From Planctomycetota bacterium (GTDB lineage: Bacteria; Planctomycetota; Planctomycetia; Gemmatales; Gemmataceae): DNA of 49,090 nucleotides. Shown in pieces: positions 1 to 49,090 of the stretch. The stretch spans positions 1 to 49,090 of the forward strand of contig JAIOPV010000243.1 in NCBI GenBank assembly GCA_021413735.1, in the 5' to 3' direction. Position 1 is the stretch's first letter, and each line of letters begins with the position of its first letter. The notes under the pieces were generated by a model, which had not been told where the DNA came from, searched no databases, and saw only the letters and a list, made by a program, of their open reading frames with translations. A program made the position numbers and the translations under genes.

Positions 1-56
1 GATTTGGCGTGCCACAACTCGCCCTGCGGGTACTTGAAGGCGGCGGTGCGCGCAGA

Positions 57-85
57 CCGGCCGAGGTCAAAGAGACCTCGGCCGG
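57..85. repeat. 12-bp perfect hairpin near left edge
   Basis: Arms CCGGCCGAGGTC (57-68) and GACCTCGGCCGG (74-85) pair perfectly around a 5-nt loop. No T-run follows. A weaker hairpin, TGGCGG/CCGCCA, lies at about 170-198. I see no convincing gene in 1-341: short open frames exist on both strands at the very edge, but none has a recognisable motif. The GAGGTC/GACCTC core recurs in the hairpin at 2756-2802. Confidence 0.6.
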
Positions 86-341
86 CAGCGAGATCATGTT
101 CAGCGAAAAGAAACGACAGGATTACTCGGACAGACTCCTAGCACTTGGGGTTCGCTCCTGAAACCAATGCCTTTTGGCGGACTCCGACCGCCAGGAGGGG
201 TAGGCATACCAAACACAATGCGAAATTTGCGATCCTTAATTTGAGCCGATTCTGCGGGTTAATCCATCAAGACGGTTCGCGAAGTCGCCGATAATTCCGT
301 GACGCCCTGAAGTCCGACTCCGGTCCGCACGGGAAACCACG

Positions 342-1466
342 GTGACCAACCGGCACCCCTCTCGAACGCGAAACGCATTCGGGCAGTGGCTCGCGGTCGT
401 CGCATTAACGCTCCTCGCAGTTCAACCGACGTTCGCACAGGTTCAAGGCTACCCGGTCAACTCCGACGACAGAACGCCCACAGCACCAACCGCACCACAG
501 ACCGGACGACGTGCTGCGTTGCTGCCACCAGGCGCAACGACAACCAGCCCCACGAGTACGAGCCTGCGACAGGTTCCAGGCGAGCCGATTTACCCGGTCC
601 CGGAGGTCGGGCCTCCGCCGAGCGTGTTCCCGCCACCAACGCCGATGCCGTCGCCCGAACATCCGCCGTGCGGCGATCCGTTCCAGTTCCGCACTCGCAG
701 CGGCGGCGTCTACACTGGGCTACCGCGAACGCTGCTCTGGGAACCACCGCTGGCCATGCCACGCGAGCCGCGGTTCATGGTGATGCCGACGACACTCTCG
801 AACTCCACCACACAGCAAACAATCGACACCTCCATCGGCAGCACGATCGGACTGTTTCGAGCCGAACCCGCCGAATGGAAGACGGCCATCCAGAAGGATT
901 TCTTCGCGGTCGTGACGTCACGATTCTCGCGGAACAACTACCTCGTGGATACGGATTACCGCTTCGGGTTTCCGGTCACGTTCGCACGCGGTCCGTGGCA
1001 AGGGAAGATCGGTTATGAGCACACCAGCTCGCATCTTGGTGACGAAATCCACACCATCACGGGGCAGGCACCGATCGACTACATCAAGGACGAACTCGTT
1101 CTTGGCCTCGGTCGGTTCTTCTTCGATTATCGGTTGCGGGTCTATGGCGAAACCGCGTGGGCCGCTTACGAGAACGTCCCTGGCAATCCGTCTCCGTTTC
1201 GCTTCGACGTCGGGACCGAGTGGCTTCGCCGCCGCAACACGGGGTGCTGGGGTCAGCCGTTCGCGGCGGCAAACGTGCGATTCGACGGAGCCGTGAACTA
1301 CGATCCGGATCTGTCGTTGCAACTTGGCTGGATGTGGCGAGATGGCACGCGACGGTTCGGCGAAGCGCGTGTCTTCGGGCAGTATTACACCGGTCATTCG
1401 CCGTTCGGGCAGTATTACAACACGCGCGAAAGCTGGTTCGGCTTCGGCGTCGCGTTCGATTACTGA
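342..1466 (+). CDS. Secreted DUF1207-like protein
   Basis: 374 aa read from a GTG start. The N-terminus is a signal peptide (basic start, hydrophobic stretch near residues 14-30, cleavage near TFA-Q). A proline/threonine-rich linker follows to about residue 110. The C-terminal ~260 residues have many aromatic beta-strand-like segments (LLWEPPLA, REPRF, IGYEHTSSHLGDE, FGFGVAFDY), which resemble the DUF1207 family of planctomycetes from memory. Ending in a strand that finishes FDY and the tyrosine-rich strands suggest an outer-membrane beta-barrel or surface protein; this is inference. No function is known. The upstream region lacks a strong ribosome binding site, so the start is uncertain. Confidence 0.65.
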   Translation: MTNRHPSRTRNAFGQWLAVVALTLLAVQPTFAQVQGYPVNSDDRTPTAPTAPQTGRRAALLPPGATTTSPTSTSLRQVPGEPIYPVPEVGPPPSVFPPPTPMPSPEHPPCGDPFQFRTRSGGVYTGLPRTLLWEPPLAMPREPRFMVMPTTLSNSTTQQTIDTSIGSTIGLFRAEPAEWKTAIQKDFFAVVTSRFSRNNYLVDTDYRFGFPVTFARGPWQGKIGYEHTSSHLGDEIHTITGQAPIDYIKDELVLGLGRFFFDYRLRVYGETAWAAYENVPGNPSPFRFDVGTEWLRRRNTGCWGQPFAAANVRFDGAVNYDPDLSLQLGWMWRDGTRRFGEARVFGQYYTGHSPFGQYYNTRESWFGFGVAFDY

Positions 1467-1602
1467 TCCGCGTGGCATCGGGTTTGCCTATCGTCTGCCT
1501 TGCCGGTTCCGGCGGGCAATGTTCCACCAACTGGCGCTGATCCCTACACTACCGTTGACCGATCGCCGGTCGCGGTCCGCAATCCTCCCAGGAGTTTCAG
1601 CC

Positions 1603-2226
1603 ATGGCGCACACTCTGCCCGCATTGCCGTATGCATTCGATGCGCTCGAACCGCACATCGACGCCAAGACGATGGAGATTCACTCGCAGAAGCACCACAA
1701 GGCTTACGTCGACAACCTGAACAAAGCCCTCGAATCGGCTCCGGATGTCGCCGGGTTGGATATCGTCACGCTGCTGCGCGATATCAACAAGGTGCCAGCG
1801 AGCGTGAAGCAAGCCGTCATCAACAACGGCGGCGGCCACCACAACCACTCGCTGTTCTGGGAGATCATGGGAGCCGGTGCGGGTGGCGAACCAACCGGTC
1901 AGATCGCGACCGCGATCACCGAGGCGTTCGGCGACTTCGCCAAGTTCAAAGACACCGTGAAGAACAACGGCCTGACGCAGTTCGGCAGCGGTTGGAGCTG
2001 GGTGGTGTTCAACCCGACGTCGGGCAAACTCGAAGCAATCAAGAAGCCGAATCAAGATAGCCCGCTGATGGAAGGGCTGGTTCCGGTGCTCGGCGTCGAT
2101 GTCTGGGAACACGCGTACTACCTGAAGTACCAGAACCTGCGTGCCGCGTACATCGACGCATGGTGGAACGTGGTGAACTGGAAGGCTGTCGAAGCGAAGT
2201 ACGTCGCCGCCAAGGCCGGAAAGTAA
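1603..2226 (+). CDS. sodA: Superoxide dismutase, Mn-type
   Basis: 207 aa; converts superoxide to oxygen and hydrogen peroxide in the cytoplasm. The ATG at 1603 follows an AGGAG at 1590-1594 and matches the family N-terminus; an open frame extends upstream but has no family similarity. Metal ligands are visible: His27 (MEIHSQKHH), His82 (GGHHNHSLFW), Asp166 and His170 (DVWEHAYY). Gly77 in NGGGHHNH and Gln151 in NQDSP are the pattern of manganese rather than iron enzymes. There is no signal peptide and the length is normal. It probably has its own transcript, since a 20-bp hairpin follows 24 nt after the stop. Confidence 0.97.
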   Translation: MAHTLPALPYAFDALEPHIDAKTMEIHSQKHHKAYVDNLNKALESAPDVAGLDIVTLLRDINKVPASVKQAVINNGGGHHNHSLFWEIMGAGAGGEPTGQIATAITEAFGDFAKFKDTVKNNGLTQFGSGWSWVVFNPTSGKLEAIKKPNQDSPLMEGLVPVLGVDVWEHAYYLKYQNLRAAYIDAWWNVVNWKAVEAKYVAAKAGK

Positions 2227-2250
2227 CGTCCTATCAAGTTCGTTTCTCGC

Positions 2251-2302
2251 GTAGCGGCGGACTCAACGGGGCGACATGCGGACCCGTTGAGTCCGCCGCT
2301 AC
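2251..2302. repeat. 20-bp perfect inverted repeat after sodA
   Basis: Arms GTAGCGGCGGACTCAACGGG (2251-2270) and its exact complement (2283-2302) enclose a 12-nt loop, and CACCATTTTCG follows. It may act as a transcription terminator or mRNA 3'-end hairpin for sodA. One of many intergenic hairpins in this window. Confidence 0.7.
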
Positions 2303-2381
2303 ACCATTTTCGTCTTGCACATCTCGCATGCCACCGCTATCTGAGTCGCACTTCAACATCATCACGGCGGCGGAGTTCGTC

Positions 2382-2624
2382 ATGCGGGACGCCCTGCGAG
2401 CGCTCGGTCTGTTCCTCGGCATCATTGTGCTGAGCTTGGGCTGCGCCAAAGATAAGTACAACATGCGGCCGGAGTCCAAGGAACTGTACACGGATGTGCC
2501 GAACGAATCTCGCTACAACGACCCCGACAAGGCCGGATACCGCAAGCCGCTTGCTCCCGGCAAGGAAGAAAAGGCAGCCATCGGTCGGCCCACGGCCGGC
2601 AACGGCAACCCTGGCGGGTTCTAA
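2382..2624 (+). CDS. Small lipoprotein
   Basis: 80 aa. The ATG at 2382 is preceded by GGAG at 2372-2375. The N-terminus is a lipoprotein signal with lipobox LSLGC and Cys21 as the lipidated residue. The mature part is about 60 residues, hydrophilic and rich in Lys, Pro, Asn and Gly, with no recognised domain; it ends NGNPGGF. It is probably anchored to a membrane facing the periplasm. It sits alone between sodA and the HEAT-repeat gene. Function unknown. Confidence 0.75.
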   Translation: MRDALRALGLFLGIIVLSLGCAKDKYNMRPESKELYTDVPNESRYNDPDKAGYRKPLAPGKEEKAAIGRPTAGNGNPGGF

Positions 2625-2755
2625 CGGATTCGCCGATTGCAACGGCATGACGCACGCGCCGGTTTGAATTGCTGCACCGGTCGTGCGCCTCCGAATGCCC
2701 GCACAAATTCCGATTCGTGCCAGTTCACACACAACGCCCATCTTCTCTGGTCGAT

Positions 2756-2802
2756 CCCAGATTCTACGAGCTGAGGTCTTCGCGACCTCGGCCGAATCTG
2801 GG
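2756..2802. promoter_or_regulatory. Hairpin overlapping the ribosome binding site of the HEAT gene
   Basis: CCCAGATTC (2756-2764) pairs with GAATCTGGG (2794-2802), and inside it GCTGAGGTC (2770-2778) pairs with GACCTCGGC (2784-2792), with one G-T pair. The right arm overlaps the GGAG (2801-2804) that serves the GTG start at 2812, so the fold could limit translation. This is inference from sequence. Confidence 0.45.
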
Positions 2803-2811
2803 AGCGTCTCC

Positions 2812-3732
2812 GTGCCCGGCACCCGTATCATCATCGCCGTTGTGCTCGTCACCGGTTTCGCGGCTCCGGTCGCGGCCCGCGCTGACGGAAACGGATTGTT
2901 TACCCGTCGCCCGGATCAGTCGCGCGTGCGGTTCCTGGCCGAACTCCTCCGCACAGACCCCGACGAGAAGAAACGCAAAGCCGCGGTTGCGGAACTGGCG
3001 GATGCGGACCCGCGAACACATCCCGAGGTGATGCCCGCGTTGATCGCTGCGCTCAAGAAAGACGCGGCTGCGGTTCGTGCTGCTGCCGCTGAAGTGATCG
3101 GCAAGTTCAAGACGACGTTCCCGCTTGCGGGTGCAGCACTCGAATCCATCGCGGAAACGGACCCGGATCCAACCGTTCGCAGCGCCGCGAAGCAGGCGCT
3201 CTGGGATTACCACCTGAACGGTTACCGCAGTCCGAAGACGAGTGATGCTGGCGTCGAGCAGACGGCTGAACCGCCGTTTGCATACGCAAACTCGGCGCGA
3301 GCCACGCCGTCGCTTGCCCCGATGCCTGCCAAACTGCGTCCGAGTGCGGTAACTTCAACGGCGCCCAAACTGCCAGAGATCACTCCACTCCCGTCGAAGG
3401 CCGTGGTTGTTCCCGTTGGGCTGATCGGGCCGCGTGCAGAACTGTTCGACGGATTGAACACGCCGCGGCGGATGTTATCGCTGCCATTGCGACCGATTTA
3501 CACGAATGAACCGCCGTTGGCGAAACGGTCTGCGAAGTGGGTTCCGCCTCCCGCGACCGTGACGGAACCGCCGATCTTCATTCGCCGACCCGACCTCGGA
3601 ACGTTCGGAACGCCACCGACGCTGATCTTCGAGTTGCCGGCGATCGTGCCGAATCCGGGACCGCTGCCGGGAGTAACGCCGTTCGCCGAGCCAACCCACG
3701 AACCGCCCGTTCGCAAAGTCACCCGGAAGTAG
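2812..3732 (+). CDS. Secreted HEAT-repeat protein with proline-rich tail
   Basis: 306 aa from a GTG at 2812, chosen because GGAG lies 7 nt upstream and a signal peptide begins exactly there (hydrophobic IIIAVVLVTGFAAPVA, cleavage near ARA-D). The open frame extends upstream, but that part is not signal-like. Residues ~35-130 contain HEAT-type helical repeats (RKAAVAELADAD, VMPALIAALKKD, VRSAAKQAL). The rest is proline-rich and probably disordered. Likely an exported protein-interaction module; partner unknown. It converges with the WD40 gene, with an 8-nt gap. Confidence 0.8.
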   Translation: MPGTRIIIAVVLVTGFAAPVAARADGNGLFTRRPDQSRVRFLAELLRTDPDEKKRKAAVAELADADPRTHPEVMPALIAALKKDAAAVRAAAAEVIGKFKTTFPLAGAALESIAETDPDPTVRSAAKQALWDYHLNGYRSPKTSDAGVEQTAEPPFAYANSARATPSLAPMPAKLRPSAVTSTAPKLPEITPLPSKAVVVPVGLIGPRAELFDGLNTPRRMLSLPLRPIYTNEPPLAKRSAKWVPPPATVTEPPIFIRRPDLGTFGTPPTLIFELPAIVPNPGPLPGVTPFAEPTHEPPVRKVTRK

Positions 3733-3740
3733 ACGGCCGA

Positions 3741-4655
3741 TCACAAATCGACATCCCACACGACAACCTTGCCGGTGCCGCTGCCAGCGGCCGCGAGTGT
3801 GCCATCGGGGCTGAACGCAACGCTCCGCATCTTGCCGATGTCCCAGGTGAATGCCTTCGCGACCTGCCACGAGGTTGTGTCGTAGAACTTCACGGTGGCG
3901 TCATTGCTTGCTGTCGCGAGATACTTCCCTGACGGGTGAAACGCGATGCCCGTGAAACGCTTCTTGTTGTCGTTCTTGATGCTGGCGATCGGTTTCTCGG
4001 ATGGCTGAGTGACTGGATAGACGCGAACCCACAAGCCGTCGAAGCCCGCGAGGAGAGACCCATCCGCCGACAGGACACTTTCACCTGGGTAAGCGATCAG
4101 CGTTCCTGAACTCCGAACCTCTTCTCCCGTCTTTGTGCTGTGCGTGACGATTCTCCACCCGGTGGATTTGAGTGGCAACTCCAGGCGAACGAACTCCTTG
4201 TCGCCAGGAAGGAACAACGGTGGAGTGAACCAAGTCCCGACATCACGAGTCCACAGAAAAGCGCCTTTGCCCTTCACCTTTCGGGCGGCCATGGTTGGCG
4301 TGTCTTTGTTTCTGGGTCCGTGAACGGTCTGCCCGACGATGAGTTGTTCGCCACTGGATGACAGCCCGAAGAATGCCCCCGATCCATTCCACAGTGGCAC
4401 GACCGTGGTTGACATACTTTTCAAGTCCACCAAGTGAATCTCATTGTTTGCGGCGAACAGCCGCTTGCCGTCGGGGGTGAACTGGACGTTCCAAACGTAG
4501 ATGAGATCGTACAGAGTGGTGGGTTCATCGGAGGCCGCGAAGTCTCGCCAAATCCGAAGACCGTTTTGCGTGGCGACAACAAGCCCACGCCCGTCAGGGG
4601 AGAACCAAACCCGATCCCCTTGGTCACGTCCAACTCGCCCTTCAAGGACAATCAT
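3741..4655 (-). CDS. WD40 repeat protein (copy 2 of a tandem pair)
   Basis: 304 aa with no signal peptide. WD40-type blades are seen as VWFSPDGRGLVVAT, VQFTPDGKRLFAAN, IAFHPSGKYLATASND and VAFSPDGTLAAAG, ending KVVVWDVDL. It probably forms a cytoplasmic beta-propeller scaffold; no enzymatic domain is attached. The last ~75 residues are nearly identical to those of the gene immediately upstream (4682-5626), which indicates recent duplication. It is the last gene of the likely panB-WD40-WD40 operon; 26 nt separate the two WD40 genes. No strong ribosome binding site precedes the ATG. Confidence 0.88.
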   Translation of the reverse strand: MIVLEGRVGRDQGDRVWFSPDGRGLVVATQNGLRIWRDFAASDEPTTLYDLIYVWNVQFTPDGKRLFAANNEIHLVDLKSMSTTVVPLWNGSGAFFGLSSSGEQLIVGQTVHGPRNKDTPTMAARKVKGKGAFLWTRDVGTWFTPPLFLPGDKEFVRLELPLKSTGWRIVTHSTKTGEEVRSSGTLIAYPGESVLSADGSLLAGFDGLWVRVYPVTQPSEKPIASIKNDNKKRFTGIAFHPSGKYLATASNDATVKFYDTTSWQVAKAFTWDIGKMRSVAFSPDGTLAAAGSGTGKVVVWDVDL

Positions 4656-4681
4656 TTCTGCACATCATTCCGAGTCGCGGT

Positions 4682-5626
4682 TTACACGTCAACATCCCAG
4701 ACGACAACCTTTCCCGTGTCGCTGCCCGCAGCCGCGAGCGTGCCATCCGGACTGAACGCGATGCTCCTCATTCGACCGATGTTCCAGGTGTATGTCTTCG
4801 CGACCTGCCACGAGGTTGTGTCGTAGAGCTTCACGGTGGCGTCGTTGCTTGTTGCCGCAAGGTAACGCCCCGACGGATGAAATGCGATCCCGGTGAAGTA
4901 CTTCTTGCCATCGTTTCGAAGCATTACGACCGCTTTGAAGAAGTCGTCAACGGAGAGTACAAGCACTCTCGCATTCATCACCACGGCAGCGAGTCTTCCA
5001 TCAGGAGACGCAACAAGCGAGGAGGTGATGTCCGGTCCTCTGACCTCGGAGAGCGTTTCTCCGGTCTTCAACGAACGAACAACGAAACGGGGTACATGCC
5101 GTTGCAACTGATGATCCCAACTTGCAGACTGCACGAGACGTTCACCCGCAATGCAGGTCGGGCCAATGTGTGGATGGTACTGCAACTCCTGTGACCACAT
5201 TGCGACTTTCCACTCGCCGGAGTTCAACTTGAGATTGTTGAGTGCGTAACAAGCAATCCAGCCGGGGATGTCGTCGTCGTGGCCTCGCGGAGTATTCGCT
5301 TCGGTGACGACAATGTGGCGACCATCAGCCGAAAGGTCGAAGTCAGTCTCGTATGAGGTCCAGAATTGGACCAACCGGTCGGTGCGAGCATGCAGATCGT
5401 AAACCGTCAGCCCTTTGTGGTTCGTGATGAGAAAGTTGCCGTCGGTTGTGAATCGCACCTTGTGGAAGTAGCGATACTCGGAGAACAGGAGCCGCGGACT
5501 GGGGCTCGGCAACTCCTCCCAAATCGTCGCTCCGTTGTAGCTCGAAGCAAACAATGAGCGTCCGTCAGGGTTAAACTGCACGAATTCGAGTGGAGAGCGT
5601 TCCCCTTTTCGGTGAAGAACAATCAT
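4682..5626 (-). CDS. WD40 repeat protein (copy 1 of a tandem pair)
   Basis: 314 aa. The ATG at 5626 has GAGG six nt upstream, inside the end of panB; a TTG one codon earlier is less likely. Blade motifs include VQFNPDGRSLFASS, VRFTTDGNFLITN, IAFHPSGRYLAATSND and IAFSPDGTLAAAG. There is no signal peptide or catalytic domain. The start is 8 nt after the panB stop, so it is probably co-transcribed with panB, although no functional link to pantothenate synthesis is evident. The N-terminal halves of the two copies have diverged much more than the C-terminal halves. Confidence 0.88.
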   Translation of the reverse strand: MIVLHRKGERSPLEFVQFNPDGRSLFASSYNGATIWEELPSPSPRLLFSEYRYFHKVRFTTDGNFLITNHKGLTVYDLHARTDRLVQFWTSYETDFDLSADGRHIVVTEANTPRGHDDDIPGWIACYALNNLKLNSGEWKVAMWSQELQYHPHIGPTCIAGERLVQSASWDHQLQRHVPRFVVRSLKTGETLSEVRGPDITSSLVASPDGRLAAVVMNARVLVLSVDDFFKAVVMLRNDGKKYFTGIAFHPSGRYLAATSNDATVKLYDTTSWQVAKTYTWNIGRMRSIAFSPDGTLAAAGSDTGKVVVWDVDV

Positions 5627-5634
5627 CAATTACC

Positions 5635-6441
5635 TCACCGGAAGGTGTGTTCCGTCGCGGGGAAGCTGCCGTCGCGGACTTCCTTGCAATACGTCTCCAC
5701 CGCTTGCTTCACGGCGCTGCCGAGGTCCGAATATCGCTTCGCGAACTTCGGCTTGAAGTCCGGGAACAAACCCATCATGTCGTGAAACACCAACACCTGA
5801 CCATCACACCCCGCACCCGCTCCGATGCCCACCGTCGGAATCTTCACAGCAGCCGTGATCCGCGTGCCGATGTCCACAGGCACCGATTCCACCACCACCG
5901 CGAACGCCCCCGCTTCTTCGACCGCCACCGCATCCGCAAGCAACGCAACCGCGTCTCGCTGCACCTTGAAGCCGCCGAGTTGGTGAAACGCTTGCGGCGT
6001 CAGACCAACGTGACCCATCACCGGAATGCCCGCGTCGATGCACGCCTTCACCGTCGCTCGCATCCGCACGCCGCCTTCCAGTTTGACCGCGTGCGCCCCG
6101 GCCTCCTTCAACAGTCGACCCGCGTTCCTCACGGCCTGTCGCGGGCTGACCTGATAAGTGAGGAACGGCAAATCCGCCACAACCAACGCACGCCTCGCAC
6201 CCCGCACAACGCAACGGGTGTGGTAAATCATTTCGTCGAGCGTCACGGGAAGCGATGTCGGATGCCCCTGCACGACCATGCCGAGCGAGTCGCCGACGAG
6301 GATGGCATCGACGCCCGCTTCGTCGCAAAGACGAGCCGAGGTGTAGTCGTAAGCCGTGACCACGGCGAGCTTCACGCCGCGAGCCTTCGCAGCTCGAAAC
6401 TCGGGAACCGTGACCGATCGCGGAGCATCAGCGGAACTCAT
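5635..6441 (-). CDS. panB: 3-methyl-2-oxobutanoate hydroxymethyltransferase
   Basis: 268 aa; adds a hydroxymethyl group from methylene-tetrahydrofolate to 2-oxoisovalerate to give ketopantoate, the first step of pantothenate and CoA synthesis, in the cytoplasm. Family motifs in order: VTAYDYTSARL, VGDSLGMVVQGH with the metal Asp, ADLPF, AVKLEGG, MGHVGLTPQ, VVVESVP with the catalytic Glu, and GIGAGAGCDGQVLV. The internal ATG at 6441 was preferred to a frame start at 6474 because it matches the usual length. Two WD40 genes follow closely downstream. Confidence 0.96.
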   Translation of the reverse strand: MSSADAPRSVTVPEFRAAKARGVKLAVVTAYDYTSARLCDEAGVDAILVGDSLGMVVQGHPTSLPVTLDEMIYHTRCVVRGARRALVVADLPFLTYQVSPRQAVRNAGRLLKEAGAHAVKLEGGVRMRATVKACIDAGIPVMGHVGLTPQAFHQLGGFKVQRDAVALLADAVAVEEAGAFAVVVESVPVDIGTRITAAVKIPTVGIGAGAGCDGQVLVFHDMMGLFPDFKPKFAKRYSDLGSAVKQAVETYCKEVRDGSFPATEHTFR

Positions 6442-6700
6442 GGAATTCTCGACGGTCGTGTGGAGCGACCACACCAGGAGGAGAGGTAGCGAAACGGGTC
6501 GTCGCTATTCTACAGTGTTGGATTTACCCCCGCCGTTCGGTATCTGAGTTAGAATGACTTTCGCCCACCGATTCCGGATGTGTTTGGTTGGTTCCACCGA
6601 GATTGGAAGTTGATTGGAGTGATCGATGCTTGCCGCAACCTGAATATCTCGCTGGAAATGCGTCGGAATCGCAAGGGACACAGGATGTTCCAATGGTATT

Positions 6701-6819
6701 TCTTCCGGACGAGAGAGATGGTTCCGGGGCTGAAACATGGTTCCGGACCTGAAATGGATGGTTCCGGGCCTGAAACGGTTGGTTCCGGACGTGGGGTGGG
6801 GATGTGGCCCGGAACCAAT
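6701..6819 (+). repeat. GGTTCCGG minisatellite element, copy 1
   Basis: Starts TCTTCCGGACGA, then three ~21-nt units of the form ATGGTTCCGGRCCTGAAAC, then a terminal hairpin in which TTGGTTCCGG pairs with the CCGGAACCAA near 6810-6818, around a G-rich loop (GTGGGGTGGGG). It lies in the 421-nt gap between divergent panB and the DCC gene and ends 43 nt before the DCC start. A second copy occurs in reverse orientation at 15028-15130. Nothing else recognisable is in this gap. Confidence 0.85.
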
Positions 6820-6862
6820 GAGGATTGACAGAGCAAGGTTTTGCAATCCACGGAGTTCGCCC

Positions 6863-7297
6863 ATGATCACCGCCGAGATGACCGCACTGAAAGCCGCTGA
6901 TCCCGCCGAAGGGAAGGGGGTCGTGCTGTACGACGGGATGTGCCCGTTGTGTCAGCGTGGCGTGCGAATTCTGAAGAAGCTCGACTGGTTCCATCAGTTG
7001 CATTACCAGGATTGCCGTGATACAGCGAATCTGCCACCGTGTGCCGAACCGTTGACGCCGTCGCGGTTGCTCGAAGAGATGCATGTGGTGACGCCAGATC
7101 GTCAGCGAGCGTTCGCAGGCTTCAATGCCTTCCGATGGATGGCCTGGCGACTGCCGCCGGTGTGCTGGCTCGCTCCGCTGCTATACGTGCCTGGCGTTCC
7201 GTGGGTTGGCCACAAGGCGTATCTGTGGGTCGCTAAGAACCGATTCGATCTCGTTCCGTGCAAGGATGGGGTGTGCCAACTGCCCCGGCGAAAGTGA
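6863..7297 (+). CDS. DCC-family thiol-disulfide oxidoreductase (DUF393)
   Basis: 144 aa. The ATG at 6863 follows CGGAG. The signature VLYDGMCPLCQ places the DxxCxxC pair at Cys27 and Cys30, typical of the DUF393/DCC family of thioredoxin-fold-related proteins. Other visible parts are the central HYQDCRDT and a hydrophobic stretch (MAWRLPPVCWLAPLLYVPG) common in this family. There is no signal peptide. A redox role is inferred from the CxxC; substrates are unknown. The upstream region carries the GGTTCCGG element, and yhaM follows 52 nt downstream on the same strand. Confidence 0.88.
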   Translation: MITAEMTALKAADPAEGKGVVLYDGMCPLCQRGVRILKKLDWFHQLHYQDCRDTANLPPCAEPLTPSRLLEEMHVVTPDRQRAFAGFNAFRWMAWRLPPVCWLAPLLYVPGVPWVGHKAYLWVAKNRFDLVPCKDGVCQLPRRK

Positions 7298-7349
7298 GTG
7301 ATAGCCCTCGGCTTGCCGGGGGTCCGACTAATTGTTTCAAGGACACCGC

Positions 7350-8354
7350 ATGAGCCGTCGCTTCGTGGATCAGCTTCGAGACGGGGACAATCTGGATGAT
7401 GTCTACCTCGTCACAGACAAGCAACTCCGGGCGAACCGGAACGGGAATCTGTACCTGCTGCTCGAACTCCGCGACCGCAGCGGTGGCATCTCGGGTCGCA
7501 TGTGGAACGCTGGTGATCAGATTTCACGCAGCTTCGACCCAGGCGATTTTCTTCACGTCACGGGGAAAGTGCAACTATTCCAGGGCACGTTGCAAGTCAT
7601 CGTGAACACGGTTGATCGGGTTGAACCGCAGAAGGTCGAGCTGACGGACTTCTTACCGCACACGGAGCAGAGCGTTCCGAAGTTGATGGAACGTCTGCGC
7701 AACTACCTGATGCGGCTCGGCAATCCGCATCTGCGGGCGCTGGCCGAATGCTTCATGATGGATGATGCGTTCGTGCGTGGCTTCACCACTTGCCCCGCCG
7801 GCGTGAAACTTCACCATGCGTATGTTGGCGGCTTGCTGGAACACGTCGTCTCGATGATGGACGCAGCCGACAAACTGCTGCCGTTGTATCCGGGGGTAGA
7901 TCGCGACCTGCTACTGATGGGAGTGTTCCTGCACGACGCCGGGAAGACGCGAGAACTGACCTACAGCCGGGCGTTCGGCTACTCCGACGAGGGGCAACTG
8001 ATCGGTCACATTCCGATCGCGGTCGAGATGCTGACCGAAATGGCCGCGAAGGTGCCAGAGTTGACTGGTGAGCCGATCCCGCGTGAAGTGATGTTACGGT
8101 TGCATCACATGATCTTGAGCCATCACGGCGAGTTGAACTTCGGCAGTCCGAAGGTGCCGATGACGCCAGAGGCGATGCTGCTGCACCTGATCGACCTGAT
8201 GGACACGCGGATGCACATGGTGATGCGTGAGTTGAAGGAAGACCGCAACAATCCGAGCGCGTGGACGCCGTACAACGCGAACCTGGGTCGGCGCATTTAC
8301 AAGGGCGGCGCACTCGGGGATCTGTACTCCGAAGGCGGCGGCGGTTACGACTGA
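7350..8354 (+). CDS. yhaM: 3'-5' exoribonuclease, YhaM family (OB-fold + HD)
   Basis: 334 aa. The ATG at 7350 follows AAGGAC. Residues ~10-95 form an OB-type nucleic-acid binding domain (LYLLLELRDRSGGISGRMW). Residues ~150-310 form an HD phosphohydrolase domain with metal ligands His165 (LLEHVV), His195-Asp196 (FLHDAGKT), His220 and His258-His259 (LSHHGE). This order is that of Bacillus YhaM, which trims RNA 3' ends. Length is normal. It converges with rnpB, whose 3' end lies a few nt past the yhaM stop, so the two transcripts probably meet or overlap. Confidence 0.9.
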   Translation: MSRRFVDQLRDGDNLDDVYLVTDKQLRANRNGNLYLLLELRDRSGGISGRMWNAGDQISRSFDPGDFLHVTGKVQLFQGTLQVIVNTVDRVEPQKVELTDFLPHTEQSVPKLMERLRNYLMRLGNPHLRALAECFMMDDAFVRGFTTCPAGVKLHHAYVGGLLEHVVSMMDAADKLLPLYPGVDRDLLLMGVFLHDAGKTRELTYSRAFGYSDEGQLIGHIPIAVEMLTEMAAKVPELTGEPIPREVMLRLHHMILSHHGELNFGSPKVPMTPEAMLLHLIDLMDTRMHMVMRELKEDRNNPSAWTPYNANLGRRIYKGGALGDLYSEGGGGYD

Positions 8355-8593
8355 AATCTTGTGAGCGTCGAGGCGTGAGCCCGGCGGTGATAGCGAACGG
8401 GTGACGATCATTTATCTAGCCCCACGGTTGCCCGTGGGATCAAGCAGTCTACCCGGAGATCGTAACGGGTCGGGCCGACCCTGTCTCCTGTTTGACCTTG
8501 CTCCCGGTGGGGTTTACCGAGCCGACGAGTCACCTCGTCGCTGGTGCGCTCTTACATTAAGGGCTTTCGCCCCGCACCGTTTCACCCTTACCT

Positions 8594-8678
8594 CCAACGC
8601 GGAACTCGGAATGCGGAATTCGGAACGAAAGACAATCTTGCTTTAATTCCGCGTTCCGCCCTCCGAGTTCCGCGTTGG
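8594..8678. repeat. Inverted repeat forming rnpB P12
   Basis: CCAACGCGGAACTCGGA (8594-8610) pairs exactly with TCCGAGTTCCGCGTTGG (8662-8678). The inner parts pair imperfectly through GCGGAA and TTCCGC words. In RNase P RNA this is the place of the short P12 hairpin, between AAACCGCC and GGTAAGGGTGAAA. The repetitive GGAAC/CGGAAT wording resembles an intergenic repeat rather than a normal P12. Confidence 0.8.
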
Positions 8679-8803
8679 GTTGGCGGTTTACTTTCTGTTG
8701 CACTTTCCCGCCCGCTGGCGGTTCAGGCCGGGGGGCCCAAACCGTTACCGGGGGTGGACGTTATCCACCACCGCGCCCTTTGGAGCCCGGACTTTCCTCC
8801 CCC

Positions 8804-8904
8804 TTGGGAAAGGATGAAGGATGAACGATGAAGGATGAATTGAAGACAAAGGCAGAGCCTCGTTTTGTTTCATCCTTCATCGTTCATCCTTCATCCTTTC
8901 CCAA
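8804..8904. repeat. 36-bp perfect inverted repeat in rnpB P3
   Basis: The arms at 8804-8839 and 8869-8904 are exact complements, made of repeated GGATGAA/TTCATCC words, with a 29-nt loop. In the minus-strand RNA this lies between GATCGCCGC and GGGGGAGGAAAGTCC, the P3 position, where most bacteria have a short hairpin. Confidence 0.85.
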
Positions 8905-9022
8905 AGCGGCGATCATCCAGCCGACCGACAGATCCGAAACGACATCGTACAAGGACGACCTCGCTTCGAGAATAGACGCTGATTCACCTTTCCGGTTCGC
9001 TCGTGCGCCGCAAGATAACGAT

Positions 9023-9949
9023 ATGTCAACGGTTTCGCTCGAATGGTTCGCATACCCACCCCCGGAATTCGCCGGCGGTGTCATCACCGTTGGGAACTTC
9101 GACGGAGTCCACCTCGGACACCGGGCGCTCGTCGCTGAAGCGAAGAAACTCGCCCGCAGCTTCGGCGGTCCCGCGGTTGCCGTGACGTTCGACCCGCCAC
9201 CGCATCAGGTGTTGCACCCCGGACCCATCCGACCGCCACTCACCACGCTCGCCGATCGCGCAGAACTGCTGCACGCTGCGGGAGCGAATCACGTCGTGAT
9301 CCTGCAAACAAGCCCGTCGTTGTTGGCACTCAGTCCAGAGGCGTTCTTCGAGGATGTGATGGCCCGTCAACTCGGCGCGAAAGGCATCGTCGAAGGTTAC
9401 GACTTCCGCTTCGGCCGCAACCGCGCCGGAACGAACGCCACACTTCGCGAACTGTGCGACGCGGCGGGCCTGGCTTGCGAAGAATTGCCGCAGGTGAAAC
9501 ACGCCGACGAACCCGTATCGAGCAGTCGCGTGCGTGCGGCGATTGTAGCCGGCGATGTGCGGCGTGCCACGGAATTGCTGGCCCGACCGTATCGAATCAC
9601 GGGGAATGTCGTCACGGGTGCGAAGCGTGGCCGCACCATTGGCTTCCCCACAGCGAACCTCGCAGACGTGCCAACGGTGTTACCTGGCAACGGTGTCTAT
9701 GCGGTGCGAGCAGCGGTCGAAGGTAGAATGTGGCGAGCGGCTGCGAATGTTGGCCCGAACCCGACCTTCGGTGAAGATGCCCGCAAGATCGAGGTTCACT
9801 TGCTCGACTTCACCGGCGACATCTACGGCAAACCGATGACGGTCGAGTTCGTGGCGAGGCTTCGCGAAACCCGCCCGTTCGGTGGCGCGGCCGAATTGGT
9901 CGAACAGTTGAAACGCGACATCGAAGGCGCGAAACACGCACTCGGTTGA
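9023..9949 (+). CDS. ribF: Bifunctional riboflavin kinase / FAD synthetase
   Basis: 308 aa; phosphorylates riboflavin to FMN, then adenylates it to FAD. N-terminal FAD synthetase domain: GNFDGVHLGH (24-33) for ATP binding, TFDPPPHQV, GYDFRFG (125-131) and SSSRVR (167-172). C-terminal riboflavin kinase domain from ~190: TGAKRGRTIGFPTANL (198-213), NGVYAV and NVGPNPTFG, where the Asn of PTANL and the following loops bind substrate and Mg-ATP. The ATG at 9023 fits the family; the open frame upstream runs through rnpB and is not coding. The ribosome binding site is weak. The gene is divergent from rnpB, ~90 nt away. Confidence 0.95.
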   Translation: MSTVSLEWFAYPPPEFAGGVITVGNFDGVHLGHRALVAEAKKLARSFGGPAVAVTFDPPPHQVLHPGPIRPPLTTLADRAELLHAAGANHVVILQTSPSLLALSPEAFFEDVMARQLGAKGIVEGYDFRFGRNRAGTNATLRELCDAAGLACEELPQVKHADEPVSSSRVRAAIVAGDVRRATELLARPYRITGNVVTGAKRGRTIGFPTANLADVPTVLPGNGVYAVRAAVEGRMWRAAANVGPNPTFGEDARKIEVHLLDFTGDIYGKPMTVEFVARLRETRPFGGAAELVEQLKRDIEGAKHALG

Positions 9950-9979
9950 CAGCCGCCATAATACGAAGAGGGCATTGCG

Positions 9980-10483
9980 TTGGGACGCCGGATCGTTTTC
10001 GTAATTCTCGCTGTTGCTGCTGTCCTTACCTGCCTACTTTGGTGGCGTGACCGGCCGGAATTCGTCGGTCGCGTCGGGGTAGTCTATTCAAATCCTCACG
10101 AAACCCGCTTCTTGGTTCGGGCCAACGGGCTCCGTTTCATTCCAGATGGGTATGATGCGTCCATCCGTGGCGATCACTGGGTGGTAATTCCGGCGAATAC
10201 CCAAGTTCGAGATCTTACGGGGGTTGCTCGAGGGATACAGGTCGGGCAACAAGTGAGTGTGTGGAGACCCGTTCACAATCTCGCCTACGGCTCACCAACG
10301 ATTCACGAGGTTCACACCGAGCATGTCATCGTCGAGGGAGTCGATTGGGAGCTGATTCTGTTGCTTGCTGCGGCTATTCTCGGCGTCCTTGCTGGAGGGC
10401 GTTTATGGTACTTCCGTTTGCGGCGAAGCAGTGCCCCTGACACGCCGAAGCCGCAGCCGATCACCCCGATAGATCCGAGTTAA
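9980..10483 (+). CDS. Membrane protein of unknown function
   Basis: 167 aa from a TTG at 9980, supported by GAAGAGGG 7 nt upstream. An N-terminal membrane segment (IVFVILAVAAVLTCLLWW) is followed by a ~100-residue soluble region rich in beta-type sequence (TQVRDLTGVARGIQVGQQVSVW), then a second membrane segment (LILLLAAAILGVLAGG) and a short basic, proline-rich tail. Both ends are probably cytoplasmic, with a periplasmic middle. No family recognised. It lies 30 nt after ribF and 3 nt before the NifU-like gene, so a shared transcript is likely. Confidence 0.7.
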   Translation: MGRRIVFVILAVAAVLTCLLWWRDRPEFVGRVGVVYSNPHETRFLVRANGLRFIPDGYDASIRGDHWVVIPANTQVRDLTGVARGIQVGQQVSVWRPVHNLAYGSPTIHEVHTEHVIVEGVDWELILLLAAAILGVLAGGRLWYFRLRRSSAPDTPKPQPITPIDPS

Positions 10484-10486
10484 ACC

Positions 10487-10720
10487 ATGACTGACTTACG
10501 CGACCGCGTCGAACACGCTTTGAAGCACGACATCGCCCCGGCGCTGTTGCTCGACGGCAACGGCATCGAGGTGCTCGAAGTGACCGACGGCATCGCCTCC
10601 GTGCGGCTCACGGGGGTCTGCGCAGGTTGTCCCGCGACGATCATGACGGTTATCACGTCCCTGGAAGATGAACTTCGCAAGAAGGTGCCAGAAGTCGAGA
10701 TTCTGGAGATGGTCCCGTGA
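10487..10720 (+). CDS. NifU-like (Nfu) Fe-S scaffold domain protein
   Basis: 77 aa, consisting of the C-terminal NifU domain alone. The cluster-binding pair is in GVCAGCPAT (CxxC at about residues 44-47). The preceding IASVRLTGVC strand and the following TVITSLEDELRKKVPEV helix fit the Nfu fold. Proteins of this type assemble or carry Fe-S clusters for other proteins in the cytoplasm. It is short but complete for the domain. An Mrp-type Fe-S carrier homologue is encoded 8 kb away, but no isc or suf genes are here. Confidence 0.88.
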   Translation: MTDLRDRVEHALKHDIAPALLLDGNGIEVLEVTDGIASVRLTGVCAGCPATIMTVITSLEDELRKKVPEVEILEMVP

Positions 10721-10768
10721 CAAAGTTGAGTGCGAGCCATAAGGTCCGCGAACTCAACGAGGCCAGCC

Positions 10769-11599
10769 ATGTTCCTCGGCTACAACACAAACGGGTTCGC
10801 ACACCATCGGCTTGAGGATGCTGTCGAGATACTCGCAGAACTCGGCTACGGCGGCATCGCCCTCACTCTCGACGTTCACCACCTCGACCCGTTCGCGCCC
10901 GATCTGTCGGTTCAGACAGCAAGCCTCGCCAGACAACTCGCGAGGCACAACATGCGCTGTGTGATAGAAACCGGTGCCCGCTTCTTGCTCGATTCCCGTC
11001 GCAAACATCAGCCCACGCTCGTCAGCCCGACGCCCGAAGAACGCGCCGCCCGAATGGAGTTCCTCAAGCGCTGCGTGGACATCGCTGCCGACCTGAACGC
11101 CGATTGCGTGAGCTTCTGGTCTGGAACTGCAGCGGATAACGCTCCTGGCGGCGTGCAAATGGTGCGGCTCGTGGATCGGGTTGAGCGCCTCGCCGAGTTC
11201 GCCGTCGAACGGAATGTGCAACTCGCCTTCGAGCCGGAACCCGGCATGTTCATCGACACGATGGACAAGTTCGCCGAACTTCACGGCAGCGTGAATCATC
11301 CCTCGTTCGGCCTCACCATGGACGTCGGGCATCTCGTGTGCAATCGCGAGTTACCGGTCAGCAAGTTCCTGACAGACTGGAAGCATGTGCTGTGGAATGT
11401 CCATATCGAGGACATGCGGGCTGACGTTCACGATCATCTGATGTTCGGCGAAGGCGAGGTGGATTTTGCCGACGTGTTCGCGGGCTTGCGAGACGCGAAC
11501 TACGACGGCGGCGTGTACGTCGAACTGAGCCGGCACAGTTACGATTCGGTGAACACCGCACGCAAGGCCAAGGCGTTTCTCGACCAGTTCGCAGTGTAA
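10769..11599 (+). CDS. Sugar phosphate isomerase/epimerase-like TIM barrel
   Basis: 276 aa. The ATG at 10769 follows ACGAGG. The protein belongs to the AP-endonuclease-2/xylose isomerase-like TIM-barrel group: LGYGGIALTLDVHHL near the start, CVIETGARFLLD, NVQLAFEPEPGMF (metal-binding Glu), FGLTMDVGHL (Asp and His) and WNVHIEDMRADVHDHLMFG (His, Asp, His), then GGVYVELSRHSYD. These acidic and His residues fit a divalent metal site. The sugar substrate cannot be told from sequence. It begins 48 nt after the Nfu-like gene. Confidence 0.85.
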   Translation: MFLGYNTNGFAHHRLEDAVEILAELGYGGIALTLDVHHLDPFAPDLSVQTASLARQLARHNMRCVIETGARFLLDSRRKHQPTLVSPTPEERAARMEFLKRCVDIAADLNADCVSFWSGTAADNAPGGVQMVRLVDRVERLAEFAVERNVQLAFEPEPGMFIDTMDKFAELHGSVNHPSFGLTMDVGHLVCNRELPVSKFLTDWKHVLWNVHIEDMRADVHDHLMFGEGEVDFADVFAGLRDANYDGGVYVELSRHSYDSVNTARKAKAFLDQFAV

Positions 11600-11632
11600 C
11601 CGCCGGGTCAGGTGCAGTACCTGACCTGGCAA

Positions 11633-12154
11633 TCAGGCTCGCCAATCCCCGATGCCATCCCAGATATGATCCGAGAAGTACGGCCCTCGCCTCCTCACCT
11701 CGGAATAGGCCGCACGCATCAGCTCGATGCCTCCTTGCCGATCAAGCTCTTCTCCGATCGCTCGAATCCGGGTGGCACTCCCGAACCCGCCCTCGGTGGC
11801 AGCGTCACGCGAGTCCTTCTCGATGAGGCCAGCCAACTCTCTCAGCAAGCTCGCGTTCTGCCCGAGCAACCGACTTACCCTCGAATCCGCTTCCTCGTTG
11901 GTGTGCCGTTCGTTGCTCTCTGCTGGCATTACCCGTTGTCGGAGAAGGAACCATCCCGGCAACATCGCTGCGACCACGAACAGAATTGCGGGGCAGAGTG
12001 CCGCCCCAGCTCCTTGGCCCTGCCCAAAAACGGCGAGGAGAACAAGCCCTGTTGCGGCGGCGAGGAGGAGGCCCGTCAACAGCCCCGCTCGCTCCCGCAG
12101 GAACCGTTCGATGGGTGGCTCCTCTGAAGGAGTGCCGTTTGGCTCGTGAACCAT
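11633..12154 (-). CDS. Two-TM membrane protein of unknown function
   Basis: 173 aa with GGAGG just upstream of the ATG. A short charged N-terminus is followed by two adjacent membrane segments (LLTGLLLAAATGLVLLAVFG and ALCPAILFVVAAMLPGWFLL), then a ~95-residue cytoplasmic helical tail (SRVSRLLGQNASLLRELAGLIEKD) that may form a coiled coil, ending RRRGPYFSDHIWDGIGDW. No family recognised. It converges with the TIM-barrel gene. Confidence 0.72.
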   Translation of the reverse strand: MVHEPNGTPSEEPPIERFLRERAGLLTGLLLAAATGLVLLAVFGQGQGAGAALCPAILFVVAAMLPGWFLLRQRVMPAESNERHTNEEADSRVSRLLGQNASLLRELAGLIEKDSRDAATEGGFGSATRIRAIGEELDRQGGIELMRAAYSEVRRRGPYFSDHIWDGIGDWRA

Positions 12155-12265
12155 GACGACCTCCGGGGCCTAACGACTCAGTTCACATGCCGAGTTGAGA
12201 GACCCTTGGCGACCACCTCAACCATAGCGAATCTCGACACACGGGATACCCGGCCGTTTGTGGCG

Positions 12266-13501
12266 TCACTTCTTCCCGAAGCAGAACAGGTGTGTCATTC
12301 CGCGGATGAACACCTTGCCGTCGGCAACCGCGGGCGACGCGAACACACCCTGACCGAGATTCGCCCGACTCACTTCGTCGAACTTCGCTCCGGCCTTGAA
12401 CACCACGAACTCGCCGTCTTCCGCGATCGTCAACACCTGATCGTTGACCATCACCGGCGACGCGGACGGCGGCTTGGCACTCAGCCGTTCGTTATAAAGT
12501 ACCTTCCCCGACTTCGCATCGGCACAACAGGCGAAGCTGCCGCCGCTGTCGCCAATCCAGAACAGCAGATCGCCACGAGTCAGCATGCACGGCACATACG
12601 GCACTTCCTTGTTCAGTTCCCACACCTTCGCGGGAGCCTTCTTATCTGGGTCCACGGCAACCATGTATCGTGAGCCGCCGCCGTCACCACTCGACATCAC
12701 GATCAACCCGCTGACGTACACCGGATGCGCGACCACTCGCAACGGCATCTTGCCCTTCGGCCAAACGAGATCGTAGTTCCAGTTCACCTTGCCCGTCGCC
12801 GGCTCGTAAGACGTGATCGCCGTGGTTGTGCCGAGAATCAACTCAGGCGTCTTGTCGTCTCGCTTCAGGATGAACGGCGACGAGTAACTGGCCCGAACGT
12901 GCTTCCGTTCCTTGATCCACTTCTTCTCGCCGGTCTTGATGTCCAACGCAACCAGTTCCGCATGTTCGTCGTCGTCCACGTTCACGAACACAAGCCCCTC
13001 ATGAACCACTGGCGAAAACCCTGGGCCGTGCTGGCTGGCGTAGCCGCCGAGCGACGTTCGCCACAGTTCTTTGCCGGTGAGGTCGTATCCGTGCAATGCA
13101 ACGCCGGTGCCGTCCCACCACACGCAATAGATCTGTTTGCCGTCACACGCCGGTGTGCTGGATGCCAGCGAATTCTTGGCGTGAGTGTGTCCTTCAGTGC
13201 CCGCCACGTCCTTCGACCATGCAGTCGTGCCGTCGGCTGCGTTCAGACACAGCAGCGTGCGCGTCTTGCCGTCTTTCGAGGCAGTTTGGAGGTAGATCTT
13301 CCCCCCGACAATGATGGGCGAACTCACACCCTTGCCCGGAATCTCGACCTTCCACAACGGAGCTTTTGGGTTGATGTCGGGCAGTTCGCCTTCCACGGTG
13401 CCTGAGCCGTTCGGGCCACGAAACCGCGACCAATCGGCGGCAGGGGAAAGCGTCAGCGTGAGCGAGAGGGTGAAGAACGCAAGCAGAACACGGCGTCTCA
13501 T
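12266..13501 (-). CDS. Secreted PQQ-type beta-propeller protein
   Basis: 411 aa. The ATG at 13501 starts a signal peptide (MRRRVLLAFFTLSLTLTLSP, cleavage near PAA-D); an upstream in-frame start is not signal-like. The mature protein begins DWSRFRGPNGSG, the usual opening of planctomycete PQQ-like proteins, and carries propeller repeats (LLCLNAADGTTAWS, LHGYDLTGKELWRTSLGG, LVALDIKTGEKKW, ITSYEPATGKVNWNYD). It is probably a periplasmic binding or scaffold protein; residues for a PQQ dehydrogenase active site are not evident. It lies 103 nt after the gene at 13605-14939 on the same strand. Confidence 0.88.
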   Translation of the reverse strand: MRRRVLLAFFTLSLTLTLSPAADWSRFRGPNGSGTVEGELPDINPKAPLWKVEIPGKGVSSPIIVGGKIYLQTASKDGKTRTLLCLNAADGTTAWSKDVAGTEGHTHAKNSLASSTPACDGKQIYCVWWDGTGVALHGYDLTGKELWRTSLGGYASQHGPGFSPVVHEGLVFVNVDDDEHAELVALDIKTGEKKWIKERKHVRASYSSPFILKRDDKTPELILGTTTAITSYEPATGKVNWNYDLVWPKGKMPLRVVAHPVYVSGLIVMSSGDGGGSRYMVAVDPDKKAPAKVWELNKEVPYVPCMLTRGDLLFWIGDSGGSFACCADAKSGKVLYNERLSAKPPSASPVMVNDQVLTIAEDGEFVVFKAGAKFDEVSRANLGQGVFASPAVADGKVFIRGMTHLFCFGKK

Positions 13502-13604
13502 TGGCGGCGTCTCGAAAAAGTGGTGGTTAGCTTCCCGGCGAACCGGAACCGGGCGGTGGGTTCCCGGGATTATCGCAGATGACGCCGCAGATGCAATTCG
13601 CCAC

Positions 13605-14939
13605 TCACTTCTTTCCGAACTCAATCGCCTTCACCAGATCGAGATCACGGTTGCCCACGGCCCTCACTTGCTCAGGCTTCATCGCAACCGTAACGCCAAA
13701 CTGATCGCCTTGCGGACTCGCCAGCAGGTAGAACGTCTGCACCACCGGCAACTCGTCCATCTTTCCCTCGGCCGTGAGGCGATAGAGCCAGCGGCCAGCG
13801 GTCATCGGCAACTCGCCATCGGTCAGCACTTTCGTTTGCACCCAACCAGGCGCTTCCGTGATCGCCTTCTTGAAGTCGGCTGCCGCGATGTGCTTGCCGG
13901 GTTCTGCCTTCCGCCAGACGCTCAGTGTGGCCTGTGCCACGAACTCGCCGCGATCCAGCAACCGCAACACCATGTGCGTGTCGGTCTGCCCGGTGACGTG
14001 CCAGTCTCGCGAATGCAGCAGCGTGTAGCGGCCCTTCGTGTCAGCGTGCCGAAGTGCAGTCATCGTCGCGGGCACGTCGCCTTCAGGAACCTTTGCGATC
14101 GCGGCATCCGAGAGATCGACCGGGAACTCGGCAATCGCCTCGCGTTTCAGCGTCACCGTCGCTTCCACCTTCGACGCCGGGCTGACTGGCCCCTGTTCGC
14201 GGTCGTCCTTCTGCTTCCACTCAAGGCCACTCACTCGCTCGGCAGTCACATCGAACGTGCCGGTCGCACTCACGGTCATCGAGACCTTCGAGCCGTGTTC
14301 GATTCCCTCAACCGTGCCGTCGATCGTAAACGTCGCAACGCCGTCTTTCACGGCTGTCAGCTTGCCGGTCAGTTGCGACTTGAACACTGCTCCCAGCAGG
14401 CAAGCGGATTGTGCGGCGGCATCGGTCACGGTCCAGGTGTCGCCAACTTCGACTGCCTTGCCAGGCAGCAACCCCGCGAGGCACTGCGGATTGAAGTGCT
14501 CGGTCACGAGGTCGAGTTCATCGCGGCTCAGCGCTCCGGTGGGCGAGTAGCAGAGCAACCCGTCGGCGTTGCGTTTCGCGACGATCATCCGGCGGTCAGC
14601 GGGCAAACCGCGGTCGGTTTTCTCATTGGAAACCACCACAGAGGCGATCGCGTTCTCGTAAGCGCGAGCGGTGACGCTGGGCATTCCGTCGGTCACGGCC
14701 AGCACTCGCTCGGCGAAGATGTGGCGTGCCTTGGCTTCCAGTTTGACCGATTCTTTCTTCCCTTCCAAGACGAAGAACAACTCGCCCTTCAGGTCGAGGA
14801 TGAGAGTGGATTTCGTGCGGGTGTCGGTGCCGACTTTCTCGGTCAGGTTCACGGGTGCGTCGGCTGCCAGGAGTTGGCAACGCGAATCCCCGGCGAGCAG
14901 TGCGATGACTGCGACAAGGGCGGAGGTGAATCGGGCCAT
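13605..14939 (-). CDS. Secreted protein of unknown function
   Basis: 444 aa. The ATG at 14939 follows AGGGAT and begins a signal peptide (MARFTSALVAVIALLAG, cleavage near LLAAD). The mature part alternates short beta-type segments (STLILDLKGELFFVLEG, GVATFTIDGTVEGIEHGSKVS, SKVEATVTLKREAIAEFPVD) and then a C-terminal ~140-residue domain beginning YTLLHSRDWHVTGQ. No catalytic motif recognised. The GGTTCCGG element (copy 2) lies upstream, 88 nt from the start. Probably co-transcribed with the PQQ-type gene downstream. Confidence 0.75.
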   Translation of the reverse strand: MARFTSALVAVIALLAGDSRCQLLAADAPVNLTEKVGTDTRTKSTLILDLKGELFFVLEGKKESVKLEAKARHIFAERVLAVTDGMPSVTARAYENAIASVVVSNEKTDRGLPADRRMIVAKRNADGLLCYSPTGALSRDELDLVTEHFNPQCLAGLLPGKAVEVGDTWTVTDAAAQSACLLGAVFKSQLTGKLTAVKDGVATFTIDGTVEGIEHGSKVSMTVSATGTFDVTAERVSGLEWKQKDDREQGPVSPASKVEATVTLKREAIAEFPVDLSDAAIAKVPEGDVPATMTALRHADTKGRYTLLHSRDWHVTGQTDTHMVLRLLDRGEFVAQATLSVWRKAEPGKHIAAADFKKAITEAPGWVQTKVLTDGELPMTAGRWLYRLTAEGKMDELPVVQTFYLLASPQGDQFGVTVAMKPEQVRAVGNRDLDLVKAIEFGKK

Positions 14940-15027
14940 TTGGGAATCCCTGGCGGTCGGGGTCAGAAGCGCTGAGTACAACCGAACTGTGACGTGCGGG
15001 TCAATACCGACCGAATTCGGCTCTCTA

Positions 15028-15130
15028 CATTGGTTCCGGCCCACTTCCCCACCCCATGTCCGGAACCATCGATTTCAGACCCGGAACCATCGTTTCAGGT
15101 CCGGAACCATCTCAGTCGTCCGGAAGAAAG
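15028..15130 (-). repeat. GGTTCCGG minisatellite element, copy 2
   Basis: On the minus strand it reads TTCTTCCGGACGA, two units of ATGGTTCCGGRYCTGAAA, then the terminal hairpin with GGTTCCGG/CCGGAACC around ATGGGGTGGGGAAGTGGG. It is the same element as 6701-6819 with one unit fewer. It lies in the 380-nt gap between divergent genes, with its hairpin end towards the minus-strand gene at 14939. Confidence 0.85.
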
Positions 15131-15243
15131 ATTGTTGGTTTAACCAGGAATAGCTCGCATCATCCTCTTGAGAAAGGACATGCGACATTAGTTCAAGAAC
15201 TCGTGCGAGAGTATTGAAATCTGCCCAGCCCCGGAACGAAGAA

Positions 15244-15298
15244 TTGATTCCGGAATCAAATTGCGACTGAATGAGAACTCGACCTGTCGCGTTCTCAT
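15244..15298. promoter_or_regulatory. Two operator-like palindromes upstream of the RNase Z-like gene
   Basis: TTGATTCCGGAATCAA (15244-15259) is a perfect 16-bp palindrome. ATGAGAAC (15271-15278) and GTTCTCAT (15291-15298) form an inverted repeat with a 12-nt spacer. Both lie within 80 nt upstream of the ATG at 15320 and could bind a dimeric regulator. No regulator gene is adjacent, so this is only a sequence-level suggestion. Confidence 0.35.
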
Positions 15299-15319
15299 AC
15301 ACCCAACTGGTGGAGTCAC

Positions 15320-16315
15320 ATGGCCGCGCGTGCGTTTTCGACTGTCCAACTTGTCAACGGTTCAACCGGCGACCCCGTATTGTATCTGGATTACCCAGGC
15401 GGCGACAACGCTCTCCTCTTCGATGGCGGCGAGAATTGTGGCCTCACCGCGGCGCAGCTCGGCGACCTCGAAGCGGCGTTCATCACGCATCACCACGTCG
15501 ATCATTTCATCGGGCTGGATCGCATCATTCGTGCGAACATGGACCGCGATAAGATCCTCCATTTGTTCGGGCCGGTGAACACGATCCGCAAGGTGTACGA
15601 CCGCATCACGGCCTACGAATACCCGTTCTTCCCGTTCCAGAAGATCGTGGTGAAGATCACGGAATTGCTGCCCGGCAAGATGCGCACGGCGACACTGGAA
15701 TGCACCAAGAAGTTCCCCGAACCGGTGGTGGTCGAAACGGCCTGGACCGGTCCTGTGTGCTACGAGAACGCCGACCTGCGAGTGGAGGCGGTTCACGCGG
15801 ATCACACGGTTCCGTGTCTGTCGTTTGCGCTCGCGGAAAAGAGCGGCTATCATCCGGACCCGTCGAAGCTCGCGACAGGGATACTGAAGACCGGCATCTG
15901 GGTTCAGGAAGCACTGCGATTGCTGCGAGCGGGTGCGGATATGCAGACCAAGATCGAACTCAACGGTGGCAACTTCACGCTGGAAACGCTGGCTGCGAAT
16001 TACTTCACGGAGTCGCAGGGTGCTCGTGTTGCCTACATCACCGACACGTTCTTTTCGGATGCGGTGCAACCCGAATTACTGAAGCTCGCGAAGGGTGCGT
16101 GGCGGCTCTACTGCGACAGTTTCTACGCACGTGCGCAGGCGAAACAGGCCGCACAGTACAAGCACATGATTGCGCCGCAAGCCGGGGAGTTGGCGAAGCT
16201 CGCGAAGGTCGAGCAACTGGTGCTGATCCATTTCGCGACGCGGTATGCCGGGAAGTATCAGATGCTCATTGACGAGGCCGCTGCGGTGTTCCCGAAAGTC
16301 AGCGCGGAGATTTAG
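15320..16315 (+). CDS. RNase Z-like metallo-beta-lactamase-fold hydrolase
   Basis: 331 aa. The ATG at 15320 follows TGGAG. The zinc signature THHHVDH is at 56-62. Further ligands are likely in AVHADHTVP, AYITDTFFSD and LIHFATRYAG. The H-TVPCLSFAL pattern and the final HFATRY resemble the ribonuclease Z (tRNA 3'-processing) branch of the metallo-beta-lactamase fold. Length fits RNase Z. A role in tRNA maturation is plausible but another phosphodiesterase activity cannot be excluded. Operator-like palindromes lie upstream. Confidence 0.8.
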   Translation: MAARAFSTVQLVNGSTGDPVLYLDYPGGDNALLFDGGENCGLTAAQLGDLEAAFITHHHVDHFIGLDRIIRANMDRDKILHLFGPVNTIRKVYDRITAYEYPFFPFQKIVVKITELLPGKMRTATLECTKKFPEPVVVETAWTGPVCYENADLRVEAVHADHTVPCLSFALAEKSGYHPDPSKLATGILKTGIWVQEALRLLRAGADMQTKIELNGGNFTLETLAANYFTESQGARVAYITDTFFSDAVQPELLKLAKGAWRLYCDSFYARAQAKQAAQYKHMIAPQAGELAKLAKVEQLVLIHFATRYAGKYQMLIDEAAAVFPKVSAEI

Positions 16316-16369
16316 CGTTGTAAGTCACGGTTTGACGGCACGAATTGCAGCCATTGTTTTGACTCCGAA

Positions 16370-16547
16370 AGAGTCGGACAACATAGCCCAGGGCAACGCC
16401 CTGGGTTCGCGATCTCACCCCATGATCTTCCAGTCTGAAAGACTGGGACAAGCGTGATGTCGCAGTCTTTCAGATTGCACGTTTGATGGACCGTCGAACC
16501 CGGGGCGTTGCCCCGGGCTATGTTGTGCCAGCCTTTCAGGCTGAAAA
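16370..16547. repeat. Composite inverted-repeat element (CATAGCCC type)
   Basis: Two 32-nt arms, 16378-16409 (ACAACATAGCCC...GGGTTCG) and 16495-16526, are complementary with two mismatches; each arm also contains its own small palindrome around GGGCAACGCCC. Between them is CCAGTCTGAAAGACTGG (16430-16446) and related CAGTCTTTCAG, and after them GCCTTTCAGGC. Such sequences are, from memory, abundant in planctomycete genomes and are often mistranslated as small proteins. The gap 16316-16709 holds nothing else recognisable. Confidence 0.8.
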
Positions 16548-16709
16548 CCAAGGCTGCGTCCCAAGAGCAGAGTCGGGAGTTGATCGCGATTGCTTGATGT
16601 GCTTCGGCGTCGATGTGAGGCTGGTTGAGCCAAGTCGCGGTGTCGACGCAGTGAGCGGGTGGTTTGTTCGTGCAAACAAAACCCATCTTCGGCAGCGGAG
16701 GACGCACTG

Positions 16710-17087
16710 ATGTTCGGTTGGTTCAATAAGAAGTCTCCCCAGCCGAACGGCCCGGACTTCTCGGCCATCGACTCCCGCGAGAAGGCGCTGGAGTTGTTTA
16801 AGCGGGGCGGCCTAGAGAAGCTGTTCCTCATGCCGTTGGAGTTCGGCGGCACGGACAACACTCTCAACACGCTGTACGTCCCGGTTGGGGTGGCCAGCAT
16901 CAAAGCCGGGATCGACAACAACGTCATCGGCCCGCTGGCGGCCGAGGGTAAGATCACGAAATACACCGCCTCGCCGGAGTACCAGGGCAAGAGCTTCATC
17001 CCAATCGCTATCAAGATCGTGGCCTCCGATCCGGGCGAGTTCACCACCACAATCAACATCTGGGGCGAGGCGCTGTCCCGCGAGTAA
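16710..17087 (+). CDS. Small protein of unknown function
   Basis: 125 aa. The ATG at 16710 follows GCGGAGGA. It begins MFGWFNKKSPQPNG, then has a compact mixed domain (REKALELFKRGGLEKLFLMPLE, NTLYVPVGVASIKAGIDNNV, FIPIAIKIVASDPGEFTTTINI). There is no signal peptide or cysteine pair. Codon use and GC match the neighbours. I do not recognise the family. It stands between a repeat element and the pentapeptide-repeat gene, on the same strand. Confidence 0.75.
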   Translation: MFGWFNKKSPQPNGPDFSAIDSREKALELFKRGGLEKLFLMPLEFGGTDNTLNTLYVPVGVASIKAGIDNNVIGPLAAEGKITKYTASPEYQGKSFIPIAIKIVASDPGEFTTTINIWGEALSRE

Positions 17088-17197
17088 GCCCCCGAAACGG
17101 GTGCTACACCGAATCCGGCTGACTGACCTCTTGTTTCCCGGTGTTGTAGGCAGGTCTTGAATTGCCCGGCGTTCTCGGGCGCAGTATGAGGTGCCCC

Positions 17198-18505
17198 ATG
17201 TCCGACGATAGCCAATCGAGCGACGACCCGACGCCAGAAGTTCACGCTTCCGCGAGCCATCACGGTCCGGGCGACACACGCCCCGAGATGCCGGCGTCTG
17301 ATGTGTATGAACTCATCAAAGCTGGCAAGCCAGTTGAGAACGTCCGCGTTCGCCGACTGAAGCTGAAGGGCGAGTTTCCCGCAACGGTCACGTTCAAAAA
17401 CTGCGTGCTCTCGCAAATGGAAGTCGGCGCGGCCACTTTCAGAGGCGATCTCACGTTCGTGGGTTGCTCCCTCGACCGGCCCATTTTCGGGAAGCCGGTC
17501 ACAGTTGAAGGTCACCTCGGCTTCAACGCTTGCACAGTGAGCAAGTCGCGGTTCTTTCAACTGACGGTTGTCGGCAAGGCGTTCTTCAACGGAGCGGAGT
17601 TTCGCGGTAAGGCGTACTTCGAGAAGTGCGTCTTTCGTCAGAAGGTGAGTTGGTGGGAGGCGAAACTGGAGTGCTGGGGTGAGTTCAAGTCGTGCGAGTT
17701 CTATCAGGACGCAGACTTCCGCAGCGTGCATTGCGATCAAGGGTTGATCTTCACCGGCTGCACATTCGCCGACGATTTCCTGCTTCGCGGGGCCACGGTT
17801 CACAAGAAGTTCCAGGCAGATGGCTGTCGCTTCGAGAAGCTGTTCGACATGTCGAAGGCGAAACTGCACGACTTCGTTTATCTGGAGGGAATTGAGCAGG
17901 GACCAGAGATGAAGTTCGCGTTCGCGAATGCCGTGGCGGAACGCTTGCTGGTGCGTCCAGAGCAAGTCGAGGGACGGCTCGCGAGCGAACTTTCCGGGCA
18001 GCACGAACAGGCGATGCACGAATACGGACTGCTGAAGAAGTGCTGTCAGGGTCAGCACCGATTCAACGACGAGGACTGGGCGTTCTATCGCTTCAAGGTG
18101 AATCAACGGCTCGCCACGAAAGCAAGTTGGAACCGACCGTGGACGAAGGTCCGCCGATTCTGCGACTGGTTGTTCCTCGACATCGGCTGCGGTTACGGCA
18201 CGAACCCCGCGAGGGCCGTGCGAATGGCGGTGGTCATCATCCTGGGGTTCGCCACGCTCTACGGGGCTGGTGTCGAGCAATTCCACGCGGAGAAGTTACC
18301 GTTCCCGGATGACGAGGTCACCGACACGAGCAACCGCGTGATGATCGGGTTGATTACGAGCGTATCGGTGTTCACGTCGGGAATGGGTGGCATCCGCGAG
18401 ATTGCGAAAGGCTGGATGAACGTGCCCGTGATGGTCGAGAGCGTGCTGGGTACGCTGCTGTTCGGGCTGTTCATCGTTGCGTTCAGCCGCAAGGTGATTC
18501 GGTGA
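17198..18505 (+). CDS. Pentapeptide-repeat protein with 2-TM channel-like C-terminus
   Basis: 435 aa. The ATG at 17198 is preceded by GAGG; an in-frame ATG three codons earlier is possible. Residues ~60-230 are pentapeptide-like repeats (ATFRGDLTFVGC, AEFRGKAYFEKCVF, CEFYQDADF, GLIFTGCTF) that should form a right-handed beta-helix. Residues ~340-430 have the TM1-pore-TM2 layout of the ion_trans_2 potassium-channel family: AVRMAVVIILGFATLYGA, a pore segment to TSGMGGI (393-399), and VESVLGTLLFGLFIVAFSRK. The usual GYGD filter reads GMGG here, so K+ selectivity is doubtful. A hairpin follows the stop by 2 nt. Confidence 0.82.
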   Translation: MSDDSQSSDDPTPEVHASASHHGPGDTRPEMPASDVYELIKAGKPVENVRVRRLKLKGEFPATVTFKNCVLSQMEVGAATFRGDLTFVGCSLDRPIFGKPVTVEGHLGFNACTVSKSRFFQLTVVGKAFFNGAEFRGKAYFEKCVFRQKVSWWEAKLECWGEFKSCEFYQDADFRSVHCDQGLIFTGCTFADDFLLRGATVHKKFQADGCRFEKLFDMSKAKLHDFVYLEGIEQGPEMKFAFANAVAERLLVRPEQVEGRLASELSGQHEQAMHEYGLLKKCCQGQHRFNDEDWAFYRFKVNQRLATKASWNRPWTKVRRFCDWLFLDIGCGYGTNPARAVRMAVVIILGFATLYGAGVEQFHAEKLPFPDDEVTDTSNRVMIGLITSVSVFTSGMGGIREIAKGWMNVPVMVESVLGTLLFGLFIVAFSRKVIR

Positions 18506-18507
18506 AT

Positions 18508-18560
18508 CTAGCCGCTTGCGGCGTAGCGTGACTCTGATCCGCTACGCCGCAAGCGGCTAG
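18508..18560. repeat. 21-bp perfect inverted repeat (GCCGCTTGCGGC family)
   Basis: Arms 18508-18528 and 18540-18560 are exact complements with an 11-nt loop, starting 2 nt after the stop of the pentapeptide gene. The same GCCGCTTGCGGCG word occurs just after stop codons at 28398, 40308 and 46451, which suggests a 3'-end or terminator-like role. Confidence 0.75.
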
Positions 18561-18621
18561 ACCAACACGAGCAGTTCATATCCTGACAGTGTGGAATTGT
18601 TCTCCCGACTCAGGGGGCGTG

Positions 18622-18942
18622 ATGGCCGGTGAGTTACAACCCCTCTCCCTCAAGCGGGTGGGCGACGGACTTCAGATTCAGTGGAACGACGGCGTCACCA
18701 CGAATTCAACGTGGCGTCACCTGCGAGCGAACTGTCCGTGCGCAAGCTGCATCGAATTGCGAGCGAAGCCGCCGGACCCGTTTCGCGTGCTGACTCCGCA
18801 AGAAGCCGCGGCAGGTCCGCCGCAACCCGTGGCGATGCAGCCGATGGGGCACTACGCGTACAAAATCACCTGGAACGACGGCCACGACACGGGCATCTAT
18901 CCCGTTGAGCGTTTGCGCCAGTTGGGCGAGGAAAACAAATGA
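18622..18942 (+). CDS. DUF971 protein
   Basis: 106 aa. The ATG at 18622 follows a G-rich ribosome site. It is a single DUF971 (GBBH-like N-terminal) domain: LQIQWNDGVTTNSTWRHLRANCPCASC, with Cys38, Cys40 and Cys43, and a C-terminal YAYKITWNDGHDTGIYPVERLR. The domain is found alone and fused to other proteins; in plant HCF101 it follows an Mrp-type ATPase. Here its stop overlaps the mrp start by 4 nt (ATGA), so the two are translationally coupled and probably act together in Fe-S cluster work. The cysteines could bind zinc or a cluster; this is inference. Confidence 0.9.
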   Translation: MAGELQPLSLKRVGDGLQIQWNDGVTTNSTWRHLRANCPCASCIELRAKPPDPFRVLTPQEAAAGPPQPVAMQPMGHYAYKITWNDGHDTGIYPVERLRQLGEENK

Positions 18943-19748
18943 ATCCCGGAATGCCTCAAAAGCTCTCTCTCCCCGGCGTCAAGCAAGTGATCGCGGTCGC
19001 GAGCGGGAAGGGCGGCGTCGGCAAATCGACCGTTGCCGCGAACCTCGCGATGGCTCTGCACATGAGCGGCAAAGCCGTCGGGCTCATGGATGCCGACATC
19101 TACGGGCCAAGCGTGCCGATCATGTTCGGCCTCGGCAAAGTCGATCAGAACACGACGCCGTTTCCGATCGAGAAGTTCGGCATCCGTCTGATGAGCATGG
19201 GCTTCCTGATCCCTCCCGAAACGGCGATGATCTGGCGTGGCCCGAAGGTCGCACAGGCCGTGCAATCGTTCCTCGCCCAGATCGACTGGGGAACGCTCGA
19301 CTATCTCATCATCGACCTGCCACCTGGCACCGGCGACGCACAACTGACGCTCAGCCAGAGCGCACCACTGACGGGTGCCGTGATCGTGACAACACCCGGT
19401 GAAGTGAGCCTGATCGACGCACGCAAAGGCGTGAAGATGTTCCGCGAGGTGCGGGTGCCGATCCTGGGCATTGTCGAGAACATGAGCTACTTCACGGACG
19501 CGGCCGGCAACAAGACACCGATCTTTGGCGTCGGCGGCGGCATGAAACTGGCTCTCGAAAGCAACGCGCCGTTTCTGGGTGAGTTGCCGATTGACCCGAA
19601 GGTTGCTGCGTGCGGCGACAATGGCGAGCCGATTGTGCGGAAGTATCCGGATTCGCCGGTTGCGAAGGCGTATGTGGCGTTGGCGGCGAGTGTGGCGAGT
19701 GCTGCGAATGCGCCACAAGCCGGGGGGTTGCCTGAAGTGCAGTTGTGA
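18939..19748 (+). CDS. mrp: Mrp/NBP35-family P-loop ATPase lacking the CxxC
   Basis: 269 aa. The deviant Walker A is SGKGGVGKST (22-31); switch and Walker B-like regions are MDADIYGPSVP and IIDLPPGTGD. Such proteins carry Fe-S clusters to apo-proteins as dimers. The usual N-terminal DUF59 is absent. At the position where ApbC/Mrp proteins have YFxCPxCG, this one reads YFTDAAGNKTPIFG (184-197); the only cysteine in the protein is Cys225. The dimer-bridging cluster site therefore seems lost. It overlaps the Cys-rich DUF971 gene by 4 nt. Length otherwise fits the ATPase core. Confidence 0.92.
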   Translation: MNPGMPQKLSLPGVKQVIAVASGKGGVGKSTVAANLAMALHMSGKAVGLMDADIYGPSVPIMFGLGKVDQNTTPFPIEKFGIRLMSMGFLIPPETAMIWRGPKVAQAVQSFLAQIDWGTLDYLIIDLPPGTGDAQLTLSQSAPLTGAVIVTTPGEVSLIDARKGVKMFREVRVPILGIVENMSYFTDAAGNKTPIFGVGGGMKLALESNAPFLGELPIDPKVAACGDNGEPIVRKYPDSPVAKAYVALAASVASAANAPQAGGLPEVQL

Positions 19749-19757
19749 TGTGGGGGG

Positions 19758-20429
19758 TTAGCGGACTTCAAACCGATAAGTGGGGAAGCCCATTTCTTCG
19801 GGTCCAGCGACAAACCGAAACGACCGCTCCAAAACTGCGGAGCGGTTCCATCCTTCCGAACGCCGAACCGCGACAAACCCCTTCTCGCCCCGCCGGTAAA
19901 TCGTGAATCGTAGCGGTTCTTCACGACCGTCGATCAGCCAGTATTCGCTCACCTCGGCATTCCAGTAATTCGCCATCAACCACTCGGTATCCTTGTATTC
20001 CGAGGAATCGCTGACGACTTCAATGACAAGATCGGGGATTCCGGTCAGTTCGGTGTCGTGATGACTTCGGCGACCGCCCGTGAGTTGCACCAGTCCATCG
20101 TCGATGGTCTTTCGGCACACAAAGATTCCATCCGGAACGCTCGTGAACCCGCCGGCCTCGCTTGTAAATGTCATGCCGTCGCAGAAGAACACACCAGAGC
20201 GATTTTCATCCGCCAACGGGCCTAGCACGCTCGAGAGTCGCATCTTGATCTGGTTGTGGGGAAAGGCTCGTTCTGGCATGGTTTCGGTCCACACCTGGTT
20301 ATTGATGTACCCGATTCGCACGTCTTCAGGAACAGCTCCCGAGCGCAGCCATTTGAGGAATGAGGGGTGATCCACGACCCACGCCGGAACGTGAAGTTCT
20401 CCGAATTCCTGCACGCGAAGTTTGCCCAT
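19758..20429 (-). CDS. Uma2-family protein (DUF820, PD-(D/E)xK fold)
   Basis: 223 aa. The ATG at 20429 has AGGAGGG 8 nt upstream; an in-frame start at 20480 lacks this. Family motifs: GYINNQVW, a first acidic residue in VPDGIFV (Asp100), and PDLVIEVVSDSSEYKD (Glu137, with Lys146), followed by YWNAEVSEYWLID. The family is predicted to have a restriction-endonuclease-like fold and is very abundant in planctomycetes and cyanobacteria; its biological role is not established. It converges with mrp, with a 9-nt gap. Confidence 0.9.
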   Translation of the reverse strand: MGKLRVQEFGELHVPAWVVDHPSFLKWLRSGAVPEDVRIGYINNQVWTETMPERAFPHNQIKMRLSSVLGPLADENRSGVFFCDGMTFTSEAGGFTSVPDGIFVCRKTIDDGLVQLTGGRRSHHDTELTGIPDLVIEVVSDSSEYKDTEWLMANYWNAEVSEYWLIDGREEPLRFTIYRRGEKGFVAVRRSEGWNRSAVLERSFRFVAGPEEMGFPTYRFEVR

Positions 20430-20694
20430 CGCTAACCCTCCTGTTGGCGCACTATATATCGAGCCGGTTCCAGTTGCCACGCCAGCGCCCAGCCTTTCCG
20501 TTCGTATCGGCGACTAACCGTCACCGTTTGCCCTGTTTCAGCAGATTCTCATTTCTGGCGAGCTACAATCGATTACGCTCATCTTGGTGGATGAGAATTC
20601 GGCAGGCCGCCTTCTCCTCCAAACGTTGAAGTCACACCGAAACGCGAAACTCTCGCGGCCCCCGGCGGGTAATATCGGGGCACACGGGGTCGCC

Positions 20695-22467
20695 ATGCAA
20701 TTGCTCGAAACGCTCTCCGCTCGCGGTCTCCTCTCCGATAACGACCGCATCCGTGCCGCCGATGCCATCAAGAGTGCGCCCGGATTCCCTCCTCATCAAG
20801 TTCTCATCGACAAAGGCTTCATCCGCGAAGAAACCTTGCTGCCGATTCTCGCTGAAGAATTCGGCCTCGAACTCGTCGATCTCACGCGAATGACCATCGA
20901 CCCGAGCGTGCTCGCGGCGATGCCGCAGAAGCTCGTTCACCGCAAGAACCTCATGCCCGTCGCTCGGCACAACGGGACGCTCGTCGTGGCGACCGGCGAC
21001 CCGTTCGACGCCTACGCCATCGACGAACTTCAGACGCTCACCGGGCTGCACGTCATGCCGGTGCTGGCACCGCACCGCGAAATCACCCGCCTCATCAAGC
21101 AGCACTTCGGCGTCGGCGGCGACACCGTCGCGGCTCTCGCGGAAGAAGCCAAGAGCCAGGACGACATCGAGTTCCTTGAAGGCATCGAAGCCGATGACTC
21201 GGAACTCGCGAAGCAAGCTCAGGAAGCGTCGGTCGTCAAGCTCGTGAACCAGATTCTGGTGGAAGCGGCGAATGAGCGAGCGTCCGACATCCACGTCGAG
21301 TGCGAAGAGAAGGGCATCCGCATTCGGTACCGCATCGACGGTCTGCTTCAGATTCAGAACTTGCCGCCGGAGATCAATCGCTTTCAGTCGGCGATCATTA
21401 GCCGCATCAAGATCATGGCGAGGCTGAACATCGCCGAGAAGCGACTGCCGCAAGACGGTCGCATCAAGATGAAGGTGCAGGGCCGCGAGATCGACGTTCG
21501 CGTGTCGATCATCCCGATGACGCACGGCGAAGGCATCGTCATGCGTCTGCTTGACAAGGGCCGCATGGCGTTCAGCCTCAAGAGCTGCGGCATGTTGCCG
21601 GATATCTACAACACGTTCAAGCAACTCATCGACCGCCCGCACGGTATCGTTCTGGTCACGGGCCCGACCGGCTCCGGTAAGTCCACGACGCTGTACTCGG
21701 CGTTGAACGAGATCAAGGACGAAGTCACGAAGATCATCACGGTGGAAGACCCAGTCGAATACCACCAGGACGGCATCAGCCAGATTCAGACGCACGCGAA
21801 GATCGGCATGACCTTCGCGCACGCCCTTCGCTCGATTCTGCGTCACGACCCGGATGTGATTCTCGTCGGCGAAATCCGCGACCTCGAAACGGCCGAGATG
21901 GCGATTCAGGCGTCGCTGACCGGTCACATGGTGTTCAGCACGTTGCACACGAACGACGCCCCATCGGCCTTCACTCGAATGATCGACATGGGCGTTGAAC
22001 CGTTCCTTGTGTCGAGCACGGTCGAAGGCGTCATGGCTCAACGGCTCGTCCGCACGATCTGCCCCGAGTGCAAGGTGCAGTATGTGCCGGACCCGGATAC
22101 GGTGCCGTTGGACTTCCCGTTGCGGGCCGGCGGTGCGTTGAAGCCTGCCGCGGACATCGCGATTCAGCAGGGCATGGTCGAGATGATGGGAGCGGTCGCG
22201 GCACACGATGGCAAGCTGCTGAAGGGCGTCGGCTGTCGTGCGTGTCGGCAGTCGGGCTATCGCGGCCGAACGGGCATTCACGAACTGCTGGTGAACAACG
22301 ACGTCATCAAGGAGTTGGTGGGTCAGCGAGTGAACTCCGGCGTGATTCGGCTCGAAGCGCTCAAGACCGGCATGATTACGCTGCGTCAGGACGGCTGGCG
22401 CAAGGTGCTCAACGGCACCACGACCATCGACGAAGTGACCCGCACGACCGCCGGGGACATCAGTTAG
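20695..22467 (+). CDS. gspE: Type II secretion ATPase
   Basis: 590 aa. The ATG at 20695 begins MQLLETLSARG; the frame upstream is not family-like. An N-terminal MshEN/GspE-II domain (~1-140) is followed by the secretion ATPase core: Walker A GPTGSGKS (323-330), Asp box ITVEDPVEY, Walker B VILVGEIRD (388-396) and His box LHTND. A zinc-binding tetracysteine (Cys456, 459, 514, 517) matches GspE/PilB. As a cytoplasmic hexamer it powers pseudopilus assembly. First gene of the cluster; a T2SS rather than T4P reading is favoured by the downstream order including gspK. Confidence 0.93.
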   Translation: MQLLETLSARGLLSDNDRIRAADAIKSAPGFPPHQVLIDKGFIREETLLPILAEEFGLELVDLTRMTIDPSVLAAMPQKLVHRKNLMPVARHNGTLVVATGDPFDAYAIDELQTLTGLHVMPVLAPHREITRLIKQHFGVGGDTVAALAEEAKSQDDIEFLEGIEADDSELAKQAQEASVVKLVNQILVEAANERASDIHVECEEKGIRIRYRIDGLLQIQNLPPEINRFQSAIISRIKIMARLNIAEKRLPQDGRIKMKVQGREIDVRVSIIPMTHGEGIVMRLLDKGRMAFSLKSCGMLPDIYNTFKQLIDRPHGIVLVTGPTGSGKSTTLYSALNEIKDEVTKIITVEDPVEYHQDGISQIQTHAKIGMTFAHALRSILRHDPDVILVGEIRDLETAEMAIQASLTGHMVFSTLHTNDAPSAFTRMIDMGVEPFLVSSTVEGVMAQRLVRTICPECKVQYVPDPDTVPLDFPLRAGGALKPAADIAIQQGMVEMMGAVAAHDGKLLKGVGCRACRQSGYRGRTGIHELLVNNDVIKELVGQRVNSGVIRLEALKTGMITLRQDGWRKVLNGTTTIDEVTRTTAGDIS

Positions 22468-22470
22468 CGA

Positions 22471-22572
22471 GTGTTTAGTGATTGGTGTTTCGTGTTTGGA
22501 GAAAGCCACCAAGCCCGTTTCACCACCGCTGACGCGATGTTCAAAACACTAAACTCCAAACACTAAACACCA
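22471..22572. repeat. GTGTTTAGTG inverted repeat between gspE and gspF
   Basis: GTGTTTAGTG (22471-22480) and following GTGTTTCGTGTTTGG on the left face CACTAAACTCCAAACACT and CACTAAACAC on the right. The palindrome is imperfect, with a ~45-nt loop. It fills the whole gspE-gspF gap and ends 3 nt before the gspF ATG, so any fold would hold the gspF start region. Confidence 0.7.
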
Positions 22573-22574
22573 CG

Positions 22575-23798
22575 ATGCCAGACTTCACTTTTATCGCAAT
22601 GGCCAAGACGGGGGCAAAGTCCAACGGGACGCTCACGGCCAACAGCGAACGCGAGGCAGCGCTCATCCTCGATGGTCGCGGGCTGTTCCCCGTAAAGATC
22701 GACCTCGCACGCAACCAACCCCTAGGTGGCGGCGGCAAAGGTGGCTTCTTCGCCAAGAAGGTGAAGGGGCGTGCGCTCGCGACAATGTACTCGCAACTCG
22801 CGGACCTGCTGCACTCCGGCGTTCCGCTGCTGCGATCGCTCGAACTGCTCGAACGCCAGAGCACGAACCCGACGCTGCAAGCGGTGCTGCGAGATGTGAG
22901 AGCCAAGGTCGCAGACGGCACCGGGTTGGCTCAGGCAATGGGTCAGCACCCGCACGTCTTCGGTGAACTGGCCGTCAGCATGATTCGGGCAGGTCAGGAA
23001 GGCGGCTTCCTCGAAGAAGTTCTCCAGCGAATCGCCACGTTCGTCGAGCATCAGGAAGACTTGAAGGCCAAGGTGGTCGGTGCCCTCGCGTATCCGGCGT
23101 TCCTCGCTGTCGCAGGCTTCCTGATCCTCAACATCCTGATCATTTTCTTCGTGCCGAAGTTCGCCAAAATCTTCGAGAAGCTGAAGGAGAAAGGCGAACT
23201 CCCAGCGCTGACGCAATACCTGATGGGCTTCAGCGATTTCCTGCGGACATGGCAGGGCGGGCTCACGTTTCTCCTATTGATTGGCGGCTCGATCTCGTTC
23301 GTGCGCTGGACTCGCGGCAGCGGCCGCATGTGGGCCGACAAGTGGAAGATTCGATTGCCGCTGTTCGGGCCGATTTTTATGAATCTTGCACTGTCGCGCT
23401 TCTGTCGAATCCTTGGCACGATGCTGCACAACGGCATTCCGATCCTGAAAGCTCTCAACATCGCCAAAGACTCCACCGGCAACAAGGTGCTCTCACTGGC
23501 GATCGAAAAGAGTGCGGAGAACGTGACGGCTGGCCAAAAGCTCGCCGACCCGCTCCGTCGCAGCGGGTACTTCCCAACCGATGTCGTGGAAATGATTACG
23601 ATCGGGGAAGAAGCGAATACCCTGGAAACGGTGCTGATTAACGTTGCCAACGGGCTTGAGAAGCGCACCGCACGCAACCTCGACCTGATGGTGAAGTTGC
23701 TCGAACCGATCATGCTGCTGGTGATGGCTGGCATCACGCTGCTGATTGTCGCCGGGTTGCTGCTCCCGGTGTTTAAGATGGGGTCGGCGGTGGGATGA
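22575..23798 (+). CDS. gspF: Type II secretion inner-membrane platform protein
   Basis: 407 aa. Two GspF domains are visible: residues ~70-195 (YSQLADLLHSGVPLLRSLELLE, GLAQAMGQHPHVFGELAVSMIRAGQEGG) and ~270-395 (FCRILGTMLHNGIPILKALNIAK, DVVEMITIGEEANTLETVL). Three membrane segments are at LAVAGFLILNILIIFFVP, LTFLLLIGGSISFV and IMLLVMAGITLLIVAGLLLPVF. It anchors the GspE ATPase and passes force to the pseudopilins. Length is that of the family. The ATG at 22575 lies directly after an inverted repeat and has no clear Shine-Dalgarno sequence. Confidence 0.94.
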   Translation: MPDFTFIAMAKTGAKSNGTLTANSEREAALILDGRGLFPVKIDLARNQPLGGGGKGGFFAKKVKGRALATMYSQLADLLHSGVPLLRSLELLERQSTNPTLQAVLRDVRAKVADGTGLAQAMGQHPHVFGELAVSMIRAGQEGGFLEEVLQRIATFVEHQEDLKAKVVGALAYPAFLAVAGFLILNILIIFFVPKFAKIFEKLKEKGELPALTQYLMGFSDFLRTWQGGLTFLLLIGGSISFVRWTRGSGRMWADKWKIRLPLFGPIFMNLALSRFCRILGTMLHNGIPILKALNIAKDSTGNKVLSLAIEKSAENVTAGQKLADPLRRSGYFPTDVVEMITIGEEANTLETVLINVANGLEKRTARNLDLMVKLLEPIMLLVMAGITLLIVAGLLLPVFKMGSAVG

Positions 23799-23805
23799 TT
23801 ATTGT

Positions 23806-23871
23806 TTTCGCCGCAGCCCCAATGGGCGGGGTCGGTGCGCAAAACGCAGCCCCGTTGGGGCTGCGGCGAAA
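23806..23871. repeat. 17-bp perfect inverted repeat after gspF
   Basis: TTTCGCCGCAGCCCCAA (23806-23822) pairs exactly with 23855-23871, with GGGCGGGG and CCCCG words in the loop. It starts 7 nt after the gspF stop and ~120 nt before gspG, whose own AAGGAG is outside the fold. Confidence 0.7.
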
Positions 23872-23989
23872 CACAAAACACCATCCTCTCATGATTGGTT
23901 AACGCCCTCGTAGTCTATACTTAGGACAAGGAAAGCGATCACCCGGAACGCTGCTCGCACGCCGGGCTTCCACCAAGGAGAAACCTCCC

Positions 23990-24412
23990 ATGCTGCTCAC
24001 GACTGTCCCGAACGCTCGCCAACGCGCAATGCGACGTGCGGGGTTCACGTTGCTCGAAGTGCTCGTTGTTGTCGCCATCTTGGTCATCCTCGCCGGCGTC
24101 GCGAGCATCTCCATCTTCCGCTACATGGACGATGCCAAGGTCAACCGAGCCAAGCTCGACATGCAGACCATCGAAAAGGCGTGCAAGACGTACTACGCGA
24201 ACAACCAAGACTGGCCGGACCCGAGCAATCTGCAACAGACAGTCGGACCGCTCCTCGAAAACCCAAACGCACTGATTGACCCTTGGGGCCAGTCGTATTT
24301 CATCACGACCCAACAACAGGGCCAAGCAGATGGAAGCTCAATCACGCGTGTTTACGTCCATAGTAACGGGGCTCCGAGCAAGCAGCAGCCGCTTCAGTGG
24401 CCGCCGCAGTGA
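23990..24412 (+). CDS. gspG: Major pseudopilin
   Basis: 140 aa. The ATG at 23990 follows AAGGAG. The prepilin leader ends at Gly18, with mature N-terminus FTLLEVLVVVAILVILAG and the conserved Glu at mature +5. The globular part is short (DDAKVNRAKLDMQTIEKACKTYYANNQDWP, then LIDPWGQSYFI), which is the classic GspG pattern with the DPWG motif. It is the main subunit of the periplasmic pseudopilus. Hairpins on both sides separate it from gspF and gspH, and it has the best ribosome site in the cluster, consistent with higher expression. Confidence 0.94.
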   Translation: MLLTTVPNARQRAMRRAGFTLLEVLVVVAILVILAGVASISIFRYMDDAKVNRAKLDMQTIEKACKTYYANNQDWPDPSNLQQTVGPLLENPNALIDPWGQSYFITTQQQGQADGSSITRVYVHSNGAPSKQQPLQWPPQ

Positions 24413-24420
24413 CGGCGGAT

Positions 24421-24484
24421 TGTCCGAGCCTGAGCGCCAAGCGAGGGGCACGTTTGAACCTCGCTTGGCGCTCAGGCTCGGACA
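24421..24484. repeat. 26-bp perfect inverted repeat after gspG
   Basis: The arms at 24421-24446 (TGTCCGAGCCTGAGCG...) and 24459-24484 are exact complements with a 12-nt loop, starting 9 nt after the gspG stop. No T-run follows. It could protect the gspG message 3' end or reduce read-through into gspH. Confidence 0.78.
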
Positions 24485-24572
24485 GATTGGCTGCGGTGAG
24501 TGATAGAGAAGCACCGGGGTCGCAAGGGTCACAACATCTACCGATCACGTAACTTCACAAGATGGTCTTTCC

Positions 24573-25121
24573 ATGAGCCGCACTCGTCGCCCTGGCTTCA
24601 CCCTCTTGGAAATGACGGTCGTTCTCGGACTGATTCTCATCCTCGGTGCGGTGATTGTTCCGTCCCTCGACGGTTTCTACGGCAACACCAAACAACGGGC
24701 CGCGGCTGATATTCTTCGGACGCGGCTGTCCGAAGCACGAGCCAAAGCGATGGAACGCGGAGTTCCGATTCGAGTCGCCATCAACTCCGACAAGACACGC
24801 ATCCGAACCGGCCCCGATACCGAAGACTTCGGGACCGTCGAAGCCGATGCTGATCCGCCCGCTTTTGACTCGCTCGCCACCGAAGACACACTCGACGACG
24901 CCACGGTCGAACTCCTCCTGGATGATGGCGACGACCGCAAACCTGACTCCGCCGGTTGGACGACCGTTGCCACCATGCGAGCCGACGGCAGCTCCAAAGA
25001 AGCTCGCTCCGTGACCGTTATCATCAAGCAACGCGATTTCGCCCCGATCCAGATTCAGGTTCGCGGACTGATCGGACAGGCTCGCACGTTGTCGAACGCC
25101 AAGAACGGGAGCCAGCAGTGA
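24573..25121 (+). CDS. gspH: Minor pseudopilin GspH-like
   Basis: 182 aa. The leader MSRTRRPG is cleaved before FTLLEMTVVLGLILILGAV (Glu at +5). The soluble part (QRAAADILRTRLSEARAKAMERGVPIRVAIN) has the GspH/FimT layout: a helix then beta strands. An acidic low-complexity stretch is in the middle (DDATVELLLDDGDD). It stops within the gspI start (TGATG overlap). It probably forms part of the pseudopilus near its tip. Assignment to H rests on its position between G and I and the helix-then-Arg-Val strand pattern. Confidence 0.85.
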   Translation: MSRTRRPGFTLLEMTVVLGLILILGAVIVPSLDGFYGNTKQRAAADILRTRLSEARAKAMERGVPIRVAINSDKTRIRTGPDTEDFGTVEADADPPAFDSLATEDTLDDATVELLLDDGDDRKPDSAGWTTVATMRADGSSKEARSVTVIIKQRDFAPIQIQVRGLIGQARTLSNAKNGSQQ

Positions 25122-25549
25122 TGCGAGTGCGACCGCAACCCCGGCGTGCGGGACTTTCGCTGATTGAAGTGCTCGTCGCAATGGCGATCTTCTTCATCGC
25201 GATCGTTGCGGTTTCGCGTCTCGTGGACATGGGAATGGATCGCGAACTCGATGCTCGCTTCAATGCGACCGGTGCCCGTCTCGCACAGGCAAAGCTCGCG
25301 GAGTTCGAGACGGGCATCACAGCCATGACCTCGACCAGCGGCGACTTCGCGGCAACCGAAAGCGAACCCGGTTGGACGTGGACGATGCAAGCCGACCCGC
25401 AAGGCACGAACCTGTATCTCGTCACGGTGACGGTGACTCGCGATCAGAAGGGGCGTCCGTTCACGCTGACGCTTGCTCAGATGATGCTCGATCCAACCGC
25501 GAAGGGCACAGCAGCAGAAGCCACCCGCCCCGATTCTTCGGGGCAGTAA
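25121..25549 (+). CDS. gspI: Minor pseudopilin GspI-like
   Basis: 142 aa. The ATG at 25121 shares one base with the gspH stop. The leader ends at Gly11, followed by LSLIEVLVAMAIFFIAIVAV with the +5 Glu. The rest (QAKLAEFETGI, GWTWTMQADP, LYLVTVTVT) resembles GspI, which commonly has a W-containing strand at this place. It likely forms the tip complex with GspJ and GspK. A long inverted repeat follows. Confidence 0.83.
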   Translation: MRVRPQPRRAGLSLIEVLVAMAIFFIAIVAVSRLVDMGMDRELDARFNATGARLAQAKLAEFETGITAMTSTSGDFAATESEPGWTWTMQADPQGTNLYLVTVTVTRDQKGRPFTLTLAQMMLDPTAKGTAAEATRPDSSGQ

Positions 25550-25569
25550 GCGATGTTGGTGAAAACTGA

Positions 25570-25757
25570 AGCCCCCTCACCCGCGACTCGAAGACTCGTC
25601 GCGACCTCTCCCCCCGAAATCGAGGGAGAGGTGGGGCAATCTGGCTTCTCTTGGAGCTTATTGGTTGGCTGGAGCTGAAGATAAGACGCGGCGCACCCAC
25701 CTCTCCCCCGATTTCGGGGGGAGAGGTCGGCGAGGCTTTGCGAGCCGGGTGAGGGGG
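25570..25757. repeat. Long inverted repeat between gspI and gspJ
   Basis: Outer arms CCCCCTCACCC (25572-25582) and GGGTGAGGGGG (25747-25757) flank inner 34-nt arms at 25602-25635 and 25696-25729 that pair with a single mismatch (CGACCTCTCCCCCCGAAATC type). It occupies most of the 270-nt gap, and no gene is seen there. The sequence type resembles dispersed repeats of planctomycete genomes from memory. Confidence 0.8.
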
Positions 25758-25819
25758 AGTTACCTTCACCAAATATCGACCAGAATCTCGTTCGGGCCGC
25801 CAGCGGTTTTAAGTACACC

Positions 25820-26788
25820 ATGAAACTGTCGCACACAAACTTGGTGAGCCGTCGAAGTGGGTTCACACTTCTCGAATTGCTGCTCGCCTCAGCGATCGCG
25901 ACGTTGATGCTCGCGGGGTTCTACATCGTCATGAACATGACGGTGATGCAGACTCAAGCCAGCCGCGATGCCGTGGATGCCGAAAGCACATCGCGAGCCG
26001 TGTTCAACAAGATCAGCCTCGATCTGTCGTCGGTTCTCGGGCCGGGCACCCCGAAGTGCGGCGGCATCCCGACGACTGGCGCCACCAGCAGCACGACGAC
26101 AACAACCGCAACCACGACAACCGCTGCAGTCGTCACTCCGTCGAGCGTTTCATTGGCGACCGACACGCAGACGGATACATCCACAGACGGCTCTTCAACC
26201 GATGGGTCACAGAGCACGGTCGTAAACATTCCGTTTCAGGCCGGAGTGATCGGCAGCACAACGCAGTTGACGATCTTCGCGAGCCGGGTGCCCACGATCC
26301 TCGGGACTCCTGGGGGGTTGAATCAGACGCAAACCGCGCAGGCATCGAGCGACCTTGTGCGGATCGACTACTGGTTCGCTGCGAGCGGGGGCTTGTGCCG
26401 ACAAGAACGCCCCTGGGTGACCGCCGACCAAACCGGGAACAACGCCGACATCGACCGAGCGAACGAGTCGATGAATCTGATCGCCGAAGAAGTGTCCAGT
26501 GTGACGTTCCGATACTTCGACGGCAGCAGTTGGGTGGACTCCTGGGACACGACATCCAGCACGATGCCGACGCCTCCGGTTGCGGTGAGCATCACGCTGA
26601 CGTTTACGCGGACGAACCCCGCTGGCGGCGACCCGCTCACCAAGACGGTTTCACAAACGATTGCCGTCCGCACCGCACCCGGCACCTATCCCATTGAGTT
26701 GGTCGATCCCGTGCTTTCTTCGGGCTCAACGCCCACTGATAGCAGCAGTAGCAGTTACAGTGGTGGCACAACCGGAGGCAGCAAATGA
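25820..26788 (+). CDS. gspJ: Minor pseudopilin GspJ-like, with Thr/Ser-rich insert
   Basis: 322 aa. The leader ends at Gly14; mature FTLLELLLASAIATLMLAG has the +5 Glu. Residues ~92-135 are almost all Thr, Ser, Ala and Asp, a low-complexity insert absent from typical ~200-aa GspJ proteins. The C-terminal half (LVRIDYWFAASGGLCRQERPW, EVSSVTFRYFDGSSWVDSWD) matches the GspJ pattern, where Arg-Tyr and W-containing strands are usual, and it ends in a Ser-rich tail. It overlaps gspK by 4 nt (ATGA), so translation is coupled. Confidence 0.85.
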   Translation: MKLSHTNLVSRRSGFTLLELLLASAIATLMLAGFYIVMNMTVMQTQASRDAVDAESTSRAVFNKISLDLSSVLGPGTPKCGGIPTTGATSSTTTTTATTTTAAVVTPSSVSLATDTQTDTSTDGSSTDGSQSTVVNIPFQAGVIGSTTQLTIFASRVPTILGTPGGLNQTQTAQASSDLVRIDYWFAASGGLCRQERPWVTADQTGNNADIDRANESMNLIAEEVSSVTFRYFDGSSWVDSWDTTSSTMPTPPVAVSITLTFTRTNPAGGDPLTKTVSQTIAVRTAPGTYPIELVDPVLSSGSTPTDSSSSSYSGGTTGGSK

Positions 26789-28392
26789 TCCTGACTCCGC
26801 CTTCTGCCTTCCGCCTTCCGCCTTCGAGAAGGCACGGCTACGTGCTCATCGCGGTTCTCGTTGTGATCGTGGTGCTGAGTCTGGCAGCGTATCGGTTCAC
26901 CGATTCGATGAGCGGTGAGCATCGGGCAGCGGTTCGCACGTCGGACCTGGCACAAGCCCGAGCGGCGGCGGTGTCTGGCGTCCACTACGCGGCGTCAATG
27001 CTGAGTGACCCGGACGCGATGGCAAACCGCCTGAACGGCGACCCCACGCTCGATAACGCCTCCGAGTTCGGGGAAGTTGTCGTTCGCGACGACCCGAACC
27101 GCAAGGCTTGCTTCCGGCTCGTTGCCGTGGCAACTACCAGTCCGGGCGTTTACGAACAGCGTTCCGCCGTGATTGACGAAGGCGCGAAGCTAAACATCAA
27201 CGCCCTCATCGCTCAGGACAAGACCGGGCAAGTGCTTTACAACGCACTGGTCAAGCTACCAATCCTCGCGAACCTCGCCGAAGGGCCAGCAATTGCAGAT
27301 GCCATCGTGGACTGGGTCGATGCCGACGACACACCGCGAACCAGCGGTGCCGAGAACTCGACTTATCTCTCGCTCGCCAACCCTTACAAGTGCAAGAACG
27401 GTCCGCTGAATTCCATCGACGAACTGTTGCTGGTGCAAGGCGTCACTCCGCAGCTTCTCTACGGCAACGACCAAAACCAGAACGGTGCTGGCGACGACAA
27501 CAACGGGCAATCGCTGTCGCGGGGTTTGGCCGATTTCGTCACGATCTACGGCCGCGAGGTGAGCGTCGATGCGAGCGGTCAACAACTGAAGGTCTACATC
27601 AACGGCGACGACGTGAACGCGATCTACACGGCGTTGCAAGGCTCCGAGATTGGTAGCGAGATTGCCGCGTACATCATGGCCGTGAAACTGTTCGGGCCGA
27701 CGGCAACCGACGCGAATGGAGTGCCGACCTCGAAGGGTGCCGCCGCCACGCCGGTCACCGTGGCATCGAGCGACCAACTGACGTCGGCCGTGGAAACGAA
27801 GCTCGCCAGCACCACGAGCAGCGGCCGTGCGATCAACTCGATCATTGATCTGGTGAATACTCGCGTCACGCTTCCGAGTACCGGTGGCAGTGGCGGCAAG
27901 GGCGGAAAGCAGCCGACACTGGTGTTCAACTCGCCGTTGAACGATCCGAACAAGCTGAAAGAACTGCTGCCGAACTTGCTCACCAAGGTGGCGACGAAGG
28001 AAGCCGTGGAGGTGATTCCGCGACTGAACGTGAACCACGCTTCGCGTGATGTGCTGCTCGGGTTGCCGGGTCTCACGGAGGCCGATGTGGATGCTCTCAT
28101 CGGCGCTCGCGAGGGCATCGTGCCGGGCACGGCGGAGTTCACCTCGGGCGCGTGGATGGTGACCCTCGGGAATCTGACGCCCCAGAAGTTCAAGGCGATC
28201 GAGAAGTACGTCACGGGTTCGTCGATGATGTATCGCGTGCAGTCGATCGGCTACCTTGCGAATGGCGGTCCGGTTGCCCGTGTGGAAGCGGTGATCGACA
28301 CGAACCTGGGGTATCCGCGAATCGTGTACTTCCGCGACCTGGGCGATCTCGATGCGCCTCGTGGCTTCCAGCCACCGGCGACTCAGAAGTAG
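26785..28392 (+). CDS. gspK: Minor pseudopilin GspK (tip)
   Basis: 535 aa. The leader is cleaved at Gly18 before YVLIAVLVVIVVLSLAA. The +5 position is Ala rather than Glu, a known trait of GspK that lets it sit at the pseudopilus tip. The alpha domain shows DEGAKLNINAL, DAIVDWVDADDTPRTSGAE and a helix-hairpin-helix-like LNVNHASRDVLLGLPGLTEADVDALI. It is longer than most GspK proteins. The leader codons are a repetitive CCTTCTGCCTTCCGCC run. The start is fixed by the 4-nt overlap with gspJ. A GCCGCTTGCGGC half-palindrome follows the stop. Confidence 0.9.
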   Translation: MILTPPSAFRLPPSRRHGYVLIAVLVVIVVLSLAAYRFTDSMSGEHRAAVRTSDLAQARAAAVSGVHYAASMLSDPDAMANRLNGDPTLDNASEFGEVVVRDDPNRKACFRLVAVATTSPGVYEQRSAVIDEGAKLNINALIAQDKTGQVLYNALVKLPILANLAEGPAIADAIVDWVDADDTPRTSGAENSTYLSLANPYKCKNGPLNSIDELLLVQGVTPQLLYGNDQNQNGAGDDNNGQSLSRGLADFVTIYGREVSVDASGQQLKVYINGDDVNAIYTALQGSEIGSEIAAYIMAVKLFGPTATDANGVPTSKGAAATPVTVASSDQLTSAVETKLASTTSSGRAINSIIDLVNTRVTLPSTGGSGGKGGKQPTLVFNSPLNDPNKLKELLPNLLTKVATKEAVEVIPRLNVNHASRDVLLGLPGLTEADVDALIGAREGIVPGTAEFTSGAWMVTLGNLTPQKFKAIEKYVTGSSMMYRVQSIGYLANGGPVARVEAVIDTNLGYPRIVYFRDLGDLDAPRGFQPPATQK

Positions 28393-28397
28393 ATTTC

Positions 28398-28414
28398 GCC
28401 GCTTGCGGCGTAGC
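28398..28414. repeat. Half copy of the GCCGCTTGCGGC repeat
   Basis: GCCGCTTGCGGCGTAGC lies 5 nt after the gspK stop. It is the left arm of the hairpin seen whole at 18508-18560, but the right arm is missing here. GCCGCTTGCGGC is still a small palindrome on its own. Confidence 0.6.
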
Positions 28415-28435
28415 ATGAAAGCATCGGAGAGTGAA

Positions 28436-29917
28436 GTGTCGAAGTTCATCGCGATAGACCTGGATGCGCAAGGGATATTCGTCGTCAGCGGGACGGCTCG
28501 GAGCGGGCACGCGAAGGTCGAACAAGCTGTCGCGTGGTCCGGAACTGAGGCTGATGGCGGCCCGCCCGCGCTCACATCGGAAACCGCGAAACGCATCGGC
28601 GAGCAACTCCGCGAGCGTCTCAAAGCAGCCGGGATGTCGCAGGCTCCGGCGATCGTCGCGGTTCCTCGTGATCGCGTCGTGCTGAAAGAGTTGCGTTATC
28701 CGCATGTGCCGCTGCCCGAAGAACCGAACGTCGTTCGATTCCAGGCGCTGAAGGAACTTTCCGACGCCCCCGAAGACGTGATCCTCGATTACGTGCCGCT
28801 GGCTGGCGACACCGCTGCTGGCGAGCGTCGCAGCATGGCCGTTGCGATCCGCAAGGATCTGTACCGTGCCATTCAGCAGATGTGCGAAGCGGCCAACATC
28901 CGCCTCGTCGCGGTCACGCCTCGCCCTTACGCCCTCGCGGCAGGTCTGAGCCGAGCATTCACGACTTCAACCGTTCCGGCACCAGAGTCGAAAGCCGACG
29001 CGGTTGCGATGCTGACCATCGCTCCGGGTGGTGGTGAATTCACGGTGACCCGCAGTGGCGAAGTCGTGTTAACACGAAGCGTCGCGGGACCTGTGCTGGC
29101 CAGCGAGGCGATGCTGCTCGGCGAAGTTCGGCGAAACCTGACGATGTACGCCGGAGCGAATCCGGGGCAACCGGTGCAGGGGCTTTATGTCGCGGAAGCC
29201 GACGGTCGATGGGCCACGCGGTTGCGGGCATCGCTCGGCATTCCAGTTCACGCACACGATCCACTCGCAGGTGAAGTTCCGTCGGTTGCCGAAGAGATTC
29301 GCGGTCGATTCGCGGGGGCTGCTGGGTTGCTCGCGGCGCGGGCCGTTGGTGATCCGCCGATCAACTTCGCCGAGCCGCGTCAGCCGAAACCCGAGGCCGA
29401 CCCCGCGAAGAAGCAGATCCTCATCGCGGTTCTCGCAGCGTTGATTTTCGTCGGCGGTGGTGCACTTGTCGGATTCTTTGCGTTGACAGGCAAGGCGTTG
29501 CCGACTGATCCGAAGACCGGCAAGCAGGAGAATCAGGCCGCGGTCGAGGTGAAACTCTCGGCCAAGAATCCGGAACCCGTGAACGAACTGCTGGCGAAGA
29601 TCGAGGCCGATTCGATTGACCCCGCTCCGAAGAATCCCAAGGATCCCAAGGGGCCGCCGAAGTTCTACGTCGGTGCGGACAAGACCACCGGTGGCGCAAG
29701 TCCGGGCGAGGCGGGCGCCCGCGATTACGTCGTATTCGCGCGTGTGAACAACCGCCCCGCTGATAAGTTCACGCGAGCGCCGGCAGGGTTCACGCAGCCA
29801 TCGCGCAAGGGATATCCGCCGGTGAAGGAAGTGGTGAAAGAGAAGGAAAAAGAGAAGGAGTCCGCGGAGACGAAAGAATCGCCGGCTCCGCGAACGAAGG
29901 ACACCAGCGGCGAGTGA
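28436..29917 (+). CDS. gspL: Type II secretion protein GspL-like (PilM/PilN-type fusion)
   Basis: 493 aa from the GTG at 28436, preferred because GGAG lies 6 nt upstream and the actin-like fold begins at SKFIAIDLDAQG; an ATG at 28415 lies within the half-repeat and has no ribosome site. Residues ~1-300 are PilM/GspL cytoplasmic-type (IVAVPRDRVVLKELRYP, VRRNLTMY). The INFAEPRQPK motif and the single membrane segment at ~327-350 resemble the start of PilN. The periplasmic ~140 residues end in a Lys/Glu-rich tail. It should couple the GspE ATPase to the inner-membrane platform. Confidence 0.85.
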   Translation: MSKFIAIDLDAQGIFVVSGTARSGHAKVEQAVAWSGTEADGGPPALTSETAKRIGEQLRERLKAAGMSQAPAIVAVPRDRVVLKELRYPHVPLPEEPNVVRFQALKELSDAPEDVILDYVPLAGDTAAGERRSMAVAIRKDLYRAIQQMCEAANIRLVAVTPRPYALAAGLSRAFTTSTVPAPESKADAVAMLTIAPGGGEFTVTRSGEVVLTRSVAGPVLASEAMLLGEVRRNLTMYAGANPGQPVQGLYVAEADGRWATRLRASLGIPVHAHDPLAGEVPSVAEEIRGRFAGAAGLLAARAVGDPPINFAEPRQPKPEADPAKKQILIAVLAALIFVGGGALVGFFALTGKALPTDPKTGKQENQAAVEVKLSAKNPEPVNELLAKIEADSIDPAPKNPKDPKGPPKFYVGADKTTGGASPGEAGARDYVVFARVNNRPADKFTRAPAGFTQPSRKGYPPVKEVVKEKEKEKESAETKESPAPRTKDTSGE

Positions 29918-29974
29918 TTTGAGGTGGGATTCGAGCGAATGGCGACCGACACCCTGAGAGAAGGTTCCGACCCG

Positions 29975-31648
29975 ATGACTTCCCGCGAACGCACCCTGGC
30001 CATCCTCCTGATCGGGCTTATCGTCCTCGGCGGCGGCAGCGTGCTCGGCTACTACTTCGTGTATTCCCCACTGCAGGACAAGTACGCAGCAGCGGAGAAG
30101 CTCCAGACGGAAGCCAACGACCTGGAAGACAAGGCGGACGCCGTCGTGGGAGCCCGTGCGAAGATCGCGGCGGTGAAGCGTCAGAGCTTGCCGCCGGACA
30201 TCAACTTGGCGAAGGCTCAGTACAAGTTGATGCTCGAACAGCTTCTCCGCACCGCGAACATCAAAGACTTCAAGATCCCTGATATGCGGATCCTCGATAG
30301 CCGCCCGCCGGGCACGCCGGAGTTGCTGCTGCCGAACCCCAACGCGCCGACAACTGCCCCCGCAGCGACGCCAGCGCCAACTCCGGCTGGCGGCACGGCT
30401 CCGGCTCCCGCTGCCACGGCTCAACCGCTGAAGAAGCCAGCGTACACTCGCCTCGAATTCAAAGTCGAAGTCACGAAGGCGGACATCTGGCAAATCGTGG
30501 ACTTCCTCAAAGCGTTCTACGAGGTCGATCTCCTCCACCAGATCACAACCCTGAGCATCGTTCGCTCGAACAAGGTGGACGCCACGCGAAGCGGTCTGAA
30601 CATGACCGCCACAATCGAGGCCATCATTCTCGACAAGGCAGAAGACCGAAAGTGGCTGCTGCCGCCGACGCCGACGAAGGCAGCGGTTCTCGCGAGTGCC
30701 GCCCGCGATTACTCGTTCATCGCCTGGAAGGATATGTTCTACGGCGTTCTGCCTTCGGCTACCCAGCAGCCGTTCGCTCTCCGTTCGTTCGACAACGTGG
30801 TCCTCAGTCGCGACGAAAAGGCTGCTGAGGTTCGAGTTCGGTTGTCCGGGGAAGGCTCGAAGGACGCGAAGGTTGTCGCCACGGCGTCGGGCTCGCTGCT
30901 GCCCGAGGGCGAGTTGAAGATTGACCCGGAAAGTCGCACGATCACGATCCCCGGAGCCGGCACCGAAGAGACCCCCGACGATGCGACCTCGACGATTTCG
31001 GTGGTGGCTACCTCTTCTGAAGGCGTGACGCAGAAGGGTTCGTTCAAGGTAACTGTCAGGCCACCGGATAAACCCCCGACGCCTCCTGGTCCGGACATCT
31101 CAGGCGCGATCAAGCTCGTGATTCTGTCGGGTCGCTCGGATGGTTTGCAGAAGGCGGTGATCTACGATGCGGCGAGTCCGTTCAAGTACGAACTGACGAC
31201 GACGGGGAAGAATGTGGAAGTGTTGAAGTACTGGCAAGCGACGGGGAAGAACTGGAAAAAGGATCTCGACTACGAACAACCGGCTGGCGTGCTGACCTTC
31301 TCGGACGAGTTCTCGCGCACGAAGCGAACGTTCAAGGTGATCGCATTCGAGGAAGACGCTGTCGTGATCTCGGAGAGCGGTCGGTCGGAATCGGCAAAGA
31401 CGGACGCACCCAAGAAGAGTTTCGGTCCGCGAACCGGTAGTAGCTCCACGAAGCAGGGACCGGCGAATCCGTTGGCGTTGGTGGCGGGGAACCTCGCAAT
31501 CGCGGCTCCGACGCCAATCCTTTACCGCTGGACGCTCGGGAAGTCGCTGCTGGAGTTGACCAAGCTCACGCCCGAAGAGTCGAAGACAATCCTGAAGCGA
31601 GTCGCCGCTGACGGCCCAATCGTGAGCGCGATCTCGTCCGGGAAGTGA
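29975..31648 (+). CDS. gspM: Enlarged GspM/PilO-like protein
   Basis: 557 aa. The ATG at 29975 has GAGAAGG 10 nt upstream; an ATG at 29939 is possible. An N-terminal membrane segment (LAILLIGLIVLGGGSVLGYYF) is followed by a coiled coil (DKYAAAEKLQTEANDLEDKADAV), a Pro/Ala/Thr linker and a ferredoxin-like domain (TRLEFKVEVTKADIWQIVDFLKAF) as in GspM/PilO. It then continues ~300 residues beyond the usual ~160-aa length, with an Ig-like section (DPESRTITIPGAG, STISVVATSSEGV). Assignment rests on position after gspL and this N-terminal layout. Confidence 0.75.
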   Translation: MTSRERTLAILLIGLIVLGGGSVLGYYFVYSPLQDKYAAAEKLQTEANDLEDKADAVVGARAKIAAVKRQSLPPDINLAKAQYKLMLEQLLRTANIKDFKIPDMRILDSRPPGTPELLLPNPNAPTTAPAATPAPTPAGGTAPAPAATAQPLKKPAYTRLEFKVEVTKADIWQIVDFLKAFYEVDLLHQITTLSIVRSNKVDATRSGLNMTATIEAIILDKAEDRKWLLPPTPTKAAVLASAARDYSFIAWKDMFYGVLPSATQQPFALRSFDNVVLSRDEKAAEVRVRLSGEGSKDAKVVATASGSLLPEGELKIDPESRTITIPGAGTEETPDDATSTISVVATSSEGVTQKGSFKVTVRPPDKPPTPPGPDISGAIKLVILSGRSDGLQKAVIYDAASPFKYELTTTGKNVEVLKYWQATGKNWKKDLDYEQPAGVLTFSDEFSRTKRTFKVIAFEEDAVVISESGRSESAKTDAPKKSFGPRTGSSSTKQGPANPLALVAGNLAIAAPTPILYRWTLGKSLLELTKLTPEESKTILKRVAADGPIVSAISSGK

Positions 31649-31670
31649 GACGCAGAGTGGATTTTCACGA

Positions 31671-31725
31671 GCCCGGAGGGTGAGCACGGGTCATGTGTGA
31701 CCCGTGCTCACCCTCCGGGCTTTTT
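31671..31725 (+). terminator. Strong intrinsic terminator after the gsp cluster
   Basis: GCCCGGAGGGTGAGCACGGG plus TCA (31671-31693) pairs perfectly over 23 bp with 31698-31720, with a TGTG loop, followed by TTTTT (31721-31725). It lies 22 nt after the gspM stop and closes the secretion operon. Confidence 0.8.
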
Positions 31726-31889
31726 GGTCAATGCGGGCTAAAAGCACTTCAAACGGCTCCCTTCTCCGACACTCAAACTGCGTAAACTGGGACAACACAG
31801 TCGCACCAATCAAACCGATCACCGAGCGTTTTCTCGCGTCCAAACCGACTGACACCAGGACTTCCGTCGTAACGACTGCGTAAATGCGG

Positions 31890-31919
31890 TTGACGGGGTA
31901 AGATGAAACCCCGCACAAT
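31890..31919 (+). promoter_or_regulatory. Possible sigma-70-type promoter
   Basis: TTGACG (31890-31895) and CACAAT (31914-31919) are 18 nt apart, ~50 nt upstream of the protease gene at 31972. The -10 match is only moderate. The 31726-31889 stretch holds nothing recognisable. Confidence 0.3.
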
Positions 31920-31971
31920 GGATCGGATACGGTTGGCCGCCATGCTCGGCACGGAGAAAGGTACCCTCGAT

Positions 31972-34605
31972 ATGAACCTTCGCATGTGGTTGCTCGGTCT
32001 GTTCGCGACGGCAATGGCCGTCGGATTTGGGTCTCCCGCAATCGCTGCGGACCCGGTCGATCCATCCAACGGACCAGGTAAGCCCTACCTCGTTTCCATT
32101 GGCGTTGGTGAGTTCAGAGACAAGGCGATCCACCCACGGCCCACAGCCGACGCCGACGCCAAAGCCCTCTACGGGCTACTCACCAACAAGGCCGTTCTCG
32201 GTATCCCCGCCGACCGCGCAAAGTTGCTCACATCCGCCGACGCCACCCGTGAGGGAATCGTCAAGGCGATCGACACCGCCGTCGATGCGACCTCAAAGGG
32301 CGATCTGCTCATCATCGCGTTCTTCGGCAGCGGTTCGTCGGTTGCCGATAAGCCGTGCTTCTTTACCCCCGAGTCCGTGTTCAAGGATCGAGCGAAGACC
32401 ACGCTCACACCGAACGAACTCGAACCCGCGTTCAAGAAGATCAAGGGGCAGAAGCTCCTCCTGCTGATGGACGTGACGTACAAGGGCTTCGACGCTGGCG
32501 AAGAGAAAGTGTTGGAGCCGAGCGTTGCCCCGTACATCAAGCTCGTCTTCGGCGAGGATGACCGCGAAGATTCTTCCCTCCAGACTGATCGCGTGATCGT
32601 GCTTGGCAACCTGCCGTTCCGCCTCCCGCTCACCAAGGGCGGGCACGGGCTGTTCTACACCGTTCTCGCCGAGGGGCTCGGCGGCAAGTCCGACCAGAAG
32701 CCGTACTTCATCGGCGATGAGCCGGATGGTCTGGTGACTGTCGCGGAACTGGCGAAGTATCTCGAAAAGGAGATTCCCAACGGTGCCCGCGAAGTCGGTA
32801 AGAACGACAAGGAAAAGGAACTATTCCCGTACATCATCGGGCAGAGTACGAGCCGGTTCTGGGTCAGTCACAACCCCGCCGAAACGGACAAGGTCACGAA
32901 ACGGCTCGATACGATCGCCGCGTTGGTCAAAGATGGCAAGATGAACGAGGCTGACGGCAAGGAAGCAACGGGGCTGATCTTCCGCATGCCTCGGCTGAAG
33001 TGGCAGCAAGACCTTCGCAAAGCTTATCAGAATCTCGCCGACGGCAAGGTCACAGTTGATGAAGCACTGACCACTCGCAAGACGCTTCGCGACAGTCTGA
33101 AACTTCCGGCCGAGGACGCTGCCGCGTATGCGAAGAAGGTCGAGGACTGGACCAGCGAACTGAGCGCTCGGTACATCAAGCCGTTCACGACGGGCGAGTT
33201 GACCGCTGCCGCGATCAAGGGCATGTACAGCCGAGCCGAGGAACCGCTTCCCGTTGACCTTGAGGACGCCCTCAAGAAGCCGAAAGAACTGAGCCGCGAA
33301 CAGCAGGACGAACTGCTGATGGACGCACGCATGCGGCTCGGTCGGCGTGAAGATCTCGACGGCGACAAGGCTGTCGATGTGTCGCTTGCGATGGCTTCGG
33401 GCAGTCTGGGCGACCGGTATTCGATCTACACCGACAAGGCCGGCGTGTTGAAGATGCAGAGCCAGCTTCAGGGTCGTTTCCCTGGCGTCGGCATCCAGAT
33501 TCGTCGCGACGCAGTCCGTGATGGTTTGCTCGTCGCGACGCCGATCAAGGGCAGCCCGGCTTACAAGGCGGGCATTCAGGCCGGCGACCTCATCACCGAG
33601 ATTCGCCTCGATGTGGACAAGTTCGGCAACCCGCTGCCAGCCGACGCACAGAAGGTTCACTCGACGAAGGGCATGAAGACCGAGGACGCGGTGAGCCTGA
33701 TCCTCGGCGCTCCAGATTCGCCCGTGACCCTGATGGTTCAGCGTGAAGGTCTGAAGGATCTGAAGGAATTCAAGATCTTCCGCAACTTCGTGATGGTCGA
33801 AACCGTTCACGGTGTGCAGCGCGACAAGAACGCCGACTGGAACTTCTTCATCGACGAGAAGAACAAGATCGGTTACGTCCACATCACGCAGTTCATCGCG
33901 ATCGACCTCGATGAAGATGGCCGCGAAGAGTTCGGCACGGTGACCGATCTGAAGAAGGCCATCGCTCAGATGAAGAAGACGGGGCTGAACGGCCTCATCA
34001 TCGACCTGCGGGAGAATCCGGGCGGTTACCTCTCGTCGGCGTGGCACCTGTGCGAAATGTTCATCGACAAAGGCGAGAAGGTTGTGACGGTGAAGCCGCG
34101 AGCCGGCGCGATCCGCGAGTACAAGGCCGAGATTCAGGGCGATAAGAGTTTCGAGGTCGTAGTTCTGGTGAATGGCAACAGCGCGAGTGCGAGCGAGATT
34201 GTCGCTGCGTGCTTGCAAGACCATGGCCGCGCGACGATCGTTGGCGAACGCAGTTACGGCAAGGGCAGCGTGCAGGATGTGCGTGAGTTCAAGCCGACGG
34301 GCGGCCAGTTGAAGTACACGATTGCACGGTACTACCCGCCGACGGGTCGCAACATCGACAAGCTCGCGACGGAACAGGATCCGACGATCAAGGAGTGGGG
34401 CGTGAAACCCGATCCTGGGTTCGAGGTGAAGCTGAGTTCCGACGAGTTGAACGACTGGTACGAGTACGCTCAGAATTTGCTGGTGATTGAGCCGCCAGGT
34501 AAGGAGTCGCCGAAGGTGAACCCCGCGAAGGACAAGCAGCTCTTGAAGGGGCTGGAGCAACTCCGCGACATCCTTAAGTCCAACGGGAAAGCGCCGAAGG
34601 GCTGA
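31972..34605 (+). CDS. Caspase-fold (inactive) / PDZ / S41 protease fusion
   Basis: 877 aa, with a signal peptide (MNLRMWLLGLFATAMAVGFG...AIA-AD) at the ATG of 31972. Residues ~38-290 have a caspase-like (C14) fold: YLVSIGVGEFRD, ADAKALYGLL, then GDLLIIAFFGSGSS (110-123) where the catalytic His should be, and KLLLLMDVTYKG (161-172) where the catalytic Cys should be. Neither residue is present. A PDZ domain (~503-600) precedes a C-terminal-processing S41 protease with Ser739 (NSASASEI) and Lys764 (SYGKGSVQ), both intact. A secreted protease is likely, with the pseudo-caspase as a binding or control module. Confidence 0.88.
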   Translation: MNLRMWLLGLFATAMAVGFGSPAIAADPVDPSNGPGKPYLVSIGVGEFRDKAIHPRPTADADAKALYGLLTNKAVLGIPADRAKLLTSADATREGIVKAIDTAVDATSKGDLLIIAFFGSGSSVADKPCFFTPESVFKDRAKTTLTPNELEPAFKKIKGQKLLLLMDVTYKGFDAGEEKVLEPSVAPYIKLVFGEDDREDSSLQTDRVIVLGNLPFRLPLTKGGHGLFYTVLAEGLGGKSDQKPYFIGDEPDGLVTVAELAKYLEKEIPNGAREVGKNDKEKELFPYIIGQSTSRFWVSHNPAETDKVTKRLDTIAALVKDGKMNEADGKEATGLIFRMPRLKWQQDLRKAYQNLADGKVTVDEALTTRKTLRDSLKLPAEDAAAYAKKVEDWTSELSARYIKPFTTGELTAAAIKGMYSRAEEPLPVDLEDALKKPKELSREQQDELLMDARMRLGRREDLDGDKAVDVSLAMASGSLGDRYSIYTDKAGVLKMQSQLQGRFPGVGIQIRRDAVRDGLLVATPIKGSPAYKAGIQAGDLITEIRLDVDKFGNPLPADAQKVHSTKGMKTEDAVSLILGAPDSPVTLMVQREGLKDLKEFKIFRNFVMVETVHGVQRDKNADWNFFIDEKNKIGYVHITQFIAIDLDEDGREEFGTVTDLKKAIAQMKKTGLNGLIIDLRENPGGYLSSAWHLCEMFIDKGEKVVTVKPRAGAIREYKAEIQGDKSFEVVVLVNGNSASASEIVAACLQDHGRATIVGERSYGKGSVQDVREFKPTGGQLKYTIARYYPPTGRNIDKLATEQDPTIKEWGVKPDPGFEVKLSSDELNDWYEYAQNLLVIEPPGKESPKVNPAKDKQLLKGLEQLRDILKSNGKAPKG

Positions 34606-34618
34606 GAAGAATTGAATT

Positions 34619-34735
34619 AACCACGAAGGACACAGAGAACACAAAGGAAAGCAAGTCCGAGCAGGAGACAAAGTTCATCTGAACCGTCTTCTCTCTGCTT
34701 TGTCTTCCTTTGTGTTCTCTGTGTCCTTTGTGGTT
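34619..34735. repeat. 31-bp inverted repeat (ACCACGAAGGACACAGAG type)
   Basis: The arms 34619-34649 and 34705-34735 pair with one mismatch. It starts 13 nt after the protease stop. Repeats with this GGACACAGAGAACAC wording are, from memory, widespread in planctomycete and related genomes. Its right arm ends 16 nt before the ATG at 34752. Confidence 0.8.
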
Positions 34736-34751
34736 CATGTCTGAGTTCCCC

Positions 34752-35693
34752 ATGCCTGAACGCGATGACAACCTGCCGCCGAACTTCCTCATTCCGGTCG
34801 GAACGCAGATCGTGCTGCGCTACGACCGTCGCGTGCCGGGCACCGACATCGAGAAGCCAGCCGGCACCGTCGGCGAAGTCATCGACGCACCCGATTCCAA
34901 CGACCGCGGTTATCTCGTTCGCTTCCTCGACGGCACCGAGTTTCGCCTCAAGTTCGGCGAACTGCTCGTGCGTCGCGTCGATCACAGCGTCGAAGCGACG
35001 GGCACACCTGGCCCTGACGTGTCCGCGTTCGTCGTCTACCGCGTGATGGTCGGTTCGCGCGCGTTCGGCCTCTCCACGGAATCATCCGACGAAGACCGAC
35101 GCGGCATTTACCTGCCGCCGGCCGACTGGCACTGGTCGCTCACGAAGCCGCCCGAACAAGTCGAGAGCTTCTCGCCAGGCATCGAAGAGGTTGATTGGGA
35201 GATTGAGAAGTTCGTGCGGTTGGCACTGCACGCGAACCCGAACCTGCTTGAAACGCTGTGGTCCCCGGTCGTGCTGTTCTCGGACGAAACCGGCGGCGCA
35301 CTGCGAGCCATGCGAACGAGCTTCCTGTCGCGTCATCTGTATCGCACGTATTCGGGCTATGTGTTGTCGCAGTTTCGGCTGATGAAGCGAGGCTACGATG
35401 CGGACGGGCACTTCAAGGCGAAGCACGCGATGCACCTGATTCGGCTGCTGCATAGCGGCATTCACGCACTGACCGAAGGCGAGATTCGCGTGGACGTGCA
35501 GGAACACCGCGAGGAGTTGCTGGCGATTCGACGCGGTCAGGTTGCGTTCGAGGAAGTGTCGAAGCGGGCGTTGGAACTCGACCGCGTGTTTCAGGAAGCG
35601 TTCACCCGCACGACGTTGCCCGAGAAGCCGGACACGGAACGCGCGAACCGCTTTCTGATCGCGGCTCGCCGTCGCCGTGTGGGAATGTCGTAG
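34752..35693 (+). CDS. Nucleotidyltransferase-fold protein (YcgL type)
   Basis: 313 aa. An N-terminal ~75 residues form a small beta domain (IVLRYDRRVPG, GTVGEVIDAPDSNDRGYLVRFLDG). The nucleotidyltransferase signature GSRAFGLSTESSDEDRRG follows, with Gly101-Ser102 and Asp113/Asp115 as likely metal ligands. The helical remainder (HLIRLLHSGIHALTEGEI, FLIAARRRRVG) matches predicted nucleotidyltransferases of the DNA polymerase beta superfamily. Substrate unknown. The ATG at 34752 is chosen by fit; an ATG at 34737 is possible because no clear ribosome site separates them from the repeat. Confidence 0.82.
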   Translation: MPERDDNLPPNFLIPVGTQIVLRYDRRVPGTDIEKPAGTVGEVIDAPDSNDRGYLVRFLDGTEFRLKFGELLVRRVDHSVEATGTPGPDVSAFVVYRVMVGSRAFGLSTESSDEDRRGIYLPPADWHWSLTKPPEQVESFSPGIEEVDWEIEKFVRLALHANPNLLETLWSPVVLFSDETGGALRAMRTSFLSRHLYRTYSGYVLSQFRLMKRGYDADGHFKAKHAMHLIRLLHSGIHALTEGEIRVDVQEHREELLAIRRGQVAFEEVSKRALELDRVFQEAFTRTTLPEKPDTERANRFLIAARRRRVGMS

Positions 35694-35699
35694 GCGCAC

Positions 35700-36170
35700 T
35701 CAGCTCAGAATCTCGACTTCATACTTCGCGCACAACGCCCGGATCGTTGCGGCGTCATGGTCGGGCACACGATCCACTTCGAGGAAGTAATCCGCGAATC
35801 GTCCCGGAATGACCGTCAGCAACAGTCGGCCGTCCTGCTCGCCGACGTTACGAAAGGTGTGCGGGATGTCTCGCGGGGCCACGACCATTGCACCCGTCGT
35901 TGCTGCGATTTTCTGCTCGCCGAGCGTGATCTCGAACTGACCTTCCAGAACGTAGAAGATCTCGGTTTCGCGTCGGTGAACGTGCAACGGCGGACCGTGA
36001 CCCACAGGAATCCGCTGTTCGAGAACGGCATATGCCCCGCCGGTTTGTTCGCTCAGCACCTTGAAGACGCTCTCTCCACGAAGAACGCCGACCACGACCC
36101 CTTCGCCTGGGCCGCGGACGATGGGAACCGTCGTTTCCGTCCTGGGAAGGAAAGTGCTTTCTTCCGACAT
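35700..36170 (-). CDS. Cupin-domain protein
   Basis: 156 aa. The ATG at 36170 has AGGAG 5 nt upstream. It is a single cupin barrel: GHGPPLHVHRRETEIFYVLEG gives His63, His65 and Glu70, and DIPHTFRN gives His104, the usual four metal ligands. There is no signal peptide. It may be a small metal-dependent enzyme or a sensor; the family is too broad to assign a substrate. It is the last gene of a minus-strand group, 28 nt after the two-TM gene, and converges with the nucleotidyltransferase gene (6-nt gap). Confidence 0.88.
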   Translation of the reverse strand: MSEESTFLPRTETTVPIVRGPGEGVVVGVLRGESVFKVLSEQTGGAYAVLEQRIPVGHGPPLHVHRRETEIFYVLEGQFEITLGEQKIAATTGAMVVAPRDIPHTFRNVGEQDGRLLLTVIPGRFADYFLEVDRVPDHDAATIRALCAKYEVEILS

Positions 36171-36198
36171 CACCGCTCCTGTCCGGGCGAGATTCGAT

Positions 36199-36642
36199 CT
36201 ACTTCGCCGCCACCGCTGACTTCTCGGGTCCGAGCAGTTCGAGGATCTTGTCGAGGTATGGCCCCACCGACGCGCAGATGATGCTGTTCACCTTCGCGAG
36301 CTTCACCACTGCCCGCACTTGCTCTCGAATCAGTTCGTTGCGGGCATCACGTTCGTGTTCCGCCTTGTCGAACGCGGCGATCTTCTCGGCCTGTGCCTGG
36401 TTGGTGGCCTGCAATTCGCGGCTTCGCTCTGCGGTCGGGCTGAATGCCCCGCTGACACCCGACACAATTGCGATGCCGAAGCACATGAGCATGTAGTTCC
36501 GCAGTGAGGCGTGCTTGTTGCGTTCCTGCTCGGCTGGCATCCGGGCCATGAACAGGCCCGTCCAAACGAGAGCGGCGACGCAGACGCCAGACGTGCCGAG
36601 GGCCGCGAGTTTCACGGCGGTATCGAGGAGTTCACTGTTCAC
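36199..36642 (-). CDS. Two-TM protein with coiled-coil tail
   Basis: 147 aa from a GTG with CGGAG upstream. Membrane segments are LAALGTSGVCVAALVWTGLFM and YMLMCFGIAIVSGVSGAF. A charged coiled-coil-like region follows (ATNQAQAEKIAAFDKAEHERDARNELI), then a short hydrophobic SIICASVGPYLDKILELLG. No family recognised. It begins 57 nt after the VapD-like gene on the same strand, so it may be co-expressed with it. Confidence 0.7.
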   Translation of the reverse strand: MNSELLDTAVKLAALGTSGVCVAALVWTGLFMARMPAEQERNKHASLRNYMLMCFGIAIVSGVSGAFSPTAERSRELQATNQAQAEKIAAFDKAEHERDARNELIREQVRAVVKLAKVNSIICASVGPYLDKILELLGPEKSAVAAK

Positions 36643-36699
36643 GCGGCTTCTCCGTTGCCGATCATGTGATTCGGGTGCTTTGCGAGAATCTGGACGCGA

Positions 36700-37098
36700 T
36701 CAGGCTTCCGGCTCGCCGCCGGTCATGCCAGCAACCCGCTGCACGATGGGCATGAGGTCGTTCAACTCCTCGATTCGCAGCATTCGGATATCGCGAACGG
36801 TCGCCGCGAACCACGGGAGTTGCGTCGTCAGGTCGATGACCGCAACCATGACTGTTGCCGCCGTGACCGCAGGGCCACCGAAGTACATGCTGCCTTGCGG
36901 CCACTGGAACTGATGCCGCTCCAACACGCGGCGAATTTCGAGGTAGGCGTTGTTGTACGGGTCGCCGTGATGGACGCGAAGCTGTTCGATGGCTAGGTCG
37001 AGGACGATAGCGTAGCCGGTGGTCTCCCGTTTGAAAGCATCCGGGAGCCCGTGCCGCAGTGAATTCGAACGGGCGTCTCGGATCGTGGCTACCGTCAT
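36700..37098 (-). CDS. VapD-like (Cas2-fold) ribonuclease
   Basis: 132 aa, with GGGAG upstream of the ATG. Residues 28-120 match VapD proteins: GYAIVLDLAIEQL (Asp34 at the usual catalytic strand), DPYNNAYLEIRRVLERHQFQWPQGSMYFGG and WFAATVRDIRMLRIEELNDL. VapD of Helicobacter is a Cas2-related RNase, and VapD is a toxin in some bacteria. Here ~27 residues precede the usual start. No cas genes, CRISPR array or recognised antitoxin adjoin it; the two-TM gene follows. Confidence 0.85.
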   Translation of the reverse strand: MTVATIRDARSNSLRHGLPDAFKRETTGYAIVLDLAIEQLRVHHGDPYNNAYLEIRRVLERHQFQWPQGSMYFGGPAVTAATVMVAVIDLTTQLPWFAATVRDIRMLRIEELNDLMPIVQRVAGMTGGEPEA

Positions 37099-37165
37099 AG
37101 CGAATCTCCCGAATCTTGAAAATCATGTCGCCCCGCTGTGGCGACCACTACGCCATTTCCAAATG

Positions 37166-37732
37166 TCAGTCCCCGACGCGGGTGCTGCGGCCGGCCTGCA
37201 CGCGAACATTCTCCACCACTCGCTGCGGCTTCGCCCCGTTGTCCGGCACCACCCACACCGCATACTGCCCCGGCACAATCGCCATCTCCACACGATACTC
37301 CTTCGCCACCTGCAACGCGACATGCCCCTTCTCGCCGGGACCGTCATCCTTCAGGTCGGTCAGCACGACCTTCGACGCTCGCGGGAAGCTGTCGCCGAAC
37401 ACTTCCACCGAACCCAACACATCACCGACCTTCAGTTCGTGAGTAGCGCCAGGTTTCACGGTCAGCTTGTCGGCCACGCGAACCGGAATGCCGCCCTTCG
37501 GCTTCAAGAACACCTCATACGTCCCGTCGCCGGTCAGCACAATCGGCTTCTCGGAGAACTTCACCGTTTGCGGCTTCACCTTGCCATCTTTGGTCGTCTC
37601 CAGAAGCATCACCGACTCAACCGCGAACAACTTCGTCGGCACGATCGAGAGTTTTCGGTCTTCATCCGCCGCCAGCGCGACCGACGCCGCTATGAACAAG
37701 CCCGCACAGATTGCCGCGAACCGAGTAACCAT
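37166..37732 (-). CDS. Secreted protein of unknown function
   Basis: 188 aa, with GAGG 7 nt before the ATG. Signal peptide MVTRFAAICAGLFIAASVALA, cleaved before ADED. The mature part is beta-rich (KPIVLTGDGTYEVFLKPKGG, SVEVFGDSFPRASKVVLTDL, GQYAVWVVPDNG) and may hold two Ig-like domains. No catalytic motif. It is the first of a minus-strand run with the VapD-like gene 67 nt downstream. Confidence 0.72.
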   Translation of the reverse strand: MVTRFAAICAGLFIAASVALAADEDRKLSIVPTKLFAVESVMLLETTKDGKVKPQTVKFSEKPIVLTGDGTYEVFLKPKGGIPVRVADKLTVKPGATHELKVGDVLGSVEVFGDSFPRASKVVLTDLKDDGPGEKGHVALQVAKEYRVEMAIVPGQYAVWVVPDNGAKPQRVVENVRVQAGRSTRVGD

Positions 37733-37969
37733 GTGAAAACCTCGTTGGAGTGTCGTGTGTCGTTACGGTATATTCGACGATTTCCACAGGCTGCCGGATG
37801 GCACGGTCACGGTTGACGAGTCACTTTTAGAATCTTCCGCGAACAACTCCTCCTGCTCCAGAAGATTCGTCGTTGCCCCGTGGCACCGTCGTGTTTACAC
37901 TCATCTCATCACCCACACCAGGCGTTCACCGCCTTCCATTCTCGTTTCGCAACCACGGAGACCTCTCTC

Positions 37970-39367
37970 ATGGCTCGTCGGATTTCCCGTCGGCAGATGC
38001 TCGCCGCATCTGCTGCATCACTCGGTTATCTGCACCTTGCACCAGCCGTTTCGCAAGCTCGCATCTTCCGTGCGAACGAGAAGCTCCGCGTTGCTGGCAT
38101 CGGCGTCGGCGGCAAGGGATCGAGCGACATCGACGACGCAGGCAACCTGATGCAAGTCGTCGCGCTGTGCGACATCGACGAAGGCAAACTCGCTCCGAAG
38201 GCCAAGAAGTGGGCCGATGCCAAGACGTTCAACGACTTCCGCAAACTCTTCGACGACACCGGGCTGCTCAAGAACATCGACGCATTCACCGTCAGCACCC
38301 CCGATCACAACCACGCTCTCGCCAGCATCCTGGCCATGCGAGCGGGCAAGCACGTGTACTGTCAGAAGCCACTGACGCACGATGTGTACGAAGCACACCT
38401 CATGCGAGCCGAAGCCAAGAAGAACAAAGTCTGCACGCAGATGGGCAACCAGGGCACAGCCGCGAACGGGCTGCGAAAGGCTGTCGAACTGGTTCGCGCC
38501 GGCACCCTCGGCGACGTGACTGAAGTTCACGTTTGGACGAACCGCCCGATTTGGCCGCAAGCCCCCGGCGTCACCGACAAGACCCCGCTGAAGACGGGCG
38601 ACGCTCCGAAGACCGTGAACTGGGATGCGTTCCTCGGCGTCGCTCCGGAACGTCAGTATGCTTCGGGCATTCACCCGTTCGCATGGCGTGGCTTCTGGGA
38701 TTACGGCACCGGCGCGATCGGCGACATGGCCTGCCACACGGCGAACATGGCATTCATGGGCCTGAACCTCGGCCACCCGACGAAACTGTCGGCCGAGGCT
38801 GGCGACGTGAACCCGCTAACCTGCCCAAGCTTCGCACACGTTACGATGCAGTTCCCGGCACGCGACAAGATGGTGCCGGTCACGCTGCACTGGTACGAAG
38901 GCAAGAAGGACGGCAAGAAGGTGTTGCCGCCTTCGGATCTGGTCGAGAAGGCCACGGGTCTCTCGAAGAAGGGGCTTGTCGATAGCGGTTCGATCCTCGT
39001 CGGCACGAAGGGCATTGCGTATTCGCCAAGCGATTACGGTTCCGATGTGTTCTTCAGTACTGGCGAAACGACCAACGGCAGCAGCAAGCCCGAAACGCTT
39101 CCGAGCAACGGCGGTGGCGACGGCGGACAGAAGAAGGAATGGGTCGAGGCGATCAAGGCCAACAAGCCCGAAATGGCTCTGTCGAACTTCGACTACGCCG
39201 GGCTGCTGACGGCCGCGTTCCTGCTCGGAAACGTCGCGATCCGCACCGGCAAGTCGTTCAACTGGGACGGCGAGAAGACCACGGCCGACATCAAGGAAGC
39301 CGGCCCGTTCATCCGCCGCGAATACCGCAAGGGGTGGGATTTGATCGGTTATAACGCCACAGTGTGA
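37970..39367 (+). CDS. Tat-exported Gfo/Idh/MocA oxidoreductase
   Basis: 465 aa. The ATG at 37970 follows CGGAG. A twin-arginine signal (ISRRQMLAASAASLGYLHLAP) shows export of a folded, cofactor-bound protein. Rossmann domain: LRVAGIGVGGKGSSDI for NAD(P), then ALCDID, STPDHNHA and the CQKPLTHD lysine motif. The C-terminal half carries WDAFLGVAP, FAWRGFWDYGTGAIGDMACH and WVEAIKANKPE, as in the many planctomycete members of the family. It probably acts on a sugar or cyclitol in the periplasm. A 33-nt-arm hairpin follows the stop. Confidence 0.93.
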   Translation: MARRISRRQMLAASAASLGYLHLAPAVSQARIFRANEKLRVAGIGVGGKGSSDIDDAGNLMQVVALCDIDEGKLAPKAKKWADAKTFNDFRKLFDDTGLLKNIDAFTVSTPDHNHALASILAMRAGKHVYCQKPLTHDVYEAHLMRAEAKKNKVCTQMGNQGTAANGLRKAVELVRAGTLGDVTEVHVWTNRPIWPQAPGVTDKTPLKTGDAPKTVNWDAFLGVAPERQYASGIHPFAWRGFWDYGTGAIGDMACHTANMAFMGLNLGHPTKLSAEAGDVNPLTCPSFAHVTMQFPARDKMVPVTLHWYEGKKDGKKVLPPSDLVEKATGLSKKGLVDSGSILVGTKGIAYSPSDYGSDVFFSTGETTNGSSKPETLPSNGGGDGGQKKEWVEAIKANKPEMALSNFDYAGLLTAAFLLGNVAIRTGKSFNWDGEKTTADIKEAGPFIRREYRKGWDLIGYNATV

Positions 39368-39385
39368 GTGAGTTTGCCGTAACTC

Positions 39386-39460
39386 GTTTAGCCGCGAGCC
39401 GAAGGGAAGCGTCACACCGAACACTTTGGTGTCACGCTCCTCTTCGAGTCGCGGCTAAAC
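39386..39460. repeat. 33-nt inverted repeat before the SirB1-like gene
   Basis: Arms 39386-39418 and 39428-39460 match at 28 of 33 positions (outer GTTTAGCCGCGA / TCGCGGCTAAAC perfect), with a 9-nt loop. It starts 18 nt after the oxidoreductase stop and ends 6 nt before a TATAAT. Confidence 0.78.
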
Positions 39461-39465
39461 TGTGA

Positions 39466-39471
39466 TATAAT
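39466..39471 (+). promoter_or_regulatory. -10 element placing the start site at the ATG
   Basis: A consensus TATAAT ends 6 nt before the ATG at 39478. Transcription would begin at or next to the A of the ATG, which would give a leaderless message. No good -35 is seen; that region falls in the hairpin arm. Confidence 0.4.
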
Positions 39472-39477
39472 TCCCGC

Positions 39478-40302
39478 ATGAAGCTCTCAACCATCTTGGG
39501 TGCCCTTGCGGAGAATCCGAATCACCCTGTGGATCTCGCTCGGGTCGCCTTGCTGATTGCCCGCGACGCTTACTCACAAATGAGTCCGCGGGCATACCTG
39601 CGCCGCATCGACCGACTCGCTGAACAACTCAGGCCCAGGCTTACGGGCTCACTGACCACTCGCACCGCTGAACTCTGCTCGTTCTTGTTCGAGGAAAGCG
39701 GATTCGCGGGCAACACCGAAAACTACTACGACCCACGGAACAGTTATCTGAACAAGGTGCTCGACCGTCAGGTTGGGCTGCCGATCTCGCTGTCGCTGCT
39801 GGCAGTCGCGGTCGGCAACCGTGCTGGGTTGAACGTTGTCGGCGTCGCATTGCCCGGTCACTTCGTGGCGAAATCCGTCGGTGAAGATGGCAACGAAGTG
39901 ATCTTCGACCCGTTCAACGGCGGGCAGTTCCTCGATGTCGAAGCATGCGAAGCGGTCGTGACGGCGATCACTGGTCGTTCGTTCGATGTCACGCCGGAAG
40001 CACTCGCCGCAACGCCGCCGGGTGCGTTTGTGCTGCGAATGCTGAACAACCTGAAGACAGCGTATCTCGCGGATCGGTCGCATTTGCGGGCGGCGCGAGT
40101 GGCTCGTCGGCTCGTGCAGTTGTTGCCGTTCGACCCGGAACAACGCCGCGACCTCGGGTTGTTGCTCGTGCAAGCCGACCGAGCTGGCCCCGCGGTGAAT
40201 CACCTGAAGCACTACGTTTCCGCGATGCCGGATGCCGAGGATGTGACCGAAGTACGGAAGGTGCTTTCGAGGGCGCTCGCAGAAGTGGCACGTTGGAATT
40301 AA
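39478..40302 (+). CDS. SirB1-family transglutaminase-like/TPR protein
   Basis: 274 aa. The family core is YYDPRNSYLNKVLDRQVGLPISLSLLAVAVGNRAGLNVVGVALPGHFVAK (seen in pieces, ~82-132), then VIFDPFNGG. It has the transglutaminase-like fold, but the SLSLLA segment lacks the nucleophilic cysteine, as is usual in SirB1 proteins. The C-terminal ~80 residues have TPR-like helices (AARVARRLVQLLPFDPEQRRDLGLLLVQAD). Function is unknown. No ribosome site precedes the ATG; a TATAAT sits 6 nt upstream. Confidence 0.85.
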   Translation: MKLSTILGALAENPNHPVDLARVALLIARDAYSQMSPRAYLRRIDRLAEQLRPRLTGSLTTRTAELCSFLFEESGFAGNTENYYDPRNSYLNKVLDRQVGLPISLSLLAVAVGNRAGLNVVGVALPGHFVAKSVGEDGNEVIFDPFNGGQFLDVEACEAVVTAITGRSFDVTPEALAATPPGAFVLRMLNNLKTAYLADRSHLRAARVARRLVQLLPFDPEQRRDLGLLLVQADRAGPAVNHLKHYVSAMPDAEDVTEVRKVLSRALAEVARWN

Positions 40303-40307
40303 TGGTT

Positions 40308-40357
40308 GCCGCTTGCGGCGTCGCGCTCATCAGGCGGAGCGCCCCGCCGTAAGCGGC
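40308..40357. repeat. GCCGCTTGCGGC-family inverted repeat
   Basis: GCCGCTTGCGGCGTCGCGCT (40308-40327) pairs with 40338-40357 with three mismatches. It lies between the SirB1-like stop (5 nt before) and the convergent lipoprotein stop (6 nt after), so it could end transcripts from both sides. Confidence 0.7.
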
Positions 40358-40363
40358 GAATTT

Positions 40364-40777
40364 TCACTTCGACAGGTCGAAATCCTTGGTTTGGGCGCCG
40401 GACTTGACGTCGTAACGCAGTTCGGTCTTCTGGTTGTATTTCTCCGGCAGCATCTCTGTGGAAGTTATCACCACGGGGCTTTTGGGGTCGTCGGGATACA
40501 TCTTTTTCGACCCGGTCACCTTGGCACCCGAAATACTGACCTTGGCGGTTCCGAGGTGAACCTTTGGAGCGGTGTATTTCCCACTCTTGATCGACCCGCC
40601 AGCCGTCGGTCCATTTCCGTCTTCCGGCGTGAAGCTGATCGACCCTTCCTCGATTGGCTTTCCATCGTAGACCACAGTTCCCGACACGTCACCGGAGTCC
40701 GTTCCGCCCCCGCAGCCCACAAGGAACGCGGCGATTGCCAGAAACGCTCCCGCCGCACGAATACGCACAACAACCAT
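40364..40777 (-). CDS. Small lipoprotein of DUF1559 module B
   Basis: 137 aa. AAGGAG lies 9 nt before the ATG. The signal ends in lipobox FLVGC (Cys at ~22). The mature part starts with a Gly/Asp linker and a beta-sandwich motif, VSGTVVYDGKPIEEGSISFTPEDG, of the carboxypeptidase regulatory-like type. It follows the DUF1559 gene by 18 nt on the same strand. The same pair is repeated at 41936-43275. Function unknown; it probably sits on the membrane near the DUF1559 pilin-like protein. Confidence 0.85.
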   Translation of the reverse strand: MVVVRIRAAGAFLAIAAFLVGCGGGTDSGDVSGTVVYDGKPIEEGSISFTPEDGNGPTAGGSIKSGKYTAPKVHLGTAKVSISGAKVTGSKKMYPDDPKSPVVITSTEMLPEKYNQKTELRYDVKSGAQTKDFDLSK

Positions 40778-40795
40778 GAGTCAATTCTCCTTGCA

Positions 40796-41710
40796 TCAAT
40801 CGAGAGGGAGAGTTTCGCCGCCGTTCATCGTTCCGGCTGCCTGCCAGACATTCTGCGGCAGGCCATTACGGCAGAAACGCACGCTCGCGTCGCCGAGAAC
40901 GGCGTTGACTCCGCCCGTGTGCCGGCTCCGTGCCGCGTTCTGTGCGTTGCCCGAAGGGCTTGCCGGCATCAGAGGGTCAGTTGACGCGGTGTAGAAAACC
41001 ATCGAATCGGGAACGCTGGTATTCGGTGTGTTATTCGTCGTGAAACTGAAGCACCCGCGGTCGTTGTTGATGAAGTCGCCCCGAATGTCGAAGACGGCGT
41101 TCCCTGCCATCAGCAATTCGGACATCAGCAGCGTGTTCGAGGTTCCATCGGTCATGTCGAGCATCTTGACGTTTCGCGGCTTCGTGGAGCCATCGGTGTA
41201 CGAGAACGGAGCCACGATGGTTTGATTGGCCGGACCCGGATCGGTGGTGTTTCCCCAATTCACGACATAGTTGCCACGGGCACGGTAATACGGGTCACCT
41301 TGCCAGAACGCCGGTGCCCCGCGATCGGAGGGACACAAATAGGCGGGAACCTGCGCGCAGACGAGGTTCGTGATGGCACTCGTGGCACCGCCGTTGGGTG
41401 CTTGGTGGAATCCCATTGTGTAATCGTACTTGCCGGCGAGTGAGGTTTGCTCGATGTAGGGCCACAGGGGAGGAACCCAGGATGTTCGCGGACTCCAATT
41501 GCTACCCCAAGGAAAACGCCCAGTGATGTCGTGATAGCCGTGCATGGCGATGCCCCACTGCTTGAGGTTGTTCGAGCACTTCATGCGTGCGGCTGATTCC
41601 CGAACCTTCTGGACTGCTGGCAGCAACAGGCCAATCAGGATCGCGATAATTGTGATTACGACAAGTAACTCAATCAGCGTGAAACCACGCGGGGAACGAG
41701 AACGAGACAT
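40796..41710 (-). CDS. DUF1559 (SBP_bac_10) prepilin-like protein, module B
   Basis: 304 aa. AGGAG precedes the ATG at 41710. A type IV pilin-like leader is cleaved at RG before [20 protein letters not shown] (Glu at +5), followed by the DUF1559 body: [30 protein letters not shown], a CPSDR-type loop, [11 protein letters not shown], and near the end [18 protein letters not shown]. These proteins are expanded to large numbers in planctomycetes; their function is not established. The prepilin peptidase that would process it is not in this window. Confidence 0.93.
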
Positions 41711-41905
41711 GAGAGTCTCCTGAGATGAGGGTATGATGAGCAATCACGGCACGAACACGAAACGATAAGCCATCTGGTACAGAGACATCATTCGAGAGAC
41801 GATGTCAACCGCTTTCCACTCCAACTTCGCCCAAAAATCAACGAGAGGTCGAAGAATGCGGCACACTGTCGCAAATATATGATGATGATGTGATTTGATC
41901 TGGGT

Positions 41906-41931
41906 GTGCATCACGCAAATGCGTGATGCAC
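41906..41931 (-). terminator. Hairpin after module A lipoprotein
   Basis: TGCATCACGC (41907-41916) pairs perfectly with GCGTGATGCA (41921-41930), with an AAAT loop and one more G-C pair outside. It lies 5 nt beyond the stop of the minus-strand lipoprotein gene. There is no T-run, so termination is only suggested. The rest of 41711-41905 shows nothing recognisable. Confidence 0.45.
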
Positions 41932-41935
41932 CTTG

Positions 41936-42331
41936 TCAGTGAACGGCCTTCTTCGGTGTGATGAGTGGGATCGCGAAGTCGAGCGTGCCACCCCCCGTGG
42001 GAATCTCGACTGCGGTTTCGTATTCGCTAACGATCGGTGCGGGCATCATTCCAGACTCCGGACCGGAGTTCCAGCCGGTGATGCGAACAATGTGTGGACC
42101 ACTCACCGGACCGAACCCCGGTGTTGTCGCATACCGGCCATCGCGAATTTCGGCGGACCCCTGTGGTCCTTTGTTCCCCTTCTTCGTGTCGGGGTCGAAC
42201 TCGATCGTGCCGAACTTGAGCGGTTGACCGTTGTAGGTAACGGTGCCCGACATGGGGCCGCGGCCATCCGAAGCGCCGCACCCCACCGCGAATCCGCAGT
42301 AGACGAAAGCGAGAACGTGAAGTCGTTTCAC
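41936..42331 (-). CDS. Small lipoprotein of DUF1559 module A
   Basis: 131 aa from a GTG at 42331 that overlaps the upstream DUF1559 stop by 4 nt (GTGA), with GGGAG 9 nt upstream. Lipobox FAVGC. The mature part opens MSGTVTYNGQPLKFGTIEFDPD, the same motif as the module B lipoprotein, and ends with PTGGGTLDFAIPL. The overlap implies coupled translation and a shared role with the DUF1559 protein. Confidence 0.85.
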   Translation of the reverse strand: MKRLHVLAFVYCGFAVGCGASDGRGPMSGTVTYNGQPLKFGTIEFDPDTKKGNKGPQGSAEIRDGRYATTPGFGPVSGPHIVRITGWNSGPESGMMPAPIVSEYETAVEIPTGGGTLDFAIPLITPKKAVH

Positions 42332-43275
42332 GGCAACCAACTCCCTGTGGGACCGCCGTCGGCGCGACGACCCAGACTCCGATACGTTGTGAGGTCGATG
42401 TTCTGAGTGACGAACGTAACCGCTCCATCGCAAGTGACGAAGAAGCACCCGCCTTGATGCTTGCTGCCGAACGTGTGGGTGTAAACTTCGTGCATCACGC
42501 TCGTGGCTGGGTCGAGCGTGCTGGAGTTGATGCCCGACATGGTCAGCGCCAGGTTTTGGTGCATCGGTCCGCCAGCCCAGTAATACCCAGATGCCCACGT
42601 CCCACCGTAACTCGATCCGTAGCCCACGGCGTCGATCTGGAGGTACTTGCTCTCGCCGAGGAGAAACGTGTTCGAGCTTCCATCCGTGATGTCAGTGATT
42701 TTGACCTTGGAGTTATTGTAAAGGACGCCCGTATCCGAACCGCGCCGGGTGGTGACTCCGTCGGGGCTGTGGCAGATCCACGGATCGGCTGTGCTCGCTC
42801 CGCCGCCCATCACGCCGAAGTAATTGCAGTTCGCCGTATTTTGATTCGAGTTCGGATCGGAAGGACACTCGTACTTCACGTTCCGTAACCGCTGCTGAGT
42901 GATCTGTGTCGCGGAGCTGCCGCCACCACCGGGGTACAGCCCGAAGAAAACACCATTGACGATGTCGAACGTCTGGTATCGAGCACCATCTTCGATGAAC
43001 GGCAGGATACGGACCGTCCAGGGAGCCCGGCTCGTTCCACCACCTGGACACGGTTCCGGCTTCGTCGTTTCGACGCCGGCCGGGAACGTGCCATAGGAAT
43101 CGTGGAAGTTGTGCAGAGCAAGCCCGAGTTGCTTCATGTTGTTCTGGCACTTCGTGCGTGCGGCTGCCTCACGGACTTTCTGCACGGCAGGCAGCAGAAG
43201 CCCGATCAGGATCGCAATGATTGCAATGACAACAAGCAGTTCGATGAGCGTGAACGCTCGGCGGAGGGGGGACAT
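42328..43275 (-). CDS. DUF1559 (SBP_bac_10) prepilin-like protein, module A
   Basis: 315 aa. The ATG at 43275 starts the leader MSPLRRA, followed by [20 protein letters not shown]. The -1 residue is Ala rather than the usual Gly. An upstream GTG at 43314 is possible, and the ribosome site is poor for both. DUF1559 features: AVQKVREAAARTKCQNNMKQLGLALHNFHD, CPSDPNSNQ, ITDGSSNTFLLGE and FGSKHQGGCFFVTCDGAVTFV, and an ending GSWLP. It is the same domain as module B and overlaps its own lipoprotein gene. Confidence 0.92.
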   Translation of the reverse strand: MSPLRRAFTLIELLVVIAIIAILIGLLLPAVQKVREAAARTKCQNNMKQLGLALHNFHDSYGTFPAGVETTKPEPCPGGGTSRAPWTVRILPFIEDGARYQTFDIVNGVFFGLYPGGGGSSATQITQQRLRNVKYECPSDPNSNQNTANCNYFGVMGGGASTADPWICHSPDGVTTRRGSDTGVLYNNSKVKITDITDGSSNTFLLGESKYLQIDAVGYGSSYGGTWASGYYWAGGPMHQNLALTMSGINSSTLDPATSVMHEVYTHTFGSKHQGGCFFVTCDGAVTFVTQNIDLTTYRSLGRRADGGPTGSWLP

Positions 43276-43325
43276 GGGAGAGTGTGGGATGGAGTAGGTG
43301 GGATAATCAAGCACTTACGAATGCG

Positions 43326-43354
43326 ATTCTACCAGCCCCCTCGAAACCGGGCAA
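43326..43354 (-). promoter_or_regulatory. Sigma-70-type promoter for DUF1559 module A
   Basis: On the minus strand TTGCCC (43349-43354) and TAGAAT (43326-43331) are separated by exactly 17 nt. The predicted start, about 43319, lies ~44 nt upstream of the ATG at 43275. Confidence 0.5.
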
Positions 43355-43454
43355 TTTGATTCAGTGGTGTGAAGATGGCTTTTTCATCCTGAGCACAGTT
43401 CCCCAGAAGTACGGGCCAAATCGAGGTAGGCAGCATGGCTGTGTGGAAATCATT

Positions 43455-43520
43455 GTGAGCGTCGAAGCGGAAGCTCGACGCTCACGAAATCCACCGTCGG
43501 CCTGACGGCTCGACGCTCAC
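43455..43520. repeat. GTGAGCGTCGA inverted repeat cluster
   Basis: GTGAGCGTCGAAGC (43455-43468) faces GCTCGACGCTCAC at both 43473-43485 and 43508-43520. Another GTGAGCGTCGAGGC is at 8361-8374, at the 3' edge of rnpB. Smaller hairpins (GGGGTCACAGACCCC near 43588) follow. No gene is seen in 43276-43641. Confidence 0.7.
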
Positions 43521-43641
43521 ATGAACCCACTGTTTGTGTGCCACCAAAACCAATTGCGACAACAACAACGGGTTCATGTATGAGAGGCGGGGTCACAGAC
43601 CCCGGCTACAACACTGTTCCCCGACGTCTGGGGACTTGTAC

Positions 43642-44013
43642 TCAGCGTCGAAAGAATCGCGAACAAGAACCGCAGGAACCCGAAACTGCAGGCGGAGCCG
43701 TCGGCGAACCGCTGGGAGCCCTCGGCATCATCGTGTAGTAACCCATCGAGCGGGCGAGGCCATCGGTGCCACCCAGCAGGTAGACGCCCGTGTCGTAGGG
43801 GAAGTATCCGTTGCTGCCGACGAGGACACCACCGCTCTTGTAGAAACCATAGACGCCCGTGTTGGGGACGGGTGGGCCAGGGGAGGGAGTCGGTCCGGGA
43901 AGAACCGCTTGATGCGGGGTTGGCGGTGGTGGCCCAAACGCGAGTGGTGGCTGTGCGAAGGCAGGAACTCCGAGAACCGCCGCGAGAACGAGCGCGATCG
44001 CGTACTGCTTCAT
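43642..44013 (-). CDS. Short secreted Pro/Gly-rich protein
   Basis: 123 aa. CGGAG lies 9 nt before the ATG at 44013. Signal peptide MKQYAIALVLAAVLGVPAFA, cleaved before QPP. The mature part is rich in Pro, Gly and Tyr (FGPPPPTPHQ, GVYGFYKSGGVLVGSNGYFPYDTGVYLLGG) and ends with a cysteine pair, GSCGSCSRFFRR. No family recognised; it may be a surface or cell-wall-associated protein. Confidence 0.7.
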   Translation of the reverse strand: MKQYAIALVLAAVLGVPAFAQPPLAFGPPPPTPHQAVLPGPTPSPGPPVPNTGVYGFYKSGGVLVGSNGYFPYDTGVYLLGGTDGLARSMGYYTMMPRAPSGSPTAPPAVSGSCGSCSRFFRR

Positions 44014-44212
44014 GGTGCGTACTCCGTGATCGAATGAGCCATCTTGAACCTTGCCCCGGCTTCGGTGTGGGTCAAAACGTTTTCCATTCGGACAGCGACC
44101 GGCGTCCGAGGGACAGCGGCGCATTCGTGCAACCCAGCATCATTCGTCATCAATTCGCCCGAAAGATACGGTTCCTTTGCCGGTATTTCCAATCATGCGG
44201 TAGGCACCCGAT

Positions 44213-44242
44213 TTGCATCTCCCCCTTATTTTCGCCTACTAT
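44213..44242 (+). promoter_or_regulatory. Sigma-70-type promoter for the glycosyltransferase gene
   Basis: TTGCAT (44213-44218) and TACTAT (44237-44242) are 18 nt apart; the expected start site is ~40 nt upstream of the ATG at 44289. The remaining gap (44014-44212) shows nothing recognisable. Confidence 0.45.
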
Positions 44243-44288
44243 TGGGGTAGGCCTCCTCGGAACAGCCACCGTTGCCGGACACCTCACG

Positions 44289-45029
44289 ATGCGCACGCTC
44301 ACTGCGATTCCCGTTTACAACGAGGCGAAACACGTCCGGCAAGTGCTGGACGAAGTTCGCCGATACAGCCCCGACATTCTCGTCATCAACGACGGCTCGA
44401 CAGACGGCACCGCCGAACTGCTTGATGCCGAACCGAACATACTTCGCGTCGATCATCCGCAGAATCGCGGGTATGGCGCTGCTCTCATTTCGGCGTTCGC
44501 GTTCGCTCTCGAACACGATTACGACGTACTCGTGACGATGGATTGCGACGGCCAGCACGAACCGTCTCGCATCCCCGTGTTGCTCGAAGCGATTCACGAT
44601 TGCGACATCGTTTCGGGGTCGCGTTACTTCCGCGACTTCCGCCAGGACACGCCTGCACCGACCGATCGGCGTTTCATCAACGCGAGCATCACCCGCGAGA
44701 TCAACGAGCGATACGGCTTCGACCTGACAGATTCGTTCTGTGGGTTCAAGGCGTATCGTCGGGAGGCGATGGCGAGGCTGCACATCACGGAACGCGGCTG
44801 GGGAATGCCGTTGCAGTTGTGGGTGCAGGCCGCTCGACAGCGTTTGCGGGTGAAGGAAATCGGGGTGCCGCGGTTGTATCTCGACCCGAACCGGGCGTTC
44901 GGCGGCGTGATGAACGACCCCGAGCAACGGCTCGCTTACTATCGGGAAGTGCTGGCGTCGGCCGAGCGTGACGAGTTGCCGGGGGTGTCGGCGAAGACCA
45001 CGGCGTGCGTTTGTCCGGAGCTTCGCTGA
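44289..45029 (+). CDS. Glycosyltransferase family 2 (dolichyl-phosphate mannose synthase-like)
   Basis: 246 aa. The GT-A fold begins at once: TAIPVYNEAKHVRQVL, DILVINDGSTDGTAELL, NRGYGAAL, and the DxD motif in TMDCDGQHEP (85-87). The later DIVSGSRYF and DSFCGFKAYRREAM are usual in polyprenyl-phosphate mannosyl/glucosyltransferases. No membrane segment is evident, so it is a soluble or peripheral enzyme. Upstream open frame is not family-like. Its stop overlaps the next gene (TGATG), so the two are translationally coupled. Confidence 0.9.
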   Translation: MRTLTAIPVYNEAKHVRQVLDEVRRYSPDILVINDGSTDGTAELLDAEPNILRVDHPQNRGYGAALISAFAFALEHDYDVLVTMDCDGQHEPSRIPVLLEAIHDCDIVSGSRYFRDFRQDTPAPTDRRFINASITREINERYGFDLTDSFCGFKAYRREAMARLHITERGWGMPLQLWVQAARQRLRVKEIGVPRLYLDPNRAFGGVMNDPEQRLAYYREVLASAERDELPGVSAKTTACVCPELR

Positions 45030-46447
45030 TGTCGCGATTGCGGGTGCCCACCGCGAACGGTGACGTGCTGGCCGTTCCCGATTTCGACGCGATTCCGGCG
45101 TTGGTGGAAGAGAATCGCCGTCGGCTCCACCGCGACGATGTGCAGATTGGTGGCATGTCGTTGCGGGAACTGCGGACGCTGGCCCGTCGAGAAGTGTTGA
45201 AGCTGGCTGGCGGACAAGGCGACGGGCCGTTGCTGCTCGCGGGGCATCAGCCAGAGTTGTCGCATCCTGGCGTGTGGGCCAAGAATTTTGCTCTGAACGG
45301 TCTCGCCAAGAAAGCCGGCGGCACAGCTCTCAATCTGATCGTCGATAACGACACACTGAAAAGCACCTCGATACGCTTCCCGGTGGTCTCGGACAAGTGG
45401 CCTGTGCATCTCGAATCGGTCGCGTTCGACACATTTACAGGCGAAGTGCCATACGAAGATCGCAAGGTGATCGACCCCGCGTTTTTCGATTCCTTCGCCG
45501 AACGTGCTGCGCCGATGTGGGCGAACTGGGGTTTTGAGCCGTTGCTCGCGACCGCCTGGCACACGCCCGTTCACGCTGGACCCAAGGCCACAATCGGAGA
45601 CCGGTTCACCACTCTCCGCCACGAGTATGAAGTGAAGTGGGGCTGTCACAACCGCGAACTGAGTGTCAGTCGGCTGTCACAGATGGAAGCGTTTCGCCGA
45701 TTTGCACAGCACATCCTCGCCGATTTGCCAGGATTCCGAGGCGCGTACAACACCGCGATCCGAACTTACCGCGACGCAAACGGCATTCACAGCAAGAATC
45801 ACCCCGCTCCGGAACTCGCTGACGGCGAAGCACCGTTCTGGATTCGCAGGTCTGCCTGTCGGCGCGAACGCGCGACATCAGCAAGCGATGTTTGCAACTT
45901 TCGTCCGCGTGCCCTCACCCTGACGCTGTTCGCCCGCGTGTGCCTCGGCGACTTCTTCATCCACGGCATCGGCGGCGGGAAGTACGACGAAGTCACCGAC
46001 GACATCATCCGCAACTTCTTCGGCATCGAGCCGCCCGCGTATCAAGTGTTGTCCGCAACGTTGCACTTGCCGTTGCCGACGTTCCCCAGCACGCCGCACG
46101 ATCTGAAACGAGCCGAGCGACTGGTGCGAGACCTGCACTGGAACCCACAACGATACCTGCCCGCAGGCACAGCGTCCGAGTTGCTCGTCCGCAAGGCCGC
46201 ACTCGCCCGCAGCGAACCGTCAGTTGCCGATCACGCGGCACGAAAGACGTGGTTCCGCGAACTTCAGCAACTCACGGAACAACTCCGGGTACTGGTCGCG
46301 GGTCGGGTGCCGTTGGCGGAAGCAGAGTTGACGCGAATCCGAGCAGAAGTCGCGGCGAATGAAGTGTTGCAACGCCGCGATTATTCGTGGGTGCTGTATC
46401 CCGAAGAAACGCTTCGGCCATTCCTACAGCGGTTCCTCGCACTGTGA
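45029..46447 (+). CDS. Conserved-looking protein of unknown function
   Basis: 472 aa. The ATG at 45029 overlaps the glycosyltransferase stop, with GGAG 8 nt upstream. Notable segments are LLLAGHQPELSHPGVWAKNFAL, LNLIVDNDTLKSTSIRFP, HNRELSVSRLSQMEAF and FIHGIGGGKYDEVTDDIIRNFFG. The HQPELSHPGVW and GGGKYDEVTD motifs look like ligand or catalytic sites but I cannot assign a family with confidence. No signal peptide or membrane segment. Coupling to the glycosyltransferase suggests work on a glycan or lipid-linked sugar; that is inference. Confidence 0.75.
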   Translation: MSRLRVPTANGDVLAVPDFDAIPALVEENRRRLHRDDVQIGGMSLRELRTLARREVLKLAGGQGDGPLLLAGHQPELSHPGVWAKNFALNGLAKKAGGTALNLIVDNDTLKSTSIRFPVVSDKWPVHLESVAFDTFTGEVPYEDRKVIDPAFFDSFAERAAPMWANWGFEPLLATAWHTPVHAGPKATIGDRFTTLRHEYEVKWGCHNRELSVSRLSQMEAFRRFAQHILADLPGFRGAYNTAIRTYRDANGIHSKNHPAPELADGEAPFWIRRSACRRERATSASDVCNFRPRALTLTLFARVCLGDFFIHGIGGGKYDEVTDDIIRNFFGIEPPAYQVLSATLHLPLPTFPSTPHDLKRAERLVRDLHWNPQRYLPAGTASELLVRKAALARSEPSVADHAARKTWFRELQQLTEQLRVLVAGRVPLAEAELTRIRAEVAANEVLQRRDYSWVLYPEETLRPFLQRFLAL

Positions 46448-46450
46448 TTC

Positions 46451-46497
46451 GCTGCTTGCGGCGGAGCGCCAGCTCTGAGCGCTACGCCGCAAGCGGC
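46451..46497. repeat. GCCGCTTGCGGC-family inverted repeat
   Basis: GCTGCTTGCGGCGGAGCGC (46451-46469) pairs with GCGCTACGCCGCAAGCGGC (46479-46497) with few mismatches. It starts 3 nt after the stop at 46447 and ends 8 nt before the convergent gene's stop at 46506. Confidence 0.7.
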
Positions 46498-46505
46498 AAG
46501 TCCCA

Positions 46506-48437
46506 TCAAAACACGGGTCCGGGGCCGGGTCGCTTGAACGGCTTTTTCGATGGCGGAATCAGCGGCGGAATCACGGGCGGTGGTTCCGGTGCCAGCATGG
46601 ATTCATCCAGCGGGCTTCGTGGATTCGGCGGCGCCAGCAGATCGTCCTCGGCCAGCGGTTCACCTTCCAGAAGCATGGATTCCTCAAGCGGATTCCGCGG
46701 AGAGCCAGGAGTTCGCAGCATCGAATCGTCGTACAGGTCGCGATCGCGAGGCGCAAGCATCGACTCGTCCAGTGGGCTTCGCGGTGGCGCGAGCATGGAT
46801 TCATCGAGCGGGCTTCGCGGTGCGTGCCTGGGCTCATCTAACGGACTGGACATACTGGGTGGCGCGAGCAAATCGTCGGCATTGAGGAAACCCGCGCCAT
46901 CCCCAGGCGGGAGCATAGATTCGTCGAGCGGGTTGGTGTAGACCGGCATTCCAGCCGGCGGCGTTGGTGGCAGCGCTGCCGACTTGGGACGCGAACCCAG
47001 CCCCGGCGCTCTGCCTCGGCTGCCAGGCTTCAATCCGGGGCGTGGTCCCGGCGTCGGACTCAGCGATTCCGCCGACGCGCCATTCGCCCACGCGAGCACT
47101 CGCTTCGCTACCTCAGCCGCTTGCTTGCTCTGCGGTTGCACCGCACCGGATGGCAACCCGAGTTGCATTCCGAGAATGTTTTGCAGCACTGCCGCGATGC
47201 TGAGCGCGAGTTCGCGGTTCGGCTGACGAGCCAATCCCCGCAGCACGTCCACGCCGTCCGGATCGTTCGGGTTCAGCCTGAGCATCAGTTCAGCCGCGAA
47301 CAGCCGCATCGGTGCCGGCTGGTTCATGTTCGTGAGCCGATCGAGCAGATCGGGCGTCAGCATGTGGTGGTCCCGCAACAGCCCCGCGAGTTCCACACGC
47401 AGAGCAGGGGGCGTCTCGTTGCTGAGCATCATCGTCGCGATTTCGTTCGCGAGTTCCGGTTTCTCAGCGTTCAGCAGGTCGCCGTGAAAATGCTCCACAA
47501 CTGTGAGAATGGCTCGCCGGGCCAGCGGGGGGTGTTCGGCCGACCAGGTGATGAGGTCCGCGATGGCAGCAGCAGGCAACCGCCCAGCAGTGGTGAACAT
47601 CGGCCCGTCGTTCACCAACTTGGGGTCGGCCATCGCTTCCTTGACCATCTCGCGGGCAAATGGCCAGCGAGATTCCGAGTTCCACATGAGAGCTTCGGCC
47701 GTTGCGAGCCGTACTTCCGCAGCGGGGTCGCGGAGGAATGTCGCCAGTTCGGTGATGAGTTCTGCCGTTTCGACTCCGGCGAGAGCGTACACGGCAGCCG
47801 CTCGAATTGCCGGTTCCGGGTTCTTGTGTGCGTGCCGCATCACCATCTCGGCCTCGCCCGACCGCCACTGCGGATGATGCTCCAGGGCGCCGAGCGCTGC
47901 CACCTGCACTTCCTGGCGTGCGTTCATGAGCAACGCCAGAGCGGGAGTTGGTTCGTTGTGCATCGCGTTACGCAGAGCGATCGCCTCGGGAACCGTGCGG
48001 CACTCGGCCAGCTCCGTCGGCCAGGCTCGACGGTTCGCGATCCGCCGGCTCCACTTGTTCGCTCGTCGCAGCGGCTCGGCTCCCGTGCGAATCAGATCGT
48101 GGTACGCGAACAGCCCCACGGCAACGATAAACAAGAACCCTTGTGCCAGGTGTGGAACAGGGTCGTTCGAGTTGCCAATGGGAGCCCAGGCCATCGCCAA
48201 CGCGACCAGGTAGAGAACCACGATCGACCCGCTGACGGGTGGTTGCCAGACGGGGTTCGCTCGTCGGAAGATGACCATGAACACGAGTTGAACGACCGCT
48301 CCGCCCGCGATGAGCGGCGAACCCGTGTGAAACGCGAGCAAGCCCAGCACAACGGTCGGCAAAGCAAGCAGCAAGTAGCTGAGCGTTTGGGCCAGAACGC
48401 CGAGATCTCGTTCACGTGGATTCTTCAAGGCACGCAT
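46506..48437 (-). CDS. HEAT-repeat membrane protein with repeated LDESML tail
   Basis: 643 aa from the ATG at 48437 (a GTG two codons upstream is possible). Four membrane segments lie at ~17-36, 42-57, 70-86 and 98-113. A cytoplasmic HEAT-repeat solenoid follows (~145-420: VQVAALGALEHHPQW, IRAAAVYALAGVETAELI, VRLATAEALMW, MRLFAAELMLRL). A Pro/Gly/Arg linker leads to a tail (~510-630) with about seven copies of a short motif, as in NPLDESMLPP, RSPLDESMLAPP, LYDDSMLRTP and NPLEESMLLE. The tail is probably disordered and could serve as a multi-site docking region. Function unknown. Confidence 0.85.
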   Translation of the reverse strand: MRALKNPRERDLGVLAQTLSYLLLALPTVVLGLLAFHTGSPLIAGGAVVQLVFMVIFRRANPVWQPPVSGSIVVLYLVALAMAWAPIGNSNDPVPHLAQGFLFIVAVGLFAYHDLIRTGAEPLRRANKWSRRIANRRAWPTELAECRTVPEAIALRNAMHNEPTPALALLMNARQEVQVAALGALEHHPQWRSGEAEMVMRHAHKNPEPAIRAAAVYALAGVETAELITELATFLRDPAAEVRLATAEALMWNSESRWPFAREMVKEAMADPKLVNDGPMFTTAGRLPAAAIADLITWSAEHPPLARRAILTVVEHFHGDLLNAEKPELANEIATMMLSNETPPALRVELAGLLRDHHMLTPDLLDRLTNMNQPAPMRLFAAELMLRLNPNDPDGVDVLRGLARQPNRELALSIAAVLQNILGMQLGLPSGAVQPQSKQAAEVAKRVLAWANGASAESLSPTPGPRPGLKPGSRGRAPGLGSRPKSAALPPTPPAGMPVYTNPLDESMLPPGDGAGFLNADDLLAPPSMSSPLDEPRHAPRSPLDESMLAPPRSPLDESMLAPRDRDLYDDSMLRTPGSPRNPLEESMLLEGEPLAEDDLLAPPNPRSPLDESMLAPEPPPVIPPLIPPSKKPFKRPGPGPVF

Positions 48438-48623
48438 GTCCACCTGCCCATTTCAGTTCGCTCCCGAGGTTGAGTCGGGAGAATCCCCACGATAAGGGAC
48501 TCCGGGGGCGGAACTTCCGGGATCGCGGGTTCTTTAACTGTAACGGAGGATTCGACCTGGGTCAAACCAACGTGCTGGAAGGATCACGCTGATTACGCGG
48601 AAAGCACATGAAGTTGGCACGTT

Positions 48624-48632
48624 TGCTATAAT
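48624..48632 (+). promoter_or_regulatory. Extended -10 promoter for def
   Basis: TGCTATAAT (48624-48632) is an extended -10 (TGnTATAAT). No good -35 lies 17 nt upstream, which is tolerated by extended -10 promoters. The expected start is ~36 nt before the def ATG. Confidence 0.55.
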
Positions 48633-48674
48633 CCAAAAATCCGACGTGTTGACCGGTTACGAGAGTTTAGCCCG

Positions 48675-49090
48675 ATGAAGATCGTGAAATACCCACATCC
48701 TGCCCTTCGCGTTCAGGCGAAGCCGGTGCTGGCCATCGACAAGGATATTCAGCTTGCCGCCGGTCGGATGCTGGAGTTGATGTACGCCAGCGAGGGTTTG
48801 GGGCTGGCCGCGCCGCAGGTTGCGCTCGAACATCGGCTGCTGGTGATGAACTTCGAGGGCGACCCGGAGAACAAGGAAGCGGAGTTCGTGGCGATCAATC
48901 CGGTGATCGTGGACAGCAAGGGAGCGATCAACGACCGCGAAGGCTGTTTGAGCTTCCCCGGACTGTATCAGAGCGTGCGGCGGTTCAAGACGGTGACGGT
49001 GCAGGCATACAACTTGAAGGGCGAACTCTACGAGATGTTGTGTCACGATTTGCCGGCGCGAGTCTGGCAGCACGAGATCGATCACCTCGA
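48675..49090 (+). CDS. def: Peptide deformylase, 3' end cut by window
   Basis: 138 residues are present and the frame runs off the right edge. It removes the formyl group from the N-terminal methionine of new proteins. All three catalytic motifs are visible: EGLGLAAPQV (motif I), REGCLSFPG with the metal Cys (motif II), and WQHEIDHL with the two metal His and catalytic Glu (motif III). Only the C-terminal helix region, ~40-60 residues in most family members, is missing. GAGAG lies ~10 nt upstream of the ATG. Confidence 0.95.
   Translation, partial: MKIVKYPHPALRVQAKPVLAIDKDIQLAAGRMLELMYASEGLGLAAPQVALEHRLLVMNFEGDPENKEAEFVAINPVIVDSKGAINDREGCLSFPGLYQSVRRFKTVTVQAYNLKGELYEMLCHDLPARVWQHEIDHL

What the first reader, a model, noticed from the sequence alone, without database searches (positions are those of the whole stretch)
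8594..8904. RNase P RNA carries two long palindromic inserts in P3 and P12
Reading the minus strand against the standard type A layout, all conserved blocks are present, but the P3 position is a 36-bp perfect hairpin made of repeated GGATGAA words and the P12 position is an ~85-nt hairpin made of GGAACTCGGAATGCGG-like words. Both look like the dispersed intergenic palindromes elsewhere in this window, and neither like a normal short helix. This suggests that the repeat elements insert into, or grow within, tolerant helices of an essential RNA. Long P12 helices and a P13 insert have, as I recall, been reported for Gemmata-type RNase P RNAs; a repeat-derived P3 would be the newer part.
Basis: partly seen in the sequence, partly recalled or inferred. 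Interest (0 to 1): 0.72.

Follow-up and report, generated by a model that had tools for sequence, protein, structure and literature searches.

The report
Repeat hairpins invading RNase P RNA
In this bacterial family (the Gemmata group), two arms of an essential catalytic RNA have repeatedly been taken over by long hairpins built of seven-letter repeat words that often also lie scattered through the same genomes, and even close relatives can carry unrelated words at the same spot.

Summary
The two hairpins are real: P3 (8804-8904) has 36 perfect pairs of GGATGAA words; P12 (8594-8678) is made of CGGAACT/CGGAATG words. Both words are dispersed in the same genome: the P3 hairpin matches 21 other places, 19 nearly full length; the P12 word has 35 hits (2 are its own arms) against 1 in the control.

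The pattern is general. In 70 rnpB genes of the family, P12 carries period-7 word hairpins in 28 of 70 and P3 in 7 of 66, with many different words. Close relatives can differ completely: G052 and G053 have 98% identical cores but unrelated P12 inserts. Of 12 rnpB word cases, 9 have at least 5 further copies in their own genome, 1.5 expected; 3 do not.

Closest known: heptamer STRRs in cyanobacterial rnpB, inverted heptamers in Xanthomonas. New: recurrent, swapping occupation of two helices.

The parts
8393..8930 (-). rnpB (type A RNase P RNA) as far as it is conserved: from P1 5' strand (8930) to ...GGCTAGATAAATGATCGTCACCCGTTCGC (8393)
   Evidence: RF00010 match, 208.7 bits; places; compared with relatives
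8804..8904 (-). P3 made of a GGATGAA-word hairpin: 36-bp perfect stem, 29-nt loop
   Evidence: 21 other places in the genome match it by BLAST, 19 of them nearly full length
8781..8799 (-). conserved block GAGGAAAGTCCGGGCTCCA (CR-I, P4 5' strand; names recalled) directly after P3
8594..8678 (-). P12 made of a CGGAACT/CGGAATG-word hairpin: 32-nt arms with 4 mismatches, 21-nt loop
   Evidence: word dispersed in genome, in part as hairpins
8580..8592 (-). conserved block GGTAAGGGTGAAA after P12
8361..8392 (-). foreign sequence in place of the rnpB 3' block: one arm of the dispersed palindrome family GTGAGCGTCGAGGCGTCAGCCCGACGGTG
   Evidence: similar arms, 3-5 substitutions in 29, at window 43492 and in L123, L126, L133, L136, L137
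7332..8354 (+). OB-fold + HD domain protein (YhaM-like exoribonuclease; that name is inferred), neighbour on the rnpB 3' side; same neighbour in G022
   Evidence: Pfam; 93% identical in L221
9023..9949 (+). ribF (FAD synthetase/riboflavin kinase), divergent from rnpB; start codon approximate
   Evidence: Pfam (scanned as 8990-9949); synteny
22471..22570 (.). dispersed heptad hairpin with GTGTTT words, the word found in P3 of G013 and in P3 and P12 of G024
39386..39460 (.). dispersed palindrome GTTTAGCCGCGAGCC..., same sequence type as P12 in G028 and (weaker) G029
   Evidence: likeness read by eye

Best explanation
The P3 and P12 hairpins are copies of dispersed palindromic repeat elements of this genome (two arms of degenerate heptamer words around a loop of variable length) that landed in the tips of two helices tolerating length change. 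Such hairpins are gained, replaced and lost repeatedly in rnpB across Gemmataceae; P12 is the common site, P3 a rarer one nearly confined to the window's genus. Shown: the element structure, dispersal, period 7, occupation of the same helices by unrelated words, replacement between some close relatives, association with the genome's own word set. Inferred: that entry is by copying an existing element (insertion or hairpin-templated copying) rather than only by word growth in place, and that the arms are kept complementary by a DNA-level process, since rnpB copies are no better paired than non-RNA copies. The hairpins are probably transcribed and tolerated as outward-pointing rods, or trimmed after transcription. 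No mover enzyme is identified.
For: Dispersal. Same-type hairpins in 28 of 70 P12 and 7 of 66 P3; period 7 in 32 of 54 long helices against 0.3 in shuffles. Replacement: G052/G053 core 0.98, P12 0.47, equal to the mean of 66 between-genus long P12 pairs (0.47, highest 0.58); G012 against G009/G010 core 0.92, P12 0.50-0.51. Sister species G000/G016 (support 100/99) share the P3 element but carry different P12 words. Word-genome association: 9 of 12 against a permutation mean of 1.5 (0 of 20000 as high) or 2.7 among the 40 word-bearing genomes (p 1e-4). G016 P3 and P12 loops are inverted copies, 19 of 21 letters (read). Loop tips in G000 share AAGACAA with one another (8 of 53 occurrences lie in loops, 0.28 expected; motif chosen post hoc). 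Mismatch rate 7.9% in 34 rnpB hairpins against 7.6% in 17 dispersed ones (p 0.96).
Against: Three of 12 word cases (G052, G063, G066) have only 0-4 further exact copies, so some inserts may have grown in place or come from lost copies. One of the 9 (G000, GCGGAANN) counts mostly coding GCGGAAGG repeats with a control of 37; without it 8 of 11. G000 and G016 are sisters, so cases are not all independent. Not every close pair differs: G009/G010 (core 0.96) and G038/G039 (core 0.89) both keep P12 identity 0.75. Loops of dispersed GATGAA copies differ from one another, unlike a standard transposon family. The AAGACAA tip is not significant in G010 (1 of 30 occurrences in loops, 0.08 expected, p 0.08). 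Target-site duplications were not looked for. Mature RNA was not seen.
Confidence: 0.67

Rival explanations
1. In-place growth: P3 and P12 are tolerant helices that lengthen by replication slippage and fold-back copying of short words, with a general period-7 bias of the same replication machinery acting everywhere in the genome. The rnpB words resemble genomic words only because the same process makes both.
For: Loops differ among copies with the same word; G066 and G052 have no further exact copies of their rnpB word; arms stay complementary to the same degree inside and outside rnpB.
Against: Genome-specific word sharing in 9 of 12 cases; near full-length matches of the P3 hairpin at 19 other places; P3 and P12 loops of G016 are inverted copies of each other.
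Confidence: 0.23
2. Ordinary lineage-specific helix extension kept for RNase P function (stability, protein or membrane contact), with the repeat words coincidental.
For: P12 is longer than 60 nt in 42 of 70 and P3 in 12 of 66 genomes; between G000 and G016 the P3 stem differs at three pairs on both arms and at one pair by G-U (read from the alignment); some close pairs keep their P12 (G009/G010, G038/G039).
Against: Sequence is not conserved between two 98% identical rnpB cores; species of the same genus have P3 of 16-19 nt or P12 of 20 nt; pairing is no better than in non-RNA copies.
Confidence: 0.06
3. For the missing 3' end only: assembly collapse. The true genome has the complete rnpB and a palindrome in the spacer before the next gene; the assembler (or library) lost the stretch between rnpB and one palindrome arm.
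For: The break lies at the inner end of a palindrome arm; gene order ribF / rnpB / OB-HD gene is the same in G022, where the spacer also holds a hairpin; the rest of the gene aligns with few non-standard pairs outside P1; RNase P is essential (established knowledge) and no other copy of the 3' block was found in the draft.
Against: No reads are available; a real recent deletion, with an intact copy in the unassembled ~4%, would look the same.
Confidence: 0.7

Closest known systems
STRR heptamers in rnpB of heterocyst-forming cyanobacteria (Vioque 1997, PMID 9254706; seen only as a reference-list title in PMC2858038; paper not held; that STRRs are heptamers is recalled)
   Same: short tandem repeats that are dispersed in the genome lie inside the RNase P RNA gene
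   Different: here the repeats are palindromic (both arms), fill P12 and also P3, and use many different words with replacement inside genera; the helix used in cyanobacteria could not be checked here
Inverted pairs of GGGAATC heptamers in Xanthomonas (Rehm 2015, PMC4692102; passages read)
   Same: heptamer repeats in high copy, 70-75 cases per genome as close convergent pairs able to form stem-loops
   Different: one G-rich word is the paper's subject; the main text has 0 mentions of rnpB or RNase P
REP / RAYT palindromes, GTAG and CGTC tagged (PMC3733652; passages read)
   Same: short dispersed palindromes, also in Planctomycetes, possibly moved by Y1 tyrosine transposases
   Different: arms are heptad words here; tags were not examined; single-contig genome G010 has a heptad P12 but no Y1_Tnp hit
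Planctomycete RNase P RNA studies (Butler and Fuerst 2004, PMID 15280311; Butler 2007, PMID 17328750; seen as reference titles only; the 2004 paper is not held; the 2007 one was not tried)
   Different: content could not be read, so how much of the P12 part is already described is open
rRNA intervening sequences, e.g. IVS of Coxiella in 23S helix 45 (PMC4990558, start of abstract in a search listing) and Rickettsia palindromic elements (recalled; mentioned in PMC3733652)
   Same: selfish or palindromic elements sitting inside a helix of a functional RNA (IVS) or inside genes (RPE)
   Different: the Coxiella IVS is 428 nt with an ORF; that IVS are excised is recalled; processing of the present hairpins is unknown

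Membership tests
RNase P RNA, bacterial type A (RF00010) | score over the curated cut-off | tested here: met
   208.7 bits against 100
RNase P RNA, bacterial type A (RF00010) | conserved 3' block (CR-V / P4 3' strand) and P1 3' strand | tested here: not met
   missing in the window copy, present in 11 of 11 relatives printed with a tail; a 12th, G015, gave no tail
Dispersed palindromic repeat of the same genome | many further copies in the genome, above control | tested here: met
   P3: 21 other places by BLAST; 49 hits, 4 of them its own, against 0. P12: 35 hits, 2 of them its own, against 1
Dispersed palindromic repeat of the same genome | copies have the same inverted-repeat form | tested here: met
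   11 distinct GATGAA hairpins besides rnpB from 30 loci; 10 CGGAA-type hairpins besides rnpB from 30 loci
STRR (heptamer repeats) | unit of 7 nt | tested here: met
   32 of 54 long P3/P12 helices have best period 7, 1 period 6, 21 none; shuffles 0.3
STRR (heptamer repeats) | direct tandem array without palindromic partner | tested here: not met
   arms are inverted repeats
REP elements moved by RAYT | terminal GTAG/CGTC tag and association with a RAYT gene | not tested
   Y1_Tnp only counted (11 matches in G000, 0 in G010); tags and gene neighbourhoods not examined
MITE / transposon | target-site duplication and conserved termini | not tested
   no empty site from the same species was available; arms differ by word between copies of different families

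The most novel reading that the evidence does not exclude
Gemmataceae carry an undescribed class of copying DNA hairpin whose arm words are free to change: the constants are palindromy, a 7-nt step and perhaps an AAGACAA-like tip. These hairpins use helices of structural RNAs as landing sites and replace each other there. The 30-40 bp double-stranded stem in P3 would then be an RNase III substrate (recalled property of RNase III), so mature RNase P RNA in these bacteria may be a nicked, multi-piece RNA, like fragmented 23S rRNA.
Probability: 0.2. Interest if true: 0.82.

Novelty: new variant of a known kind. Interest (0 to 1): 0.6.

Why it matters
An essential catalytic RNA is being used as an insertion and replacement site by repeat hairpins, often enough that sister species differ. 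This gives a fixed, alignable location at which to watch how heptamer palindromes, whose origin in bacteria is poorly understood, are born, copied and replaced. It makes a clear prediction about RNase P RNA processing (retained or cut), and may help to explain weak covariance-model scores for rnpB in this group (inference).

Tried and rejected
Whole-genome census in a script was not possible; replaced by pattern searches and 400-kb samples. The sample census gave 62 hairpins with arms of 24 nt or more in 449 kb of G000 (window included), 27 in 400 kb of G010 and 2 in 400 kb of G071. The G000 stretches came from contigs already known to hold word hits, so that density may be high; G010 and G071 were sampled evenly.

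Search for a second rnpB or a displaced 3' piece in G000: none found.

RAYT as mover: Y1_Tnp matches occur in 79 of 95 family genomes but in none of the contigs of G010, which has a heptad P12; not pursued as the cause.

Selection for pairing in rnpB: not seen. Loop conservation among copies with one word: not seen, apart from a short tip motif that is enriched in G000 but not significantly in G010, and is found near the middle of 11 of 54 long rnpB helices, 9 of them in the window's genus.

Weak points of my own steps: the ribF query was translated out of frame; its ribF rows are replaced. identities use my own boundaries for P3/P12 (regular expressions), so a few bases at the ends are uncertain. 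Of 77 family genomes over the cut-off, 70 were parsed (7 not fetched: G072, G073, G076-G079, G082); P3 could not be delimited in 4 of 70. Thresholds for 'word hairpin' are mine (period match 0.55 or more). Outside the family, 49 loci from 48 distinct genomes, of about 147, were looked at; 29 were the best-scoring matches and 20 were picked partly for length, so no frequency is claimed there.

Literature: nine paper searches answered, one failed (33). No row shown in them was a paper on repeat hairpins in planctomycete rnpB; the lists are capped, the library holds open-licence papers only, and the two older papers that I tried to open were not held.

Full report
What is there. The window carries a type A RNase P RNA gene on the minus strand (RF00010, 208.7 bits). 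P3 is a hairpin at 8804-8904 with 36 perfect pairs of GGATGAA words, and P12 a hairpin at 8594-8678 with 32-nt arms and 4 mismatches made of CGGAACT/CGGAATG words. Both fold far better than shuffles (z -13.9, -9.6).

The statement that all conserved blocks are present does not hold. For 12 relatives of the genus besides the window I printed the gene tail; 11 gave one (G015 did not), and all 11 have ACARAACCCGGCTTACA (CR-V and P4 3' strand; names recalled) followed by the P1 3' strand. In the window the conserved sequence ends at 8393, and the next 32 bases (8361-8392) match one arm of another dispersed palindrome of this genome, with 3-5 substitutions in 29, at window 43492 and in the sampled stretches L123, L126, L133, L136 and L137. 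A search of the whole draft (9.80 Mb, 293 contigs, 95.7% complete) for a 20-mer of the missing block with up to 3 mismatches gave two hits, both with 3 mismatches, control 1; the CM search found no second rnpB. The neighbourhood is not a gross chimera. In G022 (contig length equal to that of Gemmataceae bacterium CJuql4) the order AP_endonuc_2-type gene / ribF / rnpB / OB-fold+HD gene is the same, the last gene 93% identical, and there the spacer between rnpB and that gene also holds a hairpin. In the window only 6 bases lie between that gene (end 8354) and the palindrome arm. The rest of the gene aligns with few non-standard pairs outside P1, and one P2 pair differs from sister G016 on both strands (GGTC/GACC against GATC/GATC, read). 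So either the assembly collapsed at the palindrome, or a recent deletion took the 3' end. I favour collapse, because the RNA is essential (established knowledge). P3 and P12 have counterparts in relatives and are not put in doubt by this.

Are the words dispersed? Yes. The P3 word (21-mer, up to 2 mismatches) has 49 hits in the genome, 4 of them in P3 itself and some overlapping, against 0 for the reversed control. BLAST of the whole P3 hairpin finds 22 distinct places including itself; 19 of the 21 others cover at least 80 of its 101 bases. Copies are themselves hairpins with different loops (11 distinct ones besides rnpB from 30 loci). The P12 word (20-mer, up to 3 mismatches) has 35 hits, 2 of them the arms of P12 itself, against 1 control hit; 10 further hairpins of that type came from 30 loci. 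A simpler pattern for P12 was not usable in G000: coding GCGGAAGG repeats dominate (23 hits) and the control was higher (37).

Is it general? Of 95 family genomes, 83 had an rnpB match and 77 were over the cut-off. I parsed 70. P12 is longer than 60 nt in 42 of 70, and P3 in 12 of 66. By a fixed period-7 criterion, 28 of 70 P12s in 9 of 30 genera and 7 of 66 P3s (genera g1 and g24) are word hairpins. The best period of the 5' half is 7 in 32 of 54 long helices, 6 in one and none in 21; shuffles give 0.3. The words differ widely: GTGTTTGG, AGTGGGC, AAAAAGG, GTCCGTA, TTAAAAG, GATGAAG, TTTAGGG, TCATTCG and others. G028 and, less exactly, G029 carry in P12 a non-heptad palindrome of the type at window 39386-39460 (likeness read by eye). 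Outside the family I looked at 48 distinct genomes, partly picked for length: G223 and G213 have clear heptad hairpins in P12, G156 and G096 weaker word-rich long P12s; most of the others have a short P12.

Turnover. G052 and G053 (same genus) have rnpB cores 98% identical and a P12 identity of 0.47, which is the mean of 66 between-genus pairs of long P12s (highest 0.58). G012 against G009/G010: core 0.92, P12 0.50-0.51, P3 0.65-0.87. Against this, G009/G010 (core 0.96) and G038/G039 (core 0.89) keep P12 identity 0.75, and genera with short P12 keep it unchanged. In the rnpB core tree, G000 and G016 are sisters (100/99) and share the GATGAA hairpin in P3, while P12 is CGGAA-type in G000 and GATGAA-type in G016. 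Other members of the same genus have P3 of 16-19 nt (G015, G017, G020, G021, G023) or P12 of 20 nt (G011). So hairpins are gained, replaced or lost within a genus.

Where do they come from? For five exact three-word patterns counted in all 95 genomes I asked whether a genome with the word in rnpB has at least 5 copies elsewhere: 9 of 12, against a permutation mean of 1.5 over the 70 parsed genomes (0 of 20000 as high) and 2.7 among the 40 that carry any of the words (p 1e-4). Misses: G052 (0 elsewhere), G066 (0), G063 (4). One of the nine is the unreliable G000 GCGGAANN count; without it 8 of 11. G000 and G016 are not independent. In G016 the P3 and P12 loops are inverted copies (19 of 21 letters, read). 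Loop tips in G000 share AAGACAA: 8 of 53 occurrences in the sample lie in hairpin loops, 0.28 expected; in G010 1 of 30, 0.08 expected, not significant. The motif was picked from overlapping data and is A-rich, so the first figure overstates. Together this favours copying of existing elements over growth in place, without excluding the latter for some inserts.

How does it work? Shown: form, dispersal, period, replacement. Inferred: copying by an unidentified route, and arm complementarity kept at DNA level, because the mismatch rate is 7.9% in 34 rnpB hairpins and 7.6% in 17 dispersed ones (p 0.96). Between G000 and G016 the P3 stem differs at three pairs on both arms and at one pair by G-U (read), but non-RNA copies are paired as well, so this is no proof of selection on the RNA. 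Y1_Tnp (RAYT-like) proteins are common (79 of 95 genomes; 11 matches in G000) but not found in single-contig G010, which has a heptad P12. P3 and P12 are among the helices left unaligned for lack of conservation in a study of plastid-type RNase P RNAs (PMC4264200, passages), and P12 has been called sometimes dispensable, with cyanobacteria as the example (PMC2858038, passages).

Comparison with the known. Repeats inside rnpB of heterocyst-forming cyanobacteria are in print (Vioque 1997, title only), as are inverted heptamer pairs in Xanthomonas (PMC4692102, passages), heptanucleotide repeat elements in Geobacter metallireducens (PMC2700814, passages) and two planctomycete RNase P RNA papers (titles only). 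In the rows shown by the searches made (open-licence papers only) I did not see the repeated, genus-internal replacement of P12 and P3 by genome-specific palindromic words. I therefore rate it a new variant of a known kind; the unread planctomycete papers could shrink the P12 part.

Names. 

Noticed in passing
window 8361-8393: rnpB 3' block (CR-V, P4 3' strand, P1 3' strand) is missing and replaced by one arm of a dispersed palindrome; block not found in the draft genome with up to 3 mismatches.
   Followed up: partly
window 16347-16557 and 16499-16543: The Rfam Acido-Lenti-1 hit (37.4 bits, cut-off 37) lies in one arm of a 63-nt, 81% inverted repeat, so that RNA family may itself be a dispersed hairpin here.
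   Followed up: no
window 18507-18561, 24421-24484, 25602-25729, 31670-31721, 43454-43521; also L121-L140: Several other palindrome families (e.g. CGCCGCTTGCGGCGTAGCG, GTCCGAGCCTGAGCGCCAAGCGAGG, CGACCTCTCCCC...) recur; about one hairpin with arms of 24 nt or more per 7 kb in the G000 sample.
   Followed up: partly
L012 (G000:C155 near 8448): A GATGAA hairpin lies directly before what looks by eye like a tRNA gene (GCGGGTGTAGCTCAGCGGTAGAGC...), another structural RNA next to such an element.
   Followed up: no
L108 (G094) P12: P12 words are TTTAGGG, identical in letters to the plant telomere repeat (recalled); surely coincidence, but it shows how free the word is.
   Followed up: no
L067 (G016) P3 and P12: The two loops are inverted copies of each other (19 of 21 letters), the best single sign of copying inside or into one gene.
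   Followed up: partly
loops of hairpins in the G000 sample and rnpB of genus g1: Hairpins with unrelated arm words share an AAGACAA-like tip in G000, not significantly in G010; cause unknown.
   Followed up: partly
L098 (G040) P12, 156 nt; L105 (G035) P12, 241 nt: Very long P12 in which my finder reported no clean hairpin; G035 has AAAAAGG-like words at its ends. Nature unresolved.
   Followed up: no
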